Shown here piece after piece: positions 1 through 49,863 of a stretch of 49,863 nucleotides of DNA. The stretch is from Acidilobaceae archaeon (lineage in GTDB: Archaea > Thermoproteota > Thermoprotei_A > Sulfolobales > Acidilobaceae). The notes under the pieces are model-generated. The model saw only the letters and a list, made by a program, of their open reading frames with translations, was not told the origin of the DNA and searched no databases. The DNA is taken from NCBI GenBank assembly GCA_025058835.1, contig JANXEI010000003.1, forward strand, positions 1-49,863. Reading direction: 5' to 3'. Made by a program: the position numbers and the translations under genes. Each line of letters begins with the position of its first letter. Position 1 is the stretch's first letter.

Positions 1-29
1 ATAACAGCCGGGGCTCCATCAGCTCCCAT
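1..29. repeat. Left copy of a 29-bp repeat shared by both window ends
   Basis: Bases 1-29 are identical to 49832-49860. The match stops at base 30 (C here, G on the right), so this is not a clean circular overlap. On the minus strand the copy reads towards the left edge, the same orientation it has on the right where it lies just upstream of a CRISPR-like leader. A dispersed sequence such as a shared leader, at which an assembly broke, is the simplest reading. Confidence 0.85.
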
Positions 30-42
30 CAGAGCACTGAAG

Positions 43-57
43 CGAAAAGCTTAAATG
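43..57 (+). promoter_or_regulatory. BRE/TATA promoter upstream of the 84-118 hairpin
   Basis: A purine-rich BRE-like stretch (CGAAAAG) runs straight into CTTAAATG. This is the usual crenarchaeal layout and predicts a transcript starting near base 80. No good ORF begins there, so the product may be a structured RNA or a long leader. Confidence 0.5.
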
Positions 58-83
58 TATCCCGGAGTTTTCAGGGAAAGGCA

Positions 84-118
84 TAAGGGCTGCCCTCCCC
101 TCGGGAGGGAAGTCCTTA
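84..118 (+). other. Strong hairpin at the 5' end of a predicted transcript
   Basis: Bases 84-99 pair with 103-118 around a three-base loop (CTC). The stem is 16 bp with one G-U wobble and one G-A mismatch. It sits 4 nt after the start site predicted from the TATA box at 50-57. The rest of 119-270 is GC-rich with smaller hairpins (for example GGGG-AGTG-CCCC near 134-146). It could be the head of a non-coding RNA or a stabilising leader element. No known RNA family was recognised. Confidence 0.5.
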
Positions 119-156
119 CAATCAGGGCTCCCTCCCAGGACAGGGGAGTGCCCCAT

Positions 157-294
157 CTACAGGAGAACCATGTGGAGGAATTCCTGCACCTTCTGCGGGA
201 GCCTTGCCAGGTCGGCTAGGCTCATGGTCCAGCTCGCCCCTGCCGCCTCGTAGCCGGGGCCTTTTGGCTCTGAGGGGATATAAGCTAGTATCAT
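157..294 (-). CDS. Possible 45-residue small protein, unrecognised
   Basis: From the ATG at 294 the frame gives a 45-residue peptide that opens MILAYIPSEPKGPGYEAAG and ends in a plausible amphipathic helix (SLADLARLPQKVQEFLHMVLL, shown here only as its last 21 residues minus none critical; key residues are the Leu/Val heptads). Its codons (AGG, CTC, GTG, GAG, AAG) match the neighbouring genes. Against it, no TATA box or Shine-Dalgarno sequence lies upstream, and the enolase promoter runs across its start. It is either a small gene, a remnant, or chance. Confidence 0.25.
   Translation of the reverse strand: MILAYIPSEPKGPGYEAAGASWTMSLADLARLPQKVQEFLHMVLL
277..285 (+). promoter_or_regulatory. 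TATA box of enolase
   Basis: GATATAAGC lies 32-40 bases before the GTG start at 317, predicting a start site near 305. The short leader carries the purine-rich Shine-Dalgarno GGAGAGGAGG. Confidence 0.6.
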
Positions 295-316
295 ATACTC
301 AGCGCGGGGAGAGGAG

Positions 317-1597
317 GTGAGGGGCTTGAGCTCTCGGATAGCTGAAGTGAGAGGCGCCCTCGCCCTCGACTCCAGGGGCTCTCCCACCGTCAAGGCCAGG
401 GTAGTGACTGAAGGGGGCGCGGTGGGCACGGCAATAGCTCCAAGCGGCGCTAGCAAGAGCGTGAAGGAGGCAGTGGAGCTGAGGGACGGCGGCGCAAGGT
501 GGGCGGGAAGGGGGGTGGGAATAGCAATAGCTAACGTGAACGAGGTCATAGCTCCTCAGCTGAAGGGAATTGATGCAAGGGAGCAGAGGTTCATAGACAG
601 AGCCATGATAGCGCTAGACGGCACAGAGGACAAGTCGAGGCTGGGGGGAAACGCCATAGTTGCCGTGAGCCTTGCAGTAGCTAAGGCTGCTGCAGCGCAG
701 CTGAACCTCCCCCTCTACTCTTACCTAGGCGGCGTGAGATCTCATGTGCTACCGACTCCCTTCATGAACGTGATCAACGGCGGGGCTCATGCAGGGAACG
801 AGCTCAGCTTCCAGGAGTTCATGATAGTGCCCGTGGGGGCAGATGCCTTCTCGGAAGCTCTGCGCATTGCCGTGGAGGTCTACTACGTCCTCAAGGCCTA
901 CCTGAAGGAGAAGTACGGGAAGAGCGCAGTAAACGTAGGCGATGAGGGCGGCTTTGCCCCCCCGATGAGGAGGAACGAGGAGGCGCTCGAGGCGCTCATG
1001 GAGAGCGTTAAGAGGGCAGGCTACTCCGAGTCGCACGTGCTCTTAGGCATAGATGCAGCGGCGAGCCAGTTCTACTCCAGCGGCAGCTACCTCGTGGACG
1101 GGAGGGAGCTCTCCCCGGGCGAGCTGAGGGATCTTTACCTAGACCTGTTCTCCCGCTACCCGCTCGCCTACCTCGAGGATCCCTTCGAAGAGGGTGACTT
1201 TGCCTCCTTCGCCGAGCTCACGTCGAGGGTGAAGAGAGCGCTGGTAGTGGGAGACGACCTCTACTCCACTAACCTCAAGTACTTGAGGAGGGGGCTGGAG
1301 GTGAGGGCAACTAACGCGGCGCTCCTGAAGGTCAACCAGGCTGGCACGCTCACTGAATCCCTTGACTTCTACGAGGTAGCAAAGGGCTCTGGGCTCAGGG
1401 TGGTGGTCAGCCACAGGAGCGGGGACAGCGAGGACAGCTTCATAGCTGATCTTGCAGTAGCGCTGGGCTCCCCCATAAAGACGGGAGCTCCAGCAAGGGG
1501 GGAGAGGACTGCCAAGTACAACAGGCTCCTCGAGATAGAGGAGGAGCTGGGGGGCGCGGCTGAGTACCTCGGCAGCAACTTTACGGCCGTAACGTAA
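317..1597 (+). CDS. eno: Enolase (phosphopyruvate hydratase)
   Basis: This enzyme interconverts 2-phosphoglycerate and phosphoenolpyruvate in cytosolic glycolysis and gluconeogenesis. The 426 residues are normal family length. Recognisable blocks are the N-terminal SRGSPTV motif, the HAGNELSFQEFMI loop, NVGDEGGFAP, the metal-ligand segments GIDAAAS, YLEDPFEE and VGDDLYSTN, the catalytic-lysine strand LLKVNQAGTLTES, and SHRSGDSEDSFIADLAVAL near the C-terminus. Start is GTG with a GGAGAGGAGG Shine-Dalgarno sequence. Its last 17 bases overlap the end of the convergent secreted-protein gene. Confidence 0.97.
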   Translation: MRGLSSRIAEVRGALALDSRGSPTVKARVVTEGGAVGTAIAPSGASKSVKEAVELRDGGARWAGRGVGIAIANVNEVIAPQLKGIDAREQRFIDRAMIALDGTEDKSRLGGNAIVAVSLAVAKAAAAQLNLPLYSYLGGVRSHVLPTPFMNVINGGAHAGNELSFQEFMIVPVGADAFSEALRIAVEVYYVLKAYLKEKYGKSAVNVGDEGGFAPPMRRNEEALEALMESVKRAGYSESHVLLGIDAAASQFYSSGSYLVDGRELSPGELRDLYLDLFSRYPLAYLEDPFEEGDFASFAELTSRVKRALVVGDDLYSTNLKYLRRGLEVRATNAALLKVNQAGTLTESLDFYEVAKGSGLRVVVSHRSGDSEDSFIADLAVALGSPIKTGAPARGERTAKYNRLLEIEEELGGAAEYLGSNFTAVT

Positions 1598-2951
1598 GGG
1601 TCAGGGGATAGTACAGGCACACCCCGCGCGGCGGCGTTGCGCTGGGACACAGCTCTAGCAGCAGGTTAAGGGTAAGCGTGGAGGGGCCGGAGGCCGTCAG
1701 GTTTACGTAGTTCCTCGAGTTCGTGTTGAGAGTAACAATGCTGGTCTCGCTGGGGTTTACGGCGCCGCCGCTGATAACTATGGGGGTCGAGGAGGCAGCC
1801 CCTACTAACCTTATCTGCGCAGAGTAACCTGCAAGCGATCCGGAGTGCCCGGAATAGATGAGCCTAGCAGTAAACGGCTGGGTGGCAGAGATGTTGACTG
1901 CTGCAACGCTGACGGTGGGCACCCTCCAAGTAGCGGAAGCGCAGGTGCCGGCAGGACAAGCGCTGTAAGAGGCTAACATGTAGATCCTGAACACGTCCGA
2001 CCCCAACACGATGCTGCTATACTCTCCGCAGAGCCTTGTGCCATTGTACACCCTTATGCTGCCCGGATACCCCCTCCCCAGCACTATATCTCTCACTACG
2101 GTAACCGAGAAGGAGGTGCCGCTGCCCGTAAACTCGAGAGTCCCCGCGTCGTCCCGCACCTCTACCGAAACAGGAGCTGGGGCGCTGAAGCTGATCGTTC
2201 TCGGATCTCCTGTGGAGGCCACGAAGTCGTCGTATCTGGGATTAGCAGCTCCCCGAGAGTGGATGCCGACGTAGGCAGGCCGGAAGAAGCGATCGCCAGT
2301 TATGGTGGCGCTCGTGAAGGCACCCAGAGCACCGTCAGGCCTGTATGCCCACGCCTCAATGGTGATGGAGTTACCTGTCACCGTGTACCTCGCAACTATG
2401 GTGTACCATTGATTTGCAGAAACGCCGCCGCTTACGGGAGATCCGGCGTGCATCTGCCAACCCCCCGCGGGGGCATAAGACCATATATAAAGATTACCGG
2501 AGTATATGGATATCTCGTAAACGCTGGTCCTTGTAGAGTCGAGAAACGCTATTCCCTTGTAGTTGGCACTTGGGTCGCCCCTCACCTTCACTGCAGCCCA
2601 GAGGCTGGAGTAAGAGCTGATAGAAGTGGTCCAGTAAACCTGATGCCCTTTTCCGCTCGCGCTGCTGACGATGTTTCTCGCGCCCTGCCCCTTATGACCA
2701 GCTGCGTCTCTTACCCAGTTACCTCCATCTACTGCCCACCCTGGCGGGGGAAAGGTCGCCTCGTCGAAGTCCGTGTACACGAGGGCAGCAGAGCTCCTCG
2801 ACACCTGGCAGGGAGGTGGCGCAACGAAATTAGCCGTAGGGCGTTGCGGGACTAGCTCCACGGTAGCACTCATCTGCAGGTATGCCGAAGCGTTTGCCAT
2901 AATGATCATTGTTATCATCAAGATCAGGGGGAAGAACCGCAATGTCATCAC
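1581..2951 (-). CDS. Secreted beta-rich protein with LamG-like domain
   Basis: This 456-residue protein starts with a hydrophobic signal segment (residues 3-23). Residues about 58-250 resemble a concanavalin/LamG-type jelly roll (FPPPGW, VKVRGDPSANYKGIAFL, ANQWYTIVARYTV, RYDDFVAST). The rest is Ser/Thr-rich beta sheet with scattered cysteines (LCGEY, CPAGTC, LCPSA, GVCLYY), suitable for disulphides. It overlaps the upstream gene by one base (TGATG), so the two are translationally coupled. The mature N-terminus (ATVELVP) echoes that of the upstream protein. I infer an extracellular adhesin, cap or minor fibre subunit. No enzymatic motif is visible. Confidence 0.75.
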   Translation of the reverse strand: MMTLRFFPLILMITMIIMANASAYLQMSATVELVPQRPTANFVAPPPCQVSRSSAALVYTDFDEATFPPPGWAVDGGNWVRDAAGHKGQGARNIVSSASGKGHQVYWTTSISSYSSLWAAVKVRGDPSANYKGIAFLDSTRTSVYEISIYSGNLYIWSYAPAGGWQMHAGSPVSGGVSANQWYTIVARYTVTGNSITIEAWAYRPDGALGAFTSATITGDRFFRPAYVGIHSRGAANPRYDDFVASTGDPRTISFSAPAPVSVEVRDDAGTLEFTGSGTSFSVTVVRDIVLGRGYPGSIRVYNGTRLCGEYSSIVLGSDVFRIYMLASYSACPAGTCASATWRVPTVSVAAVNISATQPFTARLIYSGHSGSLAGYSAQIRLVGAASSTPIVISGGAVNPSETSIVTLNTNSRNYVNLTASGPSTLTLNLLLELCPSATPPRGVCLYYPLTLTLRP

Positions 2952-3529
2952 CTCTTGCTCTCCAGCCTCAGTATGGCGAACGTATACCCTCTGCGTACCC
3001 CATCATCGCCTATGTAAACAATAATGTCTATCTCGACCGCGGCCCCACTCGCTACGTTAAAGCATCCTGAGTTCGGGCTTAGCAAGCTAAACCTTGCCAG
3101 GAACCCCGAAGTGAAGTTAGGCGAGGGGAAACCGCTGGGCGTTCTCGCAACCCCGCTAGGGAAGACGAAAAGCTCTGCCCTATCGCCAGGTCTCAGCGTG
3201 CCCCACCCCTCGACTCTCACGCACACTTGCCTCACGCCGTTATCGAGGTTCCTGATCCTCAGTACATCGCTGTACCAGTTAGTCTGGTTGGTGGGCCTTA
3301 TGGAGACGCCGGCCACGTCGCCCTGCTCTTTGATGGTTACATGTATGGGAATACCACCTACGTCAGGCCTGCCTGCGTTCGAGCCGGGCTCAAACCTCAC
3401 GACTGCCTGTTGTGCTATGTTTGCATTGCCTGTAATTGTTCTGTGAGAATATACCGTAGCCTGACCCAGCAGGGCGACGGCTATTGTTGCGAGTACCAGC
3501 ACTCCTGCCAGCAGCACCTCTCTCTTCAT
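2948..3529 (-). CDS. Small secreted protein, possibly TasA/camelysin-like fibre subunit
   Basis: The 193-residue protein has a Lys/Arg start, a hydrophobic signal segment (about 6-24) and a beta-rich exported region. The motif WYSDVLRIRNLDNGVRQVCV resembles the strand order of TasA/camelysin-type proteins, which include archaeal bundling-pilus and cannula subunits. Two cysteines (QVCV, SGCF) could form a disulphide. It is the first gene of a two-gene operon with the LamG-like protein, under a promoter that overlaps the trpS stop codon. The fibre role is inference from fold-like features and context. Certainty about export is high. Confidence 0.7.
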   Translation of the reverse strand: MKREVLLAGVLVLATIAVALLGQATVYSHRTITGNANIAQQAVVRFEPGSNAGRPDVGGIPIHVTIKEQGDVAGVSIRPTNQTNWYSDVLRIRNLDNGVRQVCVRVEGWGTLRPGDRAELFVFPSGVARTPSGFPSPNFTSGFLARFSLLSPNSGCFNVASGAAVEIDIIVYIGDDGVRRGYTFAILRLESKR

Positions 3530-3558
3530 TCTTCCCCGGGGAGATTCGCCCGATCGTC

Positions 3559-3567
3559 TTTTTAAGG
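3559..3567 (-). promoter_or_regulatory. TATA box of the secreted operon, overlapping the trpS stop
   Basis: On the minus strand CCTTAAAAA contains the TAA stop of trpS (3564-3562). The box lies about 33 bases from the ATG at 3529, giving a leader of roughly 8 nt. Confidence 0.6.
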
Positions 3568-4698
3568 CTTATAGTCAGACCACATTTGCCTCGCTAGTTC
3601 CCCCTCGTACATGAAGAGCCTGATGAGCTCCCTTGCCCTCTCCCTCCTCTCCCTGTGCTGCTCCAGGAAAGAGTTGAGCCTCTCTATCAGGTACTCCTTG
3701 AGCTCTCCTGTGAGCATCCTCCCGCTCCTGTAGTCCTCCTCTATTTTGGCTAGCTTCGCGTCGTCTGGCTCGAAATATATTTTCAGCCACTGGAAGGAGA
3801 CGTCAACGTCCGGGTTCCCTCCTAGCTTCCTGTGGAGCTCCACCGTGGGCTGGCCTCCGGAGAAAGCATACTTCATGATCTTCAGCCTCACCTCCTTCGG
3901 GCTGTCGTGGAGGAAGATGGCGCTCTCTGGCTTGGAGGTGCTCATCTTCCCCTCGCCGGTGAGCGGCGGGAGGAAGCGGGAGTGGATCGCTGCTGCCTTG
4001 TAATAGCCCATACTTTCTGCCAAATCTCTCTGCACCCTCCAATAAGGGTCTTGGTCTATTGCAGCCGGGATGAGGCACCTCCTCCTCTCGAAGAAGGTGG
4101 GCACTATCTGGAGGGCAGGGTAGAAGGTCAACCCTATGTTCGTCTCCCCCGTGAAGCCGAAGACTGCCCTCACGGTGTTCAGGTTGATCCTCTTCGCCAC
4201 CTTAAGGGCCATTGGGTACAGCTTGCCTATGTACTCTGTGTCGAAGAAGATGAAGGTCCTCTCCGGGTCAAAACCGGCAGCTATTATGTCGAGGGCGTTC
4301 TCATATGCCCACCTCCTCGCCTCCTCAAGGCTCATGTTGGGCTCGTCGAGGAACTTCTCGTCGTCCGTGATCATTATGTACACGTTGACCCTGAACTTGT
4401 CCTGGAGCCATTTGGTGAAGAGGAAGGGGATCATGTGGCCTATGTGCATAGGTCCAGAGGGGCCCCTGCCCGTGTAGAGGAAGAAACCCCTCCCCTCCGC
4501 GTAGTCCTTCAGCACCAGGTCGAGGTCCCTGTGGGAGAAGAATATGCCCCTCCTCAACATAACGTGGCTCTCCCCAGCTATCTCCTCCACCTTCTTAACC
4601 AGCTCCTCCGTAATCCTCTGGGTCCCGAATATCTGGATGAGCCTCTCGTAGTCTACCCTGCCCCTTACCTCCCAGGGAGTTACGCTGAACTCCTCCAT
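3562..4698 (-). CDS. trpS: Tryptophanyl-tRNA synthetase
   Basis: Class I synthetase that charges tRNA-Trp. The 378 residues fit the archaeal/eukaryotic-type family. The HIGH signature is in GRGPSGPMHIGHMIPF near residue 80. The KMSKS loop appears as GKMSTSKPESAIF. The block MITDDEKFL and the conserved FIFFDTEYIG, FGFTGETNIG and PAIDQDPYWR segments are all present. The start at 4698 is 28 bases from the A/T core at 4725-4735, which also appears to drive the divergent uracil-DNA glycosylase gene. Confidence 0.97.
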   Translation of the reverse strand: MEEFSVTPWEVRGRVDYERLIQIFGTQRITEELVKKVEEIAGESHVMLRRGIFFSHRDLDLVLKDYAEGRGFFLYTGRGPSGPMHIGHMIPFLFTKWLQDKFRVNVYIMITDDEKFLDEPNMSLEEARRWAYENALDIIAAGFDPERTFIFFDTEYIGKLYPMALKVAKRINLNTVRAVFGFTGETNIGLTFYPALQIVPTFFERRRCLIPAAIDQDPYWRVQRDLAESMGYYKAAAIHSRFLPPLTGEGKMSTSKPESAIFLHDSPKEVRLKIMKYAFSGGQPTVELHRKLGGNPDVDVSFQWLKIYFEPDDAKLAKIEEDYRSGRMLTGELKEYLIERLNSFLEQHRERRERARELIRLFMYEGELARQMWSDYKP

Positions 4699-4724
4699 AG
4701 CGCGGGAGTTAGGACAGAATGGAT

Positions 4725-4735
4725 CCTAATATAGC
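4725..4735. promoter_or_regulatory. Two-way TATA core for trpS and udg
   Basis: The core CCTAATATAGC reads as a TATA box on both strands. It predicts a trpS start site near 4704 (ATG at 4698) and a udg start site near 4755 (ATG at 4761). This is the main reason for choosing the downstream udg start. Confidence 0.55.
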
Positions 4736-4760
4736 CCATAACGTAGCCTTTCGGGGGAGG

Positions 4761-5372
4761 ATGGAGGGGCTGAAAGAGATCGTTAGAGCATGCACTAAGT
4801 GCAGGCTCCATCTCGGTAGGAAGAACGCTGTGCCCGGCGAGGGCCCGGCGTGGGCGAGGATCGTTCTCGTTGGGGAGGCGCCAGGGAGGCAGGAGGACGA
4901 GGAGGGGCGACCCTTTGTGGGGGCTGCTGGCAGGCTGCTGGACTCCTTGCTGAGGGAGGCGGGGCTGAGGAGGGAAGAGCTGTATGTTACGAACCTCGTG
5001 AAGTGCAGGCCTCCTGGGAACAGGAGGCCGAGGAGCGACGAGATCTCAGCCTGCCTTCCCTACCTCCTCTCGGAGCTCTCCGCCCTCCGCCCTGCGCTCG
5101 TGGTAGCGCTGGGGGAGACTGCCGGCAGGTCCTTGTCGCAAGCTCTCGGCATAGAGTGGAGGGGCTTGGGGGAGATGAGGGGGAGGAAGAGGGTAGGGGC
5201 GCTGGGAGGTCGCGCCCTTGCCCTCCTCTTCACCTACCACCCCTCAGCGGCCCTGAGGAGGAGGGAGCTGGGCGATCTCATCTTGAAAGACCTCACGCTC
5301 GCGGCAGAGATAGCTCGAGGGAACCCTCCAGGAGATCCTGAGGATGAGCCACATAGCCAAGATCATCCCTAA
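4761..5372 (+). CDS. udg: Family 4 uracil-DNA glycosylase (Fe-S)
   Basis: Removes uracil from DNA, important where cytosine deaminates quickly at high temperature. From the ATG at 4761 the protein is 203 residues. Four cysteines of the 4Fe-4S cluster are visible: C11-x2-C14, then KCRPPGN and SACLPYL. Motif A is GEAPGRQEDEEGRPFVG and motif B is TYHPSAAL. An in-frame ATG at 4719 would add 14 residues that include the promoter core, so it is less likely. The last 129 bases overlap the convergent S16 protease gene, including the HPSAA motif region's downstream helix. Confidence 0.93.
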   Translation: MEGLKEIVRACTKCRLHLGRKNAVPGEGPAWARIVLVGEAPGRQEDEEGRPFVGAAGRLLDSLLREAGLRREELYVTNLVKCRPPGNRRPRSDEISACLPYLLSELSALRPALVVALGETAGRSLSQALGIEWRGLGEMRGRKRVGALGGRALALLFTYHPSAALRRRELGDLILKDLTLAAEIARGNPPGDPEDEPHSQDHP

Positions 5373-7136
5373 AGTGAAGGCTGCAGCAATGAAGACGAGA
5401 GCGTAGGCATAAGTCAGTGGAGTGAGGAGAGGCTGTTCAGGGCTAGGGAGAGGGCTCTCCCCACCGACGTTGCCTGGCGCTGAGACGCGCGGCGGAAGGT
5501 TCCTGGAGATGGCCAGGGAGCTCCAGAGGACTGTAGAGGCAACTGCCTCCTGCATTAGCGCCACAGATGCCCCGAAATCGCCGTACTCATACCTCACCCT
5601 GCTGAACTCCAGGTAGGCTGGGGAGAGGCCTGAGACGAGGCCCTTGGAGTAGGCGTAGGAGGAGAGGAGATACAGGACGTTCTTCAGCTCCCTCCTGTAA
5701 TCATCTGCAAACGCCCTATCTGCTATGTCTGGGGGGACGAAGAGGGTGGATATGCTCCTCGAGAAGGCCTCCCTGTAAAAGCCTATGGCTGCCACGTAGT
5801 TGTTAGCCTCCAGGGCCGCCTTAGCCTCTTTCCTCAGAGAGTCCACTATCTGAGCCCCCATTCTTAGGCTCTCCGCGTTTGCCGGGGAGTAGTATCTTAT
5901 GACGTGCTCCACATATCTTATGGCATAGTTTGTGGCGGCCTCCACGTAGTTTCCGAAGAGGATGACTGCCCTCTTCACGTCCTGCTCAAATATCTTTGGC
6001 CTGTCTTCCTTCACGGCCTCTGCTGTTCTTAGCCACACCTTTACCGTCTCGATCCTCGCTCTGGCAAAGCTGAGGTAGTTTATCGCCTCTGCGACTGACC
6101 CTCCCCTGTTTAAAACGTTCTCCGCTGCCATGAGGCTCGAGTTGGCATCGGCAAGCCTCGTATATGCCGTGGCGAGGAACTCCACGTAGTATACAGATCC
6201 CTCCCTTTCCCGCGAGTCAAGCTCCTTTCTTAGCTCCCTTTGCTCTGCCCTCACCCTCTCTATCTCTTGCCTCAGCTGGCCAGGCCCACCCCTCTGCACA
6301 GCCTGCTCGTACTGGATCCTCAGGGCCTCAGCGTAAGCAGCAAAGGCGAAGCTCGCTGCAGAGTAAGGGCTCCTGTCGAGCTGTTCCCTCGCCCTAGCGA
6401 GGTTCTGCCTTGCCTGAGGGCTGAGGGCCCCCCTCGCAGCCTCGGTGAGGTTTATGAGCTCGAGCGCTGCCCTCCTCATAGCGGGGTTGAACCTCTCCGG
6501 CATCCGAAGCGTGAGGTTGCCGGCCAGAGGGCTCATTCCGCTCATTATCTCGTAAGCCTCTAACAGACCTGTAACGGGTAGGTTCCTCACGCAGGCCCTG
6601 GTTAGGTCGCGAGCGTTGCTGGTGGGCAGCATCAGGTAGAGGCCCTGGCTCTGGGCTACCCTACACTTCGTGTCCACGCCTCCTACTCGAGAAGAGAGGC
6701 CCTCAGGAGAGATGGCGCCTGTTACTGCGTACTCGCTTAGGCTAACGTTCCTCATCGATAGGAGCATGGAGTAGGTGAGGAGCGCCACCGCAAAGCCGCC
6801 GCTGGGACCTGAGACCCTCTCCCGCGTCTTTATCGTTATGACCACGTCGAAGAGCCCCCAGTGGTAGCCAGCCAACAGGCTGCTCGTCATGAAAGCCATG
6901 ATCATGCTGCTCCTCGTGAGCTCGTCAACGTTGTTCTCCCCCACTTCCGTCATGACCCTAGCCTGGCCAGTGCCAGGGTACTTGATCAGAACCGTTACGT
7001 TCAGTAGGCTTCCTCCTCCCCCACCGTCCACTGCCGGCACAATGACCCAGCCGTACAGAGTGCTTTGCTGATTTCCTGTGGCAGCCGCAGGGAGCAAGAT
7101 GAGGAACGCTATCAGCAGCGCTACCGCAGATCTCAA
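5244..7136 (-). CDS. Membrane-anchored Lon-like (S16) serine protease
   Basis: The 630-residue protein has an N-terminal signal or anchor (residues 3-20), a peptidase S16 domain, a long helical/coiled region (about 200-560) and a C-terminal membrane segment (about 575-600) before a basic tail. The Lon-type dyad is visible as Ser112 in SGPSGGFAVA and Lys157 in VGGVDTKCRVA. There is no AAA+ domain, unlike full LonB. The catalytic domain is predicted to face outside. Crenarchaea carry similar stand-alone S16 proteins of unknown substrate. Start is TTG with GGGAG eight bases upstream. Confidence 0.85.
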   Translation of the reverse strand: MRSAVALLIAFLILLPAAATGNQQSTLYGWVIVPAVDGGGGGSLLNVTVLIKYPGTGQARVMTEVGENNVDELTRSSMIMAFMTSSLLAGYHWGLFDVVITIKTRERVSGPSGGFAVALLTYSMLLSMRNVSLSEYAVTGAISPEGLSSRVGGVDTKCRVAQSQGLYLMLPTSNARDLTRACVRNLPVTGLLEAYEIMSGMSPLAGNLTLRMPERFNPAMRRAALELINLTEAARGALSPQARQNLARAREQLDRSPYSAASFAFAAYAEALRIQYEQAVQRGGPGQLRQEIERVRAEQRELRKELDSREREGSVYYVEFLATAYTRLADANSSLMAAENVLNRGGSVAEAINYLSFARARIETVKVWLRTAEAVKEDRPKIFEQDVKRAVILFGNYVEAATNYAIRYVEHVIRYYSPANAESLRMGAQIVDSLRKEAKAALEANNYVAAIGFYREAFSRSISTLFVPPDIADRAFADDYRRELKNVLYLLSSYAYSKGLVSGLSPAYLEFSRVRYEYGDFGASVALMQEAVASTVLWSSLAISRNLPPRVSAPGNVGGESPLPSPEQPLLTPLTYAYALVFIAAAFTLGMILAMWLILRISWRVPSSYLCREREVFQDEIAQLPPPQGR

Positions 7137-7167
7137 GCGTGACTCCCATCGCCCGGGAGACAGTTAG

Positions 7168-7178
7168 GCTTTAAGGCT
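7168..7178. promoter_or_regulatory. Two-way TATA core between the S16 protease and the wHTH operon
   Basis: GGCTTTAAGGC is nearly symmetric. Rightward it is about 26 bases from the GTG at 7199 (leaderless); leftward it is 37 bases from the TTG at 7136. Confidence 0.5.
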
Positions 7179-7198
7179 TATGCATATCTCTCAGGTAG

Positions 7199-7729
7199 GT
7201 GCTCCGCTTGCCAAAGAAGGAAGAGCAGAAGGAGCAAAAGCAGGAGGGGACGAAGACCAAAGAGCTGAAGATAGCCTCGGTGCAGGTCGTCACGAGGGAT
7301 GCCGTAATGAAGAACCAGAGGCAGATGAACGTCCTCTACATCATCGATAAGCTTGGACCTATGTATGAGAGGACCCTTCATGAGCTGGTGAGGCAGATTC
7401 AGGAGAAAGGAATGCCCCTCGGCTACAACTTCATCAGGGTTGCCGAGGGCTCTCACAGCCCTGAGCTAAAGAACGACCTCATTTCCTTAACCTATGTTGG
7501 TTTTATAGAGACAGACCCAATAAGGAGAAAGGTGAGGACCACTGGCGATGGGAAGGAGGCCCTGGAGAAGCAGGGAGCGCCGGCTGGAATAGTGAAACTG
7601 CTTGAGGAGGAGAGGGATAACCTCAAGAACCTTACGGCACTCCTTGATAGCCAGATAGAGGTCCAGTTCAGGCGGAAGCCGGAGAGGGAGAGGAGGTCTC
7701 TGCCCCGGCTCAGGGACCTACTGAGATGA
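7199..7729 (+). CDS. Winged-helix protein with coiled-coil tail
   Basis: The 176-residue protein begins with a charged Lys/Glu stretch. It is followed by a winged-helix-like core (about 38-118) including MNVLYIIDKLGPMYERTLHE and the helix-turn-wing segment LISLTYVGFIETDPIRRKVR-TTGDGKEAL. The C-terminal part is Glu/Lys/Arg-rich and helical. I recognise no named family. It is the first gene of a four-gene operon and overlaps the next gene by ATGA. A DNA-binding role is inferred; no function is known. Start is GTG, leaderless from the core at 7168. Confidence 0.75.
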   Translation: MLRLPKKEEQKEQKQEGTKTKELKIASVQVVTRDAVMKNQRQMNVLYIIDKLGPMYERTLHELVRQIQEKGMPLGYNFIRVAEGSHSPELKNDLISLTYVGFIETDPIRRKVRTTGDGKEALEKQGAPAGIVKLLEEERDNLKNLTALLDSQIEVQFRRKPERERRSLPRLRDLLR

Positions 7730-8274
7730 GGTCCCACCCGTACATAGAGGCCATCGTAAAGAGCCGAGCGCTGGCCTTCGTGTACGGTCCCCCGGGGAGC
7801 GGCAAGACCAGGCTAGGCCTGGAGGTAGCTAGAATTGCTGAGGCTTTGGGGTTTGGGGTAAGCGTGATAGCCACGGAGGCAGGAACCTCCCTAGCTTACA
7901 GGGCCCATAAGACGGAAGTGAACACAGCTCTGTCAATAGACGACATGGTCATGAGGGTGGTCAGAGGGGCTCTAAGGAACGAGTACGTTATCGTGGACAC
8001 CGTTAACTCTTACTACCGGGACAGCCCCACCTATGAGAGCCGCGGCCTCCTCGCCCTCGCCTCTGCCATGATGAGGCTCTCCGGCGGCCTCGCCCTAGGG
8101 CAGGTTTCCTTTGACGAGCAGACCGCTCCGGGCGCTGCCGCTGTGGAGAAGTACGCTTCTACGGTGGGCATCACGAGGAGGATCTCCGAAGGGAAGTACA
8201 TGCTGGAGATCGTCAAGCCCTCGAGGAAGCTCCTCGTTTACGAGATAAGGGGGGAGGAGCTGTCGTGGCTGTAG
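7726..8274 (+). CDS. Small RecA-superfamily ATPase
   Basis: The 182-residue protein has a clear Walker A (GPPGSGKT, residues 21-28) and a Walker B-like strand EYVIVDTV with Asp91. Its size and layout recall the core of RadB or single-domain KaiC-like proteins, but it lacks an N-terminal domain and I cannot place it in a named family. It is coupled to the winged-helix gene (ATGA overlap) and runs into carS (10-base overlap). A link to DNA repair or signalling is only inference. Confidence 0.8.
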   Translation: MRSHPYIEAIVKSRALAFVYGPPGSGKTRLGLEVARIAEALGFGVSVIATEAGTSLAYRAHKTEVNTALSIDDMVMRVVRGALRNEYVIVDTVNSYYRDSPTYESRGLLALASAMMRLSGGLALGQVSFDEQTAPGAAAVEKYASTVGITRRISEGKYMLEIVKPSRKLLVYEIRGEELSWL

Positions 8275-8762
8275 TGGACAGCATCTTTGAAGGCCTCGTT
8301 CTCATCCTCCCAGCAATGATCGCCAACGCCACTCCCGTCATAGCTGGAGGGAAGACGCCCATAGACATGGGGATTAACTTTGTGGATGGGAGGAGACTTT
8401 TGGGAAAGGGGAAGACGTGGGAAGGGCTTGTAGCTGGCATATTAGCTGGGACCTTCACTGGCGTTCTCCTCACTGCCCTACACTCCGAGATGTGGTGGAT
8501 AGGCTTTACGGTCTCCGTGGGAGCCATGGCAGGAGATCTCACGGCCTCCTTCCTCAAGAGAAGGCTTAACATGGAGAGCGGCGCCCCCGCGCCGATTATT
8601 GACCAGCTGAACTATTACGTGGGCGCGGTGGCAGCCCTCTATCTGGTTGGCTACGAGTTCACCCTCCCTGTCTTGCTGCTCCTCGCCCTGATTGCAGGTC
8701 TGCTCCACTTCTTGGCGAACGTGCTGGCATATATTATGGGTCTTAAAGAGCACCCCTGGTGA
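8265..8762 (+). CDS. carS: CDP-archaeol synthase
   Basis: Membrane CTP transferase that converts digeranylgeranylglyceryl phosphate (unsaturated archaetidic acid) to CDP-archaeol in archaeal phospholipid synthesis. The 165 residues carry four to five hydrophobic helices. Family motifs are NATPVIAGGKTPID, GKGKTWEGL, the charged loop SFLKRRLN, and SGAPAPIIDQLNYYVGA. It starts at GTG inside the end of the RecA-like gene. The gene's place in this operon does not obviously reflect its lipid role. Confidence 0.95.
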   Translation: MAVVDSIFEGLVLILPAMIANATPVIAGGKTPIDMGINFVDGRRLLGKGKTWEGLVAGILAGTFTGVLLTALHSEMWWIGFTVSVGAMAGDLTASFLKRRLNMESGAPAPIIDQLNYYVGAVAALYLVGYEFTLPVLLLLALIAGLLHFLANVLAYIMGLKEHPW

Positions 8763-8777
8763 TCGGGGGAGAGACGG

Positions 8778-9299
8778 TTGGGCAAGCTTTACACTCGGGG
8801 AGGGGACGGGGGCTTCACCTACACGCCTGTGCTGGGGAGGGTGGAGAAGGATCATCCCCTGGTCGAGTTCTACGGCGCTCTAGATGAGGCGAACTCTATG
8901 ATAGGGCTGGCGAGGGGGCTCCTGAGGGAGCAGACTCAGGAGTATGAGGAGGACCTAAGGTACTTGCAGGAGCTCCTCTACCGCATAGGCTTCAGCCTCA
9001 CTCGCATGAGGGTGAGCGAGGAGGACGTGAAGAGGCTCGAGGAGATAGTGGATAGGCATTACTCCCAGCCCCTCCAGAAGTTCATATTGCCGACGGGCCC
9101 TGCTGGCGTTGCTGCCCTTCACGCAGCGCGATCTCAAGTCCGCAGGGCAGAGAGGAGGCTCGTGGCGCTGAGGAAGGCAGGAGTTAGCGTGGACGACCTG
9201 CTCATAGCTGTCATGAACAGGATGTCGGACAGCCTCTTCGCAATAGCTGTTGCCGCATCGCGCAGGCTCGGCTTCGAGCCGGAGGAGCTCAACGTATAG
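8778..9299 (+). CDS. PduO-type cob(I)alamin adenosyltransferase
   Basis: Transfers the adenosyl group of ATP to cob(I)alamin, forming coenzyme B12. The 173 residues are standard length. Motifs include LYTRGGDGGFT (residues 4-14), ALDEANSMIGLAR, LPTGPAGVAALHAARSQVRR and the C-terminal MNRMSDSLFAIA. Start is TTG with GGGGGAGAG upstream. It is the last gene of the wHTH-ATPase-carS unit, 15 bases after carS. It implies a B12-dependent enzyme or corrinoid salvage elsewhere in the genome. Confidence 0.94.
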   Translation: MGKLYTRGGDGGFTYTPVLGRVEKDHPLVEFYGALDEANSMIGLARGLLREQTQEYEEDLRYLQELLYRIGFSLTRMRVSEEDVKRLEEIVDRHYSQPLQKFILPTGPAGVAALHAARSQVRRAERRLVALRKAGVSVDDLLIAVMNRMSDSLFAIAVAASRRLGFEPEELNV

Positions 9300-9328
9300 A
9301 CACGGTATATATCTTATCTGTACACTCT

Positions 9329-9337
9329 GTTAAGAAT
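9329..9337 (+). promoter_or_regulatory. TATA box of the MFS transporter
   Basis: GTTAAGAAT lies about 35 bases before the ATG at 9368. A second A/T run, GGTATATATC at 9304-9313, is too far upstream for a short leader but could serve as an alternative. Confidence 0.45.
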
Positions 9338-9367
9338 TGCTCCTCTGCCCGTTAGCAGCGATACGGA

Positions 9368-10546
9368 ATGAGGCCTGAGAGCAGGGTCTCCGACGGAGGG
9401 AGCTCTCGCTTTACCTTCGGAGTCTTGGCACTCGTGGCTTTCGCAGCTATTTTCGACACAGCCCTTACTTCCCCAATACTGAGCATCTATGCGAAGGAGC
9501 TTGGCGCCTCTACTGCTGCTGCCGGCTTCATCGTAGGGCTCTACAGCATCGTAGCCATACCTGCCAGCGTAGTCGCAGGCCTGCTCGTGGACAGGCTGGG
9601 CAGGAAAAGGATGCTTGCCTTGGGCCTCTTGCTGGACTCAATAGCCATTTTCTCCTACGGCCTCGTGAGCTCCTACCAGCAGCTAATGCTCCTCAGGGCC
9701 CTCCACGCCGTAGGGGGGAGCCTTGCTTTCCCTGCCTTTGTCGCAAAGGCAAGGGAGGTGAGCGGCCCTCGGGTAGGGCTCAACCTGGGCTTCCTCCTGG
9801 CCCCCATCTCCCTGGCATATGCAGTAGGCTCCGGCGCAGGAGGGGCCATCGCAAGGAGCTACGGCTACGCTGCCGCTTTTGCCCTGCCGGCGCTCGTGTT
9901 GTTCTTAGCCTTCCTCCTTACCTTGAGGCTCCCTGAGAGGGGGCAGGAGAGCAGATGGCAGGGCTTCAGGGGACTTTTGCAGAACATCAGGGACGGCGGC
10001 CCTAACCTCCTAGCTGGCATATGGCTCATCTTCACCTTATACCTCGCAATAGGCATGCTGGCAGGGGGTCTCGGCACCAGCCTCCTTACGGGCAAAGTGG
10101 TCGAGGAGGAGAGGGAGGCAAGGTTCTTCGCAGGGATCTCCCTAGCTATCGCGACCCTCCTCTCAGCGCCTCTGATGATAGCCATAGGCTACCTCTCAGA
10201 TAGGACGAGGCCCGTTACAGCAGCCGCCCTCTCTGCCCTCATATCGCTAGTGGGATTGCTTGTCGTGGTGACCCTCCTAGGGATCAGCGCCTCTACCGTC
10301 CTCCTGGCAATGGTGGTCTTCAGCTTTGCCCTGGGGGGGCTGATAGTGACTAGCACCGTGCTCGTCACTGAGGTGCCGCCGAGCGCTCGGGGGACTGCGG
10401 CAGGCCTCCAGCAGGTCTTCAACATTGCAGGAGTCGCGGTGGGGGCTCCGCTAGGCGGCTTGCTTGCCTCTTCTGGACCATCGATCGTTATGCTCGGCGT
10501 TGCCAGCGCCCTCCTCCTGAGCCTCCTGGTCCTCCTGAAGAGGTAA
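9368..10546 (+). CDS. Major facilitator superfamily transporter
   Basis: The 392-residue protein has about twelve hydrophobic segments in two halves joined by a charged loop (RLPERGQESRWQGFRGLL). The MFS signature between helices 2 and 3 is visible as GLLVDRLGRKRML, and a weaker copy between helices 8 and 9 as GYLSDRTRPV. It probably exports or imports a small molecule by proton coupling; the substrate cannot be told from sequence. The gene stands alone between promoters. Confidence 0.9.
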   Translation: MRPESRVSDGGSSRFTFGVLALVAFAAIFDTALTSPILSIYAKELGASTAAAGFIVGLYSIVAIPASVVAGLLVDRLGRKRMLALGLLLDSIAIFSYGLVSSYQQLMLLRALHAVGGSLAFPAFVAKAREVSGPRVGLNLGFLLAPISLAYAVGSGAGGAIARSYGYAAAFALPALVLFLAFLLTLRLPERGQESRWQGFRGLLQNIRDGGPNLLAGIWLIFTLYLAIGMLAGGLGTSLLTGKVVEEEREARFFAGISLAIATLLSAPLMIAIGYLSDRTRPVTAAALSALISLVGLLVVVTLLGISASTVLLAMVVFSFALGGLIVTSTVLVTEVPPSARGTAAGLQQVFNIAGVAVGAPLGGLLASSGPSIVMLGVASALLLSLLVLLKR

Positions 10547-10576
10547 TTTTTTAACGCTCCCCCTCTAGAGAGGGGT
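10547..10576 (+). promoter_or_regulatory. T-rich promoter and leader hairpin before the nucleoside phosphorylase
   Basis: A TTTTTTAAC run follows the MFS stop codon and can act as its terminator and as the TATA box for the next gene, 31 bases before the ATG. The leader contains a 7-bp inverted repeat (10560-10575, CCCCTCT-AG-AGAGGGG) across the predicted start site. Confidence 0.45.
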
Positions 10577-10581
10577 CAAAG

Positions 10582-11310
10582 ATGAGGAGGGCGGTCCACA
10601 TCCGCGCCTCTCCCGGCGACATCGCTGAGAAGGTCGTCGTTGCAGGCGATCCCGGGAGGATAAGGTTCATTGCAGAGAACTTTCTGGAAGAGCCCAGGCT
10701 GGTGAACGAGAACAGGGGCCTCCTGGTCTACACGGGCAAGTACATGGGGATGCCTGTCACCCTCGCGACCCATGGCATCGGGGCGTCCTCCGCCCTCCTG
10801 GTCTTCGAGGAGCTCATAGCGCTGGGGGCGAAGACCATAATTAGGCTTGGGACGTGCGGCTCCCTCAGCCCCTCTGTAGAGATAGGCGATCTCGTGATCC
10901 CAACGGTGGCCTCCTATTACCCAGGTGGGCCTTACTATCAGTACTACGGCGAGCTAGCCTGTGGGCCCGCTGCGCCGAATTACGAGGTGCTCAAAGTGCT
11001 CATCGAGGAGGCCAGCAAGAGCGGCAAGCGCTATCATATAGGGCCTGTGGTGTCCAGCGATGCCTTCTACAGCGAGGGGCCTGACTTCGCGGAGAGGTGG
11101 AACAAGAGGGGAGCCATTGCGGTGGAGATGGAATGCGCTGCGCTGTTCCTGATCGGGAACATGAGGAACGTGAAGAGCAGCGCCTTGCTGGTCACAGTAG
11201 ATTCTCCGACGCATTACAGAAGGCTCGGGCCAGAGGCCATAACGGAGAGCATGAAAGTGGCAGGCAAGATAGTCCTTGAAACTCTTAGGAGAATCGACGT
11301 TACTTCTTAG
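10582..11310 (+). CDS. 5'-methylthioadenosine/purine nucleoside phosphorylase
   Basis: Member of the nucleoside phosphorylase family I (PNP/UDP). The 242 residues match Sulfolobus-type MTA phosphorylase closely in layout: VVAGDPGRIRF phosphate loop, NENRGLLVYTGKYMG, ATHGIGASSALL, RLGTCGSL, VVSSDAFYSEGPDF and the VEMECAALF motif that binds ribose. It should phosphorolyse MTA, inosine or guanosine; specificity cannot be fixed here. It sits some 3 kb before AdoMet synthetase, which fits MTA salvage. Its last 11 bases overlap the convergent L40e gene. Confidence 0.92.
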   Translation: MRRAVHIRASPGDIAEKVVVAGDPGRIRFIAENFLEEPRLVNENRGLLVYTGKYMGMPVTLATHGIGASSALLVFEELIALGAKTIIRLGTCGSLSPSVEIGDLVIPTVASYYPGGPYYQYYGELACGPAAPNYEVLKVLIEEASKSGKRYHIGPVVSSDAFYSEGPDFAERWNKRGAIAVEMECAALFLIGNMRNVKSSALLVTVDSPTHYRRLGPEAITESMKVAGKIVLETLRRIDVTS

Positions 11311-11464
11311 CTATTCCTGCACTCTTCGGCCTTAGGTTAGTGCTCCTGCACCTCCTGCACTTGACCGCGCTAATGGGGTTCAGTGCTCCGCAGTTCCTGC
11401 AGACCTTCTTCTGGATCACCCTCTTCTCAAATATCGCTAGCAGCTCCGGGTCCTTGATGGGCAT
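11300..11464 (-). CDS. rpl40e: Large-subunit ribosomal protein L40e
   Basis: A 54-residue zinc-binding ribosomal protein. It begins MPIKDPELLAIFEKRVIQKK and carries the four-cysteine zinc site as VCRNCGALN and KCRRCRSTNL, ending RPKSAGIAKK. Both length and sequence are typical of archaeal L40e. The ATG at 11464 follows a purine-rich leader, and a TATA box lies at 11491-11502. The stop codon lies within the last codons of the convergent nucleoside phosphorylase gene. Confidence 0.95.
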   Translation of the reverse strand: MPIKDPELLAIFEKRVIQKKVCRNCGALNPISAVKCRRCRSTNLRPKSAGIAKK

Positions 11465-11490
11465 CTCTCTCCCCTCCCTCTCTCTCGTGA

Positions 11491-11502
11491 ACCTTAAATA
11501 GA
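11491..11502 (-). promoter_or_regulatory. TATA box of rpl40e
   Basis: On the minus strand CTATTTAAGG lies about 33 bases from the ATG at 11464. It is separate from the S24e box at 11513-11521. Confidence 0.6.
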
Positions 11503-11512
11503 TGCCCTCTCG

Positions 11513-11521
11513 CTATATAAG
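11513..11521 (+). promoter_or_regulatory. TATA box of the rps24e operon
   Basis: CTATATAAG predicts a start near 11543, about 12 bases before the first TTG codon at 11555. It heads a run of six tightly packed same-strand genes reaching the AdoMet synthetase promoter. Confidence 0.65.
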
Positions 11522-11554
11522 GGCTAAGGAGATGAGGGGAAGGGGTAGGGTAGG

Positions 11555-11884
11555 TTGTTGAGCGCAAAGCTGATCGATTTGGGAGGGATGAAAGGAGAGG
11601 TGCTGGAGGAGAGGCAGAACAAGGTGATAGGGAGGAGAGAGGTTACTCTCAAGGTCTACCACCCCTTGGCCTCCACTCCAAGTAGGGTTGAGCTGAGGCG
11701 GAGGCTTGCGCAGAGGTATGGCGTGGACATCGCCAGGCTTTACGTAAGGTCGGTGCTCACCGAGTACGGTGCGAACGTGTCCACAGTTGTTGTACACATA
11801 TACGAGAGTCCCGAGAGGGCAAAGCTCTTTGAGCCTGAGCACGTGATCAAGAAGAACGGCGGCGAGAGGCCGGAGGGCGCGTGA
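11555..11884 (+). CDS. rps24e: Small-subunit ribosomal protein S24e
   Basis: The 109 residues contain the S24e core: NKVIGRREVTLKVYHPLAST, SRVELRRRLAQRYGVD and LYVRSVLTEYGANVSTVVVHIYES. Two consecutive TTG codons (11555 and 11558) are candidate starts; the first is given. Purine-rich GGGGAAGGGG precedes it. The stop codon overlaps the S27ae start (TGATG). The S24e-S27ae-Kae1-Bud32 order is a conserved archaeal cluster. Confidence 0.96.
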   Translation: MLSAKLIDLGGMKGEVLEERQNKVIGRREVTLKVYHPLASTPSRVELRRRLAQRYGVDIARLYVRSVLTEYGANVSTVVVHIYESPERAKLFEPEHVIKKNGGERPEGA

Positions 11885-12126
11885 TGTCGAAGGCCAAGGA
11901 GCTGAAGACATACGTTCACAAGCTGTACGTTATCGATGAGGAAAAGAAGGTGGCTAAGCTCAAGAACAAGAGGTGCCCCCGCTGCGGGAGCGTTATGGCT
12001 CACCATGTGCAGGGTAACGAGAGGTGGCACTGCGGAAAGTGCGGCTACACAGAGTTCATAGTGAAGGCAGCTCCGCAGCAGCCTAAGGAGAAGAGGCCGG
12101 AGAGGCAGGAGAAGAAGAAAAAGTGA
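11884..12126 (+). CDS. rps27ae: Small-subunit ribosomal protein S27ae
   Basis: An 80-residue zinc-ribbon ribosomal protein without the ubiquitin fusion of eukaryotes. The zinc site is CPRCG and CGKCGYTEF. The C-terminal tail is very basic (EKRPERQEKKKK). ATG at 11884 is preferred; a GTG one codon earlier is possible. It overlaps kae1 by four bases (GTGA). Confidence 0.95.
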   Translation: MSKAKELKTYVHKLYVIDEEKKVAKLKNKRCPRCGSVMAHHVQGNERWHCGKCGYTEFIVKAAPQQPKEKRPERQEKKKK

Positions 12127-13127
12127 TCGTCCTTGGCATAGAGTCCACTGCCCACACTTTCGGCGTCGCCCTCCTTGACGATCAGCTCAAGGTCCTTGCT
12201 GATGTGAGGAAGCAGTACGTTCCCAAGAGCGGAGGCATTCTCCCCCGCGAGGTCGCCCCCTTTTTCTCCCAGGTTGCCGGCGCTGCGGTGAGGGAGGCCC
12301 TCGGGGCGGCCGGGGTGAGGATGGGGGAGGTAGAAGCCATAGCGGTAGCCCTGGGTCCGGGTATGGGGCCGCAGCTGAGGGTGGGGGCAAGCGTGGCAAG
12401 GGCCCTGGCAGCCTACTACGGGAAGCCTCTTGTGCCCGTAAACCATGCCGTGGCCCACATAGAGGTGGCGAGGTGGCTCACGGGGCTAAAGGATCCCATA
12501 GTGCTATACGTTGCGGGGGGCAACACTGCCGTCATATCTTACGCTGAGGGACGGTACAGGGTCTTTGGCGAAACCCTAGATCTGCCGCTGGGGAACGCGC
12601 TAGACACATTTGCGAGGGAGGTGGGCATAGCTCCCCCATACGTGAGGGAGGGGAAGCACGCAGTGGACATCTGTGCCGAGGGGGGAGAGTTCGTTGAGGG
12701 GCTGCCATATGTAGTGAAGGGCCAAGATTCCTCCTTCTCTGGCCTCCTCACTGCCGCCCTGAAAGCCCTGAGGGGAGGGGCGGCGCTGAGAGACATATGC
12801 TTCACCTTCCGGGAGATTGCCTATTCCTCTGTGGTTGAGGTGTTAGAGAGAGGCCTAGCCCTTACTGGCAAGAGGGAGGTGGTGCTTACAGGGGGAGTCG
12901 CTGCCAGCGCCCTCCTCAACGAGAAGCTGTCCCTCATGGCCTCGCTTCACGGAGCGCAGTTTCGACCCATCCCGCGGAGCTATGCAGGAGACAACGGAGT
13001 CATGATAGCCCTTACCGGCATGGCGGCCTTCAAGTGGGGCCAGAGGGTGGAGCCGAGGAGGGCAACGATACGCCAGAGGTGGAGAGTAGATCAAGTGCCC
13101 GTCCCCTGGTACTACGGGTTCCCGTGA
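12123..13127 (+). CDS. kae1: KEOPS subunit Kae1 (tRNA t6A synthesis)
   Basis: Catalytic subunit of KEOPS that moves the threonylcarbamoyl group to A37 of ANN-decoding tRNAs. The 334 residues show the ASKHA fold: N-terminal LGIESTAHTFG, the metal ligands His108 and His112 in NHAVAHIE, the glycine loop YVAGGNTAV, and the second nucleotide loop VVLTGGVAAS, with AGDNGVMIA near the C-terminus. GTG start, overlapping rps27ae. bud32 follows six bases after its stop as a separate gene rather than a fusion. Confidence 0.97.
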   Translation: MIVLGIESTAHTFGVALLDDQLKVLADVRKQYVPKSGGILPREVAPFFSQVAGAAVREALGAAGVRMGEVEAIAVALGPGMGPQLRVGASVARALAAYYGKPLVPVNHAVAHIEVARWLTGLKDPIVLYVAGGNTAVISYAEGRYRVFGETLDLPLGNALDTFAREVGIAPPYVREGKHAVDICAEGGEFVEGLPYVVKGQDSSFSGLLTAALKALRGGAALRDICFTFREIAYSSVVEVLERGLALTGKREVVLTGGVAASALLNEKLSLMASLHGAQFRPIPRSYAGDNGVMIALTGMAAFKWGQRVEPRRATIRQRWRVDQVPVPWYYGFP

Positions 13128-13133
13128 TGGGCC

Positions 13134-13817
13134 TTGGAGGAGCTCCTGGCAGCTCTGGAGAGCAGCGTTAGGGCGTTCCCGCTCATGAAGAGGGGAGCAG
13201 AGTCGGAGGTGAGGCTCGGCACCTTCCTGGGGCTGCCCGCCATCTTCAAGTACCGCCTCCCCAAGCCCTACATGCACCCCAAGCTGGCGCTCAGCCTAGC
13301 AAGGCAGAGGAGCGTAAGGGAGGCCAGGGTTATGCTGAAAGCGCGGGAGGTGGGGGTTCCTGCGCCGCGCCTCTATGCCCTGTTCCCTAGCATGTCCCTC
13401 ATCGTCATGGAGTACATAGAGGGGGAGACGCTGAAGGAAGTAGCGGAAAAGGACGCTGAGAGGGCCATAGAGCTAGGGAGGAGAGCTGGCACCATAGTGG
13501 CAAGGCTGCACGAGGCCGGCATAGCCCACGGAGATCCTACGACGTCTAACTTCATATTCTCGAGGGGGGAGCTGAGGGTGATAGACTTCGGCCTCGCAGA
13601 GTTCACGAGCGATGTGGAGGACTTTGCCGTGGACGTTCACCTTTTCCGGAGGGCTGTGGAGAGCGCCCACGCTAGGATAGCTCACTCAATGTTCTCCTCC
13701 TTCCTCGAGGGATATGCAGAGGTGAGGGGAGCGGAGTGGGTTGCGGAGAGGGCAGAGGAGATCAGGCTGAGGGGGAGGTACGTGGAGGAGAGGAGGACAG
13801 TATGGGGAAGAGGGTAG
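13134..13817 (+). CDS. bud32: KEOPS subunit Bud32 (PRPK-type kinase/ATPase)
   Basis: Atypical small kinase that activates Kae1 by ATP hydrolysis. The 227 residues contain the catalytic loop HGDPTTSNFIF, the metal-binding IDFGLAEF and the conserved C-terminal segment EIRLRGRYVEERRTVWGRG. The glycine-rich loop is short (KRGAESEV), as usual in this family. TTG start; overlaps the next gene by 16 bases. Confidence 0.95.
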   Translation: MEELLAALESSVRAFPLMKRGAESEVRLGTFLGLPAIFKYRLPKPYMHPKLALSLARQRSVREARVMLKAREVGVPAPRLYALFPSMSLIVMEYIEGETLKEVAEKDAERAIELGRRAGTIVARLHEAGIAHGDPTTSNFIFSRGELRVIDFGLAEFTSDVEDFAVDVHLFRRAVESAHARIAHSMFSSFLEGYAEVRGAEWVAERAEEIRLRGRYVEERRTVWGRG

Positions 13818-14350
13818 CCATAGTCACTGCTAACAGGGCAAAGGGGGAGGAGGCGAAGAGGATCCTGCAGGGCTTCGGCATAGAGGCGGAGGTGGTGGAG
13901 ATGGAGAAGCTGGAGGTGCAGTCGGAGGTTCTTGAAGAGATAGCGCTGAGGGCCGCGAGGGCTGCCTTTGAGGTGCTGAAAAGGCCCCTCGTAGTGGACG
14001 ACTCTGGCCTCTTCGTAGAGGCCCTCAACGGCTTCCCAGGCCCGTACAGCAGCTATGTCTTCAAGAAGATAGGGATAAGGGGGATCTTGAAGTTGCTGGA
14101 GGGAGAAGCGAACAGGAGCGCTTACTTCAAGACAGCGCTCGCCTTCGTCTCTCGAGATGTGGAGAGGGTGTTCGTGGGAGTAGTGAGGGGCCGCATAGCT
14201 GAGGAGCCGCGGGGCAGCAGGGGCTTTGGCTTTGATCCAATATTTGTGCCCGAAGGCGAAGATAGGACCTTTGCAGAGATGGAGAGCTGGGAGAAAGACA
14301 GGATCTCTCACAGGGCCAGGGCTTACGAGGCTTTTGCGAAGTTCTTCTAG
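13802..14350 (+). CDS. XTP/dITP pyrophosphatase (HAM1/RdgB)
   Basis: Cleans non-canonical purine triphosphates (ITP, dITP, XTP) from the nucleotide pool. From the ATG at 13802 it has 182 residues, standard length. Key motifs are VTANRAKGEE, VEMEKLEVQ, VVDDSGLFVEALNGFPGPYS, GFGFDPIFVPEG and KDRISHRARA. It overlaps bud32 by 16 bases, suggesting coupled translation. A longer frame exists upstream but lacks family homology. Confidence 0.95.
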   Translation: MGKRVAIVTANRAKGEEAKRILQGFGIEAEVVEMEKLEVQSEVLEEIALRAARAAFEVLKRPLVVDDSGLFVEALNGFPGPYSSYVFKKIGIRGILKLLEGEANRSAYFKTALAFVSRDVERVFVGVVRGRIAEEPRGSRGFGFDPIFVPEGEDRTFAEMESWEKDRISHRARAYEAFAKFF

Positions 14351-14358
14351 GAGAATGG

Positions 14359-14386
14359 ATATAAGAGTTTTCTGATTAGCTCTTAT
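14359..14386 (+). promoter_or_regulatory. AdoMet synthetase promoter with an inverted repeat
   Basis: The TATA box GATATAAG (14359-14366) lies in one arm of a 7-bp inverted repeat, ATAAGAG (14361-14367) and CTCTTAT (14380-14386). The other arm lies just before the predicted start site. This would suit a repressor that blocks both TBP binding and initiation. The regulator is unknown. Confidence 0.5.
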
Positions 14387-14403
14387 CCTCGCAGGCGGGG
14401 GAG

Positions 14404-15627
14404 ATGAGGAACATAGTCGTGGAGGAGTCTAGAGTTCTAGACGTGGAGGAGCTAGATGTGGAGATGGTAGAGAGGAAGGGGCTCGGGCACCCTGACTACA
14501 TCTGCGACGCCGTTGCCGAAGCTGTCAGCGTGGGGCTAAGCAGGTACTACGAGGAGAAGTTCGGGAGGATCCTTCATCACAACGTGGACAAGGTGCTCCT
14601 CGTGGGCGGTCAGAGCAACCCGCGCTTCGGAGGAGGAGAGGTGCTCCAGCCCATCTACATCCTGGTCTCCGGGAGGCTCACGACAGAGGTCAGGACCTCG
14701 AGCGGCGTGGAGCCCGTCCCCTTCGGCTCGATAATTCTCGACTCTGCAAGGAGGTGGCTTAGGGAGAACTTCAGGTTCCTGAACCCCGATCTCCACGTGG
14801 TGGTGGACTACAAGGTAGGGAGGGGGAGCACAGACCTGCGGGCCCTCGTTGAGGCAGAGACAAAGGTCCCGCTCTCCAACGACACGAGCGTGGGCATCAG
14901 CTATGCCCCCCTCTCCACCCTCGAGAGGCTTGTCCTTGAGACGGAGAGGATGCTCAACAGCAAGGAGTTCAAGGCCCGCTATCCCATGGTGGGAGAGGAC
15001 GTAAAGGTCATGGGGCTCAGGAACGGGAACAGGATATCCCTCACCGTTGCTGCTGCCATGATCAGCAGCCTCATTAAGGACGCGGGGGAGTACTGGGCCA
15101 TTAAGGAGGAGGTAGCAGAGGAGGTCAGAAAGCTCGCGGGGAGGATAGCTGGAGATAGGGAGGTGGAGGTCTTCGTGAACACGGGAGACATAAAGGAGAA
15201 GGACATAGTGTACCTTACCGTCACTGGCACCAGCTCAGAGCACGGCGACGACGGCGCGACGGGGAGGGGCAACAGGGTTAACGGGCTCATCACTCCCTTC
15301 AGGCCCATGAGCATGGAGGCCACTGCGGGAAAGAACCCGGTGAGCCATGTGGGCAAGGTCTACAACGTGGTTGCTGGGGCTATAGCTAGGAGGATATACG
15401 AGGCGCTGAGGGACAGGGGGGTCGCGACGGCTTATGTGAGCCTTCTGAGCCAGATCGGAAAGCCCATCGATATGCCTCACATGGCTAACATAAAGCTGAA
15501 GATGGCAAAGGGCGCTGTGCTAAGCCTTGACGTCAGGAGGGAAGCAGAGAGAATAGCTGACGAGGAGCTGAGCAGCATAACTAAATACACGGAGAAGATA
15601 GTGAGGGGGGAAGCCAACCTCTTCTAG
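14404..15627 (+). CDS. mat: S-adenosylmethionine synthetase, archaeal type
   Basis: Makes AdoMet from methionine and ATP. The 407 residues match the archaeal-specific family, distant from bacterial MetK. Visible blocks include VERKGLGHPDYICDAVAEA, HHNVDKVLLVGGQSNPRFGGG, TVTGTSSEHGDDGATGRGNR-VNGLI, MEATAGKNPVSHVGKVYN and SQIGKPIDMP. ATG start with GGCGGGGAG. Its own promoter separates it from the preceding cluster. Its stop overlaps the end of convergent glyS by four bases. Confidence 0.97.
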   Translation: MRNIVVEESRVLDVEELDVEMVERKGLGHPDYICDAVAEAVSVGLSRYYEEKFGRILHHNVDKVLLVGGQSNPRFGGGEVLQPIYILVSGRLTTEVRTSSGVEPVPFGSIILDSARRWLRENFRFLNPDLHVVVDYKVGRGSTDLRALVEAETKVPLSNDTSVGISYAPLSTLERLVLETERMLNSKEFKARYPMVGEDVKVMGLRNGNRISLTVAAAMISSLIKDAGEYWAIKEEVAEEVRKLAGRIAGDREVEVFVNTGDIKEKDIVYLTVTGTSSEHGDDGATGRGNRVNGLITPFRPMSMEATAGKNPVSHVGKVYNVVAGAIARRIYEALRDRGVATAYVSLLSQIGKPIDMPHMANIKLKMAKGAVLSLDVRREAERIADEELSSITKYTEKIVRGEANLF

Positions 15628-17351
15628 GGTAGGCTCTCCAGGGGGGCGCCTCTCAAGAATTTCTTGAGGGCGCTGGGCAGATCTTCAGCCCTCACCCTCA
15701 CCTGGTTCCAGCTGTCCCTGTCCCTTATGGTCACCGTCCTGTCCTCCAAAGTCTTGTAGTCTACAGTAATTGCCGCGGGCACCCCCAGCTCGTCCGTCCT
15801 CGCATACCTCCTCCCTATGCTCCCGTTATCGTCGTAGATGACGTAGAAGCCCTCCCTGACCAGCGCCTTGTATATCTCCCTTGCTGTCCTTATCAGCTCC
15901 TCATCGTTCTCGAGGAGGGGCAGCACGGCAGCCTGCACCGGAGCTAGATCGCGGGGGAAAGCTAGGATGACCCTGCCCTCCTTCTCGCGATATGCGTATT
16001 CGAAAGCTACGTACAGAGCCCTGTCTCCCCCAAAGGAGGGCTCCACTACATGCGGCACCACCTTCTTTCCGGTGACCTTCTCCTCCACCTCCTCTATCCT
16101 CACAGCCTCCTTGGGCACCTGGTAGCCGTCCACCGTGACCTTCCCCTCCTTAGCCAGCTGCTCCTCCACTACCTCTGCCGGCAGCGACTGCAGCCTCGAG
16201 AAGACTTCCATGGTCTTCTCCCTGAAGAGCCTCCCCAGCGCGCCCTTGTCCACCATGACCTTCTTCACCCTCACGTTGAGGGGCTCCCTGTACTGCTTGA
16301 ACACCGTGAGGTCTGCCTTGCTGTAGCTCATGTGCCTCGACAGGTCGTAGTCCCCCCTATAGCTGTGGCCTGCTACCTCAACCCATCCCCAGCGTGAGGT
16401 CCTCACCACCTGATCGAAGGTCTGGCTGGAGTAGTGGGCCCTCTCCCCCGGCCCTTTTTCCACGAAAAGTATCTCGTGCCTCGGCACCCCAAGGGCCTCC
16501 ACGAACTCCTGACCCACCGCCATCCAGTACGCAAGGCACTTGTCTACTATGACCTTCTCCATAACGGCCTCTTCTACGGTGAAGGACTGGGGCTCGCCTC
16601 CCTTCGCCTTCGCGTCATAACTCAAGATCCTCAGCCGCGTGCCTGCCCTCTCCTCGAAGAAGGGGCAGGAGCCGTCCCTGTCCTCCGGGTCCACGAAATA
16701 CTCCATCTCCATAATGGTGAACTCCCGCAGCCTGATCATGGCTTGCCTAGGGCTGATCTCGTTCCTCCCTACCCTCCCTATCTGGGCAATGCCGAGAGGC
16801 AGCTTGTTCCTCATGGCCTCCAGCACCCTCTTGAAGGCCACGAACATTCCCTGCGCGAGCTCGGGGCGAAGGTAGCCTACGTCGCCCTCGTAAGGCCCTA
16901 TCTGAGTCTTGAAGAGCAAGTTGAACGTCGTGACTTCGCCAGGCTCCCCCCCGTCGGGGCACTTCACGCCCCTCTCTCGCAAGAGCTTGCTCATCTCCTC
17001 CGTGCTCATCCCCTCTGCGCTTATGCCCAAGGCCTCCTCGATCAGGTGGTCTGCCCTGTACCTCCTGCCCGTCCCCTTGCAGGTCACTATGGGGTCGGTG
17101 AAGTGCTCCACGTGACCGCTGGCCTCGAAGACCACGCTGGGGGCAATGAGGGGCGACTCGAGCTCAACTACGTATTCTTGATGGTTCCTCACGAAGAGCT
17201 CTCGCCACTTCTCGATTATGCGCTGTTTCAACAGCACGCCATAAGGACCTAGATCGTAAAAGCCAGAGACTCCCCCATATATCTCGTAAGAGGGCCAGAA
17301 GAAGCCCCTCCTCTTCGCCAGGTCGCTGATCTTCTCGTAGAGGTCGCTCAT
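15624..17351 (-). CDS. glyS: Glycyl-tRNA synthetase, alpha2 type
   Basis: Class II synthetase charging tRNA-Gly. The 575 residues fit the archaeal/eukaryotic homodimer family. Visible features are the N-terminal KRRGFFWPSYEIYGGVSGFYDLG split by its glycines, motif 1 around VELESPLIAP, motif 2 around IAQIGRVGRNEISPRQ with REFTIMEMEYFV, and the C-terminal anticodon-binding region (LAPVQAAVLPLL, YDDNGSIGRRYARTDELG). ATG start at 17351 with promoter elements in the preceding 50 bases. Confidence 0.97.
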   Translation of the reverse strand: MSDLYEKISDLAKRRGFFWPSYEIYGGVSGFYDLGPYGVLLKQRIIEKWRELFVRNHQEYVVELESPLIAPSVVFEASGHVEHFTDPIVTCKGTGRRYRADHLIEEALGISAEGMSTEEMSKLLRERGVKCPDGGEPGEVTTFNLLFKTQIGPYEGDVGYLRPELAQGMFVAFKRVLEAMRNKLPLGIAQIGRVGRNEISPRQAMIRLREFTIMEMEYFVDPEDRDGSCPFFEERAGTRLRILSYDAKAKGGEPQSFTVEEAVMEKVIVDKCLAYWMAVGQEFVEALGVPRHEILFVEKGPGERAHYSSQTFDQVVRTSRWGWVEVAGHSYRGDYDLSRHMSYSKADLTVFKQYREPLNVRVKKVMVDKGALGRLFREKTMEVFSRLQSLPAEVVEEQLAKEGKVTVDGYQVPKEAVRIEEVEEKVTGKKVVPHVVEPSFGGDRALYVAFEYAYREKEGRVILAFPRDLAPVQAAVLPLLENDEELIRTAREIYKALVREGFYVIYDDNGSIGRRYARTDELGVPAAITVDYKTLEDRTVTIRDRDSWNQVRVRAEDLPSALKKFLRGAPLESLP

Positions 17352-17382
17352 GCCCTAGCCCACCTCGGGCTCTGTGGGATGG

Positions 17383-17399
17383 GCTAATAAGATTATAGC
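17383..17399 (-). promoter_or_regulatory. glyS promoter, overlapping the DUF429 stop
   Basis: On the minus strand CTATAATC contains the TAA stop of the DUF429 gene (17395-17393), and CTTATTAG follows at once. Either can serve as a TATA box for glyS 32-43 bases downstream. Confidence 0.5.
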
Positions 17400-17977
17400 G
17401 TGAGGAGATAAACCTTGCCGTCCCCTGCTGCTATCTCAAGCGAGCAGCTGCGCAGGGAGTAGCAGAGGGCCACGACCGCTGCTATCAAGGCATCCCTCTC
17501 GTCCCTCCCGAGGGAGCCTAGCTCGCGACGGGATCTCAGGCCGAGCCTCTCCAACAGCTCCCCCACGGATGACACGCGGGCGCTCTTCAGAGCGCTCCGG
17601 GGATGCGTCTCTATGACCTCAGCGCTCAGCCTCTGCGAGATCCTCCATGCTCTACTCGTCAGCTCCCTCATAGCTCCAAAGCTCGGCGGGAGGACGCGGA
17701 AGCCCATCGAGATCAGCTTTCTGTCCACCTCCCTCATTCGAGGAGCATCTGTGAGGGGAGCATCCACCGCTAGGACGGACACTCCAACGCTCTCTATTTC
17801 CTTTACTATTTGCTCGTCAGAGAACAGGCAGCGGGCCTCCTCGGCCTCTCTCGTTAACCGGTTAAGGAGGACAAAGCCAGAGCATCTCCTCTCGCTCGCC
17901 GCTAGGTCAAGGCCCCCTACGTAGGGGCGTCGGTGCAGGTCAACGCTTTCACCTCTCAAAAGGTGTCCTCTCCTCAT
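17393..17977 (-). CDS. DUF429-family protein (RNase H-like fold)
   Basis: The 194 residues show the DUF429 pattern: a first strand YVGGLDLAASERRCSGFVLL with an acidic residue, a second acidic strand VSVLAVDAPL, a Pro-rich stretch FRVLPPSFGAM, EVIETHPRSAL and a late DERDALIAAVVAL helix. The family has been predicted to be a nuclease, without a proven reaction. The first 29 bases overlap the upstream amidohydrolase, so it is the third gene of that operon. The true start could be a few codons downstream. Confidence 0.8.
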   Translation of the reverse strand: MRRGHLLRGESVDLHRRPYVGGLDLAASERRCSGFVLLNRLTREAEEARCLFSDEQIVKEIESVGVSVLAVDAPLTDAPRMREVDRKLISMGFRVLPPSFGAMRELTSRAWRISQRLSAEVIETHPRSALKSARVSSVGELLERLGLRSRRELGSLGRDERDALIAAVVALCYSLRSCSLEIAAGDGKVYLLTL

Positions 17978-19094
17978 CCGCCCCTCTCTGCCTCAGCAAT
18001 TGGGGTATTAGCTCTGGCCTCCCCCTAGCAACGCTGATTACGTTGCCGTCCACCCTCACGATCAGCTCTGCCTCGCCTGCCCTCTTCGCGACGGCTCCGT
18101 ACACATCTGAAGCCCTCGTTACCCCCAACCCCTCTCCGTACATAAGCAGGAGGCTAGCTCTCTTCCCCTCCCGTATCAGCCTTGCCTCCTCCCCCAATAG
18201 CTGATAGGAGTTCACGAAGATCGCCTCCAGCAGCGCCTTTGCCACGTGCTCTCCCTTCGCTCCCTGTGCGCGGGCGAGGAGGAGGGCCTGCCTCACCTCG
18301 CTCCATATGTCTGGCAGGTTCCAGGCAGCGTTGTCTGTGCCCAGGGAGAGGGTGACGCCGACCTTAAGCGCCTGCGCCAGAGGGGGCAGCCCTACGCCGT
18401 GCCACATGTTGGAGGAGGGGCAGGCCACCAGCCCTATCCCCTCCTCCTTTAGCGCGTGGAGGTCTCCCTCTGAGAGGTGAGTGCCGTGGACCACAGCATT
18501 AAGCCTTGCCTTCAAAGCCACCTCCAGGTCCCCCCTCCTCCTAACCTCCTCCGTCTCTGCCACATGAGCCATGGCTGGTCGGTGCTTTCTTGCCAGCTCC
18601 AGGAAGAACTCCTGCTCATAATCTATTGGCGTCGGCGCGCCCAGCCCGTCACAGGCCTTAGGCCACTCTGGCCCAGGCCTTCCCAACAGCACCACTTTCA
18701 TGCCCTTGGGGACCTCCTCCCTCGCGATGGCGGCAAGGCTGCACCCCACGCCGCCGCCCTCCCGGAAGTCAGCGACCAGGCCGAGGCCCGTTCTCCAGGC
18801 CAGCTCGTAGAACTCCTTCATCCTCCTCACCAACACTTCGTGGGGGGTTGCAGAGAGGAGCCTGTGCTTCAGCCCGTGAGGGGGCGCAACGAGCTCTTGA
18901 AGCGTTAGCTCTGAGCCGAACTCGGGGAAGGAGTGGTCCGCGGAGTGGACGTGAGCGTTAGCTGGCTGCGGCAAGAGGAGGACCTCAGAGCCTCCTATGA
19001 AGTCCCCTCTGCAAGTTCCCTTGCTCTCCACCGACTCCACGATCCCGTCACGGACGTGCACGCAAACGTCTCTCTTGACCTCCAGGGAGTCCAC
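17949..19094 (-). CDS. Amidohydrolase, MTA/SAH or nucleobase deaminase-like
   Basis: Zinc hydrolase of the cytosolic amidohydrolase superfamily, 381 residues. Metal and substrate ligands can be read off: HVH in ANAHVHSADHSFPEFG, His in MAHVAETEEV, His in VVHGTHLS and Asp in SLGTDNAAWN. The HxAET block is shared with MTA/SAH deaminases and guanine or 8-oxoguanine deaminases. GTG start, 22 bases after the TudS-DUF1722 gene. The neighbours point to a purine or pyrimidine substrate; the exact one is unknown. Confidence 0.85.
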   Translation of the reverse strand: MDSLEVKRDVCVHVRDGIVESVESKGTCRGDFIGGSEVLLLPQPANAHVHSADHSFPEFGSELTLQELVAPPHGLKHRLLSATPHEVLVRRMKEFYELAWRTGLGLVADFREGGGVGCSLAAIAREEVPKGMKVVLLGRPGPEWPKACDGLGAPTPIDYEQEFFLELARKHRPAMAHVAETEEVRRRGDLEVALKARLNAVVHGTHLSEGDLHALKEEGIGLVACPSSNMWHGVGLPPLAQALKVGVTLSLGTDNAAWNLPDIWSEVRQALLLARAQGAKGEHVAKALLEAIFVNSYQLLGEEARLIREGKRASLLLMYGEGLGVTRASDVYGAVAKRAGEAELIVRVDGNVISVARGRPELIPQLLRQRGADEERTPFER

Positions 19095-19116
19095 GAGCGC
19101 CAGGCCTGCAACTATC

Positions 19117-20046
19117 TTAAGCGTCTGCAGGCTCTATCACCTCCAGCTCAGGCGGATAGGGCTGAAGAAAACGTTGGAGGAGGGCACAGCTGCTCCCCTC
19201 CCTGCGGAGCAGCTCCTGGAAGGAGAGGAGGAGGCTCCTCAGCCCCTTGCGGCCCTCCCCGTATTCGTGAATTTGCTGCTTCAGGAGCTCCCTCTCCCTC
19301 TCATCCAAGCGTCGCTTCATGCGGTTGTAAACATGGAGGAACACCCTCACATATGACTTCCTCGAGGGGTTCTTCGCCAAGGCTTCCATGAAGATCTGCC
19401 GGTAAATCTGCTTCGTTTCCTCCAGAGGCCTCTCTTTGCCGTTAGCTACTACGTTGCCCAGAAGCTTGAGGTGCTGGGAGGAGTGGAGCATGAGGAGGTA
19501 CTTGTGCCTTCTGTGGAACTCCGCGAGCTCCCTCTCGCCTGCTGCCTTCAAGGTCTCCCTGAGGTCTGCAAGGGAGAAGACGCGGGCAAAGAAGAGCCTC
19601 CTCGTCTCGTAGTCCAGCAGCCTCTTGTGACTCTCCACGGGGAGCAGGGGATGGAACCTCCTTATGCATTGAGTGAAAAGGCCGTCGTCCCTCCCCTTCA
19701 CCCTCAGCTCCCCGTCAAGCACCTTTGCATCTAGGACGCCGCAGAAGGGGCTCTCCGACCTGAGCAAGAAGCCGTCCACCTCGAGGTGGGCAATAGATCT
19801 TAGCGCGAACGGCAAGAGCTCCTCCCTCGTTACCCTCACTCTGCCCTTCAGGCTGAGGAGCTCCCGAGAACCGTTCTGCTCGAGCAGCAGAAGGCTCTGG
19901 CGGGGCTGTTGGATGCCGAGGGAGAGGCGCGGGCAAAGGGGCACCAGCTCGACATGCGTAGCTATCTTATCCATCAATTCCTTCTCCCTCCCCTCTGACA
20001 TCAGGCAGCTGCTCAGAGCTATCCTCGGGAGCGGATAGCGAGTCAA
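19117..20046 (-). CDS. TudS (DUF523)-DUF1722 fusion
   Basis: The N-terminal half (about 8-135) is DUF523, the thiouracil desulphidase (TudS) family. Its cysteines are in SSCLMSEG, PLCPRLS and SPFCGV, the three expected cluster ligands. The C-terminal half (about 165-290) is DUF1722 (YbgA-like), with FHRRHKYLLMLHSSQHLKLL and SYVRVFLHVYNRMK. Fusions of this kind are common in bacteria and archaea. The reaction is probably sulphur removal from thiolated bases. The role of the DUF1722 part is unknown. TTG start, 5 bases from its predicted transcript start. Confidence 0.88.
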   Translation of the reverse strand: MTRYPLPRIALSSCLMSEGREKELMDKIATHVELVPLCPRLSLGIQQPRQSLLLLEQNGSRELLSLKGRVRVTREELLPFALRSIAHLEVDGFLLRSESPFCGVLDAKVLDGELRVKGRDDGLFTQCIRRFHPLLPVESHKRLLDYETRRLFFARVFSLADLRETLKAAGERELAEFHRRHKYLLMLHSSQHLKLLGNVVANGKERPLEETKQIYRQIFMEALAKNPSRKSYVRVFLHVYNRMKRRLDERERELLKQQIHEYGEGRKGLRSLLLSFQELLRREGSSCALLQRFLQPYPPELEVIEPADA

Positions 20047-20071
20047 CTCTCTGACGATAGAGTGGAACTTG

Positions 20072-20082
20072 CATATATAAAG
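20072..20082. promoter_or_regulatory. Two-way TATA core between the TudS operon and the SDR gene
   Basis: CATATATAAAG predicts start sites near 20103 rightward (TTG at 20114, after GGGAGGAGGG) and near 20051 leftward (TTG at 20046). One A/T core appears to serve both genes. Confidence 0.6.
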
Positions 20083-20113
20083 TTAGCTATTCTGATGATG
20101 GGAGGAGGGAGGC

Positions 20114-21076
20114 TTGAGGGCAGTCATACCAGGGGGCATAGGTTTTCTTGGCGCAAACCTCGCAGAGGTCCTCTCAGCGCAGGGTCATGAGATAGTGGTG
20201 GTGGGCCGAAAGGGGTCTGAGAAGAAGAGGCCTCAGATAGCCGCCCACCTGGAGAAGATAGGGGCGAGGCTGGCGCTCTTGCCCCGCGTGGAAGAGAAGG
20301 CCTTAGCCGAGCTCGGGGGAGACGTTTACTTCTACCTCATAGGCAAGCTGACCGGTAGCCTCCAAGAGTTCAGGGAGGCCCACGTCACTCTCCTTGAGGA
20401 GACTGCAAGGGCTGCAGCCTCTATAGGGGCGAGAGTAGTCCACGTCAGCAGCATAGGGGCCATAGGCGGCATCAAGGGCTTGAGGCCAGGGAGCACGGTT
20501 TACGAGGAGGAGGAGCACCTCTCCGGAGAGCGCCAGCACTGGAGCTTCTACGAGGTCACGAAGGCAGAGGGGGAGAGGGCTCTGGTGAGGATGGGGAAGG
20601 AGCTGAAGGGCAGGTGGAGCATCCTGAGGCCGGGCTTTCTCATAGGGGGTTGGGGATATCACCCTGAGTGGAGGCTCTTCAGAAGGGCTCTTCCGCTAAG
20701 GCTAGCCCCTCGATTCGGGATCGGGCTCCCCATCGTTCACGTAAGGGACGTGGCAGAGATCCTCGTCGAGGCCGGAGAGGGCAAGTACGATGGGAAGTGG
20801 CTCCACGTAGTCTCCCCCTACTACCCTGAAATAGGGGACCTCGTCATGAGCGGTTGCAGGCAGACTAACAGGAGGTGCCTCCCCCTCCCCCTCCAGCCCT
20901 TCGGCTGGCTCGGCGCGCAGCTGGCTCCGCTCCTGCTCAGGCTGGTCCCTCGAGGCACCCTCCCAGCCCTAACCCTCAGCCAGCTCCGCTTCCGCTACCG
21001 CTACGCGTCCCGGATCTTGAAGAGGGAGTGGAGGCCTGTTGACACGATGGTGAGGGACGTTCTGTTTTGGCAGTGA
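20114..21076 (+). CDS. NAD(P)-dependent epimerase/NDUFA9-like SDR protein
   Basis: Extended short-chain dehydrogenase-type protein, 320 residues. The Rossmann glycine motif is GGIGFLG (residues 6-12) and the catalytic pair is in FYEVTKAEG (YxxxK). The region VVHVSSIGAIGG provides the Ser. The pattern, including LRPGFLIGG and PIVHVRDVAEILVEA, resembles NDUFA9/atypical SDR and UDP-sugar epimerases. Substrate unknown. The T-run at 21118-21122 may end its transcript. Confidence 0.85.
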   Translation: MRAVIPGGIGFLGANLAEVLSAQGHEIVVVGRKGSEKKRPQIAAHLEKIGARLALLPRVEEKALAELGGDVYFYLIGKLTGSLQEFREAHVTLLEETARAAASIGARVVHVSSIGAIGGIKGLRPGSTVYEEEEHLSGERQHWSFYEVTKAEGERALVRMGKELKGRWSILRPGFLIGGWGYHPEWRLFRRALPLRLAPRFGIGLPIVHVRDVAEILVEAGEGKYDGKWLHVVSPYYPEIGDLVMSGCRQTNRRCLPLPLQPFGWLGAQLAPLLLRLVPRGTLPALTLSQLRFRYRYASRILKREWRPVDTMVRDVLFWQ

Positions 21077-21337
21077 CAGTAGGGGGCAGAACATGTTTCC
21101 TCTGCGCTAACTTATCATTTTTCCAAGGAAGATGTCCCTCCTAGCCTCTCGCCTGTGCCGAGGGAGGAAGCGGTCAGCCTCCCCTGCTTACGCTAGATTG
21201 CTGTCATGGAGGCCCTCCGAGGCATGCCCCCCGACTATGGGGCTGGCTCCCTGCTACGCTATGTCTCCCCTTCTCTAAATGGGGCGAGGAGTCGTGAGGG
21301 AGCAATGGAGCGCCTTTGAGCGCGACGCCGCGCAGGC
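21077..21337. other. Gene-free interval between the SDR gene and tRNA-Glu
   Basis: These 261 bases contain no supported ORF. The T-run at 21118-21122 after the SDR gene is a probable terminator. The rest is GC-rich with short complementary stretches but no RNA family that I recognise. A frame on the minus strand crosses the tRNA and reads GSNPGRG, the usual false peptide of a tRNA T arm. Confidence 0.5.
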
Positions 21338-21415
21338 TGGTGCCGCGGCCGGGATTTGAACCCGGGTCACGGGCTCGAGAGGCCCGCATACTGGGCCTGG
21401 CTATACTACCGCGGC
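21338..21415 (-). tRNA. tRNA-Glu (anticodon CUC)
   Basis: On the minus strand the gene begins GCCGCGG and ends CCGCGGC-A-CCA, a perfect seven-pair acceptor stem with the CCA encoded. The anticodon stem CGGGC/GCCCG encloses CTCTCGA, giving CUC, which reads GAG codons. The T arm is CCGGG-TTCAAAT-CCCGG. There is no intron. The TATA box AAGATTATAAGC lies at 21439-21450. Confidence 0.97.
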
Positions 21416-21438
21416 TCCACTGACTATCCCTCTCTGGT

Positions 21439-21450
21439 GCTTATAATCTT
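21439..21450 (-). promoter_or_regulatory. TATA box of tRNA-Glu
   Basis: AAGATTATAAGC on the minus strand starts immediately after the stop codon of the membrane-protein gene and is about 30 bases from the mature tRNA 5' end. Confidence 0.7.
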
Positions 21451-21888
21451 TCAGCCCCCTGCCTCCCTCTCTGGCATGCGCGTTTTCTCATTACTGTCGT
21501 CCACGCCCCTCCTGCTCTCCCCTAGTGCGGGGCCAGGGCTCCCTCCGACTGGCTGAGTCATGGGGAGGCGCGACCTCCTGCTGAAGTAGTGCGTCGCCAG
21601 CTCATAAGCCAGGAGGACCTGAACGAGGTCTACATTTATGGCGGCTCCGAAGGGACTCATCTCCACGATCAGGAAGGGGAGAGGGAGGGGCTTGGTGTAG
21701 TAGGTTAGGACTGCGCCCACATGAATCCCGACAAGGAGCGCAAGGGGATAATAGCGCAGGGAGGGCGAGGTGTAGGAGATGAGAATATAGGCCAGCAGCC
21801 CTCCCACGAATGCAAAGGACGTCAGCCCTTTGCCGAAGAGGAAGCTCATCACGAAGCCTGCAACGAAGACGGAGGCGAGCGGCAGCAC
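21451..21888 (-). CDS. Small membrane protein, unrecognised
   Basis: The 145-residue protein has three to four hydrophobic segments (about 2-18, 24-42, 45-65, 80-96) and a hydrophilic C-terminal tail rich in Arg, Gly and Glu. I recognise no family. Start is GTG at 21888, with a TATA-like GGTTTTAGAGG at 21916-21926 on the minus strand giving a short leader. It lies directly upstream of tRNA-Glu on the same strand, but the tRNA has its own promoter. Confidence 0.7.
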   Translation of the reverse strand: MLPLASVFVAGFVMSFLFGKGLTSFAFVGGLLAYILISYTSPSLRYYPLALLVGIHVGAVLTYYTKPLPLPFLIVEMSPFGAAINVDLVQVLLAYELATHYFSRRSRLPMTQPVGGSPGPALGESRRGVDDSNEKTRMPEREAGG

Positions 21889-21938
21889 TGCTATCAGTCT
21901 GCTCAGCGTTAATCCCCTCTAAAACCCTCCCCCGAAGC

Positions 21939-21976
21939 CTTAAAATCTAGTCCTATGCTCGAAACAAAATTTTAGC
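21939..21976 (+). promoter_or_regulatory. valS promoter region
   Basis: Two A/T boxes precede valS: CTTAAAATC at 21939-21947 and CAAAATTTTAGC at 21965-21976. The second gives the short leader usual in this window (start codon at 22006). Confidence 0.45.
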
Positions 21977-22005
21977 TCTCTTGGGCTCTACGCCGAAGGC
22001 GCGCG

Positions 22006-24432
22006 GTGAGGCCCATGGTCACTCTCAAGCCAAAGATCTCGGGCACTCGGTGGGATCACTCTGAGCGCGAGAGGGTTCTCAGAAAGCTCTGGGAGGAAGA
22101 GGGCCTTTACCAGAGCCGAATCGAGGGAGAGAAGCTGATAGTCATTGACACGCCGCCGCCATATGCAAGCGGGAGGTGGCACGTGGGAGGTGCTTCCCAC
22201 TTCGCCCAGATAGACATGGTGGGGAGGTACTTCAGGATCAAGGGCTACTCCGTCGTGATGCCTTTCTATGCCGACAGGAACGGCCTCCCCGTTGAGGTCC
22301 AGGTGGAGAAGCTGAACAAGATCAACGCGAAAGAGATGGCGTCCACGGTTGAGGGGAGGAGGGAGTTCCTGAAGCTGTGCAAGCAGTTCCTCGACAAGGC
22401 AGAGGCAGAGATAGTGGAGATCTGGAAATCCCTTGGCTGCAGCTTCGACTACTGGCCTCAGGGAACGGACAGCCCGGAGTACAGGGCGCTCACGCAGGAG
22501 ACCTTTGTGGAGATGTACAAGAGAGGGCTCATCTACGAGGCAGAGAGGCCCGTCAGATGGTGCCCTAGGTGCGGCACCACGCTGGCTGAGGCAGAGGTGG
22601 AGCACGAGGAGGAGGAGGGCTTCCTTTACTACGTAAAGTTCAGGCTTGCAGAGGACGGCAGGCCTCTCCTGGTTGCCACCACTCGGCCCGAGCTGCTAGC
22701 AGCGTGTGCTGCCCTCGCCTACAGCCCGGGGGACAAGAGATATGAGGGCCTTGCGGGGAAGAGGGCCTTGGCGCCCCTCTTCGGTCACGAGCTTACGATA
22801 GTGGAACACCCAGCCGTGGATCCGAAGTTCGGCACGGGCCTCATGATGATTTGTAGCTACGGCGATGAGGAGGACGTGAGGCTCTTCAACGAGCTGAAAC
22901 TGAAGCCCAACGTCGTGATCAGGGAGGACGGCACCTTGAGCGACAAGGCCGGCCCTCTCGCGGGCCTGCTGGTAAAGGAGGCGAGGGCTAAGGCCGCAGA
23001 GCTCCTCCAGAGCAGGGGGGAGCTGGAGAGGGTTGAGAAGATCTTGCACAAGGTCCCCAAGTGCTGGCGGTGCAAGACTCCCCTCCAGATAGTCCACAGG
23101 AGGGAGCTCTTCCTCTCCCAGCTCAGCTTCAGGGAGGACATGAGGAGGCTGGCAGATATGATAGAGTTCAAGCCGGAGATGCACAAGAAGAAGCTCCTCG
23201 ACTGGATCGATGCCATAACGATGGACTGGCCCATCTCGAGGGACAGGTACTATGCTACGGAGATACCCATGTGGAGGTGCTCAAGGTGTGGAGCTGTGCT
23301 CCTCCCTGAGAAGAGGGGCTACTACAGGCCCTGGGAGGAGAACCCGTGGACGAGGTGTCCTAAGTGCGGCGCGCCGTCCTCAGAGATCGTGGGAGAGAAA
23401 AGGGTGTTGGACACTTGGTTCGACTCCAGCATCTCGCCCCTTTACGTGGCAAAGAGGGCTGGCCTCAAGGACTACCCGGCAGCGTCCATACTCAGGCCGC
23501 AGGGGCAAGACATAATCAGGACCTGGCTTTACTACACGATGTTAAGGATCTACCAGCTCACAGGGAAGCCTGCCTTCAGATGGGCCCGCATAACGGGCAT
23601 GGGGCTTGACCCCACTGGCAGGCCCATGCACAAGTCTCTCGGCAACATCATAGATCCAGAGCCCATAATAAAAGAGTACGGCGCCGACGCGTTCCGCTTC
23701 TGGGCTGCAGTTGCTTCGAAAGTGGGCTACGATTACAGGTTCGACGAGGGGAAGGTGAGGACCGGGAAGCTCCTTGTGACCAAGCTGTGGAACGTGGCTA
23801 GGCTCATCTCCTCCTTCCCTGAGGAGGGAGAGATCGCGAACCTTACCGACAGGGCCTTCCTAGCCCTTTACGAGGAGTACATGGAGAGGGTAGACAATGC
23901 CTATGGAGAGCTAGACGTGTACGAGCCTGCAAACCTGCTCTACGAGCTCTCCTGGGAGGTCTTTGCCTCCCACTACGTGGAGCTGGCGAAGGACAGAGCA
24001 TACAACAGGGAGGGGGTTCACAGCAGGGAAGCCCAGTCCTCTGCCTGGGCCGCCCTGCACACTATGCTCAAAGGCATCCTGATAGCCTTCTCGCCCATCA
24101 TGCCCTTCATCACTGACGACATATTTAGGCAGATGTACGGCAAGAGCGTTCACAGGCAGCTCTTCCCGCAAAGGACGTTGGGCGAGGAGAGGGCAGAGCT
24201 GGCGAGGATAGCGAGGAAAATCATGGAGGTCAACAGCGCCGTGTGGAACCTCAAGAAGAGGGAAGGCCTGAGGCTGAGCGAGCCGCTGAGGGGGGAGCTG
24301 CTACTTTCGAAGGAGCTAGAGGGGGCAGCAGGGGACATAGCAGCCCTCCACAAGGTGAGGGTAAGGATATACGAGGAGAGGGCTGAAGGGGAGGAAATAG
24401 CGCCAGGGGTCTACTACAGGCGAGAGAAGTGA
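22006..24432 (+). CDS. valS: Valyl-tRNA synthetase
   Basis: Class I synthetase with editing domain, 808 residues. The HIGH motif is in the archaeal ValRS form, WHVGGASHF (from residue 58). Zinc ligands are in CPRCGTT, CWRCK, CSRCG and CPKCG. The editing domain has VATTRPELL. The KMSKS loop reads PMHKSLGN (MHKS at residues 541-544), a departure from the consensus. The C-terminal anticodon domain is present. GTG start is given; an ATG at 22015 is possible. It overlaps pelA by four bases. Confidence 0.95.
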   Translation: MRPMVTLKPKISGTRWDHSERERVLRKLWEEEGLYQSRIEGEKLIVIDTPPPYASGRWHVGGASHFAQIDMVGRYFRIKGYSVVMPFYADRNGLPVEVQVEKLNKINAKEMASTVEGRREFLKLCKQFLDKAEAEIVEIWKSLGCSFDYWPQGTDSPEYRALTQETFVEMYKRGLIYEAERPVRWCPRCGTTLAEAEVEHEEEEGFLYYVKFRLAEDGRPLLVATTRPELLAACAALAYSPGDKRYEGLAGKRALAPLFGHELTIVEHPAVDPKFGTGLMMICSYGDEEDVRLFNELKLKPNVVIREDGTLSDKAGPLAGLLVKEARAKAAELLQSRGELERVEKILHKVPKCWRCKTPLQIVHRRELFLSQLSFREDMRRLADMIEFKPEMHKKKLLDWIDAITMDWPISRDRYYATEIPMWRCSRCGAVLLPEKRGYYRPWEENPWTRCPKCGAPSSEIVGEKRVLDTWFDSSISPLYVAKRAGLKDYPAASILRPQGQDIIRTWLYYTMLRIYQLTGKPAFRWARITGMGLDPTGRPMHKSLGNIIDPEPIIKEYGADAFRFWAAVASKVGYDYRFDEGKVRTGKLLVTKLWNVARLISSFPEEGEIANLTDRAFLALYEEYMERVDNAYGELDVYEPANLLYELSWEVFASHYVELAKDRAYNREGVHSREAQSSAWAALHTMLKGILIAFSPIMPFITDDIFRQMYGKSVHRQLFPQRTLGEERAELARIARKIMEVNSAVWNLKKREGLRLSEPLRGELLLSKELEGAAGDIAALHKVRVRIYEERAEGEEIAPGVYYRREK

Positions 24433-25502
24433 GGATCGTAGAGGTTCACCCCAACAGGCGGGCAGTTACGCTCAGGGTGGACGTAGAGGAGGACCTCTGG
24501 ACCCTCAAGACCCTGCTCAAGCCCGGGGACTACGTCGTTGGCAGAACTGCAAGGGACGTGCAGTCAGGGAGAGGGGAGGAGAAGGAGAGGAGGGTCATAA
24601 CCGTTAAGCTGAAAGTGAAGGCCGTTGAGTTCCAGCCCTTCACCGGCAGGCTCAGGATAGCTGGCATAATCGTGGAGGGCCCAGAGGAGTACGGAGTGGT
24701 GGGGAAGCATCACTCAATGACCTTGCAGGCAGGGGCTACGATAACGGTGGAGAGGGAGGAGGGGTGGAGCGAGAGGGCGCTGGAGAGGATGAGGGGGAGC
24801 GGGCCGAGGGGGAGGGCCCTCCTGGTCGCCCTGGACTATGAAGAGTATGCCCTTGCAGTGATCTCTGCCGTGGGCTACAAGATAGCAGAGGAGGGGATGC
24901 TGAGGCTGCCGTCAAAAGGCGACGAGGGAAGGGAGAGGGCGCTGGAGGAGGCGCTGGCCTCCCTTGCGCAGAGGTGCGTGGAGATAGCCAGCTCTAACGA
25001 GGCCTCTATGATCATGGTCGTGGGGCCAGGCTTCCTCAAGGAAGAGCTGGCAGAGAGGCTGAGGGCGATGGCGCCCAGCATGCCCGTGTTCACAGACGCC
25101 GCGTCCATGGGAGGGACGGCAGGCGTGGAGGAGGCCATGAGGAGGCAGTCCACCATGGAGAGGCTGAGGGAGCTGGCTGTGATAGATGCAGAGAAGGTCT
25201 TCGCGGAGTTCATGGAGCTGGCGGCGAGGGAGGCAGACAGGGTTGCCTACGGGCTCGAGGACGTGAGATCTGTTGCTAAGTTGAAGGTAGTGAAGGAGCT
25301 GCTGATAGTAGACTCTGCGCTCTATGACCTGGACAGAGGGGAGGACTTTGCGAGCATCCTCGAGGATGCAGAGAAGGGCGGCGCAAGGATCACCTTCGTG
25401 CCCGAGGACAGCCCGGCTGGGAGGCGATTGCTGGCTCTCGGCAGCGTGTTGGCAGTGCTCCGCTATCCAGTGCCAAGGGAGGCTAGACAGCTATCAGGGT
25501 AA
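24429..25502 (+). CDS. pelA: Pelota (archaeal mRNA surveillance factor)
   Basis: Paralogue of release factor aRF1 that, with aEF1alpha and ABCE1, rescues stalled ribosomes. The 357 residues are the normal archaeal length. The three-domain plan is visible: an Sm-like N-domain (LKPGDYVVGRTARDVQ, VKLKVKAVEFQPFTGRLRI), a central domain around ALLVALDYEEYA, VVGPGFLKEEL and a C-terminal domain with VKELLIVDSAL. GTG start overlaps the valS stop. Its last 20 bases overlap the convergent Lrp-like gene. Confidence 0.95.
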   Translation: MRIVEVHPNRRAVTLRVDVEEDLWTLKTLLKPGDYVVGRTARDVQSGRGEEKERRVITVKLKVKAVEFQPFTGRLRIAGIIVEGPEEYGVVGKHHSMTLQAGATITVEREEGWSERALERMRGSGPRGRALLVALDYEEYALAVISAVGYKIAEEGMLRLPSKGDEGRERALEEALASLAQRCVEIASSNEASMIMVVGPGFLKEELAERLRAMAPSMPVFTDAASMGGTAGVEEAMRRQSTMERLRELAVIDAEKVFAEFMELAAREADRVAYGLEDVRSVAKLKVVKELLIVDSALYDLDRGEDFASILEDAEKGGARITFVPEDSPAGRRLLALGSVLAVLRYPVPREARQLSG

Positions 25503-25734
25503 CGGTCCTCCTCACCCCGGATATGGTCCTTATCGCTGTGGTCACCTTCTCGAGGTCGTTCATGCTGACTACCTCGACCTTCACGACTAGGTCGAACTCT
25601 CCGTAAGTGATCCATGCCTCCGTCACGTGCCCCCCGTGCTTTTTAAGCAACGCCTCCCTAACCTCCTCCTCTGCCCCCATCTCTACGTTGACGAGGATGA
25701 AGGCCACCACAGGCCTCTGGGCCACGCCGGCCAC
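25483..25734 (-). CDS. Stand-alone Lrp/AsnC ligand-binding (RAM) domain
   Basis: The 83 residues match only the RAM domain of Lrp/AsnC regulators: AFILVNVEMGAEEEVREALL, the sensory loop VTEAWITYGEFDLVVKVEV and the final SGVRRTVTLIAV. No helix-turn-helix is present. Such proteins bind amino acids and can assemble with full-length Lrp partners. GTG start. It overlaps pelA at its 3' end. Its promoter overlaps the stop of the upstream gene. Confidence 0.9.
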   Translation of the reverse strand: MAGVAQRPVVAFILVNVEMGAEEEVREALLKKHGGHVTEAWITYGEFDLVVKVEVVSMNDLEKVTTAIRTISGVRRTVTLIAV

Positions 25735-25757
25735 CTGATCCCCCCTCTCGCTATAGC

Positions 25758-25774
25758 CTAATTAAGCTTTAAAC
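25758..25774 (-). promoter_or_regulatory. Promoter of the RAM-domain gene, at the end of the upstream gene
   Basis: On the minus strand GTTTAAAGC contains the TAA stop (25771-25769) of the helical-protein gene. It is followed by GCTTAATTAGG, which gives an almost leaderless transcript to the GTG at 25734. Confidence 0.45.
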
Positions 25775-26137
25775 GAGCCTGTTGAGGATCTCCTTCGCCA
25801 TCTGCCTGGTCCTGTTCAAGGCCTCCAGGTCCTCGTTCACGTTCACGTATTGGGAGAGCTCTATGAGCACCTCTCTTTCGTTAAGGGAGGCGACCTCAAA
25901 GTAATAGCCCACGAGGGCAAAGAGGTCCTCGGAACCCTCTTTCGCATCGAGGAAGCCGAGGTTGTTCATTATCCTCTCCCTGTTCAGCCTGAGGAGCCTC
26001 ACCGTCTCCTCGAAAGAGACGTTCCCGCCAGCCCTCGCCAGGGAGAGGTTTCTTTTCGCCTCTTCGAGCAGCTCCTGCTGTTCGTAAAAGCTCTGGGCCA
26101 GCTCCTCCAGCAGGGTGTCAGAGTCCACCCAGTTCAC
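25769..26137 (-). CDS. All-helical protein, unrecognised
   Basis: The 122-residue protein is predicted to be nearly all helix, acidic, with heptad-like Leu repeats (LLEELAQSFYEQQELLEEAK, VRLLRLNRERIMNNLGFL, EDLEALNRTRQMAKEILNRL). I recognise no family. It starts with GTG overlapping the upstream gene's stop (GTGA), so the two are coupled and likely work together. Possible roles such as an adaptor or complex subunit are guesses. Confidence 0.7.
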   Translation of the reverse strand: MNWVDSDTLLEELAQSFYEQQELLEEAKRNLSLARAGGNVSFEETVRLLRLNRERIMNNLGFLDAKEGSEDLFALVGYYFEVASLNEREVLIELSQYVNVNEDLEALNRTRQMAKEILNRLV

Positions 26138-26472
26138 CTGCTAGCCCTCACCGTTGCTATACTGTTGTCTGCTACTCCCCTCTCCACGAAGTGGGCAGGG
26201 TTGACGTAAACCCTCTCCTCCTCCACGTTCTCATCCACTAGCGCTTGTAGAACCACTCTCGTCCTCGCTGCCACCACTATCTCCACTTTGTCTTGAATGC
26301 CCAAGGCCCTTGCCAGCCTTGCGTTGATCCTCACCAAGTTCTTGTCGAGGTTGTTGTCGAACTTGAGCCTGATCCTCTTCTCTCTCAGCTGCTTTGGCTG
26401 GTCCTTGAGGGCAGAGGCTGAGGGGAGAGCGTCGAGCATCCTCGCGATCCTCTCCTTCCCCTCGCTTTCCAA
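26134..26472 (-). CDS. Small beta-barrel-like protein, unrecognised
   Basis: The 112 residues begin with a charged helix and then a repeated beta pattern: KRIRLKFDNNLDKNLVRINA, ARALGIQDKVEIVVA and VYVNPAHFVERGVADNSIA-TVRAS. The two similar halves (position-specific NA/LGI.DKVEI and NP/RGVADNSIATV) resemble a double-psi or AbrB-type barrel, by eye only. TTG start. The upstream core at 26511-26519 serves it and the divergent CCG-protein gene. It forms a two-gene operon with the helical protein. Confidence 0.7.
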   Translation of the reverse strand: MESEGKERIARMLDALPSASALKDQPKQLREKRIRLKFDNNLDKNLVRINARLARALGIQDKVEIVVAARTRVVLQALVDENVEEERVYVNPAHFVERGVADNSIATVRASR

Positions 26473-26510
26473 GCCTCCCCACGCCTCCTCTGCAAGCCCT
26501 CTATCGATCC

Positions 26511-26527
26511 TTATATAAAATTTAAAC
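26511..26527. promoter_or_regulatory. Two-way A/T core before the CCG-protein gene
   Basis: TTATATAAAATTTAAAC gives start sites near 26541 rightward (TTG at 26558, Shine-Dalgarno GGGAG) and near 26489 leftward (TTG at 26472). Confidence 0.6.
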
Positions 26528-26557
26528 GCCGGAAGCCGCGCTCGTCAGGGAGCATGC

Positions 26558-27493
26558 TTGCCCTTTGAGCCGAGAGAGATCGCGCGGCTCATAGCTGACA
26601 GCATGAAAAGATATGGTCTACCTTTCCCTGCTCCCTCCGACGTGGCCTACTCGTGGGCAAAGGGGATCAGCTTGCCGTCCAGAGGTTCCCCCATGCTGTA
26701 CACGGGCGCCCTCTACCAGCTCGCGCCATACATTGTGTCCATAGTAGATTACACCTCCCTCCTGGAAGGCTCTAGCCTCTCCTCTCTCGGCCTGAAGCTC
26801 TCTCGCCATCTACCCCCCTCAGTTCTCAGAATAGCTGTGAGGCCAAGGGAGGAGGTGAGGGCATATGTGGAGAGGGTCCTGAGGTCTATAGTGAAACTGC
26901 TGGAGAGGTCTGGGATCAGGCCTGCCTATGCCTACGAGGACGACATGTACAGCGGCGTCCTCCTCTACGACCTGGGGCTGGACGAGCTCTTCGCAGAGCA
27001 GGCAAGGAAGGTTTTCAAGGCACTGAAGGCAAGGGGAGCCCAGGAGGTGATCGCAGTAGACCCCCACACTACCCATGTCCTCCGGAGCGTTTACCCTAAG
27101 TATGTGGACGGCTTCGATCTCAGCGTCAGGAGCTACCTGGAAGTGATCAGCGCCTCAGCTGTGGGAAGGGGGGAGGTGGTCGTTCATGACCCATGTCTTT
27201 ACGCGCGCTTTGAGAACGTGGTGGAGCAGCCCCGCAAGCTGTTGGAAGGGGCTGGCTACAAGGTCCTGGAGCCCAGGAGGAGCAGGAGGATGACGTATTG
27301 CTGCGGAGGCCCTATCGAGGGGCTCGCGCCGAAGATAGCGAAAAAGATAGCGAGGGTGAGGCTGTCAGAGCTCTCCGAGAAGTCCTCCCTCATCGCGACC
27401 ATGTGCCCCATCTGCTACATCAACCTCGCGGAGGTGGCAAGCAGGGAGAGGGTGGAGGACATAGCTCTCCTGCTGGCAGGCGAGGTGAAATGA
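26558..27493 (+). CDS. CCG-domain Fe-S oxidoreductase subunit (LutA/GlcF-C-like)
   Basis: The 311-residue protein has one complete CCG (cysteine-rich) domain at its C-terminus: HDPCLYAR, RMTYCCGGPIEG and MCPICYINLAE. The N-terminal half keeps the CCG-like fold start (PMLYTGALYQLAPYIVSIVDY) but has lost its cysteines. Proteins of this class carry electrons for lactate or glycolate oxidation or heterodisulphide reduction. TTG start. It overlaps the next gene by ATGA, and the pair faces the convergent GlcD/4Fe-4S genes. Confidence 0.88.
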   Translation: MPFEPREIARLIADSMKRYGLPFPAPSDVAYSWAKGISLPSRGSPMLYTGALYQLAPYIVSIVDYTSLLEGSSLSSLGLKLSRHLPPSVLRIAVRPREEVRAYVERVLRSIVKLLERSGIRPAYAYEDDMYSGVLLYDLGLDELFAEQARKVFKALKARGAQEVIAVDPHTTHVLRSVYPKYVDGFDLSVRSYLEVISASAVGRGEVVVHDPCLYARFENVVEQPRKLLEGAGYKVLEPRRSRRMTYCCGGPIEGLAPKIAKKIARVRLSELSEKSSLIATMCPICYINLAEVASRERVEDIALLLAGEVK

Positions 27494-28668
27494 GGGCATT
27501 CGAGGAGATAGAGGCAGCGCTAGAGGACGAGGAGTTCCAGAGCGCGCTCAGCAAGGCCTCCCTTGGCACGCAGGCAAAAGTGGAGGAAGTGCTCAGGAGC
27601 AGGCCAGAGCTGCTAGCCCTCGCGGAGGAGGTCAGGGAGATAAAGAGGGCGGCGATAGCTAGGCTGGACGAGCTGCTGGAGCAGGCAATGAACAGCCTGA
27701 GGGCAGTGAGGGCTACGCCTCACCTCGCTGAGACGGCAGAGGAGGCAAGGGAGATAGTGGGGAAGCTGATCGGGAGGGGGAAGCTCGTGGTCCTCTCGAA
27801 GAGCATGGCAGCTGCGGAGGTGGGGCTCAGGCCTTACCTGGAGGCCATGGGAAACGAGGTGTGGGAGACGGACTTGGGAGAGCTCCTGATCCAGCTGGAG
27901 GGCACTAAGCCTATGCACACCATAACGCCCGCGGTCCACATGAGCAGGCGGAGGGCTGTGGAGCTCCTCGAGAAGGCTGGGGCAAAGGTGGAGGGGGAGA
28001 GCATAGAGAGCGCTGTGAGGGCAGCGAGGGAGTTCCTGAGGGGCAAGATAGTTAGAGCTCAGGCGGGGATAACGGGCGCAAACGCGCTGGCAGCGGACAC
28101 GGGCGCGATAGTTACTGTGGAGAACGAGAGCAACGTCAGGCTCGTGTCGAGCCTTCCGCCCCTCCACATTGCCCTAGTGCCAGTGGACAAGGTGGTCCCC
28201 ACCCTCATGGACGCGATCAAGGTAGCCATGGTCCAGTCTGCCTTTGCCGGCCTCTACCCGCCTACTTACATAAACGTGATCTCCGGCCCCAGCAGCACTG
28301 CAGACATAGAGAGGACGAGGGTCTATGGAGCCCAGGGGCCAGTGGAGCAGCACGTCGTGTTCATAGATAACGGCAGGACGGCCGCCAGGAAGGGAGCTCT
28401 CGCGGAGCAGCTCTACTGCATCCGTTGCGGCAGGTGTCAGTACGAGTGCCCCGTCTGGATCCACACAGCCAACCGCTGGGGAGGGCCCGTCTACGGCGGC
28501 CCCATGGGGCTCGTCTGGACAGCCATAACCTACGACGCAAATGAGGCTGCAAAGCTGAGCTTCCTCTGCCTTGGCTGCGGGAGGTGCGATGAGGCCTGTC
28601 CTGTGGGGATACCTCTCTCCCGCCTGATCAGGGAGCTGAAGGCCTACGCCATGCGGGACCTCAAGTAG
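27490..28668 (+). CDS. LutB-like iron-sulphur protein
   Basis: The 392 residues combine an N-terminal LUD/DUF162 domain (about 80-300; GITGANALAADTGAIVTVEN and the SGPSSTADIERTRVYGAQGP segment, read in two parts) with two 4Fe-4S motifs, CIRCGRCQYECPVW and CLGCGRCDEACPVG. This is the layout of LutB/LldF of L-lactate oxidation. The ATG at 27490 overlaps the upstream stop; a longer frame upstream has no homology. Its last 25 bases overlap the convergent ferredoxin-like gene. Confidence 0.93.
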   Translation: MRAFEEIEAALEDEEFQSALSKASLGTQAKVEEVLRSRPELLALAEEVREIKRAAIARLDELLEQAMNSLRAVRATPHLAETAEEAREIVGKLIGRGKLVVLSKSMAAAEVGLRPYLEAMGNEVWETDLGELLIQLEGTKPMHTITPAVHMSRRRAVELLEKAGAKVEGESIESAVRAAREFLRGKIVRAQAGITGANALAADTGAIVTVENESNVRLVSSLPPLHIALVPVDKVVPTLMDAIKVAMVQSAFAGLYPPTYINVISGPSSTADIERTRVYGAQGPVEQHVVFIDNGRTAARKGALAEQLYCIRCGRCQYECPVWIHTANRWGGPVYGGPMGLVWTAITYDANEAAKLSFLCLGCGRCDEACPVGIPLSRLIRELKAYAMRDLK

Positions 28669-28922
28669 GCTCTGGCCTCCCTCACAGCTCCAGCAACGTC
28701 TATCTTGGCAGGGCAGAGGAGGGTGCAGGCGCCGCAAAGGAGGCATGTGTAGAGGGCCTCCTCCACCAATCTGCTCGCCCCGTTCTGCGCTAGGGTTGCT
28801 ATTAGCTGCAACCTCCCCCTCGGGCCGTGACCCCTGTGGCCGCCGGGGTACAGGGTGGGGCAGGCGGGCTCGCAGAAGCCGCAGTAAACGCACCTGCTTG
28901 CCTCAGAGAGGGCGTATTTCAT
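28644..28922 (-). CDS. Two-cluster 4Fe-4S protein (GlcF-N/HdrC-like)
   Basis: The 92-residue protein has two CxxCxxCxxxC motifs: C11-C14-C17-C21 in CVYCGFCEPACP, and CLLCGACTLLCP in the second half. This equals the N-terminal part of GlcF/GlpC or an HdrC subunit. The missing CCG part may be supplied by the protein encoded at 26558-27493. Its ATG overlaps the glcD stop, so it follows glcD in a two-gene operon. Confidence 0.9.
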   Translation of the reverse strand: MKYALSEASRCVYCGFCEPACPTLYPGGHRGHGPRGRLQLIATLAQNGASRLVEEALYTCLLCGACTLLCPAKIDVAGAVREARAYLRSRMA

Positions 28923-30325
28923 CAGATCACCTTTCCGGGGTTCAGGATGCCCTTGGGGTCAAAGACCCTCTTGATCCCTCTCATCAGCTCGAGGGCCCTC
29001 TTCGAGCCCAAGGCCTCCATCTCCATCTCGAGCAGGCCCCTCTTGAGGGTGCCAATGCCGTGCTCAGCGCTAACGGTGCCGCCAAGCTCGAGGGCTATCT
29101 TCGCGACCTCGCGGTGCCACTCCATCACCTTCCTCTTCACCTGCTCGTCGTCTACGGGGAACGCTACTGAGGGGTGGAGGTTTCCATCTCCCACGTGGCC
29201 GCCCATGGAGACCTGGAGGCCGTACCTGTTGCTAACCTCCCTGATCCTGTTTATCGCCTCCAGGAGGCGGGAGGGAGGAACGGCTATGTCTTCCAGCAAC
29301 ACTATGAGCCTCTTGCCAGGATAGCGCTTGTTGCCGAAGAAGACCTGCGCTGGGAAGAGGCTCCTCCTCAGCGTGAAGAGCCTCTCTGCCTCCTCCTGCC
29401 CGATGGCCGTGAACACCCTCTTGGCGTTATGCCTCCTCATGAGCTCAGAGAGCCACGCCTCAACCCTCTTCACTGCCTCCCTGTTGCAGTCCACTCCCAC
29501 GAGCAGCATGTGACCTTCCACCTCCACGGGAGCTCCGGATGCCTCCTTTGCTAGGAGGGCGGTCTCGTAGTCCATGAACTCGAGCACGAGCGGCAGTACC
29601 CTGCTCTCCTTGATTTCCTTGTAAGCCTCGTAAAGGTCCTCGAGCTCTGTGAAGAACGTGAGAGCAGTAACCATTGCCTCCGGCAAAGGCGTTATCTTGA
29701 GGGTCGCCTCTGTGACTATAGCTAGAGTTCCCTCGCTCCCCACCATCAGCCTTACCAGGTCATAGCCCTGGCGGCACTTGGTGGTCCTGCACCCGATCCT
29801 GAGCTCCGTGCCCTTCTCATCTGGCAGCACTATGTTGAGCCCGAGGACCCAGTCGCGCATAGTGCCGTACCTAGCCCCCCTCAGCCCCCCTGCCCCCGAG
29901 TTTATTGAGCCCCCCACCGTTGCCACGTTAACGCTGCCAGGGTCTATGGGGAACATGTAGCCGTGGCGGGCAAGCTCTATGTTCAGGTCCCCCAACCTAA
30001 CTCCCGGCTCTACGTCCACGGTCGAGTCCACTACGCTCACCCCTAGCACTCTGTTCATCCTCTCGAAGGAGAGAACTATGCCCTCCTCGCTGGGCACTGC
30101 TGAGCCAGAGAGCGCAGAGGTAGATCCCTGTGGGTATATCTTGATGTTGTTCTTGTAGGCGTAGGCAGCTATCCTGGAGACGTCCCTGCTGCTCTCCGGG
30201 AACACGACGGCCATAGCTTTCGAAGCGAGGCCGCTGGGCTCCCGCGCATAGAGGTCCACAATGGCAGGATCCGTGATCACCTTTTCAGGGCCCAGAAAGT
30301 CCTTAAGGCGCTCAGCACTTCCCAC
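28922..30325 (-). CDS. FAD-linked oxidase (GlcD/D-lactate dehydrogenase-like)
   Basis: Flavoprotein of the VAO/PCMH family, 467 residues, oxidising a 2-hydroxyacid such as D-lactate or glycolate. The FAD domain is shown by YPQGSTSALSGSAVP, PIDPGSVNVATVGGSINSGAGG (in two adjoining blocks) and YGTMRDWVLGLN. The C-terminal substrate domain has GGHVGDGNLHP and SAEHGIGTLKRG, typical of GlcD/DLD. GTG start with a short leader. It is followed by the two-cluster Fe-S gene. Confidence 0.94.
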   Translation of the reverse strand: MGSAERLKDFLGPEKVITDPAIVDLYAREPSGLASKAMAVVFPESSRDVSRIAAYAYKNNIKIYPQGSTSALSGSAVPSEEGIVLSFERMNRVLGVSVVDSTVDVEPGVRLGDLNIELARHGYMFPIDPGSVNVATVGGSINSGAGGLRGARYGTMRDWVLGLNIVLPDEKGTELRIGCRTTKCRQGYDLVRLMVGSEGTLAIVTEATLKITPLPEAMVTALTFFTELEDLYEAYKEIKESRVLPLVLEFMDYETALLAKEASGAPVEVEGHMLLVGVDCNREAVKRVEAWLSELMRRHNAKRVFTAIGQEEAERLFTLRRSLFPAQVFFGNKRYPGKRLIVLLEDIAVPPSRLLEAINRIREVSNRYGLQVSMGGHVGDGNLHPSVAFPVDDEQVKRKVMEWHREVAKIALELGGTVSAEHGIGTLKRGLLEMEMEALGSKRALELMRGIKRVFDPKGILNPGKVI

Positions 30326-30353
30326 TGTTTCCCCTCGCCAGTCGAGCTCCCAA

Positions 30354-30364
30354 GATTTAAAAGA
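30354..30364 (-). promoter_or_regulatory. glcD-type promoter, overlapping the ABC permease stop
   Basis: TCTTTTAAATC on the minus strand contains the TAA stop (30359-30357) of the permease gene. It is 33 bases from the GTG at 30325. Confidence 0.6.
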
Positions 30365-31586
30365 CTATGCCGCGTAGGAGGGCCCTTATGCCGTATATTA
30401 TGAGGGATGGCTGGAAAGCCTTTGTGTTTAGGAAGAACAGGGCAAGCGCATAGAGGGCAGAGAGCAAGAGGGAGAGCAAGCTCATCCCCCACGCCTCGAA
30501 GAGCGAGAACCTGATAGCCTCAAGAGGGGGGTATATGGGGAACACATAGAATATGGGGTTGCCCTCGGAGCCCAGGAGCATTAGGTCTAGAAGGACCGGC
30601 AACGCCGTCACGAGCCCAACGTAAGAGCTGGCCACGAGCGCTCCCCTTATGTCTCTGGCGAAAATGTACCCGAAGAGGGTGCCGAGGAGGGAGGAGGTGA
30701 GGGCCAACGTCAAGAGAGCCGCCCCAGTCACCATCGCTTGAGGTAGCCCAAAGGACGCCTCGCCCAGTATCCGGAGCACCTCATCTGCAGCTGCCCTCCC
30801 TCCTACCTCCACTTGTGAGAGAATGGCCACATATGTGAAGAGAAGACCTGCCAGGAGGCTGAGGAGGGTCACGAGCGAAGTGGCCAAGACCCCCGCTATC
30901 TTGCCCGTCACGAGCTGCCACCGCTCGAGGGGGTAGGTGAAGAGGCTCTCAGCGATCTTCGCCTCCTTCTCGATTCCCACGCTTATGGAGCCTACCTGGA
31001 TCGTGACGAAGTGAATCAGCATTGCGAGGAAGAGGAGGGCGTACATGAGGGAAGCAGTGACCGTGGCTACCGATTCGCTCATGACCTTGCCCCTCACCAC
31101 GTACAGCCTTTCCACCTCTACCAGGGCTGGCGGCGGCCTGCCTACTATCCCCCTCTCTATCGCGACCTGAAGGGTGGCAGCCTCCAGCAGCTGGTTCACG
31201 GCAACGGTAGCGGTGGCATCAGGGAGGGAGAGGGGGTTCGTCGTAACAGCTCTAAGGACGGCCCTCCCCCTCTGCCCCCTCTCCACCGCATCTCCAAAGC
31301 CCTCCTTGATGGTCAGGAGATACCTTGCCTCCCCGCAGCCGATGGGCGCCCCCATCCTTTTCGCCACCTCTGCAGCTATCTCATCGCCGGGATCTTCAAG
31401 GCATATCGAGAGGCCAGAGGGCGCCTTGTTGCCCTGCTCCACCTCTATGTTGCTTATGGCTGCCACAGTTATGCCTCCGATGAGCAACATGGAGAGGAAG
31501 GGAGCTACGATGACGGAGAAGAGCACGTACCTGTCCCTGAAGAGGGAGAGGAGCTCCCTCTGCACTAGGGCAAGGGTCTTGCTCAT
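30357..31586 (-). CDS. ABC-2 type transporter permease
   Basis: The 409-residue membrane protein has an N-terminal helix (about 20-42), a large soluble loop (about 45-180) and five to six further helices. This is the NatB/CcmB-like ABC-2 plan. LALVQRELLSLFRDRYVLF is the usual amphipathic start of such permeases. It should work with the ATPase encoded upstream to export an ion, drug or lipid; the substrate is unknown. ATGA overlap with the ATPase gene shows a two-gene operon. Confidence 0.9.
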   Translation of the reverse strand: MSKTLALVQRELLSLFRDRYVLFSVIVAPFLSMLLIGGITVAAISNIEVEQGNKAPSGLSICLEDPGDEIAAEVAKRMGAPIGCGEARYLLTIKEGFGDAVERGQRGRAVLRAVTTNPLSLPDATATVAVNQLLEAATLQVAIERGIVGRPPPALVEVERLYVVRGKVMSESVATVTASLMYALLFLAMLIHFVTIQVGSISVGIEKEAKIAESLFTYPLERWQLVTGKIAGVLATSLVTLLSLLAGLLFTYVAILSQVEVGGRAAADEVLRILGEASFGLPQAMVTGAALLTLALTSSLLGTLFGYIFARDIRGALVASSYVGLVTALPVLLDLMLLGSEGNPIFYVFPIYPPLEAIRFSLFEAWGMSLLSLLLSALYALALFFLNTKAFQPSLIIYGIRALLRGIVF

Positions 31587-32281
31587 CCCCTGACCACCCT
31601 CACGAACACTTCCTCCAGGTTCTTCACCTTGTACTTTGCTATTATCTCATCAGGCGCCCCTGCCTCCACGACAGCTCCCTGGTGCATCACTATCGCCTCA
31701 TCGCACACGTACTGAACTTCTAGCATGTTGTGGCTGGTGTAGATGATCCCTGCCCCCTTCTCCCTGGCAAAGGAGGTCACTGCCTCCCTAACGTACAGAG
31801 CATGCACCACGTCCACCCCTGCCGTGGGCTCGTCCAGCACCATCAGCTCTGGCTCAAGCATGAGGCCCGCTGCCACGAGGAGCCTCCTCTTCATTCCCGT
31901 GCTGTACTCGTCCACGCGCCTATCGAGGTCCTTCCCGAGGTTGGAGAACTCTGCGCCCCTCTCCACAGATCCTCTGCCGTAGATCTTCGTCAGGAAGGAG
32001 AGGAACTCCCTCCCCGTGAGCCCTTTGGGCAGCCCTGCCTCCTGCGGGAGGTAATACGCCCTGCTCCTCAGCTCAGTGCTCCACTCGGCCCTCCCGAAGA
32101 CCCTCACCGTGCCCCCGTCGGGCTTCAGTAGTCCCATGATGATCCTGAGCAGGGTGGTCTTGCCCGCCCCGTTGGGGCCTACGAGGCACACTATCCGAGA
32201 GGGGGGAACTCTCAGAGACACGTTAACTAGAGCCCTCACGTTCCCGAAGCTCTTGCTCACCGAGCTCACTTCTACCAGCAT
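31583..32281 (-). CDS. ABC transporter ATP-binding protein
   Basis: The 232-residue ATPase contains Walker A GPNGAGKTTLL, the signature region as EYSTGMKRRLLVAAGLML (degenerate LSGGQ) and Walker B LMVLDEPTAGVD, followed by the H-loop YTSHNML. It pairs with the ABC-2 permease. Start ATG at 32281. An 8-bp inverted repeat lies between the predicted TATA core and this start. Confidence 0.95.
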   Translation of the reverse strand: MLVEVSSVSKSFGNVRALVNVSLRVPPSRIVCLVGPNGAGKTTLLRIIMGLLKPDGGTVRVFGRAEWSTELRSRAYYLPQEAGLPKGLTGREFLSFLTKIYGRGSVERGAEFSNLGKDLDRRVDEYSTGMKRRLLVAAGLMLEPELMVLDEPTAGVDVVHALYVREAVTSFAREKGAGIIYTSHNMLEVQYVCDEAIVMHQGAVVEAGAPDEIIAKYKVKNLEEVFVRVVRG

Positions 32282-32286
32282 GGCCT

Positions 32287-32318
32287 ACTCCCCTGCTCTG
32301 TAGGGGAGTTATTAACTT
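32287..32318. promoter_or_regulatory. Two-way TATA core with adjoining inverted repeat (ABC transporter/ferritin)
   Basis: The A/T core GTTATTAACTT (32308-32318) points both ways, 27-37 bases from both start codons. Beside it ACTCCCCT (32287-32294) and AGGGGAGT (32302-32309) form a perfect 8-bp inverted repeat with a 7-base spacer, covering the initiation region of the ABC operon and abutting the BRE side of the ferritin promoter. It looks like an operator. The regulator, perhaps metal-responsive, is inferred. Confidence 0.55.
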
Positions 32319-32346
32319 TACACAGCGCAGGAAAAACGGTGAGAAA

Positions 32347-32847
32347 ATGCGGAAGGAGTTTGTGAAGGCCGTGGACGAGAAGAGGCTCTCTCAAGCCCTT
32401 CTGGCTGCATATGCAGATGAGTGGCTGGCAGGCTATTACTACATGCTGACAGCCCACACCATAATGGGCCATGTCTCGGGAGAGATAGCGGAGAACTTCA
32501 TGAAGGAGGCAAAGGAGGAGCTCACAAAGCATGCGCCCATGATCGCTGAGAGGCTCCAGAGCCTGGAGGTGGAGTTGCCGAGGGACTTCAGGAGCCTCTG
32601 GGAGATGTCCCGCTGCAAATACCCAGAGCTGCCCCAAGACCCTTACGACATAGACGGCTGGCTGATAGCTGCCATCAAGGCGGAGGAGTGTGCCATAGAT
32701 GGCTACAAGGAGCTCTACGAGCTAACCCACGGCAAGGACCCAGTTACGGAGAACTTGGCAAAAGATCTGCTTGCTGACGAGGTCAGGCACAGGACAGAGC
32801 TGATAAACCTCTTGAGCAAAGAGGGAACGAAGAGGTTACTCGCCTAA
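32347..32847 (+). CDS. Dps-like ferritin (thioferritin type)
   Basis: The 166-residue four-helix protein has ferroxidase-type ligands: Glu25 in ADEWLAGYYY, Glu57/58 and His62 in KEELTKHA, Glu113/114 in KAEECAIDGY, and Glu145 with His148 in ADEVRHRTEL. Cys90 and Cys115 flank this site, as in the archaeal Dps-like (DPSL) proteins that protect against peroxide and store iron. ATG start. It overlaps the end of convergent porB by 12 bases. Confidence 0.88.
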   Translation: MRKEFVKAVDEKRLSQALLAAYADEWLAGYYYMLTAHTIMGHVSGEIAENFMKEAKEELTKHAPMIAERLQSLEVELPRDFRSLWEMSRCKYPELPQDPYDIDGWLIAAIKAEECAIDGYKELYELTHGKDPVTENLAKDLLADEVRHRTELINLLSKEGTKRLLA

Positions 32848-33777
32848 AGGCCCTATGACCTCCTCTCCCACGAGCTTGTTTATTCTCTCTACCTCCCTGT
32901 TGACGTGCTCCTGGACCTCCTCTATCTCTTTCTCCGTCAGCCCCCTGAACCTGCCCTGTAACGTGAGGTAGTGCCTCACATGCTTCCTCTTCGGCACGCG
33001 GGTCGTGACCTTGAAGTCCCCCTTCGTCGACTCCCAGTTGATCCACATTGCAGTCTCCACAGCCAGCCTGCCCAGCTTTATGCCGTACTTCGGCTCGAAC
33101 CTCCAGCCAGTGGGGCAGGGCTGGAGCACGTGGAGGAAGGAGGGGCCCTCGAGCTCTAGGGCCTTGCTGAACTTCTGCAACATGTCCATGAGGTAAGCCA
33201 CGTTCGTGGTTGCCACATAGTCTATGCCGTGAGCCAGCACTATGTCGGCTATGGGCTTCTTGCGCTGGGGCTTACCGCGGAGGACCTTGCCTATTGGAGT
33301 CGTGGTGGTCCAGGCATGGAGAGGCGTGGAGCCACTCCGCTGGATCCCTGTGTTCATGTAGGCCTCGTTGTCGTAGAGAACGTAGAGCACCCTATGACCT
33401 CTCTCCAACATGCCGCTGAGGGCCTGCAACCCTATGTCGTAGGTGCCGCCGTCTCCTGCAAGCACTATCACGTTTATCTTCCTGTCCCGCTCAATGAGCC
33501 CCTTCCTCGCCAAGACCTTCAGCGACGCCTCGATGCCGCTTGCTGCAGCTGAGGCGTTCTCGAAAGCCACGTGGAGCCAGGGCACCTTCCAGGAGGTGTA
33601 CGGGTACATGGTAGTGGAGACCTCCACGCAGCCAGTGGCGTTGACGACGATGGTGTTCTTCCCTGCGACCTTCAGGAGGTGCCTTATGATAGTTGCTGCA
33701 GTACATCCAGCGCAGAGGCCGTGGCCGGGAGCGAAGAGCTCCTCCCTCGGGAGATCCCTCAGGGTCCTGATCCTCAT
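32836..33777 (-). CDS. porB: 2-oxoacid (pyruvate):ferredoxin oxidoreductase, beta subunit
   Basis: Thiamine-diphosphate subunit of the enzyme that makes acetyl-CoA from pyruvate and reduces ferredoxin. The 313 residues contain cluster cysteines at GLCAGC, VNATGCVEV and a later PCPTGW, and the ThDP motif VLAGDGGTYDIGLQAL with YDNEAYMNTGIQRS. The ATG at 33777 overlaps porA by four bases. A much longer frame runs upstream antiparallel to nothing useful and is ignored. Confidence 0.95.
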   Translation of the reverse strand: MRIRTLRDLPREELFAPGHGLCAGCTAATIIRHLLKVAGKNTIVVNATGCVEVSTTMYPYTSWKVPWLHVAFENASAAASGIEASLKVLARKGLIERDRKINVIVLAGDGGTYDIGLQALSGMLERGHRVLYVLYDNEAYMNTGIQRSGSTPLHAWTTTTPIGKVLRGKPQRKKPIADIVLAHGIDYVATTNVAYLMDMLQKFSKALELEGPSFLHVLQPCPTGWRFEPKYGIKLGRLAVETAMWINWESTKGDFKVTTRVPKRKHVRHYLTLQGRFRGLTEKEIEEVQEHVNREVERINKLVGEEVIGPLGE

Positions 33778-34943
33778 GCTTCCACCCCCCTCACTCCCCA
33801 GTAGAGCGTCTCCCTCATCCCCTTCACCTTGGAGCCCCTCTCGATCATGCCCATCACGTCCCTCTCCGTCACAGCCCTCCCCCCTAGCCCTGCGACAAAG
33901 CTCACCACGTCTATGCCGCTCCCGTAGAGGCTGGCCATGACCTCCAGCGCCACGGGTCCCGAAATGGGGGTGCCGTAGCTGACTGCTCTGTCGATAACAA
34001 TGACCTTCGATGCTCCCTCTGTTGCCCTCCTCAGCTCCTCCCCGGGGAAGGGCCTCCACAGCCTTAGCCTCAGCGCCCCCACCCTTGCCCCCTTCTCCCT
34101 GTACCTCCTCGCCGCTTCCATCACGTTACCAAATATTCCCCCATAGGTCAGCACGAGGAGGTCTGCCCCCTCAGCCTCGTAACTCTCTATGGGCTCGTAG
34201 GACCTGCCCAGCACCTTCTGCATCTTCCCCCTCGCCTCAGCCATCACCTCCTTTGCCATCTTCATGGCCTCGACCTGCTGGTACTTGAGCTCGTAGTACC
34301 AGTCGGGGCCTACGAGGGTCCCCAAGGTTATGGGGCTGTCAGGATCTAGCCTCTCCCTCTGCCTCCGGGGCACCAGCTCCCTCACCTCTCTGGGATCCTC
34401 TGGAACGAAGAGGGGTTCGTAGGTGTGGCTCATCCAGAAGCCGTCGTAAGCCACTATAGCTGGCAGGAGGACGCGGGGGTCCTCTGCCACCATGTAAGCC
34501 TCGATGACCGAGTCGTAGACCTCCTGGGCAGTGGAGGCGATGGTCGTTATCCAGGAGCTGTCCCTCACGTTCATGAGGTCGCTGTAGTCGCACCAGATGT
34601 TTAGGGGAGCAGAGACGGCCCTTGTCGCTACCGCCATCACCACGGGCAGCCTCATCCCAGCCGTTATCGGGAGGACCTCGTGCATGAACTCGAGGCCCTG
34701 AGAGGAGGTGGCAGTGAAGACCCTCGCCCCCGCAGCTGCCGCGCCCACCACGGCGCTCAGCGCAGAGTGCTCGCTCTCCACATGTATCATCTCAGCGTCC
34801 AGCTCCCCCCCTGCTATGAGCTCCGAGAGCTTCTCCACCACGCCCGTCTGGGGGGTTATGGGATAGGCAGCTATCACGTCCACGTCTACGTCCCTTACAG
34901 CGTATGCTACCGCATAGTTTGAGTTGAGGAGCACCCTCTTCAT
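33774..34943 (-). CDS. porA: 2-oxoacid (pyruvate):ferredoxin oxidoreductase, alpha subunit
   Basis: The 389 residues carry the alpha-subunit marks: AAYPITPQTGVVEKLSELI, the acidic MIHVESEHSALSAVVGAAAAG region read in parts, TATSSQGLEFMHEVLP, and the C-terminal domain with LRLWRPFPGEEL. The sequence starts one base after the porD stop and overlaps porB at its end. Substrate is most likely pyruvate, as judged from the four-gene G-D-A-B order; a related 2-oxoacid cannot be excluded. Confidence 0.95.
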   Translation of the reverse strand: MKRVLLNSNYAVAYAVRDVDVDVIAAYPITPQTGVVEKLSELIAGGELDAEMIHVESEHSALSAVVGAAAAGARVFTATSSQGLEFMHEVLPITAGMRLPVVMAVATRAVSAPLNIWCDYSDLMNVRDSSWITTIASTAQEVYDSVIEAYMVAEDPRVLLPAIVAYDGFWMSHTYEPLFVPEDPREVRELVPRRQRERLDPDSPITLGTLVGPDWYYELKYQQVEAMKMAKEVMAEARGKMQKVLGRSYEPIESYEAEGADLLVLTYGGIFGNVMEAARRYREKGARVGALRLRLWRPFPGEELRRATEGASKVIVIDRAVSYGTPISGPVALEVMASLYGSGIDVVSFVAGLGGRAVTERDVMGMIERGSKVKGMRETLYWGVRGVEA

Positions 34944-35246
34944 CTACTTCACCTCCTCCACCATCTTAATGGCTCCTACGGGGCACTCCTCTGCACAAAT
35001 CCCGCAGCCCTTGCAGTAATCGTAGTCTATGCTCAGGGAGAAGCTCCAGCTCCTGTTGCCCACCTTGTACTCTCCGTCTACTATGCTGAAGATCCCCTCC
35101 GGGCAGTAGGCCCAGCAGAGGAGGCAGCGGATGCACTTGTCGTTATCTAGCACAGGCCTGTAGACCCGCCAGTCGCCCGTCTTCCTCCTCGCGCTGTTCC
35201 CAGGCTCTAATATAAGGCCTCCGCGGGGGAGCTCTCTCCAGCTCAT
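34944..35246 (-). CDS. porD: Pyruvate:ferredoxin oxidoreductase, delta (ferredoxin) subunit
   Basis: A 100-residue ferredoxin-like protein with two 4Fe-4S motifs, CIRCLLCWAYCP and CKGCGICAEECP, which carries electrons to ferredoxin. Typical length. ATG start overlapping porG, with porA following directly. Confidence 0.95.
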   Translation of the reverse strand: MSWRELPRGGLILEPGNSARRKTGDWRVYRPVLDNDKCIRCLLCWAYCPEGIFSIVDGEYKVGNRSWSFSLSIDYDYCKGCGICAEECPVGAIKMVEEVK

Positions 35247-35842
35247 GGCTCCAACACCTCAGCAGACCTGTACGCCTCCTGCAGCACCGCCACGTTGGCG
35301 AGGAGGGGCTCGCCCAGAGCGGGGCTCTTGAGCAAGAGCTCCAGAGAGCCCTGCCACTGGAAGCCGAAGAGGACCTTGAGGGTAGCCCTCGCGAGGCTGT
35401 CCAAGCTCGGCCTCTCCAACGCCCTCGCCAGCGCCCCGAGCATAGCTACGTTAACTATCGGCACCTTGAGGATCTTGAGGACTATGCTAGTCCCGTCCAC
35501 GACCACCACCTTCCTCCTAGCCATCTCCGCGATCTCCTTGGGGTTGCGCTTGCTGTTGATGACGAGCACGCCGCTCTCCTTAAGCCCCGAAAGGTAGAGC
35601 GGGGGAGGCAAGCTAGGGTCTAGAACTACGACAACGTCGGGCTCAACTATGGGCGACCTCACCACTATGGCCTCCCTCTCGGAGATCCTGGTGTAAGCCC
35701 TCACAGGCGCCCCTCTCCTCTCCGGCCCGAACTCGGGGAAGGCCTGGGCGTAGAGGCCCTCCATTGTGGCGGCCTCGGCAAGGACGATAGAAGCAGTTAC
35801 CGCCCCTTGCCCCCCTCTGCCATGCCACCTTATCTCGAGCAC
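35243..35842 (-). CDS. porG: Pyruvate:ferredoxin oxidoreductase, gamma subunit
   Basis: The 199-residue gamma subunit starts at GTG 35842 with VLEIRWHGRGGQGAVT, the family's N-terminal motif. YAQAFPEFGPERRGAPVRAY follows. Upstream in-frame codons run through promoter sequence and are discarded. A TATA box at 35857-35869 makes the transcript essentially leaderless. First gene of porGDAB. Confidence 0.95.
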   Translation of the reverse strand: MLEIRWHGRGGQGAVTASIVLAEAATMEGLYAQAFPEFGPERRGAPVRAYTRISEREAIVVRSPIVEPDVVVVLDPSLPPPLYLSGLKESGVLVINSKRNPKEIAEMARRKVVVVDGTSIVLKILKVPIVNVAMLGALARALERPSLDSLARATLKVLFGFQWQGSLELLLKSPALGEPLLANVAVLQEAYRSAEVLEP

Positions 35843-35856
35843 TGCGATCCCTGGAA

Positions 35857-35890
35857 AAATATATTTAGAAAACCTATAAATATAAAACCT
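35857..35890 (-). promoter_or_regulatory. porG promoter with tandem A/T boxes
   Basis: On the minus strand AGGTTTT occurs twice 15 bases apart (35890-35884 and 35875-35869), each followed by an A/T run (ATATTTAT, then CTAAATATATTT). The second box is correctly placed for the GTG at 35842. The first, after the ubiD stop, may be a terminator or a duplicated element. Confidence 0.55.
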
Positions 35891-37166
35891 ACGCTCGAAT
35901 TCTTGCCCTCTCAAACTCTATACCAGCGTTTAACGGCTTCGTGGCGTCCATGCCCATCTTAGTTGTTAGCCCCTCCTTTGCGCTAGGATCTAGAGTAGAT
36001 CCCCTGGCTCCCCTCACCAGCACCAGGTCCTCGTCAGCCTGGAACCGGGTCGCCAGGGCCCACTCCACCTCCTCCCAGTCGTCAACGTTTATGTCCTCGT
36101 CCACCACTATTACCATCTTGAGGCTAGGGTGGCCAGAGAAGGCGGCCATTATGGCGTTCTTCCCATCACCTTCATGAGTTTTCGTGAGGGAAACTATTGC
36201 ATGCAGCCACCCCCCGCTGGCCTTTGTCAGCCTCACCCTGTGGACCCTGGGCACCACCCTAGAGACTGCCTCCCATATGGCTGCCTCCCTCGAGAACCCC
36301 ATGAGGTTCGAGGACTCAGCGCCCCCTGAGAGTATGACGTGAGTAGGCTCTTCGCTGAGGAACACCTTCTCCACCTTGAGCACGGGCTGGGGGCGCAGCT
36401 TGTCGTAAGTGCGGATCACGTCCACGAACATCCCCTCCTCCTCCATCTCCCTCGTGAGGTAGCCCTCGATCACGGCAGAAGCGCCCGCGGGCACAGGGTT
36501 GCGGTGGAGGGGGCTCTCGAAGGCCTCGAGGCTGCCCAGTATCTTTGCAGCTATGCCCATCTCGAAGAGGCCGAAGCGGGGGGAGGTGGCAGCTGCTATC
36601 TCCACTGCAGGGTGAACGCCGAGGAGGACGGTGACGGGCAGGTCATGGCCTTTGCTCGTAGCCCTCTTGTATAGCTCCCAGAGGTGGCGGGGGACTACCC
36701 TCACCACCCCCCTCCTCTCCCCCCGCACGTTTATCCTGTGGATGCTTGCGTTGCAGATGCTCTCCCAGCAGGCAATGAAGAGGGAGGAGGAGAGGTAGAG
36801 GCCCCTCTCCTTCTCGTAGAACCTCGCTGCGGGGAGGCTCAGGAGGCCCCTCTCTGCCTCCCTCAGCTTGGGAGCCCCGCCCACCTTCAGCTCCCCCGGA
36901 CTGCTCATGGCCTCCAACAGCTTTGCGTAGGCCTCGCTATCTTCCCTCGCTCCCATTGCCTTCCTCAGCTTCTCCCTCGTGTCAACCATGTTAGAAACGC
37001 TCTCCCCCTCTGCGCCCTCTACTTGGAAGGAGATCACAGGCCCCTTTCCCTCCCACTGAGCTATGGCCTTCCCTACCTCCAGCTCCCTCCCCAGCGTGCC
37101 CGGCAGCCTCTCGAGGGGGACTTCCCTGAGGAACTCGCTCACAGATCCCTTCAAGCCTGTCCCCAT
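35889..37166 (-). CDS. UbiD-family decarboxylase
   Basis: The 425 residues follow the UbiD pattern: SVSEFLREVPLERLPG at the start, SIHRINVRGERRGVVRVVPRH, VTVLLGVHPAVEIAAATS, FVDVIRTYDKL and the C-terminal WALATRFQADEDLVLV. Members use prenylated FMN to decarboxylate or carboxylate unsaturated or aromatic acids. No UbiX flavin prenyltransferase is in the window. ATG at 37166 fits a leaderless transcript from CTTAAG at 37185-37190; a TTG nine codons upstream would run through that box. Confidence 0.92.
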   Translation of the reverse strand: MGTGLKGSVSEFLREVPLERLPGTLGRELEVGKAIAQWEGKGPVISFQVEGAEGESVSNMVDTREKLRKAMGAREDSEAYAKLLEAMSSPGELKVGGAPKLREAERGLLSLPAARFYEKERGLYLSSSLFIACWESICNASIHRINVRGERRGVVRVVPRHLWELYKRATSKGHDLPVTVLLGVHPAVEIAAATSPRFGLFEMGIAAKILGSLEAFESPLHRNPVPAGASAVIEGYLTREMEEEGMFVDVIRTYDKLRPQPVLKVEKVFLSEEPTHVILSGGAESSNLMGFSREAAIWEAVSRVVPRVHRVRLTKASGGWLHAIVSLTKTHEGDGKNAIMAAFSGHPSLKMVIVVDEDINVDDWEEVEWALATRFQADEDLVLVRGARGSTLDPSAKEGLTTKMGMDATKPLNAGIEFERARIRA

Positions 37167-37184
37167 CGGTATATATGCTGCTCT

Positions 37185-37190
37185 CTTAAG
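37185..37190. promoter_or_regulatory. Palindromic CTTAAG core between ubiD and the thioredoxin-CcdA gene
   Basis: CTTAAG is a perfect palindrome 22 bases from the ubiD ATG and 32 bases from the thioredoxin-CcdA ATG, so a single core fits both promoters. It decides the ubiD start at 37166. Confidence 0.5.
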
Positions 37191-37219
37191 CAATAGCTAG
37201 AGTAGGCGGGAGGGGAGTT

Positions 37220-38362
37220 ATGAAGAAGGGCTTGAGGATCAAGGGAAGAGCTCCTGACACGAAGCGCCTCGCGATCCTGGCAGTTGTGATCTGGCTCCTC
37301 TTCCTCGCAGCCGCCTCCTTGCAGAGGGAGGAGGCGAGGCTAGAGGGCATAGTGGAGGTCACAGACCCCAAAAAGCTGGGGCAGAGCATACCGAAGAGCG
37401 GCGTCTCCATAGTTTTCTTCAAGGCTTACGGCTGCCCGGGCTGTGCCAAGGTAGAGCCAGCCCTGCTGAAGTACGTGGAGGAGAACGGGAACGTGACCCT
37501 TGTCGTGGCTAACCTCAGCGAGATGTCTAGGACTAATTACAGGGGGACGCTCGACCTCATGAATGAGTACAAAGTTCCTGGCACCCCTACGCTCCTCCTC
37601 TACGCCAACGGCTCCCTCCTCGCTAGGAAGGTAGGAGACTTCGGCCTAGGGGATCAGTACGAGGGCCTGAAGAGTTTCGTCGAGGGGAACCTGGCAAAGG
37701 CCCCTAGGGGATCTACGGTTGCCCAAGAGGCTAGAGAAGAAGGGGGAGCCCTGGAGCTCTTTGCCTTCCTCGCGGGCTCCCTCCTCCTCGGCCTGTTTGC
37801 AGCCGTTTCCCCCTGCAGCCTCCCTGTGCTCATAGCATATGCATCTGCAGAGAGGATTAGGGTGAGCGGGAAGGAGGTGGTGAGGAAGTCCGCAGCCCTC
37901 TGGGCTGCCGCAGCTGCCGGGGGCCTCCTCTTTGCCGGCGCATATAGCATTAGCGCTTTCCTGCCGCTGAACGTTTATGCCCTCCTCACCTCCTTCGTAG
38001 CCAGCCTACTAGTAGCCTGGGGCGTCCTCACCCTCTGGACCTCTAACCCCACGCTCCTTTCCATCCCTCAGCTCTCTAGAGCTGCGCCGCTCCTGGGCAT
38101 CCAGTGCTCCCTCCCCTTCCTGCTCACGCTTATTGCAGTAGCAGGGAGCTCCCCCCTCATGGCTTCCCTAGGAGGGCTCCTCTTCGCCCTGGGCTTCTCG
38201 CTTCCCTTCAGCGCCCTCTCCTCTGCTGCCTCCCTAGCTGATCACGTGCTGAGGTTCATGAACAGCAGGGCAGCAGTGATCCTGCAGGGGCTGGCGTTGG
38301 TGGCAGCAGGAGCATATGTGCTCTACTACCTCTACCCTGACTTCTCCCTCCTCAATATTTAG
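37220..38362 (+). CDS. Thioredoxin-CcdA/DsbD-type membrane fusion
   Basis: The 380-residue protein has a membrane anchor (about 17-34), an extracytoplasmic thioredoxin domain with CPGC at residues 72-75 and a cis-proline loop VPGTPTLLLY, and a C-terminal CcdA-like domain of about six helices. The conserved membrane cysteines are Cys199 (SPCSLPVL) and Cys296 (IQCSLPF). It should pass electrons across the membrane to thiols outside, for example for disulphide repair or cytochrome maturation. Shine-Dalgarno GGGAGGGGAG. Confidence 0.9.
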   Translation: MKKGLRIKGRAPDTKRLAILAVVIWLLFLAAASLQREEARLEGIVEVTDPKKLGQSIPKSGVSIVFFKAYGCPGCAKVEPALLKYVEENGNVTLVVANLSEMSRTNYRGTLDLMNEYKVPGTPTLLLYANGSLLARKVGDFGLGDQYEGLKSFVEGNLAKAPRGSTVAQEAREEGGALELFAFLAGSLLLGLFAAVSPCSLPVLIAYASAERIRVSGKEVVRKSAALWAAAAAGGLLFAGAYSISAFLPLNVYALLTSFVASLLVAWGVLTLWTSNPTLLSIPQLSRAAPLLGIQCSLPFLLTLIAVAGSSPLMASLGGLLFALGFSLPFSALSSAASLADHVLRFMNSRAAVILQGLALVAAGAYVLYYLYPDFSLLNI

Positions 38363-38377
38363 AACTTTATTACCCTC

Positions 38378-39289
38378 TTGCCGCATACAGCGCGGTGGTC
38401 TCTCTTTAGGGCGCTCCTGGAGCGCTTTGCAGCTACCCTAGATGCTGGAGACCTGAGGGTGCTGAGGGCCCTCGAGGCCTTGAGGGAGAGCTATGAGTAC
38501 GTCCCGCTGGAGCTCCTGGAGCTCAAGCTGAAGATGCCCCCCTCCCACCTCTCCCGGTCTCTGGAGAGGCTGGTGGAGATGAGGGCCGTGAGGAGGGCTG
38601 AGCAGGGCGTTTCCCTCACCTTTCGAGGCCTTGACGCCCTAGCCTTCCTTCACCTCAAGAGGAGGGGCTACATAGCAAGGCTTGGGGAGAGGATAGGGGC
38701 AGGGAAGGAGGGCGACGTGTTCCTGGTGGAGCTCCCAGAAGGGGAGTTGGGGGTGCTCAAGCTCCACAGGGGCGGGGTGAGGAGGTTCAGGAAAATGAGG
38801 AGGTACAGAGGTTACGCTGCAGAGCTGAGGGGCGACAGGCTGAAGCTAGCCGTCCTAACCTGCAGGAGGGAGCACTGGGCGCTCGAGCAGCTGAGCAAGA
38901 GGGGAGCCCTAGTGCCCAGACCGATAGCAAGGAGCAGGCATGCCCTCCTGCAGGAGTACATAGAGGGGGTGGAGCTCTACAAGCTGAGAGAGGCCGGGGA
39001 GCAGGAGGCAAGGGAGCTCCTCCTCACAGCCCTTGGGACGGTGAGGAAGGCCTACCTAGAGGTGGCCATAGTCCACGGCGACCTGAGCGAGTACAACGTG
39101 CTAGCTAGCAACGGGAGGTCTTACGTGATAGACTGGCCCCAATACCTTCGCGTGGGGGAGCCCGGGGCAGAGGAGGCGCTGAGGGGAGACGTGGAGAGGC
39201 TCGTGCGCTTCTTCTCCCGCCGGTTCTCCCTTGACGTAAAGGCGGAGGACGCGCTCTCCTATGTGAGGGGGATTAGGGGTGAGCTCTGA
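38378..39289 (+). CDS. rio2: RIO2-type serine kinase/ATPase
   Basis: Atypical kinase required for maturation of the small ribosomal subunit. The 303 residues contain the RIO2-specific N-terminal winged helix (to about residue 90), the nucleotide loop GERIGAGKEGDVFLVE, the catalytic loop VHGDLSEYNVL and metal-binding YVIDWPQY. TTG start; the preceding AATATTTAG includes the upstream stop and may serve as TATA box. It overlaps the next gene by 11 bases. Confidence 0.95.
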   Translation: MPHTARWSLFRALLERFAATLDAGDLRVLRALEALRESYEYVPLELLELKLKMPPSHLSRSLERLVEMRAVRRAEQGVSLTFRGLDALAFLHLKRRGYIARLGERIGAGKEGDVFLVELPEGELGVLKLHRGGVRRFRKMRRYRGYAAELRGDRLKLAVLTCRREHWALEQLSKRGALVPRPIARSRHALLQEYIEGVELYKLREAGEQEARELLLTALGTVRKAYLEVAIVHGDLSEYNVLASNGRSYVIDWPQYLRVGEPGAEEALRGDVERLVRFFSRRFSLDVKAEDALSYVRGIRGEL

Positions 39290-41225
39290 GAAGTGCATGG
39301 GCGTTGACCTGGAGAGCGGAGCCCCCGGGCAGAGGGGAGCGCGCTTCAGCCTCGTTGTCGTTAACGGGGAGGGGAAGATAGTTTACAAGGTAGAGGGCGC
39401 AAGCCTAGCAAAGCTGATCCGGGTGGCCTGGGAGCACCTCCCCGCTAAGGTAGGCTTTGACAACGTTTACGAGCTGGCAGAGGACGAGAGGGGGCTCGTG
39501 AGGGCTCTCTCCCTCTTCCCCCCGACCTCTGTGGTGGTGCAGGTAACCCTCCTGGAGGGCCAGTTCCTAGACGTGAGGGAGGTGGCCCGGCGGGCTGGTA
39601 TACTCGAGGAGGGATCAAAGCTGAGCCCCTCCAAGACCGCATATGTGTGCGCTCTCCTTGCATGCAAGGGCTATGGCACAGTAGTGAGGAGCGTGGAGGA
39701 GAAGACCGTCGTCCAGGTCTCGAAGCTCCGCTCCCCCTCCCCTGGCGGCTGGAGCCAGCAGAGGTATCAGAGAAGGGTGAGGGCCCTGATCCAGGGAGTT
39801 GCCAACAGCATAAGGGAAGCGCTGGACAAGGCAGGCGTGGACTACGATTATTTCTATAGGGAGAGCAAGGGCGGGCTGGAGTCTGCCACCTTCACCGTCT
39901 ACGCGCCGAGGGAGGTGGTGGAGGGCATAGTAAGGGAGGAGAGGGGTCAAGACTATGTAGTTAGGGTCAGGCCCGTCTACAGGAGCAGGCTCTTCCTCAC
40001 GCCGCGGAGGCCTGAGAGGGCCCTCATCGTAGGAGTAGACGCGGGCACCACCACAGGGCTGGCGATCTTGGACATAGAGGGCAACCTGCTCTATGCCTCG
40101 AGCTCCAAGGGGCTGGACAGGGGGACCATAATAGATCTCGTGCTGAGCCACGGGAAGCCCATAATGGTTGCCACCGACGTGGCAGAGGCTCCGGAGACGG
40201 TGAGGAAGCTGGCAGCGCAGTTGGGCGCCAACCTCTTCGTGCCCCCCTCCGACCTCAGCGTGGCAGAGAAGAAGGAGCTCGTCGACAGGTTCCTGGGCGA
40301 GCCGGCAGAGGACACGCACCAGAGGGATGCGCTGGCTGCAGCGCTGAAGGCCTACGCCAGCGTGAGGAGCAAGCTGGAGCAGATAGAGAGGAAGCTGGAG
40401 GACCTGAGCTTCGAGATAAGCAGGGAGGAGGTGAAGAGGTGGGTGATCGAGGGCCTCACGGTAGCTGAGGCCCTAGAGAGGGCAATCGAGAGGGCCCTGG
40501 AGGAGAGGAGGGAGGTGAGGAGGGTCGTGAGCCCCCCGCCCAGGAGCGCGGACATCAGCTCCTACGCCCTGGAGGTGGAGAGGCTCCGGGCGCAGAAGGA
40601 GGCTCTGGAGAGGAGGGTGAGGGAGCTCGAGGCAGCCCTGGAGCAGCAGGAGAGGAAGCTCAGAGAGGCCTGGAGGGCTGCAAGGGCAGAGCTGCTGAGG
40701 GATGCAGAGATAGCGAAGATGGAGCAGCGGTTGAGGGAGCTGGAGAGGGCGCTGGAGGGCGCAAGGGCAGAGAACCTCAGGGCAGCGGAGAGGTCGAGGC
40801 AGCTCGTGGAGCTTCTCCTCTCCCTTGCCAGGGGCGACCTCGTCCCCGCAAGGAGGCTCCCCAGCCTGACTGTCAGCAACGTGAGGAGGAGCGAGAGGCA
40901 GTTGGGCAAGGTGAGGGCAGGGGAGGCGATAGTGGTAGAAGATCCAGGCACCTTCGAGAGGGAGGCCATAGCTCTCGTGAGGGAGGCCTCGGCAGTCCTC
41001 CTCTCCCACCTTGACTCCCCGCTAGCAAACGCGCTGAGGAGCTCCCGCGTTCCCGTGCTGGAGAAGGGGAAGTACCTCAAGGCCGTCCTCGAGGAGACCG
41101 AGCTGGCCCTCCTCTCCCCCTCGGCGCTGGAGGACGCTGCCGCAGAGCGGGAGAGGATGGAGAGGAAGAGCTCCCTGGACCTGGAGAGGATAGTGGAGGA
41201 GTACCGCTCGAGGAGAAAATATTAA
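39279..41225 (+). CDS. DUF460 protein (RNase H-like plus coiled coil)
   Basis: The 648-residue archaeal-specific protein (COG2433) has an N-terminal RNase H-like part (GVDLESG, KVGFDNVYELAED), a central second RNase H-like part (LIVGVDAGTTTGLAILDIEG), and a long Arg/Glu-rich coiled coil (about 365-525). A short C-terminal domain follows. Family function is not established. Its length, coiled coil and start overlap with rio2 suggest a link to RNA or ribosome processing, which is only inference. Confidence 0.9.
   Translation: MSSEKCMGVDLESGAPGQRGARFSLVVVNGEGKIVYKVEGASLAKLIRVAWEHLPAKVGFDNVYELAEDERGLVRALSLFPPTSVVVQVTLLEGQFLDVREVARRAGILEEGSKLSPSKTAYVCALLACKGYGTVVRSVEEKTVVQVSKLRSPSPGGWSQQRYQRRVRALIQGVANSIREALDKAGVDYDYFYRESKGGLESATFTVYAPREVVEGIVREERGQDYVVRVRPVYRSRLFLTPRRPERALIVGVDAGTTTGLAILDIEGNLLYASSSKGLDRGTIIDLVLSHGKPIMVATDVAEAPETVRKLAAQLGANLFVPPSDLSVAEKKELVDRFLGEPAEDTHQRDALAAALKAYASVRSKLEQIERKLEDLSFEISREEVKRWVIEGLTVAEALERAIERALEERREVRRVVSPPPRSADISSYALEVERLRAQKEALERRVRELEAALEQQERKLREAWRAARAELLRDAEIAKMEQRLRELERALEGARAENLRAAERSRQLVELLLSLARGDLVPARRLPSLTVSNVRRSERQLGKVRAGEAIVVEDPGTFEREAIALVREASAVLLSHLDSPLANALRSSRVPVLEKGKYLKAVLEETELALLSPSALEDAAAERERMERKSSLDLERIVEEYRSRRKY
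41216..41224 (+). promoter_or_regulatory. TATA box of the flavin-reductase-like gene, in the DUF460 stop
   Basis: AAAATATTA at 41216-41224 overlaps the TAA stop of DUF460 (41223-41225) and is about 36 bases before the TTG at 41257. Confidence 0.5.
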
Positions 41226-41256
41226 GCCCAAAGGCATCCTTCTAGGGGCGAGAGGC

Positions 41257-41820
41257 TTGCTCTCCAGGCTCGAGGAGGGCTTCAAGTTCTACCTGGTGCT
41301 CCACCCCTCCCCCACGGTAGTGCTCATAACCCTCTGCCCCGGGGGCCGCGTGAACGCCATGCCTGCCTCCTGGAACATGCCAGTCTCCGAAGAGCCGCCC
41401 ACCGTTGCTGTGGCGGTGGACAGGGAGACCTTCACCTTCCACTGCCTCGAGCACAGGCGAGAGGCCACCATAAACGTGCCCCACGCAGGGCAGGCCTCCC
41501 TGGTCTATGCTCTCGGCAGCGTTTCAGGGAGGGAGGTGGACAAGGTGGCCAAGTTCGGCCTTAGGCTGGAGGAGAGCCATTACGTGAAGCCGCCAAGGTG
41601 GGCAGATGCCATAGCCTCAATGGAGGGGAGGCTCCATGCCATGATGGACGTAGGGGAGGTGAGGCTCTACGTGTTCGAGGTGCTTGCCACCTACGTCAGG
41701 AAAGACCTGTACACCAGGTGGGGGTGGGACACGAGCAAGGTCAGCCCCCTCCTCCACGGGGCAGGCAAGACCTTCTACGAGGTAGGCAAGATGGTGAGGG
41801 CGCAGGTCAGCCCGTCGTGA
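41257..41820 (+). CDS. Flavin reductase-like FMN-binding protein
   Basis: The 187-residue protein shows the split-barrel flavin-binding fold: TVVLITLCPGGRVNAMPASWNMPVS near the start (cited in parts), VAVAVDRETFTFHCL, ATINVPHA and the conserved VSGREVDKVAKFGL. Members bind FMN and reduce flavins, or serve as partners of oxidoreductases. TTG start. It stands alone; the convergent gatE ends 90 bases away. Confidence 0.85.
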   Translation: MLSRLEEGFKFYLVLHPSPTVVLITLCPGGRVNAMPASWNMPVSEEPPTVAVAVDRETFTFHCLEHRREATINVPHAGQASLVYALGSVSGREVDKVAKFGLRLEESHYVKPPRWADAIASMEGRLHAMMDVGEVRLYVFEVLATYVRKDLYTRWGWDTSKVSPLLHGAGKTFYEVGKMVRAQVSPS

Positions 41821-41822
41821 TG

Positions 41823-41903
41823 CTTTCACCCCTCAATTTGGAGCGGCATCCTCATCCCTGCGCGTCAGCCAAATGCCTTCCTCTCACCCCTCGATGTCGG
41901 GAG
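41823..41903. repeat. Imperfect 22-bp direct repeat pair
   Basis: CTTTCACCCCTCAATTTGG at 41823 and CTCTCACCCCTCGATGTCGG at 41881 are similar, 58 bases apart, and fill most of the convergent gap. On the minus strand each ends in GGGGTGA(A/G)AG. This may be coincidence, a terminator pair, or a remnant of a repeat array. Confidence 0.4.
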
Positions 41904-41909
41904 TAGACA

Positions 41910-43799
41910 TCATTCGCGCAAAGCCTCCTCCACCTTCCTCCTTACTATCTCTGACACCTTCTTCCCGTCTATCCTGCCCCTCAGCTTACTCATGGCTCTG
42001 CCCATAATAAGGCTAATGGCCCTCTGCCCCCTAGCCTTCACCTCTGCCAAGCTCTCCCTCACCACCCCCTCCACTATTCTCTCCGCCTCCTCCTCGCTGA
42101 CAGCCCTTAGCCCTAACTTCTCTGCAGCCTCCCTGCAGCTTATGCCCTCCTTCCCCACTGCCTCGAGGATGGCCTCTGCAGCCTCCTTCGACACCTCCCC
42201 CCTAGCTATCATCTCCACGAGCTCCTCTATCCTCTCATCCGGCAAGGCCTCGACGTCTACCCCCTTCCCCCTCAGCCCCCTCAGCGTCACCACGATCAGG
42301 GAGGCTATGACGCTGGGCTGCACCTTCTCCCCATAGGCCTCTATGAGCCTCTCTATGAGGTCAAGCCTAACGTCGTTCACAGCCTCTAGCGCCAGCTCCT
42401 TCGAGATGCCCATCCTGGCAAACCTCTCCAACTTTACAGAGAGGGGCTCTGGCCTGATCTTCTCAGCCTCTGCGAGGAGCTCCCTCGTCACCTGCACAGG
42501 CGGAATGTCTGTCTCCGGGTACATCCTGGCAGCCCCAGGCCTCGGCCTCATGAACCTAGTGGTGCCGTCCTCGAGCGCTGCCCTGGTCTCCTCCGGAACG
42601 CCCCTGAGGGCTAGCCTCACCCTCTCCAGGACTGCCTCAAGCGCCCTGAGCGCCCTCTCCCTCTGATCGGCAACGAGCACGAAGGCGTCCTCCTCTGCCG
42701 CCCCGAGGGCAGCCCTGACGGCGCTGACCTCTTCCTCCGTTATCCCGTAGCCCGGCAGCTCGTCGCTGTGTATGATCCCGCTTACCCCGCCGTAGAACCT
42801 CGCGTAGTCAGCCAGCTCCGTGCCGAACCTCCTCCCCTGCGAGACCTCCCTCCCCAACAGCCCCCTCATCCCCCTCAGCCTCATACCCACAACTGCGCCC
42901 CCTGCATCTATAGCCCTCCTGATCACCTTGCTCTTCGAGCCCTGGAAGAGCTGCGTCAGCTCCTGGGGCTCCGCGGAGATCTCCGAGAGGCCCCTCCTCC
43001 TCATCTCCTCCCTGATCTCCAGCAGGGAGAGCTGTCTCTTGACCTCCTGCTCTACCACCTTCGGGATGAGCTCCAGCCTCTGAACCCCCTTTATCTCCAC
43101 CTTTGCCCCCCCTGCTATGCTGACGTTGAGGTCCTGCCTTATCGTCCCTATGCCCCTCCTCACCCTCCCCGTGAGCCGAAGGAGCCTCCCTATCGCCAGC
43201 GCCACCTCCCTTGCCTCCTCGGGCGAGCTGATCACAGGCGCTGTGGCTATCTCAATGAGCGGCACCCCCAGCCTGTCTAGCCTGTATATGGTCTTGGCGC
43301 CCTCCTCCCCCATCTTCCTTGCCGCGTCTTCCTCGAGGCATATGGTCTCTATGGGCACCTCCTTGCCCCCCACCTCAATCGCTCCCCCGAGGGCGATGAG
43401 AGCTGTGCGCTGGAAGCCAGTGGTGTTGCTCCCATCTATGACTATCTTCCTCATCACATACACTTCGTCCACGGGCGAAGAGCCCATTGCCAGCGCTATG
43501 CCCAGGGCGATGGCCAGAGCCTCCCTGTCGAGCTCGTGCGGGGGCTCCTCGTCAGCCTCCACTAGGCAGGTGTTAGAGGTCTCGTACTCGTAGTACCTCC
43601 CCCTCCTCCACTCGAAGAGGGCCGCAGCGTCCACCTCCCCCATCTCGCTCCTCGTGGGCCTCAGCCTCCTCACCAGCGTCGCCCCCCTCTCCTCCGAGAG
43701 CTCTGGCGGACAGTGGCAGAACAGCTTCCTCCTCGTGAGGAGTTGCTGGTGAACCTCTAGCCCCACCTTCAGCCCAACGGACCTGTATTCCACAGCCAT
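41910..43799 (-). CDS. gatE: Glutamyl-tRNA(Gln) amidotransferase subunit E
   Basis: With GatD, this archaea-only enzyme converts Glu-tRNA-Gln to Gln-tRNA-Gln. The 629 residues include the GatB-like cradle (KVGLEVHQQLLTRRKLFCHC), PELSEER and EADEEPPH, the catalytic region VMRKIVIDGSNTTGFQRTA and IRQDLNVSIAGG. The AspRS-like insertion and the C-terminal YqeY-like helical tail follow. ATG start directly after the gatD stop. Confidence 0.97.
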   Translation of the reverse strand: MAVEYRSVGLKVGLEVHQQLLTRRKLFCHCPPELSEERGATLVRRLRPTRSEMGEVDAAALFEWRRGRYYEYETSNTCLVEADEEPPHELDREALAIALGIALAMGSSPVDEVYVMRKIVIDGSNTTGFQRTALIALGGAIEVGGKEVPIETICLEEDAARKMGEEGAKTIYRLDRLGVPLIEIATAPVISSPEEAREVALAIGRLLRLTGRVRRGIGTIRQDLNVSIAGGAKVEIKGVQRLELIPKVVEQEVKRQLSLLEIREEMRRRGLSEISAEPQELTQLFQGSKSKVIRRAIDAGGAVVGMRLRGMRGLLGREVSQGRRFGTELADYARFYGGVSGIIHSDELPGYGITEEEVSAVRAALGAAEEDAFVLVADQRERALRALEAVLERVRLALRGVPEETRAALEDGTTRFMRPRPGAARMYPETDIPPVQVTRELLAEAEKIRPEPLSVKLERFARMGISKELALEAVNDVRLDLIERLIEAYGEKVQPSVIASLIVVTLRGLRGKGVDVEALPDERIEELVEMIARGEVSKEAAEAILEAVGKEGISCREAAEKLGLRAVSEEEAERIVEGVVRESLAEVKARGQRAISLIMGRAMSKLRGRIDGKKVSEIVRRKVEEALRE

Positions 43800-45122
43800 T
43801 CACCCGAAGAGCCCTATGTCGTGGGAGGGGCTGATCTCCCCTGCCAGGTTCGCCCTCATGATCTTCGCTATCTCCCCCAGCTCCCTCGTGCGGGCAAGGG
43901 CCCAGGAGAGCTTAGCATATGCCACCTCTGCCAGCATGTCCTCTGCCGGGATGGCTCCGGCCCTCAGCATCATCCTGCCCGTGCTGTACACGTTCAGGTT
44001 TACCCTGCCGTATATGGTCTGCGTTGCCACCACCACCGGCACTCCCATCTCCCTAGCCCTCTCCAGCGCCCCCACCGCGTCTGTGGACACATGGCCAAGG
44101 CCCGTGCCCTCCACCACTATCCCGCGGAAGCCCCTGTCGAGCAGCGCATGGATCACCTCTCCCGCAGCGCCTGGGAAGTGCTTCACCAGGGCAACCCTCT
44201 CCTCGAAGCCGTTGTCCACCGCCAGCTCCCCTCCCCTCCCCTTGAATCTCCTCTCCACCAGCTCGATCTTGCCCTCGTAAGGCCAAACCTTTGCCAGAGG
44301 CCTGGCGTTCACGGAGCGGAAGGCGTCTCGCCTGCTGGAGTGCATCTTCCTCACCCTCACGCCCCTGTGCGCAAGAGCATAGCTGTCGCCGCTCTCCCCG
44401 TGCATGACCACGCTCACCTCGGCGAAGGGGGCCCTTGCGGCAACGAGGGTGGCAGCAACTAGGTTGAAGGAGGCATCGCTACTGGGCCTGTCGCTGCTCC
44501 TCTGCGCCCCCGTCATCGCTATGGGCACCGGCAGGCCTCGGTGGAAGGCAAAGGAGAGGGCCGCAGCGGTGTAGCTCATCGTGTCAGTCCCGTGGGTTAT
44601 GACTATTCCGTCGTAACCCCTCTCTATTGCCCTCGCGGCCTCTCTCACTATCTCCTCCCAGAACCTCGGCTTCATGTCCTCGCTCAGGATGGAGAGGAGC
44701 TGCTCTGCCTCCACCCTCGCATATCTGAGCATTTCAGGGGAGCTCAGGGCAAGCTCCTGGGCAGTGAGGTATGGCCTCACGGCCCCCGTGTCGTAGTCCA
44801 CCCTGCTCGCAACGGTGCCGCCGCAGCCGAGGACGAAGACCCTCCCCTCTCCCACCTCCTGCCTCTCTAGCAGGGGCACAGGGCTCCCCGGCGAGCCCCT
44901 CCCTGCCCTGCCTACCTTCTCCAGCTCCCCCTCCCTTACAGATATGCCCACGTTGTAACCGTTGTCCAGCTTCAGCACCAGCGCCTCCCCGCTCCCGTAG
45001 CTCGGCATGACCACGCCCTCGAGCACCCTCCCGTTCCTCCTAACCCTCACCCTGTCGCCGGGCTCTATCCCTAAACGCCTCAGGAGCTCTGCCACCTCTC
45101 CCGAGTAGCCGTGGGTGCTCAC
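43800..45122 (-). CDS. gatD: Glutamyl-tRNA(Gln) amidotransferase subunit D
   Basis: Asparaginase-type subunit that releases ammonia from glutamine or asparagine for GatE. From the GTG at 45122 it has 440 residues. The N-terminal beta domain precedes VLGCGGTVASRVDYDTGAV and ITHGTDTMSYTAAALSFA, the two threonine motifs of the catalytic site. A longer frame upstream is discarded because the TATA core at 45153-45163 lies within it. Confidence 0.95.
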   Translation of the reverse strand: MSTHGYSGEVAELLRRLGIEPGDRVRVRRNGRVLEGVVMPSYGSGEALVLKLDNGYNVGISVREGELEKVGRAGRGSPGSPVPLLERQEVGEGRVFVLGCGGTVASRVDYDTGAVRPYLTAQELALSSPEMLRYARVEAEQLLSILSEDMKPRFWEEIVREAARAIERGYDGIVITHGTDTMSYTAAALSFAFHRGLPVPIAMTGAQRSSDRPSSDASFNLVAATLVAARAPFAEVSVVMHGESGDSYALAHRGVRVRKMHSSRRDAFRSVNARPLAKVWPYEGKIELVERRFKGRGGELAVDNGFEERVALVKHFPGAAGEVIHALLDRGFRGIVVEGTGLGHVSTDAVGALERAREMGVPVVVATQTIYGRVNLNVYSTGRMMLRAGAIPAEDMLAEVAYAKLSWALARTRELGEIAKIMRANLAGEISPSHDIGLFG

Positions 45123-45152
45123 CCGCGCCCCCCTAGCCAGAGCCGAGTTAAG

Positions 45153-45163
45153 GATTAATAAGG
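45153..45163. promoter_or_regulatory. Two-way TATA core between gatD and rps30e
   Basis: GATTAATAAGG and its complement CCTTATTAATC both read as TATA boxes, about 25 bases from predicted start sites at 45133 (leftward, gatD) and 45183 (rightward, rps30e). Confidence 0.6.
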
Positions 45164-45195
45164 CGCGAGAGGATAGCTCAGGGAGGAGATGGGAG

Positions 45196-45357
45196 ATGCC
45201 CACGCACGGTTCCATGACTAAGGCAGGGAAGGTGAGGAAGGCCACGCCGAAGATAGAGCCCAAGCCCAAGGTGAGGCCTTTCCCCAGGGTTAACAACAGG
45301 AAGAGGTACCAGAAACTCCTCGAGAAGCCCGTTACGCAGAAAGCAAAGGCCCTCTAG
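45196..45357 (+). CDS. rps30e: Small-subunit ribosomal protein S30e
   Basis: A 53-residue, highly basic protein that begins MPTHGSMTKAGKVRKATPKI, the canonical archaeal S30e start, and ends with RVNNRKRYQKLLEK and a Lys-rich tail. ATG at 45196 with GGGAGGAG upstream. Its last 26 bases overlap the convergent membrane-protein gene. Confidence 0.96.
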   Translation: MPTHGSMTKAGKVRKATPKIEPKPKVRPFPRVNNRKRYQKLLEKPVTQKAKAL

Positions 45358-45775
45358 CCTCCCTCCTCACCGTTAGCCTTGCCAGGAGGGAGTAGACGGA
45401 GAGGAACAGGATCACTGCAAGCAAGACCCTCCACCACACCAGGCCCCCCTCCTCTCCAAAGGGCAGCAGGTTGAGGCCAAAGGCCTTCTCGAAGGCCATA
45501 TCGCCCAGCCAGAGCAGGATCACGGTGAGCACGAGGGCTAGCACAAAGTTGAGGCTCAAGGCCAGGATCACTATGAGCAGGGCAGGCACGATGACTGCAG
45601 CGAAGAGGAGCGGGTAGGCAGCCGCTAGGAGAGCAAGGGCCACCACCGGGGTGAGGATGAGGAGCAGGAGAAAGACCACCAGGCCTATCGCTCCCGTGAC
45701 CAGCAGCGCTAGCAGGAAGAGCAGGTAGGCCAGCGAGACTGCTACGAAGGCTGCCAGGAAGGCCCTTATGCCCAC
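45332..45775 (-). CDS. Very hydrophobic small membrane protein
   Basis: The 147-residue protein is nearly all Leu, Ala, Val and Ile with four or more membrane spans (about 3-25, 28-50, 52-72, 75-95, 115-132) and a basic C-terminus. No family was recognised. GTG start; the 3' end overlaps rps30e. The promoter core it shares with nop5 lies 25-35 bases upstream. Function is unknown. Confidence 0.7.
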   Translation of the reverse strand: MGIRAFLAAFVAVSLAYLLFLLALLVTGAIGLVVFLLLLILTPVVALALLAAAYPLLFAAVIVPALLIVILALSLNFVLALVLTVILLWLGDMAFEKAFGLNLLPFGEEGGLVWWRVLLAVILFLSVYSLLARLTVRREARGPLLSA

Positions 45776-45798
45776 CTCTTTGCTCCCCCCGAGATCCT

Positions 45799-45812
45799 CA
45801 TAAGTTATTAAG
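45799..45812. promoter_or_regulatory. Two-way A/T core between the membrane-protein gene and nop5
   Basis: CATAAGTTATTAAG suits a leftward start near 45778 (GTG at 45775) and a rightward start near 45833 (GTG at 45836 or 45845). Confidence 0.55.
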
Positions 45813-45835
45813 CACTAGAGGAGCTCCCACCCGGG

Positions 45836-47065
45836 GTGCTGCCTGTGAAGGTATACTTGACCCTAGCGCCCTACGGAGCCCTGGCGCTGGGCGAGGACGG
45901 GAGCCTCCTAGATCACGAGGCCTTCCCGAAAAGGGTAGACGACGCGGTGGAGGAAGCGCTCGCGCTAGACAGGGGCGAGGTGCCCCAAGGCCTCCTGAGG
46001 CTAGCAGAGAGGCACAAGGACAAGGTCTTGGTGGTGGAGGACGAAGCTACGGCAGGAGCCCTTGCGAGGGCAGGCATTTCAGCCCTCGTAGAGCACGGAG
46101 CTAGGCCCTTCAGGGCAGCGAGGGAGAGGATGAGCGAGCTGGCGCTCTCCATTGGCTTCCTCCCCTCCCGCGAGGAGCTGTACAACTGGATCTACGAGCT
46201 GGAGCTGGAGTACACGAGGAGGAAGCTGAGGAAGGCTGCAGCCAAGAGGGACCTGCTGGCTATCCAGAGCATAAGGGCCATAGACGACATAGACAAGATC
46301 ATAAACATGCTTGCCACGCGCGTCAGGGAGTGGTACGGTGTGCACTTCCCGGAGCTGGACGAGCTGGTGAAGGAGCACGAAGAGTACGTGAGGCTCGTAT
46401 CCGAGGTGGGCCACAGGGACAACTTCACGCCAGAGAACCTCTACAGGGCAGGCCTGAGCGGGGAGAGGGCAGAGAAGCTAGCTAAGGCCGCAGAGGGGAG
46501 CGTGGGCGCTGACATGTCAGAGACAGATGTGGAGGCTGTGGCTACCCTTGCCAGGATCGTGAGGGATCTCTACGACCTCAGGGCTGAGCTAACGCAATAT
46601 ACCTCGGACGTGATGGAGGAGGTAGCCCCGAACGTCACAGCCCTCGTAGGCCCCCTGCTCGGCGCGCGGCTCCTCAGCCTTGCAGGGAGCCTGGAGGAGG
46701 CGGCAAAGATGCCGGCCAGCACGATACAGGTGCTGGGGGCAGAGAAGGCCCTCTTCAGGGCCCTCAGGACGGGCGGCAGGCCTCCTAAGCACGGCGTGAT
46801 ATTCCAGTACCCTGAGATCAACAAGAGCCCCAAGTGGCAGAGGGGGAAGATAGCTCGAGCCCTCGCAGCCAAGCTGGCCATAGCTGCCAAGATAGACGCG
46901 TTCACTGGCAGGAAGATGGGGGACAAGCTGAGGGAGGAGCTCGAGAAGAGAATAGAGGAGATAAAGAAGGTCTACGCCCAGCCGCCGGCGAGGAAGGAGG
47001 CAAGGCCTCAGAAGCCAGAGAGGGAGAGGCCTCCCCGGTTCAAGGGCAAGAGGAAGAGGAGGTGA
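45836..47065 (+). CDS. nop5: Nop5/Nop56 C/D box RNP core protein
   Basis: Scaffold of the box C/D RNP that guides 2'-O-methylation of rRNA and tRNA. The 409 residues contain an N-terminal fibrillarin-binding domain, a central coiled coil (about 100-225) and the Nop domain with GPLLGARLLSLAGSLEEAAK (about 270-290) and VLGAEKALFRALRTG. A Lys/Arg/Glu-rich tail ends the protein. GTG at 45836 is given; a GTG at 45845 is possible. flpA follows six bases after the stop. Confidence 0.96.
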   Translation: MLPVKVYLTLAPYGALALGEDGSLLDHEAFPKRVDDAVEEALALDRGEVPQGLLRLAERHKDKVLVVEDEATAGALARAGISALVEHGARPFRAARERMSELALSIGFLPSREELYNWIYELELEYTRRKLRKAAAKRDLLAIQSIRAIDDIDKIINMLATRVREWYGVHFPELDELVKEHEEYVRLVSEVGHRDNFTPENLYRAGLSGERAEKLAKAAEGSVGADMSETDVEAVATLARIVRDLYDLRAELTQYTSDVMEEVAPNVTALVGPLLGARLLSLAGSLEEAAKMPASTIQVLGAEKALFRALRTGGRPPKHGVIFQYPEINKSPKWQRGKIARALAAKLAIAAKIDAFTGRKMGDKLREELEKRIEEIKKVYAQPPARKEARPQKPERERPPRFKGKRKRR

Positions 47066-47070
47066 GCAGG

Positions 47071-47775
47071 GTGTCAGAGGTCGTGAGGATAGAGGAGCAC
47101 AGGGAGTGGAAGGGGGTTTACGTGGTAGAGCTCAACGACGGGAGCCTCAAGATAGCCACCAAGAACCTTGTGCCGGGCCAGAGGGTCTACGGGGAGAGGA
47201 TATACAAGGTAGGGGGGGCAGAGTACAGGGAGTGGAACCCCTACAGGAGCAAGCTGGCAGGAGCTCTGCTGAAGGGCCTTGCCGAGTTCCCTGTGAAGGA
47301 GGGCCAGAAGATCCTCTACCTCGGCGTGGGGAGCGGTACCACGGCAAGCCACATAAGCGACGTGCTAGGCCCTAAGGGGGTCATTTACGGGGTGGAGTTC
47401 GCCCCTAGGGTGGTGAGGGACCTCATCGTCATGGTCAAGGAGAGGAGGAACGTGTTCCCCATCCTCGGAGACGCTAGGTTCCCAGAGAGGTTCAGGCAGC
47501 TGGTGGAGCTCACTGACGGGCTCTACGCAGATGTGGCCCAGCCAGATCAGGCGGCAATAGTGAACAGGAACGCTGCCCTCTTCCTGAAGGAGGGGGGCTA
47601 CCTGCTCCTGGCAATAAAGGCGAGGAGCGTTGACGTCACCCTCGAGCCGAGCGAGGTCTACAGGAGGGAGATCGCCACCCTGCGGGAAGGGGGCTTCAGC
47701 ATAGTCGACGTAGTCCACCTGGACCCCTTCGACAAGGACCATGCGATGATCTATGCTGTCTACGGGAGGAAATGA
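47071..47775 (+). CDS. flpA: Fibrillarin (2'-O-methyltransferase)
   Basis: The AdoMet-dependent methyltransferase of C/D RNPs. The 234 residues begin near VSEVVRIEEHREWKG and include the AdoMet site ILYLGVGSGTTASHISDV, YGVEFAPRVVRDLI, GLYADVAQPDQAAIV and LAIKARSVDV. The GTG at 47071 has GGAGGTGA nine bases upstream; a GTG at 47062 is possible. ATGA overlap joins it to the next gene. Confidence 0.97.
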   Translation: MSEVVRIEEHREWKGVYVVELNDGSLKIATKNLVPGQRVYGERIYKVGGAEYREWNPYRSKLAGALLKGLAEFPVKEGQKILYLGVGSGTTASHISDVLGPKGVIYGVEFAPRVVRDLIVMVKERRNVFPILGDARFPERFRQLVELTDGLYADVAQPDQAAIVNRNAALFLKEGGYLLLAIKARSVDVTLEPSEVYRREIATLREGGFSIVDVVHLDPFDKDHAMIYAVYGRK

Positions 47776-48218
47776 GCGAGGAGAAGCTCGGGGAGTACTT
47801 GCAGAGGAAGTTCAGGGAGGAGGCGAGGAGGCTCGCGGCCCTCCTCCCCGCAGAGAGCCTGACCCTCATGGAGCTCTCGCGGGGGAAGAGGGAGGTGAGG
47901 CTTAACTCGGGCGAGCTCCACGCCCTCCGGGAGGAGGAGGTGAGAGCCCTCCTCTCCTCTGTTCCCCCCTTCCTCTGGCTCAACTGCAGGGTGCCCCTCC
48001 TCCTCCGCTACAGGAGGGAGGAGGACGGCCGCTCCCTCTACCTCGTGGAGGGGGGCATCTGGCAGAGGAGGCTAGCAGAGATCATGCTTAGCAACAACCT
48101 CACGGCTGAGGGGAAGGGGGAGCTGTCGCCGGAGGAGTTCAGGCACCTCCTGGGCAAGTACGGCTCCCTCGTCTTCGTAACGCTGGAGGCCTCAGGAGAG
48201 GGAGGAGCTGAGATTTAA
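47772..48218 (+). CDS. UPF0216 (DUF61) protein
   Basis: The 148-residue archaeal protein of unknown function has the family pattern: an N-terminal helix, LALLPAESLTLMELSRGK with ELHALREEEVRALLSSVP-type central block, LRYRREEDGRSLYLVEGG and LAEIMLSNNLT. It lies between fibrillarin and aspS and is coupled to fibrillarin. No active site can be recognised; a role in RNA processing is only inferred from context. Confidence 0.88.
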   Translation: MSEEKLGEYLQRKFREEARRLAALLPAESLTLMELSRGKREVRLNSGELHALREEEVRALLSSVPPFLWLNCRVPLLLRYRREEDGRSLYLVEGGIWQRRLAEIMLSNNLTAEGKGELSPEEFRHLLGKYGSLVFVTLEASGEGGAEI

Positions 48219-48220
48219 GG
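48212..48220 (+). promoter_or_regulatory. aspS TATA box, overlapping the UPF0216 stop
   Basis: GATTTAAGG contains the TAA stop (48216-48218) of the upstream gene. A start near 48241 gives a 10-base leader to the ATG at 48251. Confidence 0.6.
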
Positions 48221-48250
48221 CTGAGAGGGAGAGGGCTTGCGGAGAGGAGC

Positions 48251-49567
48251 ATGAAGGACCTCTTGATCCGGGAAGTGCTGGCAAGAGGCCAGGAGCTGGA
48301 GGGGAAGGAGGTAGAGGCCTGCGGCTGGGTCCACAGGATCAGGGACCTGGGGGCCCTCCGCTTCCTGGTGCTGAGGGACAAGAGCGGCACGCTCCAGGCA
48401 GTCTTCAAGAGGGGGGAGACGCCGCAGGAGGTCTTGAGCAGGGCCCTGGAGCTGAGGGAGGAATCCGTTGTATGCGTGAAGGGGAGCCTGAGGAGAGCGC
48501 CGACCAGGGAGGGATACGAGATCTCTGCAAGGGATCTCCGCCTCCTCTCCGCGCCCGTGGAGCCCCTCCCCCTCGAGGTGCCCGACAGCCCCAAGGCCAC
48601 CCTGCCCACCAGGCTCAAGTACCGCTGGCTTGACGTGAGGAACCCCAAGGTCTCAGCCATATTCAAGCTCAAGGGCTGGATAGCAGGCAAGTTCAGGGAG
48701 CACTTCTCGAGCCTCCAGTTCACCGAGATCTTCACGCCCAAGATAGTGGCTACGGGCACAGAGAGCGGCGCAGACGTGTTCCCCGTGCTCTACTTCGGCA
48801 AGACTGTGTACTTAGCCCAGAGCCCCCAGTTCTACAAGCAAATGGCAGTCATAGCAGGCCTCGAGCGCGTCTTCGAGGTAGGCCCCGTCTTCAGGGCTGA
48901 GCCCCACCACACCGTGAGGCACCTCAACGAGTACCACTCGCTGGACATAGAGGTGGGCTTCATAGAGAGCTACAACGACGTGATGGACCTGGTGGAGGGG
49001 TTCTTCAGGAGGCTAGCGCAGGACCTCCACGAGGTGAGGGAGCTGCTGGAGGAGCACGGCGCCGAGCCCCTGCAAGTGCCAGAGAGGGTGCCCCGCCTGA
49101 CCATGAGGCAGGCCTACGAGGTGCTGGCAGAGTACGGCAAGAGGGTGCAGTACGGGGAGGACCTGGACCCAGAGGGGGAGAGGCTCCTGGGGAGCTATGC
49201 CAGGGAGAGGTACAAGTCCGACCTGATCTTCGTCACCGAGTACCCCTGGAAGGTGAGGCCCTTCTACACAATGAGGAAGGAGGAGGAGCCTGCCTGGACC
49301 TACGGCTTCGACCTGCTCATGAGGGGGCTGGAGGTGGTCACGGGCGGCCAGAGGGAGCACAGGTACGAGAGGCTGAGGCAGAACCTGAGGGAGAAGGGGC
49401 TGAGGGAGGAGGACTTCTCCTTCTACCTGGAGTTCTTCAAGCACGGCGCCCCTCCCCACGGCGGGGCAGGGATGGGGCTGGAGAGGATAACTATGCAAAT
49501 GCTGGGGCTCCAGAACATAAGGGAGGCAAGGCTCCTCCCGAGGGACACGGAGAGGGTTACGCCCTGA
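48251..49567 (+). CDS. aspS: Aspartyl-tRNA synthetase, archaeal type
   Basis: Class II synthetase, 438 residues, with the N-terminal OB fold (CGWVHRIRDLGALRFLVLRD), then motif 1, motif 2 (FRAEPHHTVRHLNEYHSLDIE) in two parts and motif 3 (GMGLERITMQML). His28 sits where discriminating archaeal enzymes have Trp (position 26 in T. kodakarensis), which fits a non-discriminating enzyme that also makes Asp-tRNA-Asn. That would need GatCAB elsewhere. ATG start. Confidence 0.96.
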   Translation: MKDLLIREVLARGQELEGKEVEACGWVHRIRDLGALRFLVLRDKSGTLQAVFKRGETPQEVLSRALELREESVVCVKGSLRRAPTREGYEISARDLRLLSAPVEPLPLEVPDSPKATLPTRLKYRWLDVRNPKVSAIFKLKGWIAGKFREHFSSLQFTEIFTPKIVATGTESGADVFPVLYFGKTVYLAQSPQFYKQMAVIAGLERVFEVGPVFRAEPHHTVRHLNEYHSLDIEVGFIESYNDVMDLVEGFFRRLAQDLHEVRELLEEHGAEPLQVPERVPRLTMRQAYEVLAEYGKRVQYGEDLDPEGERLLGSYARERYKSDLIFVTEYPWKVRPFYTMRKEEEPAWTYGFDLLMRGLEVVTGGQREHRYERLRQNLREKGLREEDFSFYLEFFKHGAPPHGGAGMGLERITMQMLGLQNIREARLLPRDTERVTP

Positions 49568-49573
49568 CTCTTT

Positions 49574-49728
49574 CTTTCAACTTCATGGGAGGGATTCGAA
49601 AGCAGAAGATCGTCATCGCGATGATATCACATTACTTTCTTTCAACTCCATGCACTGGATTCCCAGAGCATGAGGCGTTAAGGGCCTCTCAAAGGGCCTC
49701 TTGACTTTCAACTCCATGCGATGGATTC
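49574..49728 (-). CRISPR. CRISPR-like mini-array, three repeats
   Basis: Three 24-base repeats lie at 49574-49597, 49639-49662 and 49705-49728. On the minus strand they read GAATCC, a four-base variable stretch, then CATGGAGTTGAAAG (CATGAAGTTGAAAG in the first). The spacers are 41 and 42 bases and not alike. Repeat size, spacing and the GTTGAAAG end match crenarchaeal type I CRISPR. The array would be transcribed leftwards, towards aspS. The far repeat is the most degenerate, as is usual at an array end. No cas genes are in the window. Confidence 0.65.
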
Positions 49729-49831
49729 TGCACTCATGCGCCCATGGCCATGGCTGATGGATCTGGGCTAGATCTCGAGCTGATGGACTTTCCCTGCAAA
49801 AGCCGGGAAAAGAATATTTATGGCTATAAAC
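49729..49831 (-). promoter_or_regulatory. Probable CRISPR leader
   Basis: The 103 bases next to the right-most repeat are not coding. On the minus strand a TATA-like GCCATAAATATTC (49811-49823) lies about 85 bases before the first repeat. GCTGATGGA occurs twice on the plus strand (49753 and 49779) and once inverted at 49846. The layout suits a leader, but there is no proof of activity. Confidence 0.5.
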
Positions 49832-49860
49832 ATAACAGCCGGGGCTCCATCAGCTCCCAT
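49832..49860. repeat. Right copy of the 29-bp terminal repeat
   Basis: Identical to bases 1-29. It lies upstream of the probable leader promoter when read on the minus strand. The window ends three bases later. A sequence present at both ends suggests a multi-copy element, such as a leader carried by several CRISPR loci. Confidence 0.85.
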
Positions 49861-49863
49861 GAG

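What the first reader, a model, noticed from the sequence alone, without database searches (positions are those of the whole stretch)
49729..49863. Both ends of the window carry the same 29 bases, beside a CRISPR leader
Bases 1-29 equal 49832-49860, in the same orientation relative to leftward transcription. The match ends in a mismatch at base 30, so a circular overlap is not a clean explanation. If it is a shared leader, the array beyond base 1 would be a second CRISPR locus running left. The assembly may have stopped because that leader is repeated.
Basis: partly seen in the sequence, partly recalled or inferred. Interest (0 to 1): 0.6.

Follow-up and report, generated by a model that had tools for sequence, protein, structure and literature searches.

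The report
Repeated CRISPR leader at contig ends
The matching 29 bases at the two ends of this archaeal contig are pieces of a CRISPR leader that the genome carries in six places, so the assembly broke there; the same CRISPR sites are also where this chromosome has been rearranged relative to a sister species.

Summary
In detail: 31 of 32 end bases match, in the same orientation, and shuffles give none. The window is a complete contig (C23) of a 1.19-Mb archaeal draft genome, probably Acidilobaceae. Both ends lie in a ~265-nt CRISPR leader ("leader A") present at six places in the genome. The right end holds a 3-repeat array and a leader with an 82-nt internal deletion that removes its TATA-like box. 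The left end holds only the leader's distal 79 nt, so the array should lie left of base 1, unseen.

All six ends of the three large contigs lie in CRISPR leaders. Sister-species gene order joins C23's right end to C22's right end and C22's left end to C11's left end. A conserved Zn-ribbon–enolase neighbourhood plus elimination joins C23's left end to C11's right end. The result is one circular chromosome with three CRISPR gaps, not a 50-kb circle.

Beyond the finding: (1) leader copies evolve in concert (23 sites to 0); (2) every synteny break in about 416 kb of the sister is at a CRISPR site or is the other end of a rearrangement that has one end there; (3) cas1 and nearly all of cas2 are deleted, so the arrays look like relics. 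This is a new member of a known kind.

The parts
1..79 (-). Distal part of leader A; the part next to the array, and the array itself, would lie left of base 1 and are not assembled. Strand '-' = the array would be transcribed leftward
   Evidence: 94% identical to positions 187-265 of the complete 266-nt leader query
1..32 (.). Left copy of the shared 32 bases (29 exact, then one mismatch)
49832..49863 (.). Right copy of the shared 32 bases
49729..49863 (-). Leader A of the right-hand array, with an 82-nt internal deletion at about 49739/49740 (short GCCC match at the junction) that removes the TATA-like CTTAAATATT; the contig ends before the leader's last ~48 nt
   Evidence: alignment of all copies
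49705..49728 (-). CRISPR repeat next to the leader
49663..49704 (-). Spacer, 42 nt; no target among the sequences held
49639..49662 (-). CRISPR repeat
49598..49638 (-). Spacer, 41 nt; no target among the sequences held
49574..49597 (-). Degenerate terminal CRISPR repeat, 7 bases after the aspartyl-tRNA synthetase stop codon
317..1597 (+). Enolase, first gene after the left leader; its conserved divergent neighbour in relatives is the gene at the right end of contig C11
   Evidence: Pfam; neighbourhood
48251..49567 (+). Aspartyl-tRNA synthetase, last gene before the right array; synteny with sister G003 breaks immediately after it
   Evidence: Pfam; synteny

Best explanation
The 29 bases are a segment of leader A, a ~265-nt leader of type I-A-like CRISPR arrays, dispersed at six chromosomal sites in this archaeon. 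SHOWN: six copies of the same leader, four with arrays visible on the contig or in the sister species at the same site, and assembly breaks exactly at leaders. INFERRED from gene order: contig C23 is the chromosome segment between two CRISPR clusters, C11R-[CRISPR]-C23-[CRISPR]-C22R, with the third gap C22L-[CRISPR]-C11L, in one circular chromosome. How it works: in the sister species the leader carries a TATA-like box about 60 nt from the first repeat that should drive array transcription, its repeat-proximal end should be where Cas1-Cas2 insert spacers, and csa1-cas1-cas2-cas4-csa3 stand beside it. In this genome cas1 and nearly all of cas2 are deleted, two of the leaders have lost the TATA-like region, and visible arrays have 2-6 repeats. 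So the loci are probably relics that no longer take up spacers. The leader copies have kept exchanging sequence with one another (concerted evolution), and CRISPR sites are where the chromosome has been rearranged.
For: Six leader-A copies and leader B at both C11 ends. Repeats occur only beside leaders on C11, C22 and C23. G003 has the C22R and C22-internal leaders at the same gene positions with 121 and 69 repeats. C23R-C22R: G003:C48 runs from AspRS into C22:438159 and upward, while G003:C2 runs from the C22R leader through its array into C22:437983 and downward, which one inversion explains. C22L-C11L: G003:C11 reads C22:6000->4128 | DNA methylase gene | C22:232->4130 | C11:2516->. C11R-C23L: the Zn-ribbon gene at C11R is the divergent neighbour of enolase in G004, G024 and G032 (52-54% identity), and this is the only join left. 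Concerted evolution: 23 informative sites group copies within a genome, 0 group orthologs, 1 cross. cas1 and cas2: no PF01867 match in G000 against 8.7e-63 in G003 with controls ringing; the csa1|cas4 junction with a short cas2 remnant is inside a contig.
Against: The array left of base 1 is not in the assembly. C23R's distal leader is missing, and among the contig ends held only C23L could continue it (31/32 over 32 bases), which is what a circle would give. The C11R-C23L join rests on conserved neighbourhood and elimination; in G003 enolase is followed by an odd 690-bp piece that duplicates another locus. Interference cas genes were not searched for, so 'relic' is only supported for spacer uptake. 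The genome is a draft with 92.65% estimated completeness.
Confidence: 0.85

Rival explanations
1. The two ends are the same leader copy: C23 is a closed 49.8-kb circle (a minichromosome, or a chromosome segment excised between direct leader repeats), and the single mismatch is a contig-end error.
For: Of all contig ends held, only C23L is compatible with C23R; their 32-base overlap differs at 1 base, against 2-6 between most other pairs of copies. The ends are direct repeats, so excision by recombination is possible in principle.
Against: Two distinct copies, C22int and C22L, also differ at only 1 base here, so the match does not prove identity. Gene order ties C23R to C22R and C23L to C11R. 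The segment carries enolase, AspRS, Nop5 and a tRNA-Glu, and G003 has it inside a longer contig. A 32-base inexact overlap is not the usual signature of a circular contig.
Confidence: 0.08
2. The left leader fragment is a solo leader without any array (array lost), and the contig ended only because the leader is repeated.
For: Arrays in this genome are short and decaying, cas1-cas2 are gone, and two leaders already carry deletions.
Against: Both leader copies in G003 and every leader in G000 whose repeat-side junction is assembled (C22int, C11int, C23R, C11L, C11R) have at least two repeats.
Confidence: 0.15
3. Leader A with its array is a mobile unit that inserted at new sites, and the synteny breaks are insertion scars, not rearrangement endpoints.
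For: Four of six leader-A sites have no leader in G003, and at C11:579k the leader ends within 2 bases of flank homology.
Against: At C23R/C22R and C22L/C11L flanking DNA is inverted, not merely interrupted. No transposase or target-site duplication was seen. Shared leader identity is explained by concerted evolution.
Confidence: 0.2

Closest known systems
Multiple CRISPR loci sharing one leader in Sulfolobales (type I-A; review PMC4390879)
   Same: 24-25-nt repeats, 35-43-nt spacers, leaders conserved over about 230 bp, adaptation cassette regulated by csa3, exchange of spacer-repeat units between loci of one genome, and leaderless or leader-deleted loci that behave abnormally
   Different: Here the leader itself shows concerted evolution between species, cas1-cas2 are deleted, and visible arrays are very short
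CRISPR loci at inversion endpoints in Thermotogales (DeBoy et al. 2006, cited in PMC5052741)
   Same: CRISPR loci coincide with sites of inversion and other rearrangements between related genomes
   Different: An archaeon; only one end of each rearrangement is at a CRISPR locus, the partner end showing no leader or repeat
Methanocaldococcus jannaschii multi-copy long repeat plus short repeats (from memory, not checked)
   Same: Many small CRISPR arrays scattered in one genome, each next to a copy of the same long leader
   Different: Unrelated sequence and lineage; about 18-20 loci there against about eight here

Membership tests
CRISPR array with leader | Direct repeats of constant length separated by unique spacers | tested here: met
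   3 repeats of 24 nt with 41- and 42-nt spacers in the window; 2-6 repeats at other G000 loci; 121, 69 and 93 in G003
CRISPR array with leader | Leader directly adjoining the first repeat, shared among loci with the same repeat | tested here: met
   Leader A at six places in G000 and two in G003, always in the same orientation to the repeats where they are visible
CRISPR array with leader | Array seen left of window base 1 | not testable with these tools
   The contig ends inside the leader and no other contig carries the missing part
Type I-A CRISPR-Cas adaptation module | csa1, cas4 and csa3 present | tested here: met
   Pfam and PADLOC hits at about C22:481726-483766, next to the C22R leader
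Type I-A CRISPR-Cas adaptation module | cas1 and cas2 present | tested here: not met
   No PF01867 match in G000; cas1 and nearly all of cas2 missing between csa1 and cas4 inside a contig; present in G003. The module is therefore incomplete here
Type I-A CRISPR-Cas interference | cas3, cas5, cas7, csa5 and cas8a genes | not tested
   No genome searches left; none seen in the proteins scanned beside C22R
Circular 50-kb replicon | Ends join to each other | tested here: not met
   Indirect: gene order in G003, G004, G024 and G032 places other contigs at both ends; no reads available

The most novel reading that the evidence does not exclude
In a lineage that has lost cas1-cas2, dispersed CRISPR leaders persist and act as a chromosome-wide set of recombination sites: they convert one another and mark the places where inversions begin. 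They may be retained because their distal end is a promoter for the divergent neighbour gene.
Probability: 0.25. Interest if true: 0.6.

Novelty: new member of a known kind. Interest (0 to 1): 0.38.

Why it matters
It explains why this draft genome is in three large pieces and gives the likely order in which they close. It also adds an archaeal case in which CRISPR loci coincide with nearly every rearrangement found between two sister species, with clear concerted evolution of leaders and loss of the spacer-acquisition genes. That makes a testable system for the old question of whether CRISPR repeats and leaders promote rearrangement.

Tried and rejected
(1) A 17-kb deletion in G003 joining C11:588757 to enolase looked like direct proof of the C11R-C23L join. 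Rejected: G003:C47 carries that 17 kb intact (C11:605353->586954), and the last ~690 bp of G003:C48 are a second, more similar copy (87% against 79%), a duplication or chimera. (2) Exact search of genome contigs for the 29-mer found nothing. (3) The organism's name could not be read; the nearest titled enolase was an Acidilobaceae MAG at 63%. (4) The 451-bp piece inside the C22 array has no relatives in IMG/VR by its ORF and none in phage records. (5) Spacers of the G000 arrays hit nothing in the held sequences but themselves. Those contigs were chosen because they hold CRISPR-flanking genes, so the breakpoint association has an ascertainment bias.

Full report
OBSERVATION. Bases 1-29 of the window equal 49832-49860 on the same strand, and the match continues to 31 of 32 bases, the difference being C versus G at base 30. 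100 dinucleotide shuffles give no match even with three mismatches allowed. The window is the whole of contig C23 in a draft genome, G000, of 1,192,240 bases in 29 contigs. The 29-mer is therefore at two genuine assembly ends.

WHAT THE SEQUENCE IS. A search of the own genome with 49720-49863, then with the rest of the leader, found six copies of one leader ("leader A"): C23 right end, C23 left end, C22:1-225, C22:223233-223498 (complete), C22:483774-483999 on the other strand, and C11:579316-579482. CRISPR repeats (CTTTCAACTCCATGNNNNGGATTC) occur only on C11, C22 and C23, beside leaders. Both ends of C11 carry a second leader, "leader B". At C11's left end leader B lies between two divergent repeats. 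So all six ends of the three large contigs lie in or just past CRISPR leaders. The 26 small contigs contain no copy of either leader and no repeats.

ANATOMY IN THE WINDOW. Right end: AspRS stops at 49567. Repeats lie at 49574-49597 (degenerate), 49639-49662 and 49705-49728, with spacers of 41 and 42 nt; the leader starts at 49729. Aligned with the complete copy, this leader has lost 82 nt near its start, including the TATA-like CTTAAATATT at position 60; the junction shows a short GCCC match. The copy at C11:579k has a different deletion removing the same box. Left end: bases 1-79 are the distal end of leader A (positions 187-265), so a leader-proximal part and array are expected to the left. 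They are not in the assembly.

IS C23 A CIRCLE? The overlap alone cannot decide: C23L and C23R differ at 1 of 32 bases, but so do two other, certainly distinct copies (C22int and C22L). Gene order decides against a circle. The sister genome G003 (same genus) has the window collinear on contig C48 (C48:68803->19280 = window 234->49563), with no leader or repeat at either boundary. Past AspRS it continues into the genes at C22:438159 and upward; the 121-repeat array beside G003's version of the C22 right end continues into C22:437983 and downward. One inversion of C22:438,159-483,999 explains both, and requires that C23R and C22R were neighbours. In the same way G003:C11 reads C22:6000->4128, a DNA methylase gene, C22:232->4130, then C11:2516 onward: one 3.9-kb inversion, requiring C22L and C11L to be neighbours. 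The remaining join is C11R-C23L. The last gene of C11, a small Zn-ribbon protein (L039:2581-2868), is the divergent neighbour of enolase in G004, G024 and G032 (52-54% identity), and enolase is the first gene of C23. The three contigs thus close into one circle, C11-C23-C22(reversed), with a CRISPR cluster in each gap. These joins are inferences from synteny; no reads were available.

REARRANGEMENTS. About 416 kb of G003 (contigs C2, C11, C45, C47, C48) were compared with stretches of G000. Outside CRISPR sites the order is collinear over long runs: 90 kb around the conserved C22:223k array, about 130 kb of C22:4-134 kb, about 57 kb of C11:520-577 kb, and the window itself. Every break found is at a CRISPR locus of G000 or at the other end of a rearrangement that has one end at such a locus (C22:4128/4130; C22:437983/438159). 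The partner ends show no leader or repeat, so simple leader-by-leader recombination is not shown. The contigs were chosen for their CRISPR-flanking genes, so the association needs an unbiased whole-genome test.

CONCERTED EVOLUTION. Two leader-A loci are orthologous between G000 and G003. In the leader, 23 informative sites group the copies within a genome, 0 group the orthologs and 1 is crossed; identity is 92-93% within a genome and 84% between orthologs. The copies therefore have exchanged sequence within each genome.

CAS GENES AND LIKELY STATE. Beside C22R lie csa1, cas4 and csa3. In G003 cas1 and cas2 stand between csa1 and cas4. In G000 about 1.2 kb is missing at that point inside the contig, leaving only the last codons of cas2, and no Cas1 homologue is found in the genome while controls and G003 ring. 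Arrays visible in G000 have 2-6 repeats, against 121, 69 and 93 in G003. The natural reading is that spacer acquisition is lost and the loci are decaying. Whether interference works was not tested.

COMPARISON. Several CRISPR loci with one leader, and exchange between loci, are described for Sulfolobales (PMC4390879). CRISPR loci at inversion sites are described for Thermotogales (DeBoy et al. 2006, as cited in PMC5052741). The case is a new member of known kinds. Its combination of concerted leaders, breakpoints at nearly all CRISPR loci and loss of cas1-cas2 is worth a specialist's note but is not a new category.

Noticed in passing
L010:3541-3560 (G000:C22 about 482540): cas1 and nearly all of cas2 deleted between csa1 and cas4, with a short cas2 remnant; no Cas1 anywhere in the genome, while sister G003 has both.
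   Followed up: yes
L009:3760-4210 (G000:C22:222759-223209): A 451-bp 'spacer' inside the C22 array encodes a small ORF and a ribbon-helix-helix protein. It may be an assembly bridge through a virus matched by two spacers, or a true insertion.
   Followed up: partly
L038:594-2261 (G000:C11:594-2261): A 555-aa ORF of unknown family beside the C11 left-end CRISPR is absent at the same site in G003 and is matched (29/32) by a spacer of a G003 array; probably of mobile-element origin.
   Followed up: partly
L038:29-326 (G000:C11:29-326): Leader B lies between two divergently oriented CRISPR repeats and shares the CCAGAGCTTAAATATT promoter-like stretch with leader A: a possible two-way leader.
   Followed up: partly
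L210:3569-6457 (G003:C11): Where G000 has the C22L/C11L CRISPR cluster, G003 has a 962-aa N6 DNA methylase gene (possible restriction-modification enzyme): perhaps one defence gene in place of another.
   Followed up: partly
L008:180-230, L009:4452-4498, window 34-79: The distal end of every leader A is highly conserved, with a TATA-like CTTAAATGTA and an inverted copy of TTTCCCTG..CCGGGA; it abuts divergent genes (TatD, csa3, kinase-like), so it may be their promoter.
   Followed up: no
L103, last 690 bases (G003:C48:68827-69514): The end of this G003 contig duplicates part of C11:587.6-588.8 kb, closer to G000 (87%) than G003's own copy (79%): a duplication or an assembly chimera.
   Followed up: partly
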